Shown: positions 1 to 50,387 of the stretch, in pieces
Layout of the letters: every line of letters begins with the position of its first letter
Numbering within the stretch: position 1 is the stretch's first letter
Origin: Rubrivivax sp.
Lineage (GTDB): Bacteria; Pseudomonadota; Gammaproteobacteria; Burkholderiales; Burkholderiaceae_C
DNA length: 50,387 nucleotides
NCBI GenBank assembly: GCA_004210455.1
Contig: SEFA01000047.1
Span: forward strand, 1-50,387
Direction: 5' to 3'
Translations under genes and position numbers: made by a program
The notes under the pieces: model-generated
The model's database searches: none
Seen by the model: the letters and a program-made list of their open reading frames with translations, nothing else
What the model was told of the DNA's origin: nothing

Positions 1-10
1 CTCCCCGCCC

Positions 11-1114
11 GTGCGCTGGATCCTCCGGCACGTGCTCATCGTGCTGACGCTGACGGTGGCCACCTCCCTCGCCCTGGTGATCGTCTTCAACCAGCCGCTC
101 GGCCCGACGCTGATCTACTGCTTCTTCATCTCGCTGTTCTGCGCCGCCTCGATCAACCTGCTGCGCTACGGCCTGGGCTGGGTCCGCTGGCGGGTGCTCG
201 AGCGCGTCGGCCGCGCGCCGGCCGAACCCTTCGACTGGCCGGGCTGGCCGCTCATGGTGCTGTGCCTGCTGCTGGGCACGGTCATCGGCTACAGCCTGGG
301 CGTGGAGATCGCCAACATGGTGACCGGCCTGCAGGAGAAAAGCCTGCTCTCCAGCCCGCTGCGCCGCGTGCTCAGCGTGATGGTGATCGCGCTGATCCCC
401 GGCTTCGGCGCGACGCTGTTCTTCCTGTCGCGCCACCGCATCGCCGCCGCCGAGGCCCGCGCGGAGACGCTGCGCCGCCAGGCCGCCGAGACGCAGCTGC
501 GGCTGCTCGAATCGCAGCTCGAGCCCCACATGCTGTTCAACACGCTGGCCAACCTGCGGGTGCTGATCGGGATGGATGCGGATCGGGCGCAGGCGATGCT
601 GGACCACCTGATCGCCTTCCTCCGCGCGACGCTGTCGGCGTCCCGCGCCGAACGGCATCCGCTGAAGGACGAGTTCGCCCGCATCGCCGACTACCTGGCG
701 CTGATGCAAGTCCGGATGGGTTCGCGACTGCGTTTCGAATTCGAACTGCCCGAGGCCCTGCGCGAGCTGCCCGTGCCGCCGCTGCTGCTGCAGCCTTTGG
801 TGGAGAACGCCATCAAGCACGGCCTGGAGCCGCACGTCGGCGGCGGCACGCTGCGGGTGCGGGCCGCCGAGGCCGGGGGCCAGCTGTTGCTCGATGTGGA
901 GGACGACGGCGCCGGGTTCGATCCCGAAGCGGCGCGGTCGCCGGAGGGCGGCTTCGGCACGGTGCAGGTCCGCGACCGGCTGGCCGTCGCCTGCGGCCCG
1001 CAGGCGCGGCTGGAGCTCTCGCGCCTGGACCTGTCCCGCCCCGCGGCTGGCGGCACGCGGGCTCGGATCCGCATGCCGTTGCCGACATCGATCCCCGCAT
1101 CCCCGCATCCCTGA
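11..1114 (+). CDS. LytS/AlgZ-type sensor histidine kinase
   Basis: Membrane sensor kinase of the LytS/AlgZ (His_kinase, PF06580) class, expected to phosphorylate the LytTR regulator encoded 26 bp downstream. Four hydrophobic segments lie at about residues 7-27, 32-50, 79-98 and 118-139, with no recognisable extracellular sensor domain. The phospho-acceptor region has His173 in LEPHMLFNTL, and the ATP-binding N-box is LVENAIKHGL (Asn266) followed by a glycine-rich DDGAGF box. The start is GTG at 11. There is no in-frame stop between it and the window edge, so the gene could begin further left. Length of 367 residues is normal for the family. The signal sensed is unknown. Confidence 0.9.
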   Translation: MRWILRHVLIVLTLTVATSLALVIVFNQPLGPTLIYCFFISLFCAASINLLRYGLGWVRWRVLERVGRAPAEPFDWPGWPLMVLCLLLGTVIGYSLGVEIANMVTGLQEKSLLSSPLRRVLSVMVIALIPGFGATLFFLSRHRIAAAEARAETLRRQAAETQLRLLESQLEPHMLFNTLANLRVLIGMDADRAQAMLDHLIAFLRATLSASRAERHPLKDEFARIADYLALMQVRMGSRLRFEFELPEALRELPVPPLLLQPLVENAIKHGLEPHVGGGTLRVRAAEAGGQLLLDVEDDGAGFDPEAARSPEGGFGTVQVRDRLAVACGPQARLELSRLDLSRPAAGGTRARIRMPLPTSIPASPHP

Positions 1115-1140
1115 TACGACCCGCTTTGGAGGAAGCCCCC

Positions 1141-2010
1141 ATGCCCACCGCCCTGATCGCAGAAGACGAAGAACTGCTGGCCGCGCACCTGCGGCAGGAA
1201 CTGAAGGCGCTCTGGCCCGAGCTGGACGTGGTCGCCATGGCCGCGCACGGCGAGGAAGCTGTGACCTTGGCGTTGCGACATCGGCCGGATGTCTGCTTCT
1301 TCGATATCCGCATGCCCGGCATGACCGGTCTGGAAGCGGCCGCGCAGCTGGCCGATGACTGGGACACCGACGGGGATGGCGGGGCCGCCGGCGGCTCGCC
1401 GTTCCCGCTGCTGGTGTTCGTGACCGCCTACGACCAGTTCGCGCTGCAGGCCTTCGACCGCGCGGCGGTGGACTACGTCCTCAAGCCCGTGCAGCGCGAA
1501 CGGCTCGCGCAGACGGTCGCGCGACTGAAGGCCGCGCTCGCTCAGCGGCAGCAGCCCCCGGCGGCGCTGGCGTCGGCAATCGAGCAGCTGCGTGGCCTGC
1601 TGGGTGTCGGAACGACTGGAACGACTGGAACGGCCGGCGCGACCTCAGCCGCAGTGGCAGCAACAGCCTCGACCGGCGGTACCGCGGCGCTTCGTCATCT
1701 GCAGGTCGGCGTCGGCGAATCCATCGTCCTGGTGCCGGTCGACGACGTCGTCTACCTGGAGGCCGCCGACAAGTACGTCCGCGTGATGACCGCCGAGCAG
1801 GAGTACCTGGTGCGCATTTCGCTGCGGGAGCTGCTCCCGCAGCTCGATCCCGACCGTTTCTGGCAGGTGCACCGCGGGCACATCGTGCACGTGGACGCGA
1901 TCGAGCGCGTCCAGCGCGACGACACCGGCAAGCTGACCCTCCGGCTGCGCCGCCGGCCGGAGAAGCTGGCGGTGAGCCGGATGTACGGGTACCTGTTCAG
2001 GGCGATGTGA
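1141..2010 (+). CDS. LytTR-family response regulator
   Basis: DNA-binding response regulator, partner of the upstream LytS-like kinase. The receiver domain (residues 1-125) has the acidic pair Glu8/Asp9, phospho-acceptor Asp55 in CFFDIRMPG and the conserved Lys115 in YVLKPV. A LytTR DNA-binding domain fills about residues 185-289 (VVYLEAADKYVRV, FWQVHRGHIVHVDAI). The ATG at 1141 follows a good ribosome site (GGAGGA, about 8 bp upstream). The reading frame stays open further upstream, but only as a shadow of the kinase gene. The linker between domains (about residues 157-180) is Thr/Gly/Ala-rich and encoded partly by a 9-bp tandem repeat. The receiver also has an acidic/glycine insertion (WDTDGDGGAAGG, residues 74-85). 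The stop lies 6 bp from the stop of the convergent gene. Confidence 0.92.
   Translation: MPTALIAEDEELLAAHLRQELKALWPELDVVAMAAHGEEAVTLALRHRPDVCFFDIRMPGMTGLEAAAQLADDWDTDGDGGAAGGSPFPLLVFVTAYDQFALQAFDRAAVDYVLKPVQRERLAQTVARLKAALAQRQQPPAALASAIEQLRGLLGVGTTGTTGTAGATSAAVAATASTGGTAALRHLQVGVGESIVLVPVDDVVYLEAADKYVRVMTAEQEYLVRISLRELLPQLDPDRFWQVHRGHIVHVDAIERVQRDDTGKLTLRLRRRPEKLAVSRMYGYLFRAM
1610..1636 (+). repeat. 9-bp tandem repeat in LytTR linker
   Basis: Two perfect copies of GAACGACTG (1610-1618, 1619-1627) and one diverged copy (1628-1636). They encode the GTTGTTGTAG part of the inter-domain linker of the response regulator. The unit is a multiple of three, so a change in copy number would alter linker length without breaking the frame. 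Confidence 0.8.
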
Positions 2011-2016
2011 TCGCCA

Positions 2017-3971
2017 TCAGATCACGACCGGCGCGCCGTTCTGCCCGAGCCGGAGCAGCAGGTCGGTGCCGGACTGCGACGTCACCAGGATCTGCTGGTC
2101 GAAGTTGCCCGGGAAGGTCTCGCCCTTGCCGTCGTAGTCGATCCACAGCGACAAGGTGCCGTCAGCCAGCACCTCCTTGCGCAGGTAGTCGCCGAGTGTC
2201 CCCATCGAGCGCCCGTCCGCTGGAACGCGAGCCAGATCGATGACGTCGCCTTGCGCCTTGCTGTAGCCGTGGATCCAGTCGATCTGCGGCCACATGGCCT
2301 CGGGATGATCGTTCCAGCTGAAGACGTCCGCCCTGTCGCTGCCGAAGAAATGGTCCGCCATTCCCGACGAACGCGCGATCGAGCGACCGTCGAGCGGATC
2401 CGGTGCCGCCGTGACGACGCGGTTCTCGGCGAACATCCCATCCGCGCGAAGGGCGACCGCAGTCGGCGATGTTCCCGCAGCGCCATCGCCCCCGCTCATC
2501 GGGACGAACGACACGTTGCCCGCCTTGTCGACCGCCAGCACGGTGTACATGGCGTTGACGGGCTGTTCGCGCCAGATTCCCCACACCGAGGTCTGTTCCG
2601 CAGCGACCAGGAGGCCCTTGCCATGCCATCCCGCCAGATAGCTCTGCGGCGTCTCCCCATGCACGGCGCCTATCGGAACGAACAAGATCTGCGCTTCCTC
2701 GTCGGCCTGGAAGTCGTAAGACTGGTACTTTCCAGGGACGTCTGGCGGCGTTGGAATTTCAGGCGAGAAGGTCGCCGTCACGACGGGCGAGGTGTTGTCC
2801 ACCGTGAGTTCGAGGACAGTGTCGCGGCTCCAGTTGCCGGCCTCGTCCTGCTGCCGGATCCGAAGTTCCTGCACTCCTTCGCCTTTCAGCACATCGAGGT
2901 CGAGGCGGGCACCATCGCCCGGGACATAGTCCTGCCCGCCGTTGATGCTGTAAGTCCAGTGCGCCCGGTCCTCGAGACCCAACTGAATCCAGGTGGCCCG
3001 GTTGACGACGGTTCCCGAGTGAAAGTCGACATCGTTAGCGAGCGGATAGTTCTCGCGGGCCTCGCTCCTCAAGGTCGCCGTCGGATCGGTGATCGTCGTG
3101 TCCAGCCGGAAGCTCAACGTCGCTTCGGGACTCACGTTGCCCGCCGCATCGATCTGACGGACCTGCACGCGCTTGTCCCCATCGCCGGCGAACTCGGAAG
3201 CATCGATCGTGTCCCCCGTTCTCGCCGTCCAGGTTTTACCGTCCCTGCTCGACTCCCAAACCGCACCGGCTTCGAGGTCCGACACCTGCACGCGCGCATC
3301 GTTGGTGACGAGATCGCCCGGCACGCCCGTGTCGTGCAGAAGATGGATCGTGGGTGCCGTCGGCGGGACGAAATCTTGCGGCGGTGTCGGATCAGGCACA
3401 GGGTCCGGCTTCGGGTCCACCTGCGGCGGCGTCGGATCGGGCACGGGATCCGGCTTCGGGTCCAGGTGCGGCGGCGTCGGGTCGGGCGCGGGGTCTTCGG
3501 TTCAGGCTTGGGATCCGGCATGGGATCGGGCTTCGGTTTGGGCAGAGGGTCAGGCCTCGGCTCCGGCAGCAGGTCCGGCCTGGGCGGCGGCGAGCCACCG
3601 CGGTCGGCGCCGCCGGCCAGGAAAGTCGCCGAGCCAGCCGTCAACGTGGCGCCGACCAGCCATGCCACCATGGCGGCCACGGATTTCTCGGTCGAGCCGT
3701 CGGACGCGGCCGCCACTGCAGTGCCGGCCTCGCAGTCGTCGCGGGATGTCTCGCCGACGAGGGGTGACTCTGGCGCATCGGGCGTCCTGCCGTCAGAGGC
3801 CGCAGCCGGCTGCGATTCGGGACAGCTTTCGCCGCCCGTCGCCGCGGCGGAATCGGACGCATCGTTCTCATCGCCGGGGTGACGACGGGCCACACCACGC
3901 CGCCGGGCGGCGGTTTCAGCGGCCTCGACGGCAGACGAAGGAACGGCGGATTCGGGATTTGGCATCGGCAT
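2017..3971 (-). pseudogene. Frameshifted Ig-like/T1SS-target surface protein
   Basis: One gene read in two frames. The N-terminal part (start ATG at 3971-3969) runs to about 3495: an acidic Ala/Ser-rich stretch, a hydrophobic segment (about residues 99-120, AWLVGATLTAGSATFLAGG), then a proline-rich PKPDP-type repeat. The C-terminal part continues in the next frame from about 3495 to the stop at 2017. It holds bacterial Ig-like repeats (W-S-DGKTWT, QIDAAGNVSP, QQDEAGNWS) and a tail resembling the type I secretion C-terminal target domain (DVFSWNDHPEAMW, KAQGDVIDLA, GTLGDYL, GTLSLWIDYDGKG). Adding one G after the AAG codon at 3497-3495 restores a continuous 651-residue protein reading PEPKDPAPDPTPP across the joint. 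The defect may be a true mutation, a phase-variable slip or a sequencing error in GC-rich repeats. If intact it would probably be a secreted or surface adhesin-like protein. No type I exporter gene is in the window. Confidence 0.75.
3406..3593 (-). repeat. Degenerate Pro-Lys-Pro-Asp coding repeat
   Basis: Imperfect tandem repeats related to GATCCGGCTTCGGGTC (plus-strand sense) encode a run of PKPDP, PDPTPP and PEPRPDP units in the linker of the frameshifted surface protein. Units vary between 12 and 48 bp. The single-base frame break (about 3495) lies inside this repetitive block. Confidence 0.75.
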
Positions 3972-4212
3972 GCGCTTCGGTGGTCGGTTGAAAACCTCGC
4001 AGTCTGGAAGTGGCGGCTGTTCGCCGCCATGACTCCCATGTCCGCGATGTTCGAGGCCGCTCCGGCCCATCCGGACAGGCCACTCCTTCAAACAAGCTAA
4101 CCGGGCCTGACCGGACGCTGCCGCGGGCGGGCGCCGTGGAACATCCACGCCGGGAGGAGCCTCCCCGGCCCCACGTAGAATCCTCGACCTCTCTTCGAGA
4201 CTTCACCCACCG

Positions 4213-6054
<1,842 letters not shown>

Positions 6055-6105
6055 GCCCCTCGCCAGGCCCGGCAGCGCACGCGCGCCTGCGGGCCTGGGC
6101 TCGGC

Positions 6106-6627
6106 TCAGTTGGGCATCACGCCTTGACCTGTGCAAATCCATGAGGAAACGTTCGCGGGAAGTCGGCAGAACGCCTCGATCGAGTTCGTGTCGGCATCGG
6201 CATCGGTGCCGCGCCTGAAGATGTCCGGACTTTCCACCACCAGGTTCGGAGGAAGCGACGGAGGTTCGACCTCGCGAGTGCTGCAGCCCGACTTGGCGGT
6301 CAGCTTGACGAGCAACTGCTCCAGTTGGCCCATCAGTGAAGTCACCTCCCTCTGGAACAGTTCCACGGTGAAGCCGCTTTCTCCAGCGATCTCCGGACGC
6401 GGCCCTGGCCGCGAGGCCGGACCCGCGTAGGGACCGAAGTCGTAAGTCGCCGGTCTGGAAGGCGACCACGGCGTCCAGCCGACGGAGCCATTGAAGCCGA
6501 CGGAGCCGTTGAAGCCGATGGAGCCGTTGAAGCCGTTGAAGCCGTTGAAGCCGTTGAAGCCGTGAACATGGGACGGCATGCAAGGCGTGCCGCGGACGAT
6601 CGGCGCGGCGGACATCTGGAAAAACAT
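6106..6627 (-). CDS. Orphan protein with Phe-Asn-Gly repeats
   Basis: I do not recognise this family. The likely start is ATG 6627-6625 (GGAA about 9 bp upstream), with an alternative at 6615, giving 173 residues. The N-terminal third carries a low-complexity block built from GFNG, GSIG and GSVG units, encoded by 18-bp and 9-bp tandem repeats. This is followed by an aromatic/proline segment (WTPWSPSRPATYDFGPYAG), a predicted amphipathic helix (VELFQREVTSLMGQLEQLLVKL) and a Cys-containing tail (three Cys). No signal peptide or membrane segment is obvious. It is transcribed away from the efflux operon and shares its upstream region. It reads as an accessory gene; a chance reading frame cannot be excluded. 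Confidence 0.5.
   Translation of the reverse strand: MFFQMSAAPIVRGTPCMPSHVHGFNGFNGFNGFNGSIGFNGSVGFNGSVGWTPWSPSRPATYDFGPYAGPASRPGPRPEIAGESGFTVELFQREVTSLMGQLEQLLVKLTAKSGCSTREVEPPSLPPNLVVESPDIFRRGTDADADTNSIEAFCRLPANVSSWICTGQGVMPN
6478..6558. repeat. 18-bp and 9-bp tandem repeats
   Basis: Three 18-bp units (6478-6495, 6496-6513, 6514-6531), each GCCGAYGGAGCCRTTGAA, are followed by three perfect 9-bp units GCCGTTGAA (6532-6540, 6541-6549, 6550-6558). On the minus strand they encode the FNG/GSVG repeats of the orphan protein. The 9-bp unit is the second half of the 18-bp unit, which suggests expansion by slippage. Confidence 0.9.
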
Positions 6628-6813
6628 GGCGAAGTTCCATGCAGTTGGGGAAGTCGCCAGTGTCTCGACCGGCCCGCCGCCCCGCCATCGCTCGGGTGTG
6701 CGGCGCGTGCGGCGTCGTTCACCATCGACGGGCCAGCCGCCTCCCTGTCCGGGCCTGGCGCGTTCGTGCGGACGCCCGGCGTGTCCGGCACTGTCCATCC
6801 AGCGTCCGTCGAC

Positions 6814-6825
6814 TGTCCGCGGACA
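6814..6825. promoter_or_regulatory. Palindromic activator site candidate
   Basis: Perfect 12-bp palindrome TGTCCGCGGACA centred about 78 bp upstream of the -24 element. It sits among several further TGTCCG half-sites. The distance is typical of an enhancer for a sigma-54 activator; assignment to the operon's own regulator is inference. Confidence 0.55.
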
Positions 6826-6891
6826 CTGACCCGGCGCAGGCACCGCATGACAACCCGTTGATTCCCAAGGGAAATCCGGACAATCGCCGGG

Positions 6892-6907
6892 TGGCACGAG
6901 GCTTGCG
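6892..6907 (+). promoter_or_regulatory. Sigma-54 (-24/-12) promoter
   Basis: TGGCACG-AGGC-TTGCG matches the sigma-54 consensus TGGCACG-N4-TTGCW except for the last base, with the required 10 bp between the invariant GG (6893-6894) and GC (6905-6906). Transcription should start near 6918, about 35 bp before the ATG at 6953. The operon it precedes ends with a GAFTGA-containing sigma-54 activator, which supports the call. Confidence 0.85.
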
Positions 6908-6952
6908 ATCCAGTGCGGCATCGATCACACGACACCGCACTCGGACACCCCA

Positions 6953-8221
6953 ATGATTCGCGACACCTCCGGACAGGACGTCCCCCTCGCCCGCCCCCAG
7001 GGACGCCGCCGCCTGTGGCTGGCGCTGGCCGGCGCGGGACTGCTGATCGCCGCGTTCGCCGCCGCGCCCGCCGTGCAGCGGATGCTGGGCAGCGGCAACT
7101 CGGTCAGCCTGCAGCGCCTGTCCGTCGCCCCGGTCGAGATCGGCCCCCTGGTGCGCGACGTCGCCGGCGAGGGCAAGGTCGTCGCCGCGATGAGCCCCAC
7201 CGTCTACGCGCTGCACGGCGGCAACCTGGTGCTCAAGGTCAAGGCCGGCGACAAGGTCGCCAAGGACCAGTTGCTCGGCGTCATCGACAGCCCCGATCTG
7301 CGCGCCAAGCTCGCGCAGGAACAGAGCAACGCCGACGCGCTGCGCACCGACGCGCTGCGCGCCGAGGTCGACGGCCGCGAGCAGCGCGCCGCCTTGCGTT
7401 CCGCGCATGAGAACGCCGCGATCGACCTGCAGACTGCGCGCAACGACCTCGACCGCCAGACCAAGGCCTTCGAGGCCGGCGCCGTCGCCGGCATGCAGGT
7501 CGAGAAGGCCCGCGACGCGATGGAGAAGGCCCGCATCACCGCCGCCCACGCGCAGGCCGGCCTCGGTCTCAAGGACGACAGCCTGAAGTTCGAGCTCCAG
7601 TCCAAGCAGCAGGCGCTGCAACGCCAGCAACTGCTGGTCAAGGACCTGGAGCGCCAGGTCGCGGAACTCGAGCTGCATTCGCCGGTGGACGGCCAGGTCG
7701 GTCAGCTGCTCGTGGCCGAACGCGCCAACGTCGCCGCCGGCGTGGGCCTGCTCACCGTCGTCGATCTGACCGCGCTGGAAGTGCAGATGCAGGTGCCCGA
7801 AAGCTTCGCCCGCGACCTCGCCATCGGCATGCCCGGGGAGATCTCCGGCAACGGCCGGCAGTGGAAGGGCCTGGTCAGCACGGTCTCGCCGGAAGTCGTC
7901 AACAACGAGGTGGCGGCGCGACTGCGCTTCGACGGCGCCACGCCCGACCAGTTGCGCCAGAACCAGCGCCTGTCGGTGCGCGTGCTGCTGGACAAGCGCG
8001 ACAAGGTGCTGACGGTCGCGCGCGGCAGCTTCGTCGAGGACGGCGGCGGCCGCTTCGTCTACGTCGTGCAGGACGGCCAGGCGGTCAAGCGCCCGATCCG
8101 CCTGGGCGCGCAGAGCCTGTCCAAGGTCGAGATCCTCGAAGGCGTCAAGCCCGGCGAGCAGATCGTCATCTCCGGCACGCAGGCCTTCGAAGGCGCCGAG
8201 CGCGTCACGCTGAGCCCTTGA
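6953..8221 (+). CDS. MacA-like periplasmic adaptor (membrane fusion protein)
   Basis: Periplasmic adaptor linking an inner-membrane ABC transporter to an outer-membrane channel. Residues about 20-40 form a single N-terminal membrane anchor (LWLALAGAGLLIAAFAAA). The lipoyl halves are VYALHGGNLVLKVKAGDKV and ELHSPVDGQVGQLLV. Between them is a long coiled-coil hairpin (about 110-235, rich in Gln/Ala/Glu/Lys). Beta-barrel and membrane-proximal domains follow (PESFARDLAIGMPGE, GVKPGEQIVISG). Length of 422 residues fits the HlyD/MacA family. First gene of the seven-gene array, directly behind the sigma-54 promoter; 87 bp separate it from the ATPase gene. The substrate cannot be read from the sequence. 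Confidence 0.9.
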   Translation: MIRDTSGQDVPLARPQGRRRLWLALAGAGLLIAAFAAAPAVQRMLGSGNSVSLQRLSVAPVEIGPLVRDVAGEGKVVAAMSPTVYALHGGNLVLKVKAGDKVAKDQLLGVIDSPDLRAKLAQEQSNADALRTDALRAEVDGREQRAALRSAHENAAIDLQTARNDLDRQTKAFEAGAVAGMQVEKARDAMEKARITAAHAQAGLGLKDDSLKFELQSKQQALQRQQLLVKDLERQVAELELHSPVDGQVGQLLVAERANVAAGVGLLTVVDLTALEVQMQVPESFARDLAIGMPGEISGNGRQWKGLVSTVSPEVVNNEVAARLRFDGATPDQLRQNQRLSVRVLLDKRDKVLTVARGSFVEDGGGRFVYVVQDGQAVKRPIRLGAQSLSKVEILEGVKPGEQIVISGTQAFEGAERVTLSP

Positions 8222-8308
8222 GCCGATGAGGCAGCCCCCCCTCGGTCATCGCCGCCACGCCCTCCCTCCTTCAACCGTTTTTCCCATTCAACGCTCGCGA
8301 GGAACCTC

Positions 8309-9049
<741 letters not shown>

Positions 9050-9051
9050 CC

Positions 9052-10443
9052 ATGAGACGACACTTCCTTCCGGCGATCGCCGCGGTCGTGCTCTGCGCGG
9101 GCTGCTGCCTGCCGGCCGCCGCCGAGGACCTGCTCGAGATCTACGCCCAGGCCCGCTCCGCCGATCCCGTGCTGGCCGGCGCGCGCGCCGTGCGCGGCGA
9201 GCAGCAGGAAATCGCCGTCCAGGCCCGCGCGCAATTGCTGCCGCAGTGGACCGCGCAGTTGAGCGAATCGCACCTGCGCGACGACGGCCGCCAGCACCAG
9301 CTGACGCACAGCCTGAACCAGGTGCTCGTCGACCTGAGCCGGCTGCGCAGCTGGGACGCGGCCAAGACGCTGGTGACCGCCGAGGACGCGCGCGTGCGCG
9401 CCGCCGAGGCCGACCTGTGCGCCCGCGTCGCCCGCGCCTATTTCGGCGTGCTGACCGCGCAGGCCGCGCTGCAGACCGCGCAGGCGATCGAGGACGTGTA
9501 CGGCCAGCAGGTCGCGCAGGCGCAGTCGCGCTTCGACGCGCAGCTGTCCGCATCGCTGGACGTGGAACAGGGCCGCGCGTATTACGAGCTGGCGCGCGGC
9601 AACACGGCATCGGTGCGCGAGGATCTCCTCGACGCGCGCCAGGCGCTGGCGCAGATCACCGGCCGCATGCCGGGCGAGCTCCAGCCGCTCGCGCCCGAGC
9701 TCGCGATGCTGATGCCCGAGCCGGCCGATCCCGAGGCCTGGGTGACTCAGGCGCTGCGCGACAACCCGTCGCTGCAGGCGGCCGCATTGGCGGTGAACGC
9801 CGGCGACCAGCGCGTCGCCGCCGCGCGCGCCGCCCACCTGCCGACGCTGAGCGCCGGCCTCGACGGCCAGCGGCTGTCGGGTCCGGCCGTCGCGCCGCAG
9901 GACGCGGGGCGCTACACGACGACGATCGGCCTGAAGTTGACGATCCCGATCTTCGCCGGCGGCGCGACCGAATCGCAGAAGCGCCAGGCGATCTACCAGC
10001 GCGAGCAGCTGCGCGACGACCTCGAAAGCGCGCGCCGCGCCATGACGCGCGAGACCCAGGCGCAGTACCAGGCGGTGCTGGCCGCGCTCAGCCAGATGCG
10101 CACGGCCGGCGCCGCGGTGCAGGCGGCGGAGAAGGCGCTGGCCTCCACGCGCAGCGGCCTGGACCTGGGCCTGCGCACCATGACCGACCTGCTGCTGGCC
10201 ATCCAGACGCAGAGCAACGCCCGCAACGCCTGGGAACAGGCGCGCCACCGCTACGTGCTGTCCAAGCTGCTGCTGCAGCAGGCGGCCGGCGCGCTCGGCG
10301 AACCCGAGCTGGCGTCCGTCAACACGCTGCTGGGCGCGGTGCCGACGCCCCAGCCGACATCGACATCGACATCGACATCGATGCCGACGTCCACGCCCAC
10401 GCCCACGCCACCGTTCAAGACCGTTCCGCCCGTCAAGTCGTGA
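9052..10443 (+). CDS. TolC-family outer membrane efflux protein
   Basis: Outer-membrane channel of the efflux system. It has an N-terminal signal peptide (hydrophobic core IAAVVLCAGCCLPAAA, predicted cut before EDLLEIYAQA) and two related OEP domains with long helical segments (for example VARAYFGVLTAQAALQTAQA and LLAIQTQSNARNAWEQARHR). The C-terminal tail is low-complexity Pro/Ser/Thr, encoded by hexamer repeats. At 463 residues it is normal for TolC relatives. It sits between the ATPase and the permeases, so the operon supplies every envelope layer of one pump. A Cys pair near the signal-peptide end does not form a good lipobox. Confidence 0.92.
   Translation: MRRHFLPAIAAVVLCAGCCLPAAAEDLLEIYAQARSADPVLAGARAVRGEQQEIAVQARAQLLPQWTAQLSESHLRDDGRQHQLTHSLNQVLVDLSRLRSWDAAKTLVTAEDARVRAAEADLCARVARAYFGVLTAQAALQTAQAIEDVYGQQVAQAQSRFDAQLSASLDVEQGRAYYELARGNTASVREDLLDARQALAQITGRMPGELQPLAPELAMLMPEPADPEAWVTQALRDNPSLQAAALAVNAGDQRVAAARAAHLPTLSAGLDGQRLSGPAVAPQDAGRYTTTIGLKLTIPIFAGGATESQKRQAIYQREQLRDDLESARRAMTRETQAQYQAVLAALSQMRTAGAAVQAAEKALASTRSGLDLGLRTMTDLLLAIQTQSNARNAWEQARHRYVLSKLLLQQAAGALGEPELASVNTLLGAVPTPQPTSTSTSTSMPTSTPTPTPPFKTVPPVKS
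10356..10409 (+). repeat. Hexamer repeats in TolC-like gene tail
   Basis: Four GACATC units (10356-10379) and three CACGCC units (10392-10409) encode the Thr-Ser and Thr-Pro dipeptide tail of the outer-membrane factor. The repeats are frame-neutral. Confidence 0.8.
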
Positions 10444-10461
10444 GCTGAGAGAGGACCCACC

Positions 10462-11775
10462 ATGCTGACCTACTACCTCGAACTCGCCCTGCGCGCCATG
10501 CGCAGCCACCGCGGCCTGACGGCGCTGATGCTGCTGTCGATCGCGATGGGCGTGGCCGCCTGCATGACGACGCTGACGGTGTTCCACGTCATGTCCGGCG
10601 ATCCGATCCCGCACAAGAGCAGCCGGCTCTTCAACGTGCAGCTCGACGCCGAGTCCCGGCGCGACTGGAAACCGGGCGACGAGCCCGAGCTGCAGCTGAC
10701 CCGCTTCGACGCCGAGCAGCTGCTGCGCGCCAAGCGCGGGGTGCACCAGGTCATCATGACCGGCTCGTTCATCGCGGTCGATCCGGCCGGCTCCGGCGAC
10801 GCCGCGCAGCCGCCGTTCTTCACCGGGGGACGCTGGACGACGGCCGACTTCTTCGCGATGTTCGAGGCCCCGTTCCGCTACGGCAACGGCTGGACCGCCG
10901 CGGACGACACGTCAGAAGCGCGCGTCGCGGTCATCTCCGCCGACCTCAACGACAAGCTCTTCGGCGGCCAGGACAGCCGCGGCAAGACCGTGCGCCTGCG
11001 CGACAAGGACTTCACCGTGGTCGGCGTGCTCAAGCCCTTCCGTCCCGCGCCGCACTATTACGACCTGACCCTGGGCTCCTACGCCAAGGCCGCGGACGTC
11101 TACATCCCGCTGTCGACCTCGCTGTCGCTGCGCTTCGGCGGCGCCGGCCAGATGAGTTGCTGGGGTCGCACCGACGGCGTCGATCCACGCTCCCTCAACG
11201 CGCCGTGCGCGTGGTTGCAGTACTGGGTGCAACTCGACACGCCGCAGCAGCTCGCCGACTACAAGACCTACCTGACGCAGTATTCCGACCAGCAGCGCGA
11301 GGCCGGCCGCTTCGAGCGGCCCTCCAACCCCAAGCTGAGCGCCGTCAACGAATGGCTGGCCATCCGCAAGGTCGTGCCCAGCGACATCAAGCTGCAGGTG
11401 CTGCTGGCCTTCGGCTTCCTGGCCGTGTGCCTGACCAACACCGTCGGCCTGCTGCTGGCCAAGTGCCTGCGCCGCAGCGGCGAGATCGGCGTGCGCCGCG
11501 CGCTCGGCGCGCCGCGCCGCCAGATCTTCCTGCAGTTCCTCGTCGAGGCCGGCACGCTCGGCCTCGTGGGCGGCCTGCTCGGCCTGGCGCTGACCTGGGT
11601 CGGCCTGTGGGTGGTGCGGCAGAACCCGTCGGACTACGCGCAGCTCGCGCAGCTGGACTGGCAGATGCTGGCGACCACGCTGGGCGTGTCGCTCGCGGCC
11701 AGCCTGCTGGCCGGCCTGCTGCCCGCCTGGCGCGCATGCCAGATCACGCCCGCCATCCAGTTGAAGACCCAATGA
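10462..11775 (+). CDS. MacB/FtsX-type ABC transporter permease 1
   Basis: Inner-membrane permease with one N-terminal membrane helix (about 20-42), a large periplasmic MacB_PCD domain, and three C-terminal helices forming the FtsX domain (LLAFGFLAVCLTNTVGLLLA; GTLGLVGGLLGLALTWVGLW; LGVSLAASLLAGLLPAW). The motif SGEIGVRRALGAPRRQIFLQFLVE... is the cytosolic coupling segment seen in this family. 437 residues. The ribosome site GAGAGGA lies just before the ATG. It pairs with the next gene, probably as a heterodimer served by the single ATPase. Confidence 0.92.
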   Translation: MLTYYLELALRAMRSHRGLTALMLLSIAMGVAACMTTLTVFHVMSGDPIPHKSSRLFNVQLDAESRRDWKPGDEPELQLTRFDAEQLLRAKRGVHQVIMTGSFIAVDPAGSGDAAQPPFFTGGRWTTADFFAMFEAPFRYGNGWTAADDTSEARVAVISADLNDKLFGGQDSRGKTVRLRDKDFTVVGVLKPFRPAPHYYDLTLGSYAKAADVYIPLSTSLSLRFGGAGQMSCWGRTDGVDPRSLNAPCAWLQYWVQLDTPQQLADYKTYLTQYSDQQREAGRFERPSNPKLSAVNEWLAIRKVVPSDIKLQVLLAFGFLAVCLTNTVGLLLAKCLRRSGEIGVRRALGAPRRQIFLQFLVEAGTLGLVGGLLGLALTWVGLWVVRQNPSDYAQLAQLDWQMLATTLGVSLAASLLAGLLPAWRACQITPAIQLKTQ

Positions 11776-11794
11776 GGCCCTGAGGAGACTCGCC

Positions 11795-13027
11795 ATGGAC
11801 ATCCTGCCCATCCTGTCGACGCTCAAGCGTCACAAGACCGCCGCCGGCCTCATCGTGCTGCAGATCGCGCTGACCTGCGCGATCGTCTGCAACGCGCTGT
11901 TCCTGATCTTCCAGCGCGTCGAACGCGTCACCGCGGAGACCGGCATCGCCGAGTCGGCGCTGGTCACGCTCTCGCTGTCCAGCATGGCGCGCGTCGAGAA
12001 CCCCGAGCCGCAGACCCAGGCCGACCTGGCCGCGCTGCGGCAGGTGCCGGGCCTGGTCTCGGCGACGCTGACCAACCAGTACCCCTACGGCCGCAGCTCC
12101 AACAACTCCGGCGTGCGGCTGACCGCGGACACCAACCAGTCCAGCCGCGTCACCGGCGGGCATTACACCGTCGGGCCGGGCTTCATCCAGACCATGGGCC
12201 TGCGGCTGGTCGAGGGGCGCGACTTCGAAGCGAACGAGTTCGTCCCGGGCTCCACGCTGGACGCCAACCCCGACCCGCGCGTGCCCGCCGTGATCATCAA
12301 CAAGACGATGGCGGAGCGGCTCTGGCCCGGCGAGTCCGCGGTGGGCAAGGCGATCTACGTCTACGGCACCGAGCCGCAGCGGGTCGTCGGCGTGGTGCAG
12401 GACCTGCCCTCACCCAACCCGGGTTCGCAGGACGAGAACGCGCTGCACACGATGATGTTCCCGGTGCAGCCGAGCTTCCGCGGCGGCAGCTTCATGATCC
12501 GCGTCGCCCCGGGCGCCAATCCCGACACCGTGCTCAAGGCGGCCGGCGAGAAGCTGCTGGCCAACAGCCCCGGCCTGCGCCGCGTGATCCGGGACCAGGA
12601 CAGCATCCTCAAGCTGCGCGGCAACTACTACCGCCAGGACCGCTCCATGATCCAGCTGCTGGCCGGCGTCTGCGTCGGGCTGCTGGTGGTCACGGCCTTC
12701 GGCATCGTCGGTCTGGCCAGCTTCTGGGTGCAGCAGCGCACGCGGATGATCGGCACGCGGCGCGCGCTGGGCGCCACGCGCGGCCAGATCCTGCGCTACT
12801 TCCAGACCGAGAACCTGCTGCTGTCCACCGCCGGCATCGTGCTGGGCATGATCGGCGCCTACGGCATCAGCCTGCTGCTGATGCGCAGCTACGAGCTGCC
12901 GCGCCTGCCCCTGGTCTACCTGCCGCTGGGGGCGCTGGTGCTGTGGGCGCTCGGACAGATCGCGGTCTTCGCGCCGGCGCGCCGGGCCGCGGCGCTGCCG
13001 CCGGTCGCCGCCCTGCGGGGCGGTTGA
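11795..13027 (+). CDS. MacB/FtsX-type ABC transporter permease 2
   Basis: Second permease of the pump, 410 residues, with the same layout as its neighbour: an N-terminal helix (about 16-36), a periplasmic MacB_PCD domain (VEGRDF, PAVIINKTMAERLWPGE, VVGVVQDL) and three C-terminal FtsX helices. The coupling segment is RTRMIGTRRALGATRGQILRYF (split here for reading: RTRMIGTRRALGATR and GQILRYF). The good ribosome site TGAGGAG precedes ATG 11795, which lies 19 bp after the previous stop. Having two different permeases rather than one MacB-like homodimer is the notable feature. Confidence 0.92.
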   Translation: MDILPILSTLKRHKTAAGLIVLQIALTCAIVCNALFLIFQRVERVTAETGIAESALVTLSLSSMARVENPEPQTQADLAALRQVPGLVSATLTNQYPYGRSSNNSGVRLTADTNQSSRVTGGHYTVGPGFIQTMGLRLVEGRDFEANEFVPGSTLDANPDPRVPAVIINKTMAERLWPGESAVGKAIYVYGTEPQRVVGVVQDLPSPNPGSQDENALHTMMFPVQPSFRGGSFMIRVAPGANPDTVLKAAGEKLLANSPGLRRVIRDQDSILKLRGNYYRQDRSMIQLLAGVCVGLLVVTAFGIVGLASFWVQQRTRMIGTRRALGATRGQILRYFQTENLLLSTAGIVLGMIGAYGISLLLMRSYELPRLPLVYLPLGALVLWALGQIAVFAPARRAAALPPVAALRGG

Positions 13028-13050
13028 CGCCGGCACGATGGAATGCACCC

Positions 13051-13069
13051 GGGGCGCCTCTGGCGCCCC
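13051..13069. terminator. GC-rich hairpin before regulator gene
   Basis: Perfect 8-bp stem GGGGCGCC / GGCGCCCC with a TCT loop, between the second permease stop (13027) and the regulator start (13095). There is no T-run, so a full intrinsic terminator is unlikely. It could stabilise the upstream message or lower expression of the regulator genes relative to the pump genes. Confidence 0.5.
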
Positions 13070-13094
13070 TCCCGATTGCTATGCTGCGCCTCCA

Positions 13095-14444
13095 ATGAGA
13101 ACCGTCCTGATCATCGATGACCACGCCGGTGTCGGCGAGGCGCTGACGCTGCTGCTCTCGCTGCACGACATCGACGCGCTGTATGCGGCCTCGCCCGCCG
13201 AGGGCCTGGCGCTGCTGTCGCAGCGCCGCGTCGACCTGGTGATCCAGGACATGAACTTCAGCGCCGACACCACCTCCGGCGAAGAAGGCCGCGAACTCTT
13301 CCAGCAGCTGCGCGCGCGCCACCCCGACCTGCCCATCATCCTGCTGACCGCCTGGACGCAGCTGGAGCAGGCGGTGGCGCTGGTGAAGGCCGGCGCGGCG
13401 GACTACCTCGCCAAGCCCTGGGACGATACCAAGCTGCTGGCCACGGTCGAGAACCTGCTGGAGCTGGCCGAGAACGGCCGCGCGCTGCGCGAGACCCGGC
13501 AGGAGCTGCGCCAGCGCCGCGAGGACTTGCGCCGCCAATACCAGCTCGACGGCCTGGTCGTCGAATCGCCGGCGCTGCTGCGTTGCCTGGAACTCGCATG
13601 CCAGGTGGCGCGTTCGGCGGCGCCGGTGCTGGTCACCGGCCCGAACGGCAGCGGCAAGGAACGTGTCGCGGCCATCGTGCACGCCAACTCGGCGGTGGCC
13701 GGCGGTCCTTTCGTCGCGATCAACTGCGGCGCACTGCCGGGCGAGCTGATCGAGGCCGAACTCTTCGGCGCCGAGAGCGGCGCCTTCACTGGCGCGGCGC
13801 GCGCGCGGGAGGGCCGCTTCGAGACCGCCGACGGCGGCACGCTCTTCCTCGACGAGATCGGCAACCTGCCGCTGGCCGGCCAGGTGAAGCTGCTGCGCGT
13901 GCTGGAGACGGGGCGTTTCGAGCGCCTGGGCTCCAGCCGTTCGCGGCAGACGACCGTGCGGGTGGTCTCCGCGACCAACGCGGACCTGCGCGCGATGGTG
14001 CGGGCCGGCACCTTCCGCGAAGACCTCTATTACCGGCTCAACGTGATCGAGGTCGCGCTGCCGGGACTGGCTGAGCGCGTGCCCGACATCCTGCCGCTGG
14101 CGGAGCATTTCCTGGCCGGTCGCGCCACGCTGAGCGACGGCGCCCGGGAGGCGCTGATGACGCATCCCTGGCCGGGCAACGTCCGCGAACTGAAGAACGC
14201 CATCGAGCGCGCCGCGCTGCTGGCGCCGGGCCGCGTGATCGGCGAGCAGGACCTGGCGCTGCCGGCCGCCCCGCCGCCGGGCGGATCGCTGGCCTCGCGC
14301 AACCTCGACGAGCCCAGCCGCGAGGCCGTGATCGCCGCGCTGGCTTCGGCCTCGGGCGTGATCAGCCGGGCGGCGCAGTCGCTGGGGCTGTCGCGCCAGG
14401 CGCTGTACCGCCGCATGGAGCGCTACGGGCTGGACGTCGGATGA
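13095..14444 (+). CDS. Sigma-54-dependent NtrC-type response regulator
   Basis: Activator of RNA polymerase-sigma-54. The receiver domain has Asp8/Asp9 and phospho-acceptor Asp52 (LVIQDMNF), with the conserved Lys in YLAKPW. The AAA+ domain has Walker A GPNGSGKE (182-189), the sigma-54 contact loop GAFTGA (229-234) and Walker B GGTLFLDEIG. The C-terminal Fis-type helix-turn-helix is ISRAAQSLGLSRQALYRRM. ATG 13095 is chosen because the receiver begins right there (MRTVLIIDDH) and because a hairpin occupies the 5' extension. It overlaps the kinase gene by 4 bp. The likely target is the -24/-12 promoter of its own operon at 6892, giving autoregulation (inference). Confidence 0.93.
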   Translation: MRTVLIIDDHAGVGEALTLLLSLHDIDALYAASPAEGLALLSQRRVDLVIQDMNFSADTTSGEEGRELFQQLRARHPDLPIILLTAWTQLEQAVALVKAGAADYLAKPWDDTKLLATVENLLELAENGRALRETRQELRQRREDLRRQYQLDGLVVESPALLRCLELACQVARSAAPVLVTGPNGSGKERVAAIVHANSAVAGGPFVAINCGALPGELIEAELFGAESGAFTGAARAREGRFETADGGTLFLDEIGNLPLAGQVKLLRVLETGRFERLGSSRSRQTTVRVVSATNADLRAMVRAGTFREDLYYRLNVIEVALPGLAERVPDILPLAEHFLAGRATLSDGAREALMTHPWPGNVRELKNAIERAALLAPGRVIGEQDLALPAAPPPGGSLASRNLDEPSREAVIAALASASGVISRAAQSLGLSRQALYRRMERYGLDVG

Positions 14445-15838
14445 ACGAGGCGTCGCAGCGCACGGCGTCCCGGCGGGCGGGCTGGCACCGCTCGCTGCAC
14501 ATGCGGCTGGCGCTCTGCCTCATCGCCGCCGCCGTCGCGGCGGTCCTGATCCATCTCACCCTGACGCTGTGGCCGCTGCCGCAGCTGCTGCAATCGATGG
14601 GTCACGAGGCGCCCGGCACCTGGAGCGCCGCCGCCGTCGGGCTGACCTTCCTGCTGATGCTGCCCATCGTGTGGGGGCTGGCGAGCCTGCTGCTGATGCC
14701 GCTCACGCGGCTGCTGCGCGCGCTGGAGAGCACGGTGCTCAGCTACCGCGACGGCGAATTCGGCAGCGGCATCGCCGCCGATCCGCCCGGCGGACTGGCC
14801 GAGCTGTCGACGCTCACGCGCCTGCACAGCGAGTTGGGACTGGCGCTGCGCGAGCAGCGCCGCCACCTCGCGCAACGCGAACTGCTGCTGGACACGGTGG
14901 TGCAGAACACGCCGGTGGCGCTGCTGCTGACCGATGCCAACGAGCGCATCGCCTACGCCAACATCGCCGCGCGGCAGTTGATGGACCAGGGCCGCAGCCT
15001 GGCCGGTCGCGGGCTGGAGGACCTGCTCGCGGACGCGCCGGAGGACCTGCGCCTGGCCTTCGCCGGAGCGCAGGACGGGCTCTTCAGCGTCATGCAGGAC
15101 GGGCAGGAGGAGCGTTATCACCTGTCGATGCGCGACTTCCGGCTGCAGGGGCAGCCGCATCGGCTGCGGCTGCTGCGCCGCATGACGAAGGAGCTGTCGC
15201 GGCAGGAGGTGGCGAGCTGGAAGCGGGTGATCCGCGTGATCAGCCATGAGCTGAACAACTCGCTGGCGCCGATCTCGTCGCTGGCGCACAGCGGCGCGGA
15301 GCTGTCGCGCCGCGGCATGCACGACCGCGTGCCGGGCGTCTTCGCGAGCATCGGCGACCGGGCGAAGCACCTGCACCAGTTCCTCGCAGGCTACGCGAGC
15401 TTCGCCAAACTGCCGGCGCCGGTGCTGACGCCGGTCGACTGGCGGCCCTTCGTGGAATCCCTGGGCGCGCATTACCCGTTCGCGCTGACGGGCGAGCTGC
15501 CTGTGGTGCCGGGGCGCTTCGACGAGGCGCAGATGGAACAGGCCCTGATCAACCTGCTGAAGAACGCGCATGAGTCCGGCAGCGCGCCGGACGGCGTGAG
15601 CCTGAGCGTCGGTGCGACGCGCGAGGACTGGCGCATCGAAGTCGGGGACCGCGGCCCGGGCATGACCGAGGCGCAGCTGTCGCAGGCGCTGATGCCGTTC
15701 TATTCGACCAAGCGCGGCGGGAGCGGGCTGGGCCTGGCGCTCGCGCGCGAGATCGCCGAGGCGCACGGCGGTCGCATCGCGATGGGCCACCGCGAGGGTG
15801 GCGGCCTGTGGGTGGCCATCACCTGGCCGAGAAGCTGA
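14441..15838 (+). CDS. PAS-containing sensor histidine kinase (NtrY/AtoS type)
   Basis: Membrane kinase that should phosphorylate the regulator encoded immediately upstream (ATGA overlap). Two membrane helices (about 22-44 and 63-87) bracket a very short periplasmic loop. A HAMP-like segment follows, then a PAS domain (about 145-250, LLDTVVQNTPVALLLTDANE). The H-box is ISHELNNSLAPISSLAHS (His269). The HATPase has an N-box LINLLKNAHES, then GDRGPGM and a final G-box GGSGLGLALAREI. The small loop suggests that it senses something in or near the membrane, for example envelope stress or a hydrophobic substrate of the pump. It ends 3 bp before the convergent DUF3297 stop. Confidence 0.92.
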   Translation: MNEASQRTASRRAGWHRSLHMRLALCLIAAAVAAVLIHLTLTLWPLPQLLQSMGHEAPGTWSAAAVGLTFLLMLPIVWGLASLLLMPLTRLLRALESTVLSYRDGEFGSGIAADPPGGLAELSTLTRLHSELGLALREQRRHLAQRELLLDTVVQNTPVALLLTDANERIAYANIAARQLMDQGRSLAGRGLEDLLADAPEDLRLAFAGAQDGLFSVMQDGQEERYHLSMRDFRLQGQPHRLRLLRRMTKELSRQEVASWKRVIRVISHELNNSLAPISSLAHSGAELSRRGMHDRVPGVFASIGDRAKHLHQFLAGYASFAKLPAPVLTPVDWRPFVESLGAHYPFALTGELPVVPGRFDEAQMEQALINLLKNAHESGSAPDGVSLSVGATREDWRIEVGDRGPGMTEAQLSQALMPFYSTKRGGSGLGLALAREIAEAHGGRIAMGHREGGGLWVAITWPRS

Positions 15839-15841
15839 GCG

Positions 15842-16087
15842 TCACTTGTAGAACGCTTCGACCTTGCCCTTGAGCTTGATCATCATCGGCTGGCCCTTGC
15901 GGTCCACCGTCTTGCCGGCGGGGACGCGGATCCAGCCTTCGGAAACGCAGTACTCCTCGACGTCCTTGCGTTCCTTGCCGTTGAAGAGGATGCCGATGTC
16001 GTGCTCGAACACGGCAGCGACGTGATGCGGGCTGCGCGGGTCGATGGACAGGTGGTCGGGCAGTTCGGGGCGGGTGGTATCGCTCAT
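15842..16087 (-). CDS. DUF3297 family protein
   Basis: An 81-residue conserved proteobacterial protein of unknown function (DUF3297). The sequence LPDHLSIDPRSPHHVAAVF, then GILFNGKERKDVEEYC and GWIRVPAGKTVDRKG, is characteristic. The ATG at 16087 is preferred over upstream in-frame starts because conserved sequence begins with MSDTTRPELPDHLS. Small, soluble, no membrane segment. It is convergent with the efflux histidine kinase gene. Confidence 0.85.
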   Translation of the reverse strand: MSDTTRPELPDHLSIDPRSPHHVAAVFEHDIGILFNGKERKDVEEYCVSEGWIRVPAGKTVDRKGQPMMIKLKGKVEAFYK

Positions 16088-16181
16088 GACAGGATCGTGC
16101 GTGGGAATCGGAAAACGCGTGATTGTCCCGCAGACCGGCGCCTCACGTCGGCGACATGACCGCCGCCGGGGCGGCAGCACC

Positions 16182-16448
16182 TCACTCGTCGCTGCGCTGG
16201 ACCACCGGCGTCGCGTACTCGTGGCCGACGACGGCGCGGGCGAAGAGGTAGTTCCCGCGAGCCTGCTCGCTCAGCAGGTCCAGCATGACCTGGCCCCGCT
16301 CGTCGCAGGGGAAGGACAGGCCGCGTCCCGCATGGAAGAGCGATTCGAACCGCAACAGGTAGCGGTCCTGGCTGTGCCCGTAGCTATGGCCGAGGCTGCC
16401 GTGCGCGCCTGTCTCGCTGTGGAGCGCACCGAACTGGGAGGAACTCAT
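16182..16448 (-). CDS. Conserved small hypothetical protein
   Basis: An 88-residue protein. The C-terminal 55 residues (YLLRFESLFHAGRGLSFPCD, then GQVMLDLLSEQARGNYLFAR, then AVVGHEYATPVV) resemble small conserved Burkholderiales proteins of unknown function, as I recall them. The first 30 residues are His/Ser/Gly-rich. The start at 16448 has a GGAGA ribosome site at a good distance. No function is assigned. Confidence 0.7.
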   Translation of the reverse strand: MSSSQFGALHSETGAHGSLGHSYGHSQDRYLLRFESLFHAGRGLSFPCDERGQVMLDLLSEQARGNYLFARAVVGHEYATPVVQRSDE

Positions 16449-16595
16449 GGACGGTCTCCGCGGCCCACGGGGAGGGGGGCCGGACGCGGCAACCTTAGGA
16501 CGCCGCCCCGCCGGACGCACGTGCAAACGTCGCAACTCGCGTCACCGGTTGCAACGGGACCCCTCACTCAAGGGCCGGTAATCGCCCGGTGCCGT

Positions 16596-16856
16596 TCACC
16601 CGATGATCGACGGCTCGATCCGGAACGGCACCGGGGTCGCCAGCCAGCCCGACGTCTGCCCGGTGAACACGTCGCCGTCATCCAGGCGGGAGGCGGCCGC
16701 CCGCCAATCGAAGACGTCGGTGATGGTGTCGGGATACGGCGGGATCGGGCGACCGGGGCCAGGATCGGTGTAGACCCGTGAAGGTTCGGACGTCGAGCCA
16801 ATGGTGGCGTCAGAGGCTCCGGCGTCCTTCGGAGAACGGTTGTTGCGCGTCGTCAT
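16596..16856 (-). CDS. Small orphan hydrophilic protein
   Basis: Not recognised. 86 residues, Pro/Asp/Ser-rich, with SRVYTDPGPGRPIPPYPDT, ITDVFDWRAAASRLDDGDVF and a C-terminal GWLATPVPFRIEPSIIG. No signal peptide, membrane helix or known motif is seen. ATG 16856 follows a clear AAAGG ribosome site 7 bp upstream; this is better than the in-frame TTG at 16871. It lies between the small conserved gene and the divergent methyltransferase. The good ribosome site supports a real gene. Confidence 0.55.
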   Translation of the reverse strand: MTTRNNRSPKDAGASDATIGSTSEPSRVYTDPGPGRPIPPYPDTITDVFDWRAAASRLDDGDVFTGQTSGWLATPVPFRIEPSIIG

Positions 16857-16955
16857 GGCTGCACCTTTCAAGCGTTGTAGACGCTGTCAGTGTCGGCACG
16901 ACCCTTCCTGGGCGATGGCGTTCACCTCGGATCGCCGGGCCGGGGGTGCGGCATC

Positions 16956-17612
16956 ATGAGGCTCATGGACCCTCGCACCGACGACTTCTACCGGCGCTAC
17001 GCCGAGCACCTCGCCTTGCAGCCCGAGTCGCCGCGCAGTGCGATGCTGCCCGTCGTGGAGGCGGCAATGGCGCCCGGCAGCCGGGTGCTCGATGTCGGCG
17101 CGGGCGCGGGCCGCGACGTCGCCGGAATGCTGGCGGCGGGACTGGACGCCTACGGCGTCGAGCCGAGCGCGGCGATGCGCGCTCGGGCGCTGGCGCAGTT
17201 CCCGGACCTCCACGGGCGACTGTGCGAAGGCGCCCTGCCCGACCTGGGCCGTCCCTTCGCCGACGTCGCGCCGGACGGCTTCGACGGCGTCGTGTGCAGC
17301 GCGGTGCTGATGCACGTCGGCGAGGACACCCTTCCGGGCGCTCTGGCCGCGTTGGCCGGCATGCTGCGTCGCTCGACCGATGACCGTCATGCCGCGCCGG
17401 ACACCGTGATGCTGCTGTCCCTGCCGGAACAGCTCGATGGTTCGCTGGCTGAAGGCCGCGACATCGGCGGTCGTCGATTCGTGAATCACGCGCCAGAACG
17501 CGTCGCGACGCTACTGGCGCCAATGGGCCTTTCGCTCGCCGCTCACGCAGTGAGCGATGCGGTGCTCAGCACGACGGGGACGCGCTGGCACCTGCTGACG
17601 TTGCGGGCCTGA
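16956..17612 (+). CDS. SAM-dependent methyltransferase, class I
   Basis: Soluble methyltransferase of unknown substrate. Motif I is RVLDVGAGAGRDVAGML, followed by the acidic residue in YGVEPS. Motif II/III-like segments are GFDGVVCSAVLMHVGEDTL and GMLRR. The length of about 218 residues fits the Methyltransf_11/25 group. ATG 16956 is chosen (GGGGG 9 bp upstream); ATG 16965 is an alternative. The C-terminus is convergent with the SUI1 gene, and the two stops flank a CTGAGGCCTCAG palindrome (17609-17620). Confidence 0.8.
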   Translation: MRLMDPRTDDFYRRYAEHLALQPESPRSAMLPVVEAAMAPGSRVLDVGAGAGRDVAGMLAAGLDAYGVEPSAAMRARALAQFPDLHGRLCEGALPDLGRPFADVAPDGFDGVVCSAVLMHVGEDTLPGALAALAGMLRRSTDDRHAAPDTVMLLSLPEQLDGSLAEGRDIGGRRFVNHAPERVATLLAPMGLSLAAHAVSDAVLSTTGTRWHLLTLRA

Positions 17613-17616
17613 GGCC

Positions 17617-17961
17617 TCAGCCGCCCGCCTTCTTGGGCGCGAATCCCGCCGTCGACAGCCAGGCCATCACCTTGTCGAGGTGATCGCCCTGGATCTCGAT
17701 CGTGCCGTCCTTGACGGTGCCGCCGCTGCCGCAGGCGGCCTTGAGCTTCTTGGCCGTCTCCGTCAGTTCCGCCGCCGTCATCGGCAGCCCGAGCACCACC
17801 GTCACGCCCTTGCCCTTGCGGCCCGCCGTCTCGCGGCGCACCCGCACCTTGCCGTCGCCCAGCACGGCATTCGCCGCCTGCGCCTTGCAACGGCAATCCG
17901 CCTGCGCCTGCCGGCACTCCGGGCACACGCGCCCGCCATTCGTCGAATACACCAGCGCCAT
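17617..17961 (-). CDS. yciH: SUI1/eIF1-family translation factor YciH
   Basis: Bacterial eIF1-like protein that is thought to affect fidelity of translation initiation. The N-terminus carries a zinc-finger-like set of cysteines (CPECRQAQADCRC). The SUI1 core is KGVTVVLGLPMTAAELTETA, then KKLKAACGSGGTVKDG and IEIQGDH. 114 residues, typical for YciH. It lies 59 bp after the S9 peptidase stop on the same strand. The space between is filled by a GAAGAGACG tandem repeat that also supplies the purine-rich sequence just before the ATG. Confidence 0.93.
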   Translation of the reverse strand: MALVYSTNGGRVCPECRQAQADCRCKAQAANAVLGDGKVRVRRETAGRKGKGVTVVLGLPMTAAELTETAKKLKAACGSGGTVKDGTIEIQGDHLDKVMAWLSTAGFAPKKAGG

Positions 17962-17964
17962 CGC

Positions 17965-17996
17965 TCCGCTCCCGTCTCTTCCGTCTCTTCCGTCTC
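17965..17996. repeat. 9-bp repeat upstream of yciH
   Basis: Three near-perfect copies of CCGTCTCTT (minus strand AAGAGACGG) end a few bases before the yciH start codon. Because the repeat is purine-rich on the coding strand it overlaps the ribosome-binding region. Copy-number change would change the spacing between the upstream peptidase gene and yciH. Confidence 0.8.
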
Positions 17997-18020
17997 TTCT
18001 GCCGCTTGAAAAGGCGTCGC

Positions 18021-20303
18021 TCAGCGCGCCAGCGTCTTCGCGAAGAAGGCGTCGATCGTGCGATACAGGTGCAGCTTCGCGCTGCGCCCCGCGATGCCGT
18101 GCGCCTTGCCCGGGTAGATCATGAGCTCGAACGGTCGCGCCTCGTTCTGCAGCGCCTCGGTCAGGCGCAGCGTGTGCTCGAACAGCACGTTGTCGTCCGC
18201 CGTGCCGTGCACGATCAGGAGCGGCTTGCCCAGCAGCTTCGCGCGCAGCACCAGGTTGGACTGGCGGTAGGCGTCGGTCTGGCCGCCCTTGCCGTCCTGC
18301 GGCATCCCGAGGTAGCGCTCGGTGTAGGCCGTGTCGTAGAGCGTCCAGTCCGTCGGCGGCGCGACCGCGACGGCCGAGGCCAGCGGCGTGTCGGCGTCCA
18401 GCATCGCGCGTTCGGCCAGGAAGCCGCCGTAGGACCAGCCGAAGAAGCCGATCCGCTTGGGATCCACGCCCGCCACCTGCTTCGGCAGCTGACGCACCGC
18501 GGCGAACAGGTCGTTCACGTCGACCGCGCCGAAGGCCAGCCGATGCGCGCGGGTGAACTCGCGGTCACGGTTCTGCATGCCGCGCGTGTCCAGCGTGAAC
18601 ACGCCGTAGCCGCGTCGCTGCCAATAGGCGATCAGCGCCGTGTCGCGGCTCCAGTTCCAGTTGGTCGTCGAGGTGCCGGGGCCGCCGTAGGCCATCGTGA
18701 TCACCGGATGAGGACCGGCCTTGCCGTCCAGCGGCGCGAAGTACAGCGCGTTCAGCGGCGTGCGGCCGTCGGCGGCCAGGATGTCGACGACCTGCGGCTT
18801 GGGCGCGATGCGCGCAAGCAGCGCGTCCGGGGCGTCGCCCGGCAGCGCCACCGGCTTCGCGCCGGCCTGGGCATTCACGGCCTGCAGCGACAGCGCCGGC
18901 GGCTCGCCCCAGGCGCCGCGCGTGACCAGCAGCCGCGCGCAATCGCCGTCGCCGCGGGCATCGCGCCATTGACGCGGCTGCGCGCCGTCCAGCACTCGGC
19001 TCGTGCCGTCCAGGTCGATCGCGAACAGCTCGCGCGAACGGCCGCGATCGCGCGCCGCGGCATAGACCACCGTCCTGCCGTCGCTGCACACGCGGTGCGC
19101 GACCGGCTCAGGCTCGTTCGTCAAGGGACGGCGTTCGCCCGTGCGGCGGTCCACCAGCACCAGCTGACGACGGCCGGAAGACTCGCTCGACCACAGCAGC
19201 GCCGGCTGGCCCGACAGCGTCAGGCCGGCGATCTCCTGCAGGTCGTCGTGCACCTCGACCCACGCCGGGTCGCGTTCGTCGATCACCGTGCGGCCGGGGC
19301 CGGCGCCGTGGGCGTATTCGGTCAGCGCCAGCTTGTGCTGGTCGCGCGTGAGCGTCTGCAGCCACGGCGTGCCGTCGCCGAACCAGCCGGCGCGGGCGAT
19401 GTATTCGGCGTCGGAAGGCAGCGGCAGCGGCGTCATGCGACCGTCGGCCACCTGCAGCGTCCACGCGGTGACGCGGGCGTTGTTCTCGCCGGCGCCGGGG
19501 TAGCGCTGCTGCGTCATCGTCGTGCGGTCGGAGAAGATCTGCGCGCGCGTCTTCACCGGCACGTCGCGTTCGTCGACGTTCAGCGCCAGCAGCTGCTTCC
19601 CGTCCGGCGACCACCAGTAGCCGCGCTGGCGGCTCAGCTCTTCAGCCGCGATGAATTCGGCCAAGCCCCAGAAGCGGGTCTCCGTGGCGCCCTGGGTCAG
19701 CGCGCGTGCAACGCCGCCGTCGCCCTCCTTGTCGAGCGACTGCACCCACAGCTCGCCGCCCTTCACGTAGGCGATGCGGCGGCCGTCGGGCGAGCAGGTC
19801 GGATCCTGCTCCGGCACCTGATCGTCGTTCGTGAGGCGCTGCGCCTTCGGCCCCTGGTCGCCGAGACGCACCAGGTACAGATCGCCCGAGAGCGGGAACA
19901 GCAGCGCCTTGCCCGACGGACCGCACCACTGGTAGCCGGTGATGCCGCCCTGCGAGATGCGTTTGCGCTCCAGCGCCATGCGTTCCGCTTCGGTCAGTTG
20001 CTGGCTGCGACCGCCGAGCACGTCCGCCGCCGACACCAGCTTGCGCGGCGCCCCGCCGGCCGCAGGCTGCGCCCACAGCTCGAGCTGCTCGCTGTCGGTC
20101 TCCGACGGGCGCAGGTAGCTCACCCAGGCGCCGTCGGGCGAAATCTCGGCCTGACGCACCAGGCGGCCTTGCAGCGGCGGATCGCCGAGGACACGCTCCA
20201 GCGTGAGCGGTGTCACGGGCGTGGCGGTAGCGGCGGTGGCGAACACCGGCGCCAATGCGGCGGCGAGCGCCAGCAGGCGCGAGGTCAGGCGGTAAGCGGT
20301 CAT
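18021..20303 (-). CDS. S9 family peptidase (DPP IV-like)
   Basis: Exported serine peptidase, probably a dipeptidyl peptidase releasing dipeptides from oligopeptides. Signal peptide: MTAYRLTSRLLALAAALAPV then a cut near ATAATA. Residues about 40-520 form the beta-propeller (DPPIV_N) domain. The alpha/beta-hydrolase domain carries nucleophile Ser624 in GWSYGG, an acidic Asp pair at 703-704 in HGTADDNV, and His735 in GKAHGI. 760 residues, typical. It overlaps the dus gene by 4 bp (ATGA) and belongs to a run of four peptidase or RNA-modification genes on the minus strand. Confidence 0.93.
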   Translation of the reverse strand: MTAYRLTSRLLALAAALAPVFATAATATPVTPLTLERVLGDPPLQGRLVRQAEISPDGAWVSYLRPSETDSEQLELWAQPAAGGAPRKLVSAADVLGGRSQQLTEAERMALERKRISQGGITGYQWCGPSGKALLFPLSGDLYLVRLGDQGPKAQRLTNDDQVPEQDPTCSPDGRRIAYVKGGELWVQSLDKEGDGGVARALTQGATETRFWGLAEFIAAEELSRQRGYWWSPDGKQLLALNVDERDVPVKTRAQIFSDRTTMTQQRYPGAGENNARVTAWTLQVADGRMTPLPLPSDAEYIARAGWFGDGTPWLQTLTRDQHKLALTEYAHGAGPGRTVIDERDPAWVEVHDDLQEIAGLTLSGQPALLWSSESSGRRQLVLVDRRTGERRPLTNEPEPVAHRVCSDGRTVVYAAARDRGRSRELFAIDLDGTSRVLDGAQPRQWRDARGDGDCARLLVTRGAWGEPPALSLQAVNAQAGAKPVALPGDAPDALLARIAPKPQVVDILAADGRTPLNALYFAPLDGKAGPHPVITMAYGGPGTSTTNWNWSRDTALIAYWQRRGYGVFTLDTRGMQNRDREFTRAHRLAFGAVDVNDLFAAVRQLPKQVAGVDPKRIGFFGWSYGGFLAERAMLDADTPLASAVAVAPPTDWTLYDTAYTERYLGMPQDGKGGQTDAYRQSNLVLRAKLLGKPLLIVHGTADDNVLFEHTLRLTEALQNEARPFELMIYPGKAHGIAGRSAKLHLYRTIDAFFAKTLAR

Positions 20304-21340
20304 GCGGCGATCAGCGAGTCGCTGTCTTGTTGTTCATCGAAGTCGGTATCGAGGTCGGCATCCGGCGGTGCCACCGGATCCAGCGGGCGGCCGAACAGCG
20401 TCATCGCGAGCAGGTCCGGCGCATTGATGGTGCGCACGCGCTGGTAGGTTTCCTCCGCTTCGGGATAGCGGCGGCGCAGGTAGTGCAGCCACTGCTTGAG
20501 GCGGCCGGCTTGATGGCGCGTCGCCACGTTGCGGCGCACCTGGGCGAAGAAGCTCTCCATCAGCGGAATCACGTCCGACCAAGGCAGCGCGGTGGCGCCC
20601 TGCCCCATGCCCTGCGCTTGACCGAGCGCCGCGCGCACCGCCAGCGCCAATCCCGGATCGGCCACCATGCCGCGGCCCAGCATCAGCGACGTGCAGCCGG
20701 ATTCCGCCAGACAGCGCAGCGCGTCCTCGACGGTCCAGACCTCGCCGTTGGCGACGACGGGGATGCCGACCGCCTCGCGCAGCACGGCGATCTGGTCCCA
20801 GTACGCCGGCGGCTTGTAGCCGTCGCGCTTGGTGCGGCCGTGCACGACCAGCTCCGACGCGCCGGCCGCCTCGATCGCGCGCGCGCAATCGAGCATGCGT
20901 CCTCGGTCCTCGTTGCCGAGCCGCATCTTGGCCGACACCGGCAGATGCGCCGGCACCGCGCGCCGCACGGCGGCGACGATCTCGCCGACGAGTTCCGGCT
21001 CGTCGAGCAGCACGGCGCCGCCGCGATGCCGGTTCACGGTCTTGGCGGGGCAGCCGAAGTTGAGGTCGATGCCTTCGGGATCGAGTTCGGCGAGCCGCGC
21101 GGCGTTCTCCGCCAGGCACTGCGGATCGGAGCCGAGCAGTTGCGCCCGCACCGGCACGCCGGCGTGCGTGCGTCCGCCATGGAGCAGCTCCGGCACGATG
21201 CGCGTGAACACGCGGCGCGGCAGCAGGCGGTCGGTGATGCGGATGAACTCGGAGACACAGCGGTCCACGCCGCCGACACGGGTCAGCGTGTCGCGCAGCA
21301 TGTGGTCCAGCAGGCCCTCCATGGGCGCCAGCAGAATCAT
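20300..21340 (-). CDS. dusC: tRNA-dihydrouridine synthase (DusC type)
   Basis: FMN-dependent enzyme that reduces uridine to dihydrouridine in the tRNA D-loop. It begins MILLAPMEGLLDHMLRDTLT, carries the catalytic-cysteine motif NFGCPAKTVNRHRGGAVLL, the HGRTKRDGY loop and the FMN-phosphate site VANGEVW and GRGMVADP. 346 residues. The N-terminal MEGLLDHMLR and the motif order suggest the DusC (U16) subgroup; the position specificity is inference. The ATG at 21340 starts the conserved sequence directly. Confidence 0.93.
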   Translation of the reverse strand: MILLAPMEGLLDHMLRDTLTRVGGVDRCVSEFIRITDRLLPRRVFTRIVPELLHGGRTHAGVPVRAQLLGSDPQCLAENAARLAELDPEGIDLNFGCPAKTVNRHRGGAVLLDEPELVGEIVAAVRRAVPAHLPVSAKMRLGNEDRGRMLDCARAIEAAGASELVVHGRTKRDGYKPPAYWDQIAVLREAVGIPVVANGEVWTVEDALRCLAESGCTSLMLGRGMVADPGLALAVRAALGQAQGMGQGATALPWSDVIPLMESFFAQVRRNVATRHQAGRLKQWLHYLRRRYPEAEETYQRVRTINAPDLLAMTLFGRPLDPVAPPDADLDTDFDEQQDSDSLIAA

Positions 21341-21416
21341 TGGAGGCAGGGCACCCGCCGCGCCCGTGGCGCCGCGGGTCGGCGGTCTGGAAAGACCGGG
21401 AGCATAGCGGAAGCGC

Positions 21417-21959
21417 CTATTCCTCGGCCTTATCGGCCTGCTCGACGCCCCCCGCCTTCCCGGTCTTCGCCAGCTTCTCCTCCCGGTCGCGCACGCTCAG
21501 CCACAGGCGCACGTCGAACTCCAGCTGCGAGTAGTCCGACGCCATGTGGTGGCACAGCGCGTAGAACGCCTTGTCGTGTTCCAGCGCCTTCAGATGCGCG
21601 AGCTCGTGCACGACGATCATCTTGAGGAACTCGGCCGGCGCCTCGCGGAACAGGGTCGCGACGCGGATCTCGCGCCGCGTCTTGAGCCGGTTGCCGTGCA
21701 CCACCGCCTGGCGCGTGTGCGTGCCCAGCGCATGCTGGATGACCTTGAGCTTGGCGTCGTAGGCCACCAGCGCCAGCGGTCCCGCGTTGCGCATGAAGCG
21801 CTGCTTCAGGTCCTGGGTGTAGTCGAACAGCGCCTTGTCGCTGCGGACCTCGTGCGGCTCCGGGTACTTGCGCGCCAGCAGCGGGCCGAGTTCGCCCGCG
21901 TCCAGCAGCTGCTGCGCCTGCGCGACCAGCGCTGGCGCATATCCCTGCAGGTACTTCAC
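21417..21959 (-). CDS. YgjP-like M48-type metallopeptidase
   Basis: Predicted zinc metallopeptidase of the YgjP/DUF45 (WLM/SprT-like) group. The zinc site is VVHELAHLKALEHDKAFY with His118, Glu119, His122 and a downstream His128 candidate. 180 residues, cytoplasmic, no signal peptide. The C-terminal tail is charged (Lys/Glu-rich). It starts 6 bp after the M3 peptidase stop and is very probably cotranscribed with it. The true substrate is unknown. Confidence 0.87.
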   Translation of the reverse strand: MKYLQGYAPALVAQAQQLLDAGELGPLLARKYPEPHEVRSDKALFDYTQDLKQRFMRNAGPLALVAYDAKLKVIQHALGTHTRQAVVHGNRLKTRREIRVATLFREAPAEFLKMIVVHELAHLKALEHDKAFYALCHHMASDYSQLEFDVRLWLSVRDREEKLAKTGKAGGVEQADKAEE

Positions 21960-21965
21960 GGCGCG

Positions 21966-23981
21966 TCAGTGCGCGGCGGCCGCGGCCGTCGGCGACGGCG
22001 GCGCGCCGTAGTGCGCGCCGATCCACTGTTCGAAGCGGTCGAACATCGCCTGCTCCGCCGCCGCGCCGCCATCGCCGTTGTCGGCCAGCAGTTCCGCGCC
22101 GTGGACCACGCGGACGTGCGCATCCAGCGGCGGGCCGTCGTCGGTGCGTTCGCCGCGGCGCTCGGAGGCCTCCAGCAGGTCCCGCGCCTTCGCCCAGGCC
22201 TGCTCGACGGTCTCGTCGCAGGCCTCGGCCAGATATCGGGCCGAGAACCCTTCTCCCGTCAGGCGGCGCAGCGTCGCGTCGTGCGACAGGCTGTTGCCCG
22301 GTGCCCAGTAGGCCTGCGCGAGCGCCGGCCCGATCGCCGCGTTGTCCGTGAGGTAGCCATCGCGTCGCAGGAAGAACGCCCGCGTCTGGTAGACCGCCAT
22401 GTGGGCCAGCAGGTAGCCCTGATACGAAGCCGCCGATTCCTGGTTCAGCAGATGCGGAATCGCCAGGATCGGTCGCGGCGCGCGGTCCACGCCCTGGATG
22501 CGGCGCTCCATCGTGCGGGCCAGCGCGAGCACCGACTCGGGCGTGCGGTCCTCGTCGGCCATCGCGTAAAGCGCCGCCTCGAAGTACGGCACCACGGCGA
22601 TCGCGCGTTCGTCGAAGGCGCGCATCGGCTGCGCCGACGCGATGCGGTCATGGATCAGTTCGTCCGGGATCGCCTGCCCGTCCACGGTCCGCGCATAACG
22701 CTTGAGCCAGTCCGCATCGCCGAGCAGGCTGTCGCAGAACATCGACTGCGTCTCCGCGTACGCCATCGAGGTCGGCGCGAACTCCTGCGAGAAGCAGGGC
22801 GAGTTCTGCGTGACGTTGGCAAAGTGGGCCGCGTGGCCGCCTTCGTGGAACAAGGTCATCATCGCCCGCGCCCCGCTGCCGACGTGGTTCGACGAGCAGG
22901 GCCGATGGCACGCCGGGGAGATCAACTTCACCGCCGAGGCCAAGCCCGACCAGGTCGGCAGCGGACCGTGGCAGAAGCCGTTCTGGTACTTGCCCGGACG
23001 CTGCAACAGGTCCAGCCGCATCGTCGCGCCGCGGTACTGGATGCCCAGCCGGCGGAAGCTCCGCACCCAGCGCCGCAGCGCGGGGCCGAAGGGCATGTAC
23101 GGGTCCATCCGTCGCGTCACGTCGCCGGCGCTGTGGAAGCGCAGGTTCCAGGGCTGCAGCGCGTCGGGCCCGTGCTTCGCGACGAGCGCATCGTGCGCGC
23201 GCTGCTGCGCCGACGCCGTGCGGGCGACGAAGTCGTCCAGCACGCCGAAGAGCTCCGCCTTGGTCATGCGCTCGTTCTTGCGCAGCTTCATCTCGAAGTA
23301 GTCCGGGAAGCCCAGCGCCCGCGCCAGCCGGTTGCGCAGCGCGACGATCTCCAGGAAACCGTTCTCCAGCACCCAACGCTCCAGTCCGTGCAACGCCTCG
23401 TAGGAACTGCGGCGGCGCGACTCGTCCGGATTCGTGGCGGCGTTGGTCGACAGCATCGTCAGCGTGGCGGCTTCGGTGTCGCCCCGGTCGTTGACATGCG
23501 TCGGCGCGAAGTCCTTGCGCTTGGCGAAGAGCACGCGCTCGGCCTCGATCAGCTCGGCCATCAGGCGGCGGCCTTCGTCGTTGTCGACGATGTTGGCCTC
23601 GAACACGCCCAGCCAGCCGCGCAGGCCGTGAGCCAGCGCCTGGCGGGCATCGGCAGCGGCGCCCGCATCGACGCCGACAGGGATGCTCCCCTTGCCGGCG
23701 CTGGCCGCAGCGCTCTCCACCGCCGCCAGGTGCGCACGCGTGGCGCTCAGCTTCTCCGGATCGGAGATGAACGCCTTGTAGTCGGTCTCGGCGCGGCCGA
23801 AGCCCTCGTGGTCCTCGCTGGTGGCCATGTAGGTGGCCCAGAACAGGTCTTCCTTGCGCTTGTGCACCGCGACGTAGTCGCGGTTGAGCTGATCGAAGAA
23901 AGTCTGTGCGGCCTGGAGGGTCTGTCCGGTGTGGACGGCGGACGCGCCGTTCCCCGGCATGGCAGTGGTGACGTGAGGCAT
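21966..23981 (-). CDS. M3 family oligopeptidase
   Basis: Thimet/oligopeptidase-F-type zinc peptidase that degrades short peptides, most likely in the cytoplasm since no signal peptide is present. The HExxH motif is HEGGHAAHF (His379, Glu380, His383), with a following conserved Glu-containing segment (FAPTSMAYAETQSMF). 671 residues is normal for M3. It starts 21 bp from the divergent ferredoxin gene. The three peptidases in this strand run (M3, YgjP-type, S9) suggest coordinated peptide use. Confidence 0.9.
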   Translation of the reverse strand: MPHVTTAMPGNGASAVHTGQTLQAAQTFFDQLNRDYVAVHKRKEDLFWATYMATSEDHEGFGRAETDYKAFISDPEKLSATRAHLAAVESAAASAGKGSIPVGVDAGAAADARQALAHGLRGWLGVFEANIVDNDEGRRLMAELIEAERVLFAKRKDFAPTHVNDRGDTEAATLTMLSTNAATNPDESRRRSSYEALHGLERWVLENGFLEIVALRNRLARALGFPDYFEMKLRKNERMTKAELFGVLDDFVARTASAQQRAHDALVAKHGPDALQPWNLRFHSAGDVTRRMDPYMPFGPALRRWVRSFRRLGIQYRGATMRLDLLQRPGKYQNGFCHGPLPTWSGLASAVKLISPACHRPCSSNHVGSGARAMMTLFHEGGHAAHFANVTQNSPCFSQEFAPTSMAYAETQSMFCDSLLGDADWLKRYARTVDGQAIPDELIHDRIASAQPMRAFDERAIAVVPYFEAALYAMADEDRTPESVLALARTMERRIQGVDRAPRPILAIPHLLNQESAASYQGYLLAHMAVYQTRAFFLRRDGYLTDNAAIGPALAQAYWAPGNSLSHDATLRRLTGEGFSARYLAEACDETVEQAWAKARDLLEASERRGERTDDGPPLDAHVRVVHGAELLADNGDGGAAAEQAMFDRFEQWIGAHYGAPPSPTAAAAAH

Positions 23982-24002
23982 CGCGGCAGCTTAGCGCACG
24001 GC

Positions 24003-24422
24003 ATGATGGCGACCATGGATCACGCCCATGACGCCGCCGAGGACTCCGGCACGCCCTCCTCCGCCGCGGCCCCCTCCTCCACCGCCGTCCACGCGGTCGA
24101 ACTCCATCCCCAAGGCTGGCGCTTCGACGCGCCCGAGAACGAGACCCTGCTGCTGGCGGCCCTAGAACACGGCCTGCGCCTGCCGCACTCCTGCCGCAAC
24201 GGCACCTGCCGCGCGTGCATCGCGAAGCTGGTGACAGGCCGGGTCGATTACCGCATCGCGTGGCCCGGACTGTCGCGGGAGGAAAAGGACGAGGGCTGGA
24301 TCCTGCCTTGCGTCGCCTGCGCGCGCTCGGACCTGGTGCTGGACCAGCCGCAGGCGATCAATCTCTTCGACGTCCCGCCGCCGCCAGGGTCCCGTTCAGG
24401 CCCAGGTTCAGGGTCCCGTTGA
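24003..24422 (+). CDS. 2Fe-2S plant-type ferredoxin
   Basis: Small electron-transfer protein with a CRNGTCRAC cluster-binding loop (Cys-x4-Cys-x2-Cys) and the fourth ligand in LPCVAC. The fold begins around HPQGWRFDAPENETLLLAAL. About 139 residues from ATG 24003 (ATG 24015 is equally possible; neither has a clear ribosome site). An Ala/Ser-rich N-terminal leader and a Gly/Ser/Arg/Pro C-terminal tail (PPPPGSRSGPGSGSR) extend the domain. Its redox partner is unknown. The reading frame is open far upstream, but only as a shadow of the antisense peptidase gene. Confidence 0.85.
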   Translation: MMATMDHAHDAAEDSGTPSSAAAPSSTAVHAVELHPQGWRFDAPENETLLLAALEHGLRLPHSCRNGTCRACIAKLVTGRVDYRIAWPGLSREEKDEGWILPCVACARSDLVLDQPQAINLFDVPPPPGSRSGPGSGSR

Positions 24423-24678
24423 GCCCGGCTTCGCCCGCTGCAAATGGACCGCATCTCGCACAAGCTACCTCCAGGCTGAGGCGTTAAACCCACACGCGGG
24501 TTCGCGAAAACGCCTTCCGCGCCTTTGTTCACGGCACACCCCGCATATCCATCGATCAGTTTTCACCCGGCACAGGCAGCATCCCGTCCGCGTATCAAAC
24601 ATTCCAAAGCTGACATGACCGGCCTCACGGCGTGATGCCCGACAGGCATGGTCTGCCGCGATGTAGAAGGACTCCGAC
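24423..24678. other. Intergenic upstream of chemoreceptor
   Basis: 256 bp with no gene that I can support. It contains the chemoreceptor leader. TAAA with a downstream GCGAAAAC (about 24486-24512) only loosely resembles a flagellar sigma-28 promoter and is not called. Confidence 0.5.
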
Positions 24679-26223
24679 ATGCTGAATCTGAATCGTTGGC
24701 GGCTGCGTAGCCGCGTGCTGGCTGGCTTCGCGCTGGTGATCGTGCTGATGGCCGTGGCCTCGGCGGTGGGCGTGATCCGGGTGTCGATGCTGCACCATCG
24801 CATCGAGCGTCTGGTCGAGGTCGACATGCACACCCTGGAGATCTCGCGCCAGTGGTCGGGCCTGACCGAAGGCAACATCCAGCGTCGCATCGTCCAGCTG
24901 GTCGTCGAGGACGAGAACTTCGTCAAGGCGTTCACGTCGCGCTCCAAGGAGTTGTCGGCACGGATCGACAAGATCCAGAAGGAACTCGACGAGAACATCA
25001 CCGAGAAGGAAGGCGCGCGACTGATCGACGAGATCGGCGCGGCGCGCAAGCGGTACCAGGATGCCCGCGAGGCGGCGATCAAGGTCAAGGAGGCCGGCTG
25101 CGACGTGAAGGCGGCCGCCGCGTCGCAACTGATCCCGTCGATGAACGACTATCTGGCCGCGATCGACAAGTTCGCCGAACACAACCGCGACCTGCTTCAG
25201 GCCGCGCGCAAGGAAGCCCAGGCCGAGGCGGAAAGCACCCGCAACCTGGTCATCGCGCTGATGACGGTGGCGATCGTGCTGGGCGTGGGCATCGCGCTGG
25301 TGATCACGCGCTCGGTGACCGAACCGCTGGCCGAGGCGCAGTCGCTGAGCCAGGCCATCGCCGACGGCGACCTGAGCCGCCGCGGCAAGGACGTGGACGG
25401 CACCGACGAGGTCGCCGCGCTGCGCCGCTCGCTGCAGGAGATGCAGCAGCGTCTGGCCAGCACCATCGCCAGCGTGCGCTCCTCCGCCGACCAGGTCCGC
25501 CATGCGTCGTCCGAGATCGCCACCGGCAACGCCGATCTGTCCAACCGCACCGAGCAGGCCGCCAGCAGCCTCGAAGAGACCGGCGCCGCGATGGCCCAGC
25601 TCGGCGAAGGCGTGAAGCTCAACGCCGAATCGGCCCGTGAAGCCGATGCGCTGGCGCAGACCGCCTCGCAGGTCGCCGGCCGCGGCGGCGCGATGGTCGA
25701 GCAGGTCGTCGCGACGATGAACGAGATCCAGCAGTCGTCCAACAAGATCGCCGACATCATCGGCGTCATCGACGGCATCGCGTTCCAGACCAACATCCTG
25801 GCGCTGAACGCCGCGGTGGAAGCCGCCCGCGCCGGCGAACAGGGCCGCGGCTTCGCCGTCGTGGCCAGCGAAGTCCGCTCGCTGGCCCAGCGCAGCGCGG
25901 AAGCCGCCAAGGAGATCAAGTCGCTGATCTCCGCCTCGGTCGAACGCGTGGACGGCGGCTCCCGCCTCGTCGGCGACACCGGCGCCACCATGCGCGAGAT
26001 CGTCACCAGCGTCGAACGCGTCACGCGCGTCATCGGCGAGATCTCCGCGTCGAGCGCGGCACAGTCGCTCACCCTCGGGGAAATCGGCCAGGCGGTCCAC
26101 CAGCTCGACCAGATGACGCAGCAGAACGCCGCACTCGTGGAGCAGTCGGCGGCCGCGGCCGAGTCGCTGAAGGATCAGTCCGCTCAGCTTGTCGAGACCG
26201 TCGCGAGCTTCAAGCTCGGCTGA
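24679..26223 (+). CDS. Methyl-accepting chemotaxis protein
   Basis: Transmembrane chemoreceptor. TM1 spans about 13-33, a four-helix-bundle-type periplasmic domain spans 35-188, TM2 about 190-210, and HAMP about 211-265. The signalling domain has the conserved hairpin tip [20 protein letters not shown] and [17 protein letters not shown]. 514 residues. There is no C-terminal NWETF-type pentapeptide. A good AAGGA ribosome site precedes ATG 24679. The ligand is unknown. No che genes are nearby, so it is an orphan receptor. Confidence 0.95.
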   Translation: MLNLNRWRLRSRVLAGFALVIVLMAVASAVGVIRVSMLHHRIERLVEVDMHTLEISRQWSGLTEGNIQRRIVQLVVEDENFVKAFTSRSKELSARIDKIQKELDENITEKEGARLIDEIGAARKRYQDAREAAIKVKEAGCDVKAAAASQLIPSMNDYLAAIDKFAEHNRDLLQAARKEAQAEAESTRNLVIALMTVAIVLGVGIALVITRSVTEPLAEAQSLSQAIADGDLSRRGKDVDGTDEVAALRRSLQEMQQRLASTIASVRSSADQVRHASSEIATGNADLSNRTEQAASSLEETGAAMAQLGEGVKLNAESAREADALAQTASQVAGRGGAMVEQVVATMNEIQQSSNKIADIIGVIDGIAFQTNILALNAAVEAARAGEQGRGFAVVASEVRSLAQRSAEAAKEIKSLISASVERVDGGSRLVGDTGATMREIVTSVERVTRVIGEISASSAAQSLTLGEIGQAVHQLDQMTQQNAALVEQSAAAAESLKDQSAQLVETVASFKLG

Positions 26224-26232
26224 CAAAAACAA

Positions 26233-26258
26233 ACGCCCGATGCGGGAGCATCGGGCGT
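26233..26258 (-). terminator. Terminator of tandem PEP-CTERM gene
   Basis: Perfect 11-bp stem ACGCCCGATGC / GCATCGGGCGT with a 4-nt loop. On the minus strand it is followed by TTTGTTTTTGTC, so it terminates leftward transcription from the gene ending at 26333. It sits only 10 bp from the chemoreceptor stop and may also stabilise that message. Confidence 0.85.
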
Positions 26259-26260
26259 CT

Positions 26261-26313
26261 GGGACTGGGACTGGGACTGGGACTGGGTCTGGGTCTGGGT
26301 CGAGGGTCGAGGG
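26261..26313 (+). repeat. GGGACT/GGGTCT tandem repeat, G-quadruplex candidate
   Basis: Nine GGG runs at 26261, 26267, 26273, 26279, 26285, 26291, 26297, 26304 and 26311, separated by 3-4 nt. The units are GGGACT (x4), GGGTCT (x2), then GGGTCGA variants. The plus strand satisfies the usual G3-N1-7 G-quadruplex pattern more than twice over. It lies between the stop at 26333 and the terminator, so it is in the 3' untranslated region (C-rich in RNA) of the minus-strand gene. Confidence 0.85.
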
Positions 26314-26332
26314 TCGGCTGAGGCCGACAGAC

Positions 26333-27427
26333 TCAAACGCTCTGACGGCGCTTGCGCAGCATCAGGGTCATGAGCGCGAGACCACCGAGGAACATGGCGT
26401 AGCTCTGCGGCTCCGGCACGGCGCTGGCCGGCAGCACGTTGAAGGTGGTCGAGTAGGTGGCGGCGATGCCGCTCGTACCGGCCGCCAGCGAACCGCCAGC
26501 GATGCCCTTGACGATCAGCGTGTAGTCGCCAGCCAGCATCGTCGAGTCGAGCCAGGCGCGCTGGTAGGTCGCATTGCCCATCGGCGTCGCGGGATCGATC
26601 GTCAGCGCCCGTCCGTTCAGCAGGACTTCGGTGAAGCTGATCTGCTGCCCCGCGCCCGCGCCGATCGTGATCAGCGAGGCGTCCACCAGGCCGGTGCCGG
26701 CATAGTGGAAGGTGAGCGTGTCCAGGAAGCTGCCTGCCTCGGTGTGCGTCACGAAGGGCGCGCCGGTCAGGCCGTTCTGGTCGCCGGCGAGGACGGTGTC
26801 GTGGGTCTGGTTCAGGTCCGACGCGGCCATCGCGCCAGTGGCAGCAGCGGCCAGCGCGGCAGAAGCCAGGACGGAGCGCGTGGCGCGACGGCGACGGACG
26901 ACGACGCCCATGCCGAACAGGCCCAGCGCCGCCAGCGCCATGCTGCCCGGCTCGGGGACCTGCGTGACGTTGATCGTGCCGGAGTAGCTGGCGCTGATCG
27001 CCGACCCGGGGGCCAGGCCTTGTCCGGCGTAGCCGCGCACGGTCAGGACCAGCGGACCGTTCAGCAGGTCGTCGTCCATGCGGCCGAATTCGAAGCCGCC
27101 CTGGAAGCTGCCCAGCGCGGTGCGGCTGAAGTTGACCGTCTGGCCGTTGACCGTGGCGCTGATGAAGTCGATGTTGAAGCGGGCCTGCTGCGCGCTCGTG
27201 GTCAGGCTGGCGTTGACCAGGCCCCAACGGTCCATGCCGGTGAAGGTGAAGGTGTCGACGAACTCGCCGGCCACCAGGTGGTTGATGGTGAAGCCCGCCG
27301 TCTTCGTGTCCACGGACGTGCCGGACTTCAGGGCGACGGACTGGGCCGCGGTGACCGGCGCGGCATGCGCGGCGGAGACAGCGGCGGCAACCAGGGCGGC
27401 GGCAAGGAAACGGGTCTTGAGCGTCAT
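26333..27427 (-). CDS. Tandem FxDxF PEP-CTERM protein with internal sorting signal
   Basis: A secreted protein sorted by exosortase, built of two related FxDxF-type units in one 364-residue frame. Unit 1: signal peptide (1-22, FLAAALVAAAVSAAHA), FVDTFTF motif (57-63), then a full PEP-CTERM signal (PEP at 158-160, hydrophobic 163-177, RRRR 178-181). Unit 2 follows without a stop: a signal-peptide-like stretch (RSVLASAALAAAATGAMA, 184-201), FLDTLTF (234-240) and a second PEP-CTERM signal (PEP 338-340, helix 342-357, RKRR). ATG 27427 starts the first signal peptide. The join carries no frame break. PEP-CTERM signals are normally strictly C-terminal, so an internal one is odd. It may be a gene fusion by loss of the intervening stop and start, or a polyprotein. 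Confidence 0.88.
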   Translation of the reverse strand: MTLKTRFLAAALVAAAVSAAHAAPVTAAQSVALKSGTSVDTKTAGFTINHLVAGEFVDTFTFTGMDRWGLVNASLTTSAQQARFNIDFISATVNGQTVNFSRTALGSFQGGFEFGRMDDDLLNGPLVLTVRGYAGQGLAPGSAISASYSGTINVTQVPEPGSMALAALGLFGMGVVVRRRRATRSVLASAALAAAATGAMAASDLNQTHDTVLAGDQNGLTGAPFVTHTEAGSFLDTLTFHYAGTGLVDASLITIGAGAGQQISFTEVLLNGRALTIDPATPMGNATYQRAWLDSTMLAGDYTLIVKGIAGGSLAAGTSGIAATYSTTFNVLPASAVPEPQSYAMFLGGLALMTLMLRKRRQSV

Positions 27428-27598
27428 GGCAATGCGGTCCGGAGACCTCGGAGACCCGCAGTGGCAGGCCGATGCAGCGGACTCTATCGACGGGGTGGCG
27501 GACGGCGTCCCCCGCGCCACGGGGGGAGCCATGCGCGCTCGCGCCCGGGTTGTGAGAAAGCGCACATGGGGGGTCGGACGCGTCGCCCTGAAACGACA

Positions 27599-27621
27599 AC
27601 GGCGCCCACGAGGGGCGCCGT
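27599..27621 (-). terminator. secA terminator
   Basis: Perfect 9-bp stem ACGGCGCCC / GGGCGCCGT with a 5-nt loop, 23 bp past the secA stop on the minus strand. It is followed by a moderately T-rich tract (GTTGTCGTTTC). Confidence 0.75.
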
Positions 27622-27643
27622 CGATCTCAAGGGCCGCGACCTG

Positions 27644-30403
27644 TCAGGCCAGCTTGCCGTGGCAGCTCTTGAACTTCTTGCCGCTGCCGCACGGGCAAGG
27701 GTCGTTGCGGCCGACGTGGCCCCATTCGGCCGGCACGGCTTCGGTGCCCCCGGCGACCGGCGCCGCGTCCTGCGACACCGAGCCATCCTCGTTCGGATGC
27801 GTGTAGGTCACGTTGCCGACGTTCTCCGCGCGCTGTTCGATCGCATCGGCGGCGGCCGTGGCTTCTTCCTGGGACTGGATGCGCACGTTCAGCAGCACCC
27901 GGGTCACTTCCAGCTTCACCGCGTCCAGCAGCTGCGAGAACAACTCGAAGGCCTCGCGCTTGTATTCCTGCTTGGGGTTCTTCTGCGCGTAGCCGCGCAG
28001 GTGAATGCCCTGGCGCAGGTAATCCAGCGAGGCCAGATGCTCGCGCCAGTGCTGGTCGATGCTTTGCAGCAGCACCATGCGCATGAACGGCGTGAACTGC
28101 TCCAGGCCGACGCGGTCCAGCTTGTCCTGGAAGGAGACCTCGCCCGCCTTCAGCACGGCGTCGAGCACGTCCTCGTCGGTCAGCGTCTCGCTCTTCCTGA
28201 GCATCTCGGCCAGCGGCACCTCGAGCTTCCACTCATCGCGCAGCACGCGTTCCAGCGCGGCCAGGTCCCACTGCTCTTCCAGCGACTCCTCCGGCACGAA
28301 GCCGCGGACCACGTCCGTCAGCGTGCCCTTGCGCAGGTGGGTGATCTGCTCCAGCACTTCCTGCGCCTCGAGGATCTCGTTGCGCTGCTGGTAGATGACC
28401 TTGCGCTGGTCGTTCGAGACGTCGTCGTATTCGAGCAGCTGCTTGCGGATATCGAAGTTGCGGGCTTCGACCTTGCGCTGCGCGCTCTCGATCGAGCGCG
28501 TGACGATGCCGGCCTCGATCGCCTCGCCCTCCGGCATCTTGAGCCGGTCCATGATCGCGCGCACGCGGTCGCCGGCGAAGATGCGCATCAGCTGGTCGTC
28601 CAGCGACAGGTAGAAGCGCGACGAGCCCGGGTCGCCCTGGCGACCGGAACGACCGCGCAGCTGGTTGTCGATGCGGCGGCTCTCGTGACGCTCGGTCGAG
28701 ATCACCCGCAGGCCGCCCGCGGCCTTCACCTGTTCGTGCAGCTTCTGCCAGTCGGCCTTCAGCGCGGCGATCTTCGCGTGCTTGTCGGACTCGGACAGCG
28801 CTTCGTCGTTCTCGATGGCGACGACGTCCTTCTCGATGCTGCCGCCCAGCACGATGTCGGTGCCGCGACCGGCCATGTTGGTTGCGATCGTGATCACGCC
28901 GGGACGACCGGCCTGCGTGATGATGTCGGCCTCTCTGGCGTGCTGCTTGGCGTTCAGCACCTGGTGCGGCAGCTTCGCCTTGGTCAGCAGTTCGGAGACC
29001 TTCTCGGAGTTCTCGATCGAGGTCGTGCCGACCAGCACCGGCTGGCCGCGCTCGTGGCAGTCGCGGACGTCCTGCGTGACCGCGTCGTACTTTTCCTTGG
29101 TCGTCTTGTAGACCAGGTCCAGCTCGTCCTTGCGGACCGTCGGGCGGTTCGGCGGGATCACCACGGTTTCGAGGCCGTAGATCTCCTGGAACTCGTAGGC
29201 CTCGGTATCGGCCGTGCCGGTCATGCCCGACAGCTTGCCGTACATGCGGAAGTAGTTCTGGAAGGTGACCGAAGCCAGCGTCTGGTTCTCGGCCTGGATC
29301 TGCACGCCTTCCTTGGCCTCGACGGCCTGGTGCAGGCCGTCGCTCCAGCGACGGCCCGTCATCAGGCGGCCGGTGAACTCGTCGACGATGATGACCTCGC
29401 CGTTCTGCACCACGTAGTTGGTATCGCGGTGATACACGTGGTGGGCGCGCAGCGACGCGTACAGGTGGTGCATCAGCGTGATGTTGGCGGCGTCGTAGAG
29501 CGACGCGCCCTCGGCCAGCAGGCCGGCCTGGCCCAGCAGGCGCTCGGCGTTCTCGTGACCGTCCTCGGTCAGGTAGATCTGGTGCGACTTCTCGTCGACG
29601 GTGAAATCGCCGGGCTCGGTCACGCCCTCGCCGGTGCGGGGATCCAGCTCGCCGACCTGGCGCTTCAACTGCGGCGCGACCGCGTTGATCGCCACGTACA
29701 TCTGCGTGTGGTCCTCGGCCTGGCCGGAGATGATCAGCGGCGTGCGGGCCTCGTCGATCAGGATCGAGTCCACCTCGTCGACGATCGCGTAGGCCAGGCT
29801 GCGCTGCACGCGGTCGCGCACCTCGTAGACCATGTTGTCGCGCAGGTGGTCGAAGCCGTATTCGTTGTTGGTGCCGTAGGTGACGTCGGCGCCATAGGCG
29901 GCCTGCTTCTCGTCGCGCGGCAGGCCCGAGTAGTTGATGCCCACGGTCAGGCCGAGGAAGCGGTACAGGCGACCCATCCACTCGGCGTCGCGCCGGGCCA
30001 GGTAGTCGTTGACCGTCACCACGTGCACGCCCTTGCCGGTCAGCGCGTTCAGGTAGACCGGCAGCGTCGCCATCAGCGTCTTGCCTTCACCGGTGCGCAT
30101 TTCAGCGATCTTGCCGGCGTTCAGGACCATGCCGCCGATCAGCTGCACGTCGAAGTGGCGCATCTTGAGGATGCGCTTGCTGCCTTCGCGGCAGACGGCG
30201 AAGGCCTCGGGCAGGATGTCGTCGACGGTCTCGCCCTGGGCGATGCGCTGCTTGAACTCCTCGGTCTTCGCGCGCAACTGGTCGTCGCTCAGGCCCTCGA
30301 ACTGCGGTTCCAGCGCGTTGATGCGCTCGACGTCCTTGCGATAGGTCTTGAGCAGGCGCTCGTTGCGACTGCCGAAAATCTGGGTCAAAAGCTTGGGCAA
30401 CAT
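27644..30403 (-). CDS. secA: Preprotein translocase ATPase SecA
   Basis: Motor ATPase that drives unfolded proteins through SecYEG. The N-terminus [19 protein letters not shown] is diagnostic and fixes the start at 30403. Walker A is MRTGEGKTL, the DEAD-like box is [17 protein letters not shown], the second helicase domain has [14 protein letters not shown] and [12 protein letters not shown], and the C-terminal zinc/SecB-binding motif is [18 protein letters not shown]. 919 residues, the usual size. It is divergent from a DciA-like gene, the arrangement commonly seen in Burkholderiales. Confidence 0.98.
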
Positions 30404-30659
30404 GCGGCTTTTTGAAGTTCTGTGGAGGGCCCGGTCGACCGGGCCTGAACGCCCGGCGGACCGCCTCGTGGGCGGCCTGATGAGGGCAGCGCCGCGCGAC
30501 CGGTGCACATGAGGCCAAGGGCCTCGGGTTGCAAGCGTCTGCGCGGAGAAAAACCGGTGGAGTTTAGCACCCGCCCCTCGGCGGCATCGGGCGGCGGCCC
30601 CTGCGCCGGACCGGCGGCGGACTCCGGGTTTCCGAGCGGCAGGACTACACTGGCGGCCC
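30404..30659. other. secA/dciA divergent promoter region
   Basis: 256 bp separating secA and the dciA-like gene. No further gene or RNA could be supported. No unambiguous -35/-10 pair is seen. Confidence 0.5.
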
Positions 30660-30995
30660 ATGTCCACCCGCTACCTGCCTCCTCGCGCCAAGCCCGACGC
30701 GCCCGATCCGCTGGACTTCGGACGGGCCATGTCGCAGAACGGCACGCTGGCCCGGTTGGGGACCCAACTGGCGCTGTCGCGGCGGCATCTGGCGGCGGTG
30801 AGCGTGGCGCTGCCGGGGGCGATGACACGTTTCGTCCAGGCCGGCACGCTCGACGAGCACGGCTGGACACTGGTGGCCGACAACGCCGCCATCGCCGCCA
30901 AGCTGCGGCACTTGCAGCCGACGCTGCTGCGCCTGCTGCGCGAGGAAGGCCTGCTGCTGGAAGGCGAACTCCGCATCCGCGTCAGGCAATCCTGA
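30660..30995 (+). CDS. DciA/DUF721 family protein
   Basis: Small DUF721-type protein related to DciA, the predicted loader of the replicative helicase DnaB in bacteria that lack DnaC. The recognisable core is [40 protein letters not shown] and LLRLLREEG. 111 residues, shorter than DciA of some other bacteria but normal for betaproteobacteria. ATG 30660 lies 256 bp from the divergent secA start. It is followed at 31032 by a hairpin terminator. Confidence 0.8.
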
Positions 30996-31031
30996 GCCGC
31001 CGCCGAGCAACGGGCCCGCCAGAACGAAAAA

Positions 31032-31051
31032 GGGACCGCCGAGGCGGTCCC
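31032..31051. terminator. Bidirectional terminator
   Basis: 8-bp stem GGGACCGC / GCGGTCCC with a 4-nt loop, between the convergent dciA-like gene (stop 30995) and the DVUA0089-type gene (stop 31073). AAAAA lies on its left and TTCTCGTT on its right, so it can act on both strands. Confidence 0.85.
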
Positions 31052-31072
31052 TTCTCGTTCCCCGCTCCGGGG

Positions 31073-31756
31073 TCAGTCCTTGCGGCGCAGGCGGCGCGCG
31101 CCACCCAGGCCAGCGAGGGCGATCACGGCCAAGGCCAGCGAGGCCGGTTCCGGCACGTCGTTGTTCTGCTGGGCGCCTTCGACGTTCAGGATGTCGAAAG
31201 CCCACAGCGCGTTGCGTTCACGGCCACCGGCGTCGCAGAACACGCCGTTGGCGCACTTGCCGTTCAGGAAGTTGGGGTTGCCGTCGTAAGTGAAGCCGTT
31301 GGCCAGGTCGGGGCCGAGGGCGAAGTTGTCGAACTGCATCACCGCGACCGTGTAGACCCCGGCGCTCAGCGTGAGGTCCAGGCAGGTGTCCCAACGCATG
31401 CCGCCCGCCGGATCGGGATTCACCGCGCCGCCGCCGCAGGTGCCGGGCGTGCCGCTGGTGGCGTCGTCGTTCTGGCCGACCAGAGCGCCGCTGGCATTGA
31501 ACAGCGCCAGGATCGGATCGAAGCCGCCGGCGGCGACCACGTTGCCGTCAGCCTGCGTGCCGCCCGCGTAGCTGTAGGTGATCAGACGGACCGCCGACGA
31601 GCCGTTCGCCGTGAAGGTGAAAGTCTGGACGTCGTTGGCCTGCGCGAAGCTGCCGGCGAACGAGAAGTTGGTCGGTGCCGCATGGGCGACGGCGGAGAGG
31701 CCGAGCGCTGCGACGGCGGCCAGGGCGGCAGCACCACGACGGAACAAGCTGTGCAT
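31073..31756 (-). CDS. DVUA0089-type PEP-CTERM protein
   Basis: Secreted protein with a PEP-CTERM anchor. Signal peptide at residues 1-26 (FRRGAAALAAVAALGLSAVAHA). The body follows the DVUA0089 pattern: FAGSFAQANDVQTFTFTANG, GGFDPILALFNASGALVGQN, DD, then LSAGVYTVAVMQFDNFA. It ends with VPEPASLALAVIALAGLGG and the basic cluster ARRLRRKD. 227 residues. ATG 31756 is preferred because it begins the signal peptide. A sigma-54 promoter lies about 63 bp upstream. Exosortase and the exopolysaccharide genes that usually accompany such proteins are not in the window. Confidence 0.9.
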   Translation of the reverse strand: MHSLFRRGAAALAAVAALGLSAVAHAAPTNFSFAGSFAQANDVQTFTFTANGSSAVRLITYSYAGGTQADGNVVAAGGFDPILALFNASGALVGQNDDATSGTPGTCGGGAVNPDPAGGMRWDTCLDLTLSAGVYTVAVMQFDNFALGPDLANGFTYDGNPNFLNGKCANGVFCDAGGRERNALWAFDILNVEGAQQNNDVPEPASLALAVIALAGLGGARRLRRKD

Positions 31757-31818
31757 GAAATTTCCCGTAAGAGCCGGTATTGGGAGGTGACCGGCTTGTT
31801 GAACACGGTGGCGGCTTG

Positions 31819-31834
31819 AGCAAGGGTTATGCCA
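31819..31834 (-). promoter_or_regulatory. Sigma-54 promoter of PEP-CTERM gene
   Basis: Minus strand TGGCATA-ACCC-TTGCT (31834 to 31819) fits the -24/-12 consensus, with GG and GC exactly 10 bp apart. The predicted start is near 31807, about 50 bp before ATG 31756. Sigma-54 control (PrsK/PrsR type) of PEP-CTERM genes is established in related bacteria, which supports the call. Confidence 0.8.
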
Positions 31835-31870
31835 CGACCGATTTCCTTTTGAAATCAAATACGTACATGC

Positions 31871-31913
31871 AGTTACGTGAGTAACTCCACACAAGTGTCA
31901 AGCGGAGCGACAC
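31871..31913. promoter_or_regulatory. Inverted repeats upstream of PEP-CTERM promoter
   Basis: Two inverted repeats: AGTTAC-N4-GTAACT (31871-31886) and GTGTC-N9-GACAC (31895-31913). They lie about 64-80 and 88-106 bp upstream of the predicted transcription start, where a sigma-54 activator would bind. The binding protein is unknown. Confidence 0.5.
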
Positions 31914-31959
31914 CGCCTTTTGGGGGTGTTAAAGCGCGAAGGTCGGGAGCGGAAAGACA

Positions 31960-31995
31960 GAAGCCCCGGCTCGTCGGTCGACGAAACGGGGCTTC
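31960..31995 (-). terminator. Hairpin downstream of tRNA-Thr
   Basis: On the minus strand the outer stem GAAGCCCCG / CGGGGCTTC encloses an inner stem TCGTC / GACGA, followed by TGTCTTTCC. It lies 28 bp past the 3' end of the tRNA and probably ends its transcript. Confidence 0.65.
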
Positions 31996-32022
31996 GGAAC
32001 AGGCGGTCGCCTGTGGGTTCAA

Positions 32023-32098
32023 TGGTGCCGGCTATCGGATTCGAACTGATGACCTACCGCTTACAAGGCGGTTGCTCTACCAACTGAGCTAAGCCGGC
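32023..32098 (-). tRNA. tRNA-Thr (UGU anticodon)
   Basis: 76-nt cloverleaf read on the minus strand from 32098. The acceptor stem GCCGGCT pairs with AGCCGGC. The D-arm is in TAGCTCAGTTGGTAGAGC. The anticodon loop CTTGTAA sits on a CCGCC/GGCGG stem, and the T-arm is CAGTTCGAATC. Discriminator A and an encoded CCA end it (32026-32023). Anticodon TGT reads ACA threonine codons. Sequence and fold resemble E. coli thrU. Confidence 0.96.
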
Positions 32099-32185
32099 AC
32101 AAGGAAAACTGGCGCGCCGCAGACTCTGCGGCGCGGGCTGCATTCTAGACGCAGCTTCGAGCGGTCCGGAGCGAAAAACCGACGA

Positions 32186-32749
32186 TCACTTGATGCGCTT
32201 GAGCGCCGGGCGTCCGCCCGACGGACCCGCGCCCGGATCGTCGTCCTCCGGCGGCGTCGCAGCCGCCGGGGCAGCCGGTGTGACCGGCTCCGGTTTGGAC
32301 TCGCCCTGCGCGGCGCCAGGAGCACCGCCGTTCGCATCGGACGCCAGCCGCAGGCCCCTCTGCGCGTTCGGCGCGCCAGTCGCCGGCTGGCGCGTGGCGG
32401 CGTCGTCCGGACTCGGCGGCGGGAAAGCCATGCCCTGGCCGTTCTCGCGTGCATAGATCGCGACCACGTGATCGACCGGCACGATGATCTCGCGCGCCAC
32501 GCCACCGAACCGGGCCTTGAACTGGATCAGTTCATTGCCAAGGTCCAGGTTGCTGGTCGCGTCGAAACCGACGTTGAGCACGATCTCGTTGTTGCTGACG
32601 TACTCCATCGGCACCTGGACCGTGCGATCCACGTGCACCGCGACGTAGGGCGTGAACCCGTTGTCCGTGCACCACTCGTGCAGGGCGCGGATCAGGTACG
32701 GCCGCGTCGAGCTGGCGGCGAGACCGCCGCCGTCCTTGCTGTCATCCAT
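32186..32749 (-). CDS. sspB: ClpXP specificity-enhancing factor SspB
   Basis: Adaptor that tethers ssrA-tagged proteins to ClpXP. The folded SspB domain covers about residues 12-115 (RPYLIRALHEWCTDNGFTPY, VDRTVQVP, EIVLNVGFDATSNL, IQFKARFGG, IIVPVDHVVAIYARENGQG). A long Pro/Ala-rich flexible tail ends in GGRPALKRIK, which resembles the short C-terminal ClpX-binding peptide. 187 residues. The start at 32749 (MDDSKDGG) lies 14 bp after the sspA stop; the two form an operon. Confidence 0.95.
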   Translation of the reverse strand: MDDSKDGGGLAASSTRPYLIRALHEWCTDNGFTPYVAVHVDRTVQVPMEYVSNNEIVLNVGFDATSNLDLGNELIQFKARFGGVAREIIVPVDHVVAIYARENGQGMAFPPPSPDDAATRQPATGAPNAQRGLRLASDANGGAPGAAQGESKPEPVTPAAPAAATPPEDDDPGAGPSGGRPALKRIK

Positions 32750-32763
32750 GGGGAGCCAGTGTA

Positions 32764-33381
32764 TTACTTGCGCATCACCTTCTCGGACGGCGTCAGCGCC
32801 TCGATGTAGGCCGGGCGCGAGAAGATCCGTTCCGCGTACTTCAGCAGCGGCACGGCGTTCTTCGACATGTCGATGCCGTAGTAGTCCAGGCGCCACAGCA
32901 GCGGCGCGATCGCGACGTCCAGCATCGAGAAGTCGTCGCCCAGCATGTACTTGTTCTTCAGGAAGATGGGCGCCAGCTGCGTCAGGCGGTCGCGAATCTG
33001 CGAACGTGCCTTTTCCAGCTGCTTCTCGGTCGGCTTGACCGTCTGGCCGCGGTTCTCCAGCACGTTGACGTGGGCGAACAGTTCCTTCTCGAAGTTGAAG
33101 AGGAACAGCCGCACGCGGGCGCGCGCCACCGGGTCACCGGGCATCAGCTGCGGATGCGGGAAACGCTCGTCGATGTACTCGTTGATGATGTGCGACTCGT
33201 ACAGGATGAGGTCGCGTTCCACGAGGATGGGCACCTCGTTGTACGGGTTCATCAGCGCGATGTCTTCGGGCTTGGCGAAGAGGTCGACATCACGGATCTC
33301 GAAGTCCATGCCCTTCTCGAACAGCACGAACCGGCAACGGTGCGAGTAGGGGCAAGTGGTTCCGGAATAAAGCACCATCAT
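32764..33381 (-). CDS. sspA: Stringent starvation protein A (GST fold)
   Basis: RNA-polymerase-associated GST-fold protein that is active in stationary-phase and acid stress. The N-terminal thioredoxin-like domain starts MMVLYSGTTCPYSHRCRF, and DVDLFAKPEDI with NPYNEVPILVERDLILYES are typical. The C-terminal helical domain ends GLTPSEKVMRK-like (ALTPSEKVMRK). 205 residues. The start 33381 has AGGAG 9 bp upstream. It lies between petC and sspB, the usual betaproteobacterial order. Confidence 0.95.
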   Translation of the reverse strand: MMVLYSGTTCPYSHRCRFVLFEKGMDFEIRDVDLFAKPEDIALMNPYNEVPILVERDLILYESHIINEYIDERFPHPQLMPGDPVARARVRLFLFNFEKELFAHVNVLENRGQTVKPTEKQLEKARSQIRDRLTQLAPIFLKNKYMLGDDFSMLDVAIAPLLWRLDYYGIDMSKNAVPLLKYAERIFSRPAYIEALTPSEKVMRK

Positions 33382-33481
33382 GGCAGTGGACTCCTGATCG
33401 AAGCCTCTCGGCTTCATCGATTTCTACAAACAACACAGTTCAACGCCGGCGCGGTCAAAAGACCGAACAGACAAACGACAA

Positions 33482-33513
33482 CGCAGTGGGGGCCTGTTCG
33501 GCGCCCCACTGCG
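33482..33513 (-). terminator. Terminator after petABC
   Basis: 10-bp stem CGCAGTGGGG / CCCCACTGCG; on the minus strand it is followed by TTGTCGTTTGTCTG. A second hairpin (GACCCGGT / ACCGGGTC, about 33520-33540) lies just before it. The pair separates petC from sspA. Confidence 0.8.
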
Positions 33514-33548
33514 CTTGAGGACCCGGTGCTAGACCGGGTCATCGGTTC

Positions 33549-34331
33549 TTACTTGATGTCCTTCCAGAAGGAGGCATTCAAGCGCCAGGCGAACACGGTG
33601 AACCCCAGCAGGAACAGCACCACGACGATGCCGAGCCGGAAACGCGTCCCCTGCGCCGGTTCGCCCATCCATTGGAGATAGGCGACCAGATCGGCAACGG
33701 ACTCGTCGTACTGCTGCGGCGTCATCGTCCCGGGCGTCACCTGTACGAAGTCCTTGAAGACATGCGTGACCTTGCTCGGGTCATGCGGGTCTTTTTCTTC
33801 CTCGAACCTGGCGGTGCGGACGCCCTGGAGCTCCCACAGCACATGCGGCATGGCCACGCTGGGGAAAGCGAGATTATTCCATCCCGTGGCCTTGGTTTCG
33901 TCCCGGTAGTATTTTCTGAGGTAGGTATAGAGGTAATCCGCCCCTGTTCCCTTCGCACCGTCGGCCCGCGAGCGGGCGATCACGGTCAGGTCCGGCGGCA
34001 GCGCGCCGAACCATTCCTTGGCCTGTTTCGGGTCCAGCGAGACCTTCATGGTCTCGCCCACCTTCTCTCCGGCGAACAGCAGGTTGCCCTTGATCTGCTC
34101 GTCGGTCAGGCCGATGTCCTTCAGCCGGTTGTAGCGCATGAAGCTCGCGCTGTGGCAGTTGAGACAGTAGTTGACGAAGATCTTGGCGCCGTGCTGCAGC
34201 GCCGCCAGATCGTTCATCTTGGACGTCGGGAAACGGTCCCACTCGATGCCGCCCTCCGATGCGAGCGCCGTCGACGTCAGACCCGCGCCCAGGCACAGCG
34301 ACGTCAGCAGCGTGGCGATGATTTTCTTCAT
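33549..34331 (-). CDS. petC: Cytochrome c1 subunit of bc1 complex
   Basis: Heme-c electron carrier of the ubiquinol-cytochrome c reductase. Signal peptide MKKIIATLLTSLCLGAGLTS then ALA. The heme-binding motif is CLNCH in NYCLNCHSASFMRYNRL, with a methionine axial ligand expected in the C-terminal half. The C-terminal membrane anchor is LGIVVVLFLLGFTVFAWRL. 260 residues. ATG 34331 begins the signal peptide; the frame remains open upstream through the cytochrome b gene as a shadow. Third gene of petABC. Confidence 0.96.
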   Translation of the reverse strand: MKKIIATLLTSLCLGAGLTSTALASEGGIEWDRFPTSKMNDLAALQHGAKIFVNYCLNCHSASFMRYNRLKDIGLTDEQIKGNLLFAGEKVGETMKVSLDPKQAKEWFGALPPDLTVIARSRADGAKGTGADYLYTYLRKYYRDETKATGWNNLAFPSVAMPHVLWELQGVRTARFEEEKDPHDPSKVTHVFKDFVQVTPGTMTPQQYDESVADLVAYLQWMGEPAQGTRFRLGIVVVLFLLGFTVFAWRLNASFWKDIK

Positions 34332-34357
34332 TCGATCGACTCCGTGGCGTTGGCGGT

Positions 34358-35758
34358 TCAGTGCGGGTGGAACGTGACGCGATCGGGCACCGGCTTGAAC
34401 TGGCCGGCCCGACTCCACCACGGCATCAACAGGAAGAAGCCGAAGTAGTACAGGGTGCCGATCTGGGACACCAGCGTTCCCACGTCCGACGGCGGCTTCA
34501 CGCCCAGGTAGCCGAGCACGAGGAAGAAGACCACGAAGATCCCGTAGAGGTACTTGTGCCAGTCGGGACGGTAGCGGATCGACTTGACCGGGCTGTGGTC
34601 CAGCCAGGGCAGGAAGAACAGGATGATGACCGCGCCGCCCATGACGACAACGCCCCAGAACTTGGCATCGAAGGCCAGGAGCAGCGCGATGCCGACCACC
34701 GCGCCGACGAGCACGATCCCCTTGCCCAGCGTCGACAGACCGCCGCGCACCAGCGTGATGATGGCCGACAACGCGATCACGCCGCACAGCACCTGGACCA
34801 TCGTGTCGGTCGTGGCGCGCAACATCGAATAGAACGGCGTGAAGTACCAGACCGGCGCGATGTGCGCAGGCGTCTTCAACGGGTCGGCCGGGATGAAGTT
34901 GTTGTACTCCAGGAAGTAGCCGCCCAGCTCCGGCGCGAAGAAGATCACCGCCGAGAAGGCCATCAGGAACAGGCCGACGCCGAAGATGTCGTGCACCGTG
35001 TAGTACGGGTGGAACGGGATCCCGTCCAGCGGATGGCCGTCCGCGCCCTTCTTCGCCTTGATCTCCACGCCGTCCGGGTTGTTGGAGCCCACCTCGTGCA
35101 GCGCAATGATGTGCGCGACCACCAGGCCCAGCAGCACCAGCGGCACCGCGATCACGTGGAAGCTGAAGAAGCGGTTCAGCGTCGCGTCGCCGACCACGTA
35201 GTCGCCGCGGATCAGCAGCGCCAGGTCGTTGCCCACGAAGGGCACGGCGGCGAACAGGTTCACGATCACCTGCGCGCCCCAGTAGGACATCTGGCCCCAC
35301 GGCAGCAGATAGCCCATGAAGGCCTCGGCCATCAGGCACAGGAAGATCGCGCAGCCGAAGATCCACACCAGTTCGCGCGGCTTGCGGTACGAGCCGTACA
35401 GCAGCCCGCGGAACATGTGCAGGTAGACGACGACGAAGAACGCCGACGCGCCCGTCGAGTGCATGTAGCGGATCAGCCATCCCCAGGGGACGTCCCGCAT
35501 GATGTATTCGACCGACGCGAACGCGAGCGTCGAGTCCGGCTTGTAGTGCATCACCAGGAAGATCCCGGTGACGATCTGGATCACCAGCACCAGCAGTGCC
35601 AGCGACCCGAAGATGTACCACCAGTTGAAGTTCTTCGGAGCGTAGTACTCCGACATGTGCTCCTTGTAGAGCTTGGACGCGGGGAACCGGTTGTCCACCC
35701 AGGTCATCAGCTTGACGCCCAAGGGGGCTCCGGCGGGTGCTTCCTTGAATTCAGCCAT
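34358..35758 (-). CDS. petB: Cytochrome b subunit of bc1 complex
   Basis: Membrane core of the bc1 complex, with two b-type hemes and both quinone sites. Heme-ligand histidines lie in the second helix (YMHSTGASAFFVVVYLHMFR) and in the fourth (FFSFHVIAVPLVLLGLVVAH). The Qo-site signature is ADPLKTPAHIAPVWYF (family PEWY variant reading PVWY). Eight or more hydrophobic helices. 466 residues, longer than mitochondrial cytochrome b, with an extra C-terminal helix (FGFFLLMPWWS) as in other betaproteobacteria. It lies between petA and petC. Confidence 0.97.
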   Translation of the reverse strand: MAEFKEAPAGAPLGVKLMTWVDNRFPASKLYKEHMSEYYAPKNFNWWYIFGSLALLVLVIQIVTGIFLVMHYKPDSTLAFASVEYIMRDVPWGWLIRYMHSTGASAFFVVVYLHMFRGLLYGSYRKPRELVWIFGCAIFLCLMAEAFMGYLLPWGQMSYWGAQVIVNLFAAVPFVGNDLALLIRGDYVVGDATLNRFFSFHVIAVPLVLLGLVVAHIIALHEVGSNNPDGVEIKAKKGADGHPLDGIPFHPYYTVHDIFGVGLFLMAFSAVIFFAPELGGYFLEYNNFIPADPLKTPAHIAPVWYFTPFYSMLRATTDTMVQVLCGVIALSAIITLVRGGLSTLGKGIVLVGAVVGIALLLAFDAKFWGVVVMGGAVIILFFLPWLDHSPVKSIRYRPDWHKYLYGIFVVFFLVLGYLGVKPPSDVGTLVSQIGTLYYFGFFLLMPWWSRAGQFKPVPDRVTFHPH

Positions 35759-35790
35759 GTGTTGTCTGCCTCGGTCCTGTTCCTGGGGAG

Positions 35791-36387
35791 TTAGGCTTTC
35801 TTGTCTTCACCGATCAACAGCCGGGTGTCGGACAGGAACGCATAAGGCGGCACCTCGAGGTTGTCGGGCGCGGGCTTGTTCTTGAAGACGCGGCCAGCCA
35901 TGTCGAAGGTCGAGCCGTGGCAGGGGCACAGGAAGCCGCCGTGCCAGTTGTCCGGCAGCGAGGGCTGCGGACCGGACTGGAACTTGTCGCTGGGCGAGCA
36001 GCCGAGGTGGCTGCAGATGCCCACGACGACCAGGAACTCCGGCTTGAGCGAGCGCCATTCGTTCTTGGCGTACTCCGGGATCGGGAAGGCCTTGCGATCG
36101 GACTGCGGATCGGCGAGTTCCGGATCGTTGCCTTTGAGCGCGTCGAGCTGCTCCTTGGTCCGGCGCACGATCCAGACCGGCTTGCCGCGCCACTCGACGG
36201 TCAGCTTCTGACCGGGGGCGAGGCCGCCGATGTCCACCTCGACGGCGGCGCCGGCCGCCTTGGCGCGCTCGCTCGGAGCGAAGGTACTGACGAACGGGAC
36301 GGCGGTGGCCACGCCGCCTACTGCTCCCGCGCAACCGGTTGCAATCAGCCAGGTGCGCTTGCCTTGGTCCACTTGTGGGTCACTCAT
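35791..36387 (-). CDS. petA: Rieske iron-sulfur subunit of bc1 complex
   Basis: 2Fe-2S protein that takes electrons from ubiquinol and passes them to cytochrome c1. The N-terminal Tat-like anchor is KRTWLIATGCAGAVGGVATA. The cluster motifs are CSHLGC and CPCHGS (CSHLGCSPS... LCPCHGSTFD), giving two Cys and two His ligands. 198 residues. ATG 36387 has AAGGA 5 bp upstream. First gene of petABC, divergent from mscL. Confidence 0.97.
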   Translation of the reverse strand: MSDPQVDQGKRTWLIATGCAGAVGGVATAVPFVSTFAPSERAKAAGAAVEVDIGGLAPGQKLTVEWRGKPVWIVRRTKEQLDALKGNDPELADPQSDRKAFPIPEYAKNEWRSLKPEFLVVVGICSHLGCSPSDKFQSGPQPSLPDNWHGGFLCPCHGSTFDMAGRVFKNKPAPDNLEVPPYAFLSDTRLLIGEDKKA

Positions 36388-36607
36388 GAGGGTCCTTACA
36401 GGGAACTTCTGATCAGGGGCAACCAAAGATTCTAGGTAAGAAAGTTCCGGTTCGCCCCTAGGCGCTCTACCGATGTGCATCGGTGCACCACGTTGACATT
36501 TGTCGTGGCGCAAACGCCGTTAGGATGCTTGCCCGGAGGCGGAGGGCTACCCGGGAAAGCGATTGGTAGTGGACGCCTTCGCACACGCGGAGCACAAGGA
36601 GCAAGCG

Positions 36608-37051
36608 ATGGGTTTTTTGACCGAATTCCGTGAGTTCGCCGTCAAGGGCAACGTGATGGACCTCGCCGTGGGCGTGATCATCGGCGCCGCCTTCGGCAAG
36701 ATCGTCGACTCGGTGGTCAAGGACCTGATCATGCCGTTCGTCGGCAAGGCGGTCGGGGGGCTGGACTTCAGCAGCTACTTCATCATGCTGTCGGACCCGC
36801 CGGCCAACTACGCCGGGCCGATGACCTACGAGGCCCTGACCAAGGCCGGCGTGCCGCTGTTCGCGTACGGCAACTTCCTGACGGTGCTGGTGAACTTCAT
36901 CATCCTGGCCTTCATCATCTTCGTCATGGTGAAGCAGGTGAACCGGCTCAAGCGCGACACGCCCGCCGCACCGGCCGTACCGCCGCCGACGCCGGAAGAC
37001 ATCCAGCTGCTGCGAGAGATCCGCGACGCGCTGAGGCGTGACAAAGCGTAA
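36608..37051 (+). CDS. mscL: Large-conductance mechanosensitive channel
   Basis: Inner-membrane channel that opens under hypo-osmotic shock. N-terminus [22 protein letters not shown]1 [20 protein letters not shown], and TM2 [21 protein letters not shown] charged C-terminal helix ([20 protein letters not shown]) forms the cytoplasmic bundle. 147 residues. ATG 36608 has an ideal AAGGAG site 6 bp upstream. A TTGACA hexamer is present at 36493-36498, but no well-spaced -10 accompanies it. Confidence 0.97.
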
Positions 37052-37168
37052 ATCTGCAGTCAAAGCTCACCTTTTGCGCACAAGCCGGGTGAGTCCCACC
37101 CGGACGGGGGATGGCCATCGCCGATACTTGGCGTGTGGTGCGGTCACCACAATGTGCCTGATGCCTTG

Positions 37169-39586
37169 ATGAACCGTCTGAATCCTCACGTCGACGCGGC
37201 GCTCCAGCGCGTGCGCCTCGCGGCGGAACAAGCCGCGGAGCGCGGCGCTGAAGGTCTGGGTCTCGCCGCACTGTCCTCCGGGCAGGCCAAGCGGCGGGAC
37301 GCGCTGCTGTCCGCGCAATTCATCTTCCGCAAACACCAGGCGCTGTTCTCGCAGCGCTTCGACCAGTCCATGCGTCAGCAGGCGGCCGAGGCCCCGGCCT
37401 CCGGCAGCGCTGCGTCCGGCAATGCGCGTGCCGCGCCCAAGGCGACGCAATGGGACGAGCTGTCCCTCATGGACGACGACCAGGTCAACACCCTGGTCGC
37501 GACCGATCGCATCGGCCTGGCGCTGGGCCACCAGAGCGAATGGGAGCTGCGCGAGGTCAATTCCTATATGGGCGACATCCCCGGCGTGGACGAGGACCGT
37601 CACCCGCTGCGCCCGCAGGCCGTCGCCCAGGCGCTGATCGAGGCGGTGAACGCGGTCACCGACGATCCGGACACGCGCCAGGTCTTGACCGACGAACTCA
37701 CCCGGGCGCTGGCGCTGGAGATGCGCGCCTGCTACGCCGACGTCGCCGGCCTGTTCCGCAGCCGCGGTCTGCGTCCCCAGGATCTGCGCGTGCGCGGCGT
37801 CCCGGGCGCCACGCGGGGTCAGTCCTTGCACGGCGGCGGCACGACGTCCGGCGTCCCGTTGCACGACAGCCGTTACGCGACGCTTCCGGGCGCCCTGCAT
37901 CCGGCGGTCCATGGCAGCCGCGCGGGCGGCCTGCACAGCGTGGCTGGCGGATTCCACGGCGGAAGCGGCGCTGACGGCTACGTGACCACCGGCGGCGGCC
38001 AGTCCGGCGGGATGGGCTGGTCGGTCGATCCGCAGCTGATGGACCTGATGCGCCGTCTGGCTGTGAGCCCGGCCATGGGGATGCCTGCGACAGGCGGCGG
38101 CCCGTTGCCGGTGAACAGCCAGTGGCAAGGCTGGGACGGCGATCCCGCCGGCTATGTCGACGGCGGCCCGATCGTGCTGCCGCCCAACCTGATCCACCTG
38201 CACCGCGAGGAATTGCGGCAGGCCGCCAGCGGCTCGTTGGACCATATGGTGATCGACGTGGTCGCCGGCCTGTTCGACCAGATCCTGTCCGACGCCAAAC
38301 TGCCGCCGTTGATGGCGCAGCAGATCGCGCGGCTGCAACTGCCGGTGCTGCGCGCGGCGCTGGGCGACCGCTCCTTCTTCTCCTCGCGCCGCCATCCGGT
38401 GCGGCGCCTGGTCAATCGCATCGCGACGCTGGCCGCGGCCTACGACGATTTCACCGAAGACCCCGGCAAGTCCTACCTCACGCTGGTGCGCGACCTGATC
38501 CAGGATGTCGTCAGCGGCGACTTCGACCGGATGGAGCTGTACGAGTCCAAGCTGGGCCAGCTCGAACAGTTCATCCAGGACCAGACCGCGCAGACGCTGA
38601 AGTCGCAGGGCGACACGGCGGCCCTGCTGGAGCGCAAGGAGACCGAACTCCGCCTGCAACGCCGCTACATGCAGCAGTTGCAGCAGGCCATGTCCAGCGT
38701 GGACATGCGCGATTTCCTGCGGGACTTCCTCACCCAGACCTGGAGCGAGGTCCTGGTGCACGCCTCGCGCCACCCGGACCTGGACGCCGCGCTGGTCGAA
38801 CGGCTGCGCAACATGGGCCGCGACCTGGTGCTGTCGGTCCAGCCGAAGACGACGCCCCAGCAGCGCCAGGGCTTCCTGGCCTCGCTGCCGGTGCTGATGC
38901 GCACGCTCAACGAAGGGCTGGACCTGGTCCGCTGGCCGGAGCCCGACCGCAAGAAGTTCTTCGCCGAACTGCTGCCCGCGCATGCCGAGTCGCTGAAGGG
39001 ACAGGCGCTGAGCCCGCTCGAATACAACCTCCTCGCCAAGCAGCTGGAATCCGTCTTCGGCATGGCGCCGCCGCGCGAGCAGGACCTGCCCGCGCCCGGG
39101 GCCGTTCCGTTGGACCTGGACTTGAGCGAAAAGCTGTCCGACGAAGAGGCGAGGCGGCTCGGCTTCATGGAGGACGCGCACGTCGACTGGGACGGCCATG
39201 TCGACATCGACCTGGACCTGGGTGCCGACGAACATCGACCGCTGCAGGCGGTCGACATCAGCATCGACGGCCTGCCCGCTGCTGAAGAAGCGCCTTCGCC
39301 GCCGTCCGGCGAGCTGCTGATCGACCACCTCCAGATCGGCACCGCCTACCGGATGCATCGCGACGGCGACTGGATCAAGGTGCGGCTCGCCCACATCAGC
39401 GGCACGCGCAGCTTCTTCATCTTCACCCACGGGACGAAGCATCAGGAGACGCTGACGATGACCTCGCGCATGCTGCACAAGCTGTGCGAGGGCGGACGGC
39501 TGCGGGCGTTCGAACACGCCCACCTGCTCGAACGCGCCACCGCGCGCGCGCGCCAGCAGCTGGCCGCGCTCGGCGCGAAGCACTGA
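37169..39586 (+). CDS. DUF1631 family protein
   Basis: Large cytoplasmic protein (805 residues) of the DUF1631 family, common in beta- and gammaproteobacteria and of unknown function. Recognisable segments are SAQFIFRKHQALFSQRFDQS, a Gly-rich disordered linker (about 215-330), SFFSSRRHPVRRLVNRIATL, and a C-terminal part with KLARISG-like VRLAHISGTRSFFIFTHGTK that resembles a PilZ-like beta-barrel (inference). Start chosen at ATG 37169 (MNRLNPHVDAAL). It ends 24 bp from the convergent pdxA stop. Confidence 0.82.
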   Translation: MNRLNPHVDAALQRVRLAAEQAAERGAEGLGLAALSSGQAKRRDALLSAQFIFRKHQALFSQRFDQSMRQQAAEAPASGSAASGNARAAPKATQWDELSLMDDDQVNTLVATDRIGLALGHQSEWELREVNSYMGDIPGVDEDRHPLRPQAVAQALIEAVNAVTDDPDTRQVLTDELTRALALEMRACYADVAGLFRSRGLRPQDLRVRGVPGATRGQSLHGGGTTSGVPLHDSRYATLPGALHPAVHGSRAGGLHSVAGGFHGGSGADGYVTTGGGQSGGMGWSVDPQLMDLMRRLAVSPAMGMPATGGGPLPVNSQWQGWDGDPAGYVDGGPIVLPPNLIHLHREELRQAASGSLDHMVIDVVAGLFDQILSDAKLPPLMAQQIARLQLPVLRAALGDRSFFSSRRHPVRRLVNRIATLAAAYDDFTEDPGKSYLTLVRDLIQDVVSGDFDRMELYESKLGQLEQFIQDQTAQTLKSQGDTAALLERKETELRLQRRYMQQLQQAMSSVDMRDFLRDFLTQTWSEVLVHASRHPDLDAALVERLRNMGRDLVLSVQPKTTPQQRQGFLASLPVLMRTLNEGLDLVRWPEPDRKKFFAELLPAHAESLKGQALSPLEYNLLAKQLESVFGMAPPREQDLPAPGAVPLDLDLSEKLSDEEARRLGFMEDAHVDWDGHVDIDLDLGADEHRPLQAVDISIDGLPAAEEAPSPPSGELLIDHLQIGTAYRMHRDGDWIKVRLAHISGTRSFFIFTHGTKHQETLTMTSRMLHKLCEGGRLRAFEHAHLLERATARARQQLAALGAKH

Positions 39587-39610
39587 ACGGCCCTGCGCCG
39601 CTTCAGCGGA

Positions 39611-40639
39611 TCAGCGCGACATCGTCCGCGCCATGCGGATCGCCGCCGACAGGCTCGACGGGTCCGCACGTCCGGTCCCGGCGATGTCGAACGCGGTGCC
39701 GTGATCGGGGCTGGTGCGCACCAGCGGCAGGCCCAGCGTCACGTTGACGCCCTCCTCCACGCCGAGGTACTTCACCGGGATCAACCCCTGGTCATGCGTC
39801 ATCGCGATCACCGCGTCGAACTCGCCGGGGTGCTTCGGCGGCGCGTGACGCGCCCGCATGAAGACCGTGTCCGGCGCGAACGGGCCGCTGGCGTCGATGC
39901 CCAGCGTACGGGCCTGCGCGATTGCCGGCGCGATGTGCTCGATCTCCTCGCCGCCGAACAGCCCGCCTTCGCCGGCGTGCGGGTTCAGACCCGCCACCGC
40001 GATGCGCGGCGCGGCGATCCCCGAGCGACGCAGCGCGGCATCGGCGATGCGGATCGTCTGCAGCACGCGCCCGGTGGTGATCTGGTCGACCGCCTGCCGC
40101 AGTGCCACGTGAATGGTCACCAGCACGACCCGAAGTTCGTCGTTCGCCAGCATCATGCGCACGGGCGGCAGCCGGCCGTCGGCGTCCGCGCAGAGGGCCT
40201 GCAACAGTTCGGTGTGGCCCGGATGGTCGACACCGGCGGCATGCAGGGCCTCCTTGTGGATGGGGGCCGTCACCAGCGCGCGCGATCTCCCGGCGAGTTG
40301 CTCCTGCGTCGCGGCGACGATGCAGCGCGCCGCGGCGGCGCCTGCGACCGCGCTCACCTGACCGATCGGCTGTTCGAGCAGATCCCTCGGCAGGCCCGCC
40401 GGCTGCCACACCGGCAGGCAGTCGGGCGGAACCGGATCGTCGGCGCGGACCAGCTCCGCCACCGGCAGCCTCACGCCCATGAAGTCCAGCGCGCGCCGGA
40501 AGACGCCGACATCGCCCACCAGGCGCAGATCCGCCCCTCGATCGCGCGCCCAGGCGGCGACCGCGATCTCGGGGCCGATGCCGCAGGGGTCGCCCATCGT
40601 CAGCAGCAGCGGGCGGGAACTCTCGACGTCGTTCGTCAT
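39611..40639 (-). CDS. pdxA: 4-hydroxythreonine-4-phosphate dehydrogenase
   Basis: NAD-dependent enzyme of vitamin B6 (pyridoxal phosphate) synthesis. N-terminal LLLTMGDPCGIGPEI is diagnostic. VTAPIHKEALHAAG and HPGHTELLQ hold metal- and substrate-binding His residues; GLNPHAGEGGLFGGEE and MTHDQGLIPVKYLG complete the set. 342 residues. It overlaps the Nif3 gene by 4 bp (ATGA). Confidence 0.96.
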   Translation of the reverse strand: MTNDVESSRPLLLTMGDPCGIGPEIAVAAWARDRGADLRLVGDVGVFRRALDFMGVRLPVAELVRADDPVPPDCLPVWQPAGLPRDLLEQPIGQVSAVAGAAAARCIVAATQEQLAGRSRALVTAPIHKEALHAAGVDHPGHTELLQALCADADGRLPPVRMMLANDELRVVLVTIHVALRQAVDQITTGRVLQTIRIADAALRRSGIAAPRIAVAGLNPHAGEGGLFGGEEIEHIAPAIAQARTLGIDASGPFAPDTVFMRARHAPPKHPGEFDAVIAMTHDQGLIPVKYLGVEEGVNVTLGLPLVRTSPDHGTAFDIAGTGRADPSSLSAAIRMARTMSR

Positions 40640-41388
40640 GCGGGGTTCGGGATGTCGATGAAGCGGTATTGAAGACCGAGCTGGTCGGCCACCTGCCGGC
40701 CCAGCGCCTGGACGCCGTAGCGTTCGGTCGCGTGGTGTCCTGCGGCGATGAAGGCCACGCCGGTCTCGGCCGCGTAATGAGCCTGCGGCTCGGAGATCTC
40801 GCCGGTGATGAACACGTCCGCGCCGGCGGCGATGGCCGCCTCGAAGTAGCCCTGCGCGCCGCCGGTGCACCAGGCGACGCGCTTGAGCGGACGGCCGTCG
40901 CCGGCGGCCTGGATCGTGGCGCGACCCAGCCGCTGCTCGACATGGGCGCTCAGCGACGCCAGCGACTCGAAAGCCGCCGGCAATGCGCCGATGCTGCCCA
41001 GGTCCTGTTCGCCGAAACGACCTTCGGCGGCCCAGCCCAGATGTTTCGCGAGTTGCGCGTTGTTGCCCAGTTCCGGATGCGCATCCAGCGGCAGGTGGTA
41101 GGCGAAGAGGTTGATCTCGTTCGTGAGCAGCCGCGACAGGCGCTGCTTCATCCAGCCGGTGACGCAGCCGTCCTGGCCGCGCCAGAACAGCCCGTGATGG
41201 ACCAGGATCGCATCGGCCCCGGACGCGATGGCGGCGTCGATCAGCGCGAGGCTCGCGGTCACCCCGCACACCAGTTGCCGGATCTGGTCGCGGCCCTCGA
41301 CCTGAAGGCCGTTCGGCCCATAATCCTTGAAGCGCGTGGGCTCCAGCGTGGCGGCGAGCAGCCGCTCCAGCTCCGTGCGATGTGCCAT
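40636..41388 (-). CDS. Nif3-like dinuclear metal center protein
   Basis: NIF3/GTP-cyclohydrolase-1-type-2 family hexameric protein (YbgI-like), 250 residues, exact biochemical role unresolved. Metal-binding His residues are in ADAILVHHGLFW and near the C-terminus in IAAGHHATERYGVQAL. The DYGPNGLQVEG motif is characteristic. Its start codon overlaps that of the divergent protease gene (41386-41388 against 41387-41389). Confidence 0.93.
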   Translation of the reverse strand: MAHRTELERLLAATLEPTRFKDYGPNGLQVEGRDQIRQLVCGVTASLALIDAAIASGADAILVHHGLFWRGQDGCVTGWMKQRLSRLLTNEINLFAYHLPLDAHPELGNNAQLAKHLGWAAEGRFGEQDLGSIGALPAAFESLASLSAHVEQRLGRATIQAAGDGRPLKRVAWCTGGAQGYFEAAIAAGADVFITGEISEPQAHYAAETGVAFIAAGHHATERYGVQALGRQVADQLGLQYRFIDIPNPA

Positions 41389-42562
41389 GACAGGATCTCT
41401 CTTGCGTCAAACCTGGCTGATTTTCTCCCAGGCCACCACGGTGGCGCTGGCCGGCTACTTCGTCGTGGCCACGCTCAAGCCCGAATGGCTGCACGAAGCC
41501 CCCAAGGTCGTGCCCACGCTGCCCGCCGCGGCGGGCGCCCCGCCTCGCGCGTCGGTGCAGTTCAGCTTCGCGGCGGCGGCCCAGGCGGCGTCGCCGGCGG
41601 TCGTCGCGGTGCTGGCCAACAAGCCCGCGCCCAGCCAGCGCGAGATCGACGCCGATCCCTGGCTGCGTTTCCACTTCGGCAAGCGCCCCCAGCAGCAGCG
41701 GCCGCAGACCGGCCTGGGCTCGGGCGTGATCGTCTCGCCCGAAGGCTACGTGCTGACCAACAACCATGTCGTCGCCGGTGCGACGGAGATCCGCGTGCAA
41801 CTCGCGGACGGCCGCGACACGCCGGCCCGACTGGTGGGCACCGACCCGGAAACCGACCTGGCCGTCCTGCGCATCACGCTGCCGCCGCCGCTGCCGGTGA
41901 TCCACCCGGGCAAGGCGGGCGAGCTGCAGGTCGGCGACGTGGTGCTGGCCATCGGCAATCCGTTCAACGTCGGACAGACGGTGACTTCCGGCATCATCAG
42001 CGCGCTGGGCCGCACCCAGCTCGGCCTGAGCACCTTCGAGAACTTCATCCAGACCGACGCCGCCATCAATCCCGGCAACTCCGGCGGCGCGCTCGTCGAC
42101 GTGCAGGGACGGCTGGTGGGCATCAACACGGCGATCTACTCGCGCACCGGCGGTGGCAGCCTGGGCATCGGCTTCGCCATCCCGGTGGACTCCGCGTACC
42201 AGGTGCTGGAGGCGCTGGTGAAGGACGGCAAGGTCTCGCGCGGCTGGCTGGGCGTCATCACCGGCGACATCAACCCGGAGGTCGTCGACACGCTGCAGCT
42301 GTCCGTCGACCACGGCGTGCTGGTCAAGGAAGTCTTCAAGGCGAGTCCGGCGGCCAAGGCCGGTCTGGAGGCGGGCGACGTCGTGGTCGAGGTGGCGGGG
42401 CAACCGGTGAGATCGCCGCGCGAGCTGGTCAACGTCGTCGCGGCACTGAAGCCGGAGAGCCAGACCTTGATCTCCGTGCAACGCGGCAAGGACACGCTGA
42501 AGCTGCCGCTGCAGGTCGGGCTGCGGCAGCCGCAGTCGACGGACGACGCCGTACCGGAATGA
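41387..42562 (+). CDS. HtrA/DegS-type S1C serine protease
   Basis: Periplasmic membrane-anchored protease with one PDZ domain (DegS-like). The N-terminal helix is WLIFSQATTVALAGYFVVA. The catalytic triad is His in TNNHVV, Asp in TDLAVLRI and Ser in NPGNSGGALV. The PDZ domain spans about 285-370 (RGWLGV, VFKASPAAKAGLEAGDVV). 391 residues from ATG 41387. TTG 41402 is an attractive alternative because AGGA precedes it by 6-7 bp and the protein would then start MLRQTWLIF, close to relatives. It is divergent from the Nif3 gene with overlapping start codons. Confidence 0.92.
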   Translation: MTGSLLRQTWLIFSQATTVALAGYFVVATLKPEWLHEAPKVVPTLPAAAGAPPRASVQFSFAAAAQAASPAVVAVLANKPAPSQREIDADPWLRFHFGKRPQQQRPQTGLGSGVIVSPEGYVLTNNHVVAGATEIRVQLADGRDTPARLVGTDPETDLAVLRITLPPPLPVIHPGKAGELQVGDVVLAIGNPFNVGQTVTSGIISALGRTQLGLSTFENFIQTDAAINPGNSGGALVDVQGRLVGINTAIYSRTGGGSLGIGFAIPVDSAYQVLEALVKDGKVSRGWLGVITGDINPEVVDTLQLSVDHGVLVKEVFKASPAAKAGLEAGDVVVEVAGQPVRSPRELVNVVAALKPESQTLISVQRGKDTLKLPLQVGLRQPQSTDDAVPE

Positions 42563-42565
42563 TCC

Positions 42566-43315
42566 ATGGATGACGACCAACTGCTGCGCTACTCGCGCCA
42601 CATCCTGCTGGACGACATCGGCGTGGAAGGCCAGCAGCGCCTGATGGACGCGCACGCGTTGGTGATCGGCGCGGGCGGCCTGGGGTCGCCCGCGGCACTG
42701 TTCCTGGGCACGGCCGGCGTCGGCCGCATCACGCTGGTCGACCATGACCGCGTCGACGTGACGAACCTTCAGCGCCAGATCGCCCACACCCTGGCGCGCG
42801 TGGACCAGCCCAAGGCCGAATCGGCCGCCGCCGGCATCGCGGCGATCAACCCGGAACCGCGCGTCCAGGCCATCACCGTGCGCGCCGACGCGGCCCTGCT
42901 CGACGAGCTCGTGCCGCAAGCCGACGTCGTCCTGGACTGCACCGACAATTTTCCGACACGCCACCTCGTCAACGCCGCCTGCGTGAAGCACGGCAAGCCG
43001 CTGGTCTCGGGCGCTGCGCTGGGCTTCGACGCGCAGTTGAGCGTCTACGACAGCCGCGAGCGCGCCTTCCCCTGCTACGCCTGCCTGTTCCCCGCAGACC
43101 AGCCACCCGAGGAGCAGCGCTGTGCGGTGATGGGCGTGTTCGCGCCGCTGGTCGGGATCATCGGCAGCATGCAGGCCGCCGAGGCGCTCAAGCTGCTGGC
43201 CGGGATAGGCTCGACGCTGCCGGGCCGGCTGCTGATGCTGGACGCGCGCCGGATGGAATGGACCGACCTGAAGGTCGCCCGCGACCCGCGCTGCCCGTGC
43301 TGTGGCACGACCTGA
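42566..43315 (+). CDS. moeB: Molybdopterin-synthase adenylyltransferase (MoeB/ThiF)
   Basis: ATP-dependent E1-like enzyme that adenylates the C-terminus of a small sulfur carrier (MoaD or ThiS). It shows the nucleotide-binding GAGGLGSPAALFLGTAGVG, the NLQRQ motif with the conserved Arg, the acidic CTDNFPTR motif and two zinc Cys pairs (CYAC and CPCC). 249 residues, the same length as E. coli MoeB. ATG 42566 lies 3 bp after the protease stop, so both are probably cotranscribed. No other molybdopterin genes are nearby. MoeB against ThiF cannot be separated on sequence alone. Confidence 0.9.
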   Translation: MDDDQLLRYSRHILLDDIGVEGQQRLMDAHALVIGAGGLGSPAALFLGTAGVGRITLVDHDRVDVTNLQRQIAHTLARVDQPKAESAAAGIAAINPEPRVQAITVRADAALLDELVPQADVVLDCTDNFPTRHLVNAACVKHGKPLVSGAALGFDAQLSVYDSRERAFPCYACLFPADQPPEEQRCAVMGVFAPLVGIIGSMQAAEALKLLAGIGSTLPGRLLMLDARRMEWTDLKVARDPRCPCCGTT

Positions 43316-43411
43316 CCCCGCGCAACAAACCGTCGCCCGTGGCCGCCGAAGGCGCTGGCGAACGAACAGAAATTAAGTGGCAACACCCGTAAGCTTTCGG
43401 GCCATCGAATC

Positions 43412-44320
43412 ATGATCAGAAGCGACAAACTCACCGCCCGCAACTTCCCCACCGCGCAGGAGGAAGCCCAGCAGCAGGCCGCCTCCGACGCGGCCTTCGA
43501 CGCCAATCCCCCGGCGGCCTACCAGCTCGCATTCACCGACACCGACTTCCTGGTGCGGCCCGAGCTTCGCCCGGTGCGCATGCAACTCGAGCTACTGAAA
43601 CCCGAGTTGATCCAGCAGGAACTGAACATCCAGTCGACGGTGGTGATCTTCGGCAGCGCCCGCATCGCGGACCGCGAAGCGGCGCAAGCGGCGGTCGACG
43701 CCGCTCGCGCGGCGAATGACAAGGCCGCGGTGCAGCGCGCCGAGCGTCGCCTGGTGATGAGCGGCTACTACGAGGAAGCGCGCCGGTTCGCGCGGCTGGT
43801 CACCGAGACGACCAAGGACTTCGCTCATCCGCTGTACGTCGTCACCGGCGGCGGACCCGGCATCATGGAAGCGGGCAACCGCGGCGCGCATGAAGCCGGC
43901 GGCCGCAGCATCGGCCTGAACATCGTGCTGCCGCACGAGCAGCGCCCGAACCAGTACATCACGCCGGAACTCTGCTTCCGCTTCCACTACTTCGGGCTGC
44001 GCAAGATGCACTTCCTGATGCGGTCGGTGGCGCTGGCGGCCTTCCCCGGCGGCTACGGGACGCTGGACGAGCTGTTCGAGACGCTGACGCTGATCCAGAC
44101 CGGCAAATGCCGTCGGCGTCCCATCCTGCTGTTCGGACGCGACTTCTGGTCGCGACTGATCGACTTCGAGCTGCTGATCGACACCGGCATGATCAGCCCC
44201 GGCGACGAGCAGCTCTTCCACTACGTTGAAACCGCGGACGAGGCCTGGGGCCTGCTGATGAAGGAATACGACATCGGCGGCACCGCGAACGGCTCGAACA
44301 ACGGCGCCAACGGCACCTGA
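43412..44320 (+). CDS. LOG-family Rossmann protein
   Basis: TIGR00730/LOG-family protein (nucleotide 5'-monophosphate phosphoribohydrolase type), soluble, 302 residues. It carries TVVIFGSARIADREAA, GGGPGIMEAGNRGAHEAGG and the family signature PGGYGTLDELFE. Relatives hydrolyse AMP- or cytokinin-type nucleotides; the substrate here is unknown. It is of the longer class, with a charged N-terminal extension (about 70 residues) and an Asn/Gly-rich C-terminal tail. It lies between moeB and the arginase gene. Confidence 0.9.
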   Translation: MIRSDKLTARNFPTAQEEAQQQAASDAAFDANPPAAYQLAFTDTDFLVRPELRPVRMQLELLKPELIQQELNIQSTVVIFGSARIADREAAQAAVDAARAANDKAAVQRAERRLVMSGYYEEARRFARLVTETTKDFAHPLYVVTGGGPGIMEAGNRGAHEAGGRSIGLNIVLPHEQRPNQYITPELCFRFHYFGLRKMHFLMRSVALAAFPGGYGTLDELFETLTLIQTGKCRRRPILLFGRDFWSRLIDFELLIDTGMISPGDEQLFHYVETADEAWGLLMKEYDIGGTANGSNNGANGT

Positions 44321-44362
44321 TCCGGCCCTCCGGGGCCTTCCGCAAGCAAGAGAGGTTGGACC

Positions 44363-45283
44363 ATGACCGCAGCACGACACGTGAGCCTGATCGGTGCTCC
44401 CACCGACGTGGGGGCCGGCGCCCGGGGCGCCAGCATGGGACCGGAGGCCCTGCGGGTCGCCGGTCTCGCCGAGGCGCTGCGGGCGCACGGCGTCGAGGTC
44501 AAGGACTGCGGCAACTTGGTGGGCCCGTCCAACCCCTGGCAGCCGCCGACCGAGGGCTACCGCCACCTCGACGAGGTGACGGCCTGGAACCAGGCGGTGC
44601 ACGACGCCGTCTACGCGGAGCTCAACGCCGGGCGCATGTCCGTCCTGCTCGGCGGCGACCACTGCCTCGGGCTGGGATCGATCGCCGCGGTGGCCCACCA
44701 CTGCCGTGACACCGGCAAGAAGCTGCGCGTGCTGTGGCTGGACGCGCATGCCGACTTCAACACCAGCAAGCTCACGCCCAGCGGCAACATCCACGGCATG
44801 CCGGTGGCGTGCCTGTGCGGCTACGGCCCGCAGGAGCTGATCGGGATCGGCGGCAAGGTGCCCGCGATCGATCCGAAGTGGATCCGCCAGATCGGCATCC
44901 GCAGCGTCGACGAAGGCGAGAAGCGCTTCGTGCACGAGGTCGGCCTCGAAGTCTTCGACATGCGCTACATCGACGAGATGGGCATGCGCCACACCATGGA
45001 GCTGGCGCTGGCCACGATGGACGCCAACACCCATCTGCATGTGAGCTTCGACGTCGACTTCCTCGATCCAGACGTCGCGCCCGGCGTCGGCACCACGATT
45101 CCCGGCGGGCCGACCTACCGCGAAGCGCAGCTGTGCATGGAAATGATCGCGGACACGGGCCGCCTGGGCTCGCTGGACATCATGGAACTCAACCCCGCGC
45201 TGGACGTCCGCAACAAGACGGCGCTGGTGGCGGTGGACCTGGTGGAGTCGCTGTTCGGCAAGTCCACGTTGATGCGCAAGTGA
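44363..45283 (+). CDS. rocF: Arginase
   Basis: Hydrolyses arginine to ornithine and urea. The ureohydrolase metal sites are GGDHCLGLGSI, WLDAHADFNTS and SFDVDFLDPDVAPG, all intact. The start VSLIGAPTDVGAGARGASMG is characteristic of arginase (not agmatinase). 306 residues. GAGAGG precedes ATG 44363. No urease or ornithine genes are in the window. Confidence 0.95.
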   Translation: MTAARHVSLIGAPTDVGAGARGASMGPEALRVAGLAEALRAHGVEVKDCGNLVGPSNPWQPPTEGYRHLDEVTAWNQAVHDAVYAELNAGRMSVLLGGDHCLGLGSIAAVAHHCRDTGKKLRVLWLDAHADFNTSKLTPSGNIHGMPVACLCGYGPQELIGIGGKVPAIDPKWIRQIGIRSVDEGEKRFVHEVGLEVFDMRYIDEMGMRHTMELALATMDANTHLHVSFDVDFLDPDVAPGVGTTIPGGPTYREAQLCMEMIADTGRLGSLDIMELNPALDVRNKTALVAVDLVESLFGKSTLMRK

Positions 45284-45629
45284 GGGGCACCCGGTGACGT
45301 GCCAATGACGTACCGACGACGCACCAGTCTCATACCGGTGACGGCGACGGGGGACGCTCGAAGCGAGACTTGCGTCACACCCGACTCGTTGGATCACTTT
45401 CCGACAGCGATGGTTGCGATAACAAGCAGAATGCGGTGGACTCCTCCCCGAATCGGGGAACTCTCTAGGGCGATGGCCACGATCCGTGAACTGGCACACG
45501 GATGGAAACTGACAGAATCGTGTCCAATTGATACCCAGGGACGGCACAGAGGCCCGACATCGGAACGCATCGCGCCGAGGTCATAGCAGCCCGTCGTACA
45601 CCCGCGATGCACGAACGAATCCTTCAACC
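45284..45629. other. Gene-free, lower-GC stretch before SCPU gene
   Basis: 346 bp with visibly lower G+C than the surrounding genes. I see no coding frame with credible composition or ribosome site. A small hairpin TCCCCG-AAT-CGGGGA lies at 45445-45459. It may hold the promoter of the pilin gene, but no clear -35/-10 or -24/-12 pair was found. Confidence 0.6.
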
Positions 45630-46157
45630 ATGTTGTCTCGTCTGACTTCAGTGATTTCGCGAACGGTGGCCATCGCCGCGGCCATCGTTGGCGCCGTCTC
45701 CACCAGTTATGCGGCCTCCCCGACGACCGGGTCCGGCACCTTCCAGGTCGGCGCCACCATCCTGGTTGCCTGCAACATCACCGGCAGCACGCTGACCTTC
45801 GGCGGATCCATCGATCCGCTGCAGACACCCGGTCCGGTGGATGCGTCGACCGCGCTCAACCTCACCTGCACGAAGACCACGCCTTATAGCGTCTCCCTGA
45901 GCGCGGGTGCCAACGCAGGCAATGCGTCGGCCTTCGGCTCGCGCGTGATGAAGAGCGGCAACAACAACCTGCCGTACCAGCTGTACCTCGACGCCGGTCG
46001 CACCCAGGTCTGGGGCGACGGCAACGGCAGCGGCGTGTATACCGGCACGGGCACCGGCAGCCAGCAGCAGCTGACCGTCTACGGCCGGATGCCGTCGCTG
46101 AATGGCATCGTGCCCGGCAATTACTCCGACACGGTCACGCTGACCATCACCTACTGA
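45630..46157 (+). CDS. Spore coat U domain (Csu-type) pilin
   Basis: Secreted SCPU-domain protein like the CsuA/B-type archaic chaperone-usher pilins. Signal peptide of about 28 residues (VAIAAAIVGAVSTSYA, then ASPTT). The body begins GTFQVGATILVACNI, with a Cys pair (CNI... LTCT) for a disulfide, and ends in a donor-strand-like YSDTVTLTITY. 175 residues. ATG 45630 starts the signal peptide. No chaperone, usher or other Csu subunit is adjacent, so it is a solitary gene. Its 3' end overlaps the convergent panE-like gene by 11 bp. Confidence 0.88.
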   Translation: MLSRLTSVISRTVAIAAAIVGAVSTSYAASPTTGSGTFQVGATILVACNITGSTLTFGGSIDPLQTPGPVDASTALNLTCTKTTPYSVSLSAGANAGNASAFGSRVMKSGNNNLPYQLYLDAGRTQVWGDGNGSGVYTGTGTGSQQQLTVYGRMPSLNGIVPGNYSDTVTLTITY

Positions 46158-47076
46158 TCTCCGCCAGCTTCACCAGCGTGTGAAGCACGCGGTTGGCGGG
46201 CGTGGGCACGCCCAGCACCTCGCCGCGGCGCACGAGAAAGCCGTTCAGGTGATCGATCTCCGTGCGCTTGCCTCGGCCCATGTCCTGCGCGGTTGACGAG
46301 AGCTGCCCCGGCATCGTCTCCGCGATCTTGCGCACGGCCTGGCGCACGTCCCCCAGGAGCGTCACGCCATCCGCCGCGGCCACCGCCAGGCCCTCGTCGA
46401 CGAGCTGGTCCATCACCGCCCACACGCCCTCCCCCTTCACCAGCTCCCCATAGGGTTGCTGCGCCAGCGCCGAGAGCGCGTTGTAGGCGCAATTGATCAG
46501 CAGCTTGGACCAGAGCGCGCCCCGCACGTTGTCAGACACCTCGGTGGGCACGCCCGCCGCGATCAGCGCCCGCGCGACACGCTCGGCGCCGGGCGCCGGC
46601 TCGATCACCAGTTCCCCGCGCCCGTGATGCTTCACGTGGCCGGGTCCGGCCATCTCCGTCGCGACGTAGACCACCGCCGCCGAGACCGGCGGAGGGACCG
46701 TCGCGCGCAGCCGTTCGGCGTTGTCGACGCCGTTCTGCATCGACAGCAGCAGCGTGTCCGCGCCGATGTACGGCGCCAGCGCCTGGGCCGCCGACACCGT
46801 GTCGGTCGACTTCACGCAGAACAGCACCACCTGCGCGCCGCGCGCCGCCGAAGGCTCGGTGTCGGCACGCAGACGGATCTGCTCATCGAACATCCGTGTC
46901 TCCATGCGCAGACCGCGGTCCCGGATCGCTTCCACATGACCCGGGCGGCCGATCAGCGTCACGTCATGGCCGGCGCGCGCCAGCATGCCGCCGAAGAAGC
47001 AGCCCACCGCGCCGGCGCCCATCACGGCGACCTGGAGCGGCGTCTGCGAGGAAGCGGTGTTGTCGATGGCGGTCAT
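46147..47076 (-). CDS. panE: 2-dehydropantoate 2-reductase
   Basis: NADPH-dependent ketopantoate reductase of pantothenate synthesis. The Rossmann motif is VAVMGAGAVGCFFGGMLARAGH (glycines around residues 18-28), with FCVKSTDT and SMQNGVDNAERL. The catalytic Lys lies in LWSKLLINCAYNALSAL, followed by RGKRTEIDHLNGF. 309 residues, soluble. It overlaps the upstream DUF429 gene by 4 bp (ATGA) and the convergent pilin gene by 11 bp. Several panE paralogs are usual in such genomes, so the in vivo substrate is not certain. Confidence 0.92.
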   Translation of the reverse strand: MTAIDNTASSQTPLQVAVMGAGAVGCFFGGMLARAGHDVTLIGRPGHVEAIRDRGLRMETRMFDEQIRLRADTEPSAARGAQVVLFCVKSTDTVSAAQALAPYIGADTLLLSMQNGVDNAERLRATVPPPVSAAVVYVATEMAGPGHVKHHGRGELVIEPAPGAERVARALIAAGVPTEVSDNVRGALWSKLLINCAYNALSALAQQPYGELVKGEGVWAVMDQLVDEGLAVAAADGVTLLGDVRQAVRKIAETMPGQLSSTAQDMGRGKRTEIDHLNGFLVRRGEVLGVPTPANRVLHTLVKLAEISR

Positions 47077-48038
47077 GGCGTCATCCTCGCGATGGGCATG
47101 TCGGTGAATGGGGCGCAGACGATCCAGCCCTCCAGCGGATCCATGCCGGCGGGCAGGCCGTAGTCCGGGCGCGCATCGGCCCAGGCCGCCTGCATCAGGC
47201 ACAGCACCGCATCGAGCTTGTCGCCGCTGCCGTCGTCGGCCAGTTCGTCCCGCTGCGCGTGGCTCAGCCTCAGGCGCAGGCCCAATCGGCTGCGGCCCTG
47301 TTCCAGCGCCTCTATCATGTCCTTGCGGGCGATCAGACGCTCGGGCGTCTGCCTGGCGCGATCGTCGCTCTTGTAGCTGCGGGAGCCGATCAACTCGCGC
47401 GCCAGCAGTCCCGGGTAGGCCTCCAGCGCCACGCGCGTCGCATCTCCGGCATGAAGCCCCGGGAGATGCACGCCCGCCGTCAACAGGCGCGGCACGCCGG
47501 CATGCAGCATGTAGGCCACGGGCGGGTTGACCCACTTCATGCTCGGCGAGGAGCCGGCGGGACCGTCGCAGGCGCGGTGCGCGAATTTGCCACCGACCGG
47601 ACGCGCGTCGCAGAACGCGGCGAAGGTGTCCCGGATCTCGGCGCGCGAGAGGCTCGCGTAATGCGCGATCAACGGCGCCCACGCGGTCGGCCAGCCCAGT
47701 GCCTCGATCAGCTCGCGCGGCAACCCGAACGGCAGGTCGAAACCGCCCAGCCACGGCCCCGGTTCCGAGAGCCAGTCCTCGAAGGCGTCCAGCGAGGTCA
47801 GCGCCTTCTGGCGTTCCAGCTTCACGACGCCGCCTTGCCGGCGCCCGAACGCCAGACGGATGGGCTTGCGGGCGGTCGGCGCGCTGGTGAAGTCGACGCC
47901 CACCAGGGCTCGATCCACCGCCGCCACCGTCCCGATCGACGAGCCGCCCTCCCGGGGAATGGGGATCGTCCCCGTCGCCGGGGACGGCGGTTCGCCGGCA
48001 CGGCCGGATGCGCGTGGCGCTTTCGAGACTTTTGGCAT
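47073..48038 (-). CDS. DUF429 family protein (predicted nuclease)
   Basis: 321-residue protein of the DUF429 family, predicted RNase-H-like nuclease fold. Key segments are LVGVDFTSAPTARKPI (first acidic residue), GGFDLPFGLPRELIEALGWP, VALEAYPGLLARELIG and the late acidic DKLDAVLCLMQAAW. Start ATG 48038 is chosen; ATG 48056 is possible. A Pro/Arg-rich N-terminal extension of about 35 residues precedes the domain. Divergent from the diguanylate cyclase gene and translationally coupled to panE. Confidence 0.82.
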   Translation of the reverse strand: MPKVSKAPRASGRAGEPPSPATGTIPIPREGGSSIGTVAAVDRALVGVDFTSAPTARKPIRLAFGRRQGGVVKLERQKALTSLDAFEDWLSEPGPWLGGFDLPFGLPRELIEALGWPTAWAPLIAHYASLSRAEIRDTFAAFCDARPVGGKFAHRACDGPAGSSPSMKWVNPPVAYMLHAGVPRLLTAGVHLPGLHAGDATRVALEAYPGLLARELIGSRSYKSDDRARQTPERLIARKDMIEALEQGRSRLGLRLRLSHAQRDELADDGSGDKLDAVLCLMQAAWADARPDYGLPAGMDPLEGWIVCAPFTDMPIARMTP

Positions 48039-48149
48039 GCCTGCGACTGTATCCATCGTCCACTGGGGCGAGCCGCCATTGACGTGCGCTATGCGGCGGC
48101 GAATGCTGTGACCATCGAGGTCGACGACATCGACGGAGGAGAGTCCGCC

Positions 48150-49832
48150 TTGTTCCAACGCGAGCTGGCGCGAGCCCTGCACCTGAGCCGTCGCGGCGCG
48201 TACCGCGACGCGACCGATGCCCTGGAGCTGTCCCTGGTGGCCGCCGACACGGTGCGGGACCGCGCGCGGGCGCTGATCCTCATCGCCCACAACCTGCCGA
48301 GGCAGGGAGACCTCCAGGGCGCGCTGCGGCGCGCGAGCGAGGCCGCCGCGCTGGTCCGACTGATCGACGGTCCCGACCAGGATGGCTGGACGGCCGAGGC
48401 CCTCACCGAGCTCTGCTACGTCTACGCGCAGTTCCAGATGGGGCGGGACGCCATGCAGGCCGGCTGGCAGGCGCTGGCGGCCGCCCGACGCGCCGAGGAT
48501 GCCGCGCGCGAAGCCTGGGCGCTGAACCGGCTCGCGGTCGCCTTCGCGGTTTCGGACCAGGTCGAACAGGCGTGCCAGCACACCCTGCAGGCGCTGGAGA
48601 TCGCCCAGCAGCAGGCGCCGGGCGAGCGCGAACTGCTGCTGTCGTGCCTGAACAACCTCGCCCATTTCTGGCTGCAGGCGCATGCGGAGGCGATCCGTGA
48701 CGAGGACCGGACGGCGGCCGCCGAGGCGCTTGCGCAGGCCGGGCCCTATGCGGTGCGTGCGGCCGCCCTGGTCCGGGAGGAAGGCAACCCCTTCCTGGTC
48801 GTCGTGTCGCTGTCCAATCTGGTCGAGTTGCAGCTCGGGACCGGCGCGATCGATGAGGCGCTCGGAATCGCCGATGAATACGAGCGTCTGGCGCAACGGC
48901 ACGGCTATGCGGGCATGGTCCTGCAGGCGCGGGCGCAGCGGGCCCTGCTGCAGCTCAAGCGCGACGACACCGCCGGCGCGCAGGACGCGCTGCCGGCGCT
49001 GGAAACACTCCAGGACCTGGTCGGCCAGCAATCGCCGCAATCGCTGCCCGCGCGCCTGCGGCGTCAGCTCACGCTGGCGATCTATCGGGGCTACAAGCTG
49101 CGCGGCGATGCGGTGCGGGCCCTGGCCGCGCACGAACAGCTCACCGTCCTGGAGCGCCAGTCTGCGCGCAGCGCGATGGCGCTGCAGACCGAGGCCATGC
49201 TGATCCGCCAGGAGTTCCAGCAGGCGCAGGCGCGTGCCGAGCACGCGATGCAGGACCTGCGGCGCGAGCGCGAACGCGCGGACCTCGCCGAACAGGAGCA
49301 GCAGCGCCTGCGTCGCCAGGCCGCGGAGCTCGGACGCATGGCGCATGAAGACGCGCTCACGGGCCTCAACAACCGCCGGCACGCCGAGTTCGCGCTGCCG
49401 CTCCTGCTGGAACGGGCGAGGCAGGAAGACAAGCCGATCTCCCTGGGGCTGCTCGACATCGACCACTTCAAGCAGGTCAACGACGCCTTCGGACACGGTG
49501 TCGGTGACCAGGCGCTGCAGAAGGTCGCGCAGGTGCTGCGGCGCCAGCTGCGCAGCGCGGACCTGCTGGCGCGGGTCGGCGGCGAGGAGTTCATGCTCGT
49601 CTTCGTCGGCGTCCCGCCGGAGCGCGCGCAGGACATCTGCGAGCGGCTGCGCGGCGCCATCGCCAGCCACGACTGGGGCGAACTGGCGGCGGGGCTGCAG
49701 GTCACGGTCTCCATCGGACTGGCGGCGGGCGAGGCGCCCGCCAAGCCGTCCCTGCTGGTCGAGACCGCCGACCAGGCGCTCTACGCCGCGAAACACGCGG
49801 GGCGCAACCGCGTGCAGGTCATGGGTTGCTGA
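48150..49832 (+). CDS. TPR-GGDEF diguanylate cyclase
   Basis: Makes the second messenger cyclic di-GMP. The N-terminal about 370 residues are alpha-helical TPR-like repeats (ALILIAHNLPRQGDLQGALR, ALNRLAVAFAVSDQVEQACQ), then a coiled coil (about 340-400), then a GGDEF domain. The active-site motif is GGEEF (477-481), with an inhibitory I-site RSAD exactly five residues before it. The domain starts DALTGLNNRRHAEF. No membrane helix. 560 residues from TTG 48150, chosen for its strong GGAGGA site; GTG 48108 is the alternative. It probably senses a soluble or protein partner through the TPR part. Confidence 0.9.
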   Translation: MFQRELARALHLSRRGAYRDATDALELSLVAADTVRDRARALILIAHNLPRQGDLQGALRRASEAAALVRLIDGPDQDGWTAEALTELCYVYAQFQMGRDAMQAGWQALAAARRAEDAAREAWALNRLAVAFAVSDQVEQACQHTLQALEIAQQQAPGERELLLSCLNNLAHFWLQAHAEAIRDEDRTAAAEALAQAGPYAVRAAALVREEGNPFLVVVSLSNLVELQLGTGAIDEALGIADEYERLAQRHGYAGMVLQARAQRALLQLKRDDTAGAQDALPALETLQDLVGQQSPQSLPARLRRQLTLAIYRGYKLRGDAVRALAAHEQLTVLERQSARSAMALQTEAMLIRQEFQQAQARAEHAMQDLRRERERADLAEQEQQRLRRQAAELGRMAHEDALTGLNNRRHAEFALPLLLERARQEDKPISLGLLDIDHFKQVNDAFGHGVGDQALQKVAQVLRRQLRSADLLARVGGEEFMLVFVGVPPERAQDICERLRGAIASHDWGELAAGLQVTVSIGLAAGEAPAKPSLLVETADQALYAAKHAGRNRVQVMGC

Positions 49833-49837
49833 CCCGT

Positions 49838-49881
49838 TTCAGGCCTGCAGTTCAGGTCTGCAGTTCAGGCCAGTAGTTCAG
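49838..49881. repeat. 13-bp tandem repeat between convergent genes
   Basis: TTCAGGCCTGCAG, TTCAGGTCTGCAG and TTCAGGCCAGTAG at 49838, 49851 and 49864, then a partial TTCAG. They fill the gap between the diguanylate cyclase stop and the chemoreceptor stop. Confidence 0.85.
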
Positions 49882-49901
49882 ACCCGCCCGGTCAGCCGGG
49901 C

Positions 49902-50387
49902 TCAGCTCAGCTTGAACACCGCCACCGATTGGGCCAGTGCATCGGCCTGATGCTGCAGGCTCTGCGCGGCGGCGGCGGATTCCTCGACCAGCGCGGCGTT
50001 CTGCTGCGTCATCTGGTCGAGCTGCGAAATCGCCGAGCCGATCTGATTGATGCCGCCGCTCTGTTCTGCGGTCGCGTGGCTGATCTCCGCCACGATGCGC
50101 GACACGCGCGAGATCGAGTCGGAGATCTCGTTGATCGTCTCGCCGGCGCGCCCCACGAGCGCCGCGCCGCTGGAGACGCTCTCCCCGCTCGCGGTGATCA
50201 GCTGCTTGATCTCCTTCGCGGCCTCGGCGCTGCGCTGCGCCAGCGAGCGCACCTCGCTCGCCACCACCGCGAAGCCGCGGCCCTGCTCGCCGGCGCGCGC
50301 CGCTTCGACGGCGGCGTTGAGCGCGAGGATGTTGGTCTGGAAGGCGATCCCGTCGATGGTGCCGATGATGTCGCCGATGCGCGCCGA
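49902..50387 (-). CDS. Methyl-accepting chemotaxis protein (C-terminal part)
   Basis: Partial gene, cut by the right edge; only the last 161 codons are present. The hairpin tip [20 protein letters not shown] and [20 protein letters not shown] match the highly conserved receptor signalling domain. The tail [20 protein letters not shown] and FKLS end is like the chemoreceptor at 24679, suggesting paralogs. An internal ATG could be misread as the start, but the frame is open to the edge. Confidence 0.93.

Follow-up and report, generated by a model that had tools for sequence, protein, structure and literature searches.

The window analysed here, a stretch of 50,387 nucleotides (positions 1 to 50,387 of contig SEFA01000047.1, from the Rubrivivax sp. 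assembly GCA_004210455.1), carries on its minus strand a single open reading frame in which two PEP-CTERM protein units follow one another in one polypeptide. That frame and its immediate surroundings comprise the following features.

26333..27427, minus strand: fused double PEP-CTERM gene, 364 amino acids plus stop, matched by NF038126 in two stretches
27362..27427, minus strand: N-terminal signal peptide, residues 1-22 (...SAAHA/APV), placed by eye and by alignment with relatives
26960..27361, minus strand: first FxDxF domain, residues 23-156 (FVDTF), from NF038126
26885..26959, minus strand: internal PEP-CTERM signal, residues 157-181 (VPEP, hydrophobic helix, RRRR), from PF07589
26825..26884, minus strand: internal signal-peptide-like segment, residues 182-201, ending A-M-A/A, from a hydropathy peak of 2.15 and A-x-A
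26420..26824, minus strand: second FxDxF-family domain, residues 202-336 (FLDTL), from NF038126
26336..26419, minus strand: terminal PEP-CTERM signal, residues 337-364, from PF07589 (27.5 bits on the half)
26230..26261, minus strand: terminator-like hairpin just 3' of the fused gene, a 14-pair stem and a T run
27644..30667, minus strand: secA, the conserved upstream neighbour across a gap of 216 nt, from its open reading frame and the SecA C-terminal motif

The 364-residue frame contains no internal stop. The FxDxF PEP-CTERM model NF038126 (cut-off 50 bits) scored 194.8 bits on the whole protein, and 104.4 and 103.0 bits on its N- and C-terminal halves alone, while the PEP-CTERM model PF07589 (cut-off 20.7 bits) matched twice, at 30.7 bits on the half carrying the internal signal and at 27.5 bits on the half carrying the terminal one; in a scan of the entire genome with the latter model, the corresponding values were 34.9 versus 31.2 bits. 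The two halves are themselves 38% identical over 138 residues (E 6e-18). Each signal consists of a PEP motif, a hydrophobic helix and a basic cluster, with the PEP motifs at residues 158-160 and 338-340, the arginines of the first signal at 178-181, and an A-M-A sequence at 199-201. The original prediction, made from the letters of the DNA, that two complete units share one clean frame and that a full sorting signal (with PEP and arginine cluster at just these residues) lies in the middle of the chain was thus confirmed by both models; its description of a second FxDxF domain was upheld by the profile match of the C-terminal half, but not by the literal motif, which reads F-L-D-T-L in unit 2 and FVDTF in unit 1. 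The second signal occupies the C-terminus, and the first ends 183 residues short of it. No solved structure matched the protein by sequence at E 0.1.

The terminator-like hairpin at its 3' end, together with the 216 nt gap that separates it from secA, gives the fused gene the appearance of a unit of its own. A short G-rich hexamer repeat (GGGACT/GGGTCT) adjoins that hairpin at window positions 26260-26318, and a GC-rich hairpin-like stretch (CTCCCCCCGTGGCGCGGGGGAC, gene strand) lies 5' of the gene at 27508-27528 and is largely conserved in the four species that carry the fusion. No sigma-54 site with two or fewer mismatches was found near the start of the fused gene, and no sigma-70-type promoter match was found within 26100-27800. 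Elsewhere on the minus strand a sigma-54-like -24/-12 site with one mismatch (31819-31834) lies about 63 nt ahead of the likely start of another PEP-CTERM gene (approximately 31073-31756); over the whole window, sigma-54-like sites numbered 18, as against 21.6 expected by chance.

Fused and separate forms among relatives

The original prediction further suggested the loss of a stop and a start between two paralogs, and recommended that related genomes be searched for the same gene either as one frame or as two adjacent genes. Relatives were sought in 16 genomes of Roseateles, that of the window (G000) included, and their frames were read individually. Both forms were found, as that proposal would have it: a fused gene is present in four genomes (the window genome together with G006, G002 and G007, whose proteins are 90%, 65% and 65% identical, respectively, to that of the window), and the two halves exist as adjacent, separate genes in seven others (G004, G012, G015, G005, G009, G010 and G008), with intergenic gaps of 26, 38, 39, 39, 40, 62 and 174 nt. 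Among the remaining genomes, the locus of G011 is interrupted at the end of a contig, where the only strong match corresponds to the N-terminal half and no C-terminal half was found; G003 gave a single weak match, and no match was obtained in G001, G013 or G014.

In other genera of the family (G271, G265, G077 and G188) tandem pairs occur as separate genes, which makes two genes the likely older state. These four genomes had been considered as possible fusions on the basis of frame length, and were set aside once their frames were read as two genes. By comparison with the unfused pairs, the stop, the spacer, the second start and the second n-region are shown to have been lost in the fused lineage. 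The pair or fusion is found directly downstream of secA (26333-30667 in the window); the SecA C-terminal motif was present upstream in 13 of the 15 loci examined, fused and unfused alike (all 12 from Roseateles, and G271 from another genus), and was absent upstream of those in G265 and G188.

Phylogenetic trees of the two halves were consistent with a common origin of the fused genes. In the tree of N-terminal halves (15 rows), the four fused rows and the truncated one from G011 group together, five rows in all, with support of 97/92; in that of C-terminal halves (14 rows), the four fused rows group together with support of 91/93, which lies below the tool's mark of 95. G002 and G007 branch differently in the two trees, and long branches are seen for several rows outside the group. 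A single fusion event appears to be the simplest reading of fused clades in both trees.

The window genome is a draft assembly in 189 contigs, and an error of sequencing or assembly might in principle hide a stop codon within a pair of ordinary genes; such an artefact is scarcely conceivable, however, given that the fused frame is common to four assemblies (and in one of these, G007, to two contigs) and that the spacer and start of the second gene are missing altogether rather than shifted. A sequencing error at the junction was rejected because the same frame recurs in those four assemblies, and the related objection, that homologs would always be two genes and the window gene a lone artefact, fails too, the fused form being found in four assemblies at 65-90% identity. 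That two PEP-CTERM genes have genuinely been fused into one frame is close to certain.

The junction and its second signal peptide

The fused genes retain no spacer, and the sequence VPEP, a helix and RRR(R) passes directly into a hydrophobic stretch followed by A-x-A. The four fused junctions end in ATGAMA, ATGAMA, ATGAQA and ATGAHA, and an internal n-region, a hydrophobic region and an A-x-A site were recognized in all four by simple rules of hydropathy and motif rather than by a trained predictor. The peak hydropathy of the second signal peptide (over 11 residues) ranges from 2.15 to 2.63 in these proteins, and that of ten signal peptides from unfused second genes ranges from 2.11 to 2.63, so that the signal-peptide-like character originally ascribed to this segment, with a hydropathy of 2.15 and A-x-A in the window protein, extends to every fused form. 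The internal PEP-CTERM signals of the same four proteins score 30.7, 28.0, 26.1 and 24.4 bits with PF07589, all above the cut-off of 20.7, and the terminal signals score 27.5, 25.9, 28.0 and 25.4 bits.

Whether such a junction might result simply from reading through a stop codon was gauged from the tails that lie past the stops of single-signal PEP-CTERM ends. Comparable hydrophobic stretches with A-x-A appeared in five of 117 tails, where tails shorter than 40 residues were left out uncounted and the hydropathy threshold of 1.9 was set after the junction values were known. Four of those five were read as signal peptides that belong to actual PEP-CTERM genes lying in tandem downstream, and two of these four are near-identical relatives. 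Since so few tails are comparable, and four of these were read as the starts of actual genes, the junction is unlikely to be a chance product of read-through.

Selection on the separate parts was estimated from six pairs among the fused genes, with small counts for the signal-peptide stretches of about 20 codons each. Pairwise dN/dS was 0.42-0.89 for the first signal peptide and 0.13-0.83 for the second; 0.15-0.54 for domain 1 and 0.19-0.83 for domain 2; and 0.14-0.54 for the internal PEP-CTERM signal and 0.09-0.65 for the terminal one. These sequence comparisons show the open frame of the fused gene to be kept under purifying selection in four species. The raw dN values of the second signal-peptide stretch (0.26, 0.39, 0.45, 0.30, 0.28 and 0.09) exceed those of the first (0.12, 0.26, 0.26, 0.17, 0.19 and 0.19 for the same pairs) in five of the six comparisons, and only the ratio dN/dS is similar or lower. 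The letters of the second signal peptide are therefore not better conserved than those of the first, and what has been kept is its character, a result that was counted against cleavage of the chain into separate proteins. In a neutral simulation, with a threshold likewise chosen after the junctions were known, the share of runs that retained signal-peptide features was 20% for 0.28 changes per site, 11% for 0.45 and 7% for 0.6. Of 5000 runs, 0.3% retained them in the three other lineages together when these were taken as independent; G002 and G007 have part of their history in common, which brings the neutral probability closer to 0.02 (0.196 x 0.106).

Other frames with more than one PEP-CTERM signal

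Junctions of like build were found in additional PEP-CTERM proteins: three within one frame of G011, one (with a longer linker) in G007, and one each in G131 and G379. The first of these, from Mitsuaria sp. GD03876, is a 1313-residue frame (L096:2247-6188, on contig C21 of G011) that carries four PEP-CTERM signals, with PEP at 318, 639, 968 and 1289; it is present in one assembly, and its relatives in G006, G013, G003 and G002 are one-signal frames. All four of its units exceed the PF07589 cut-off of 20.7 (29.3, 28.1 and 27.8 bits for the internal signals, 33.2 for the terminal one), and at each of its three inner junctions a basic region is followed by a hydrophobic stretch and then by an A-x-A-like site. 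The G007 frame encodes 455 residues and two signals, and its linker contains in-frame GTG codons, one of them with a 4-base Shine-Dalgarno match.

Within the window genome, the PF07589 scan returned 31 matches in 29 frames, of which two contain two signals: the fused gene itself and a frame of 738 residues on contig C18, whose open reading frame (L147:1848-3881) encodes 678. The latter retains, in frame, the ribosome site AAGGAG and the ATG of its second gene, and hence may represent an intermediate of fusion. Separately, arrays of three PEP-CTERM frames with similar tails, each in its own frame, occur at G007:C1:4966500-4971500 and G006:C30:118500-123500 (L099 and L100), and look like raw material for fusions.

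A profile of the junction was then compared with 399 genomes of the family (145 of them with a match at E 1e-7, and at most the best 16 candidates per genome scored), which yielded at least two further stop-free candidates, those of G131 and G379, both from other genera. The second PEP-CTERM end of the former is degenerate; in the latter TIGR02595 finds one signal only, the second having been read by eye, and an ATG is present in frame, preceded by a Shine-Dalgarno match of 4 bases. In the scan across the order (399 genomes, of which 45 matched at 3e-10, with no more than the best 17 candidates scored in each), no stop-free span of the profile besides that of the window was present among the matches listed. 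As the initial survey of the family scored at most the best five candidates per genome, and all of these counts derive from the best candidates and the matches listed, each number of fusions is to be read as 'at least'. The fused build looks recurrent but uncommon within the scans made; its scarcity across the order, among the matches listed, was also counted against cleavage into separate proteins.

Processing of the fused chain

The window genome encodes two exosortases, XrtA (342 bits, cut-off 208), which carries an EpsI domain, and XrtB (324.5 bits, cut-off 275). These account for its two matches to the exosortase family PF09721, with no XrtH among the two found by that search; two such matches were found in each of the 16 Roseateles genomes, and two each in G131 and G379. 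The fused protein resembles the substrates of the PEP-CTERM/exosortase system (PF07589, TIGR02595) in its signal peptide, PEP motif, helix and arginine cluster and in the exosortases that accompany it, but departs from them in possessing, besides the usual signal near the C-terminus, a complete internal one that is kept in four species. It is likewise close to the FxDxF family, both halves scoring well above the NF038126 cut-off and the unfused relatives being single-unit genes in seven of 16 genomes; that model, however, spans 165 positions that make up one unit with one terminal signal, and the window protein has two units in one chain.

We favour a reading, somewhat more probable than not, in which the fused product is a secreted polyprotein that signal peptidase I and exosortase would cut into two surface proteins. 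An ancestral tandem of FxDxF PEP-CTERM genes below secA lost its stop, spacer, second start and second n-region in an ancestor of part of Roseateles. According to this proposal, the N-terminal signal peptide would direct the export of domain 1, until the hydrophobic part of the first PEP-CTERM signal stops transfer and leaves its arginine cluster in the cytoplasm; that same cluster would serve as the n-region of the second signal peptide, which would begin the export of domain 2, so that a hairpin in the membrane would arise at the junction. Signal peptidase I would then cut after A-x-A (A199-M-A201), and exosortase at both PEP motifs, releasing two separate surface proteins as they would be made from two genes in the unfused relatives. 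The topology and both cleavages are what we infer. The proposal would explain the joint retention of the PEP motif and A-x-A, as well as the like joining of other PEP-CTERM genes.

The main rival is an uncut membrane protein of two domains, in which the first PEP-CTERM signal and the second hydrophobic segment together remain as a hairpin anchor, processing being confined to the terminal signal or absent altogether. A hairpin anchor would likewise retain hydrophobic stretches, the faster raw dN of the second signal peptide suits it, and the PEP-CTERM domain is described in Haft 2006 (PMC1569441) as a C-terminal signal, located near the C-terminus virtually without exception, for which rare regions with long tails were suggested to be perhaps non-functional. 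The PEP motif and A-x-A, however, go beyond hydrophobicity and are kept in all four fused species, and similar junctions have arisen in further PEP-CTERM proteins. An uncut chain is judged unlikely, though it retains an appreciable share of the probability; of the two fates between which the original prediction did not choose, a cut chain and a two-anchor protein, we favour the former.

Cutting might also be partial, with signal peptidase I freeing domain 2 at the second signal peptide while domain 1 stays anchored by the hairpin, the internal PEP-CTERM signal being no substrate for exosortase when its arginine end is not a free C-terminus. The retained features of the second signal peptide are compatible with this outcome, as is the report in that source (PMC1569441) that fewer than 10 residues follow the domain in 87% of PEP-CTERM proteins. 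It is rendered improbable by the internal signals, which score like terminal ones and whose pairwise dN/dS values overlap with theirs.

More doubtful still is an internal translation start within the first PEP-CTERM helix, such as the ATG at 26909-26911, that would also yield the second protein. Close to the junction, G000, G006 and G007 do contain ATG or GTG codons in frame, and the two-signal frame on contig C18 keeps both the AAGGAG and the start codon ATG of the second gene; none of the candidates in the window family, however, displays a Shine-Dalgarno match that reaches four bases, as three of six unfused second-gene starts do. Such a match is missing as well from all five first-gene starts examined, which makes its absence at the junction weak evidence. 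In G002, apart from the valine codon of VPEP, no ATG, GTG or TTG occurs between the first PEP motif and the second signal peptide.

Bacterial polyproteins that are cut at an internal signal peptide exist, an example being the cytochrome b/c1 protein FbcH of Bradyrhizobium. That protein is similar to the proposed polyprotein in placing a membrane segment ahead of an internal signal peptide cut by signal peptidase, and differs in having no exosortase signal and no known sequence relation to the window protein. A sorting signal cut in mid-protein is also implied by the name of the 'midcut-by-XrtH' family (NF033207); matches at the junctions were weak, at 16.3 bits for the window protein and 23.1 for the four-signal protein of G011, both below the cut-off of 45, and the exosortases found in the window genome are A and B. 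To our knowledge, exosortase cleavage at an internal position has not been published, and no description of a functional internal PEP-CTERM signal was found in the limited open-access literature consulted.

By analogy, the released units may act as matrix proteins. In Aquincola, one study (PMC9850573) describes that overexpression of the PEP-CTERM protein PepA moved exopolysaccharide from a soluble to a bound form and allowed an rpoN1 mutant to form flocs again, and that the signal peptide of PepA seemed to be cleaved and its C-terminus might be.

It is possible, though we would put it just short of an even chance, that tandem PEP-CTERM genes have time and again been condensed into secreted polyproteins with two to four units linked through compact hairpins, from which exosortase, acting internally, and signal peptidase I would together release several surface proteins. 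Under that generalization, the basic tail of each exosortase signal would double as the n-region of the signal peptide that follows, and exosortase would have to work on internal sites.

The fused gene is a natural experiment on whether a free C-terminus is required by exosortase, a fundamental point for an enzyme whose mode of action has so far been poorly defined, and the two- and four-signal forms, beside their unfused relatives, provide ready comparisons. If the chain is cut, it would represent a cheap path from tandem genes to a secreted polyprotein, for which housekeeping proteases and exosortase suffice, and the notion that internal PEP-CTERM regions are non-functional would have to be revised.
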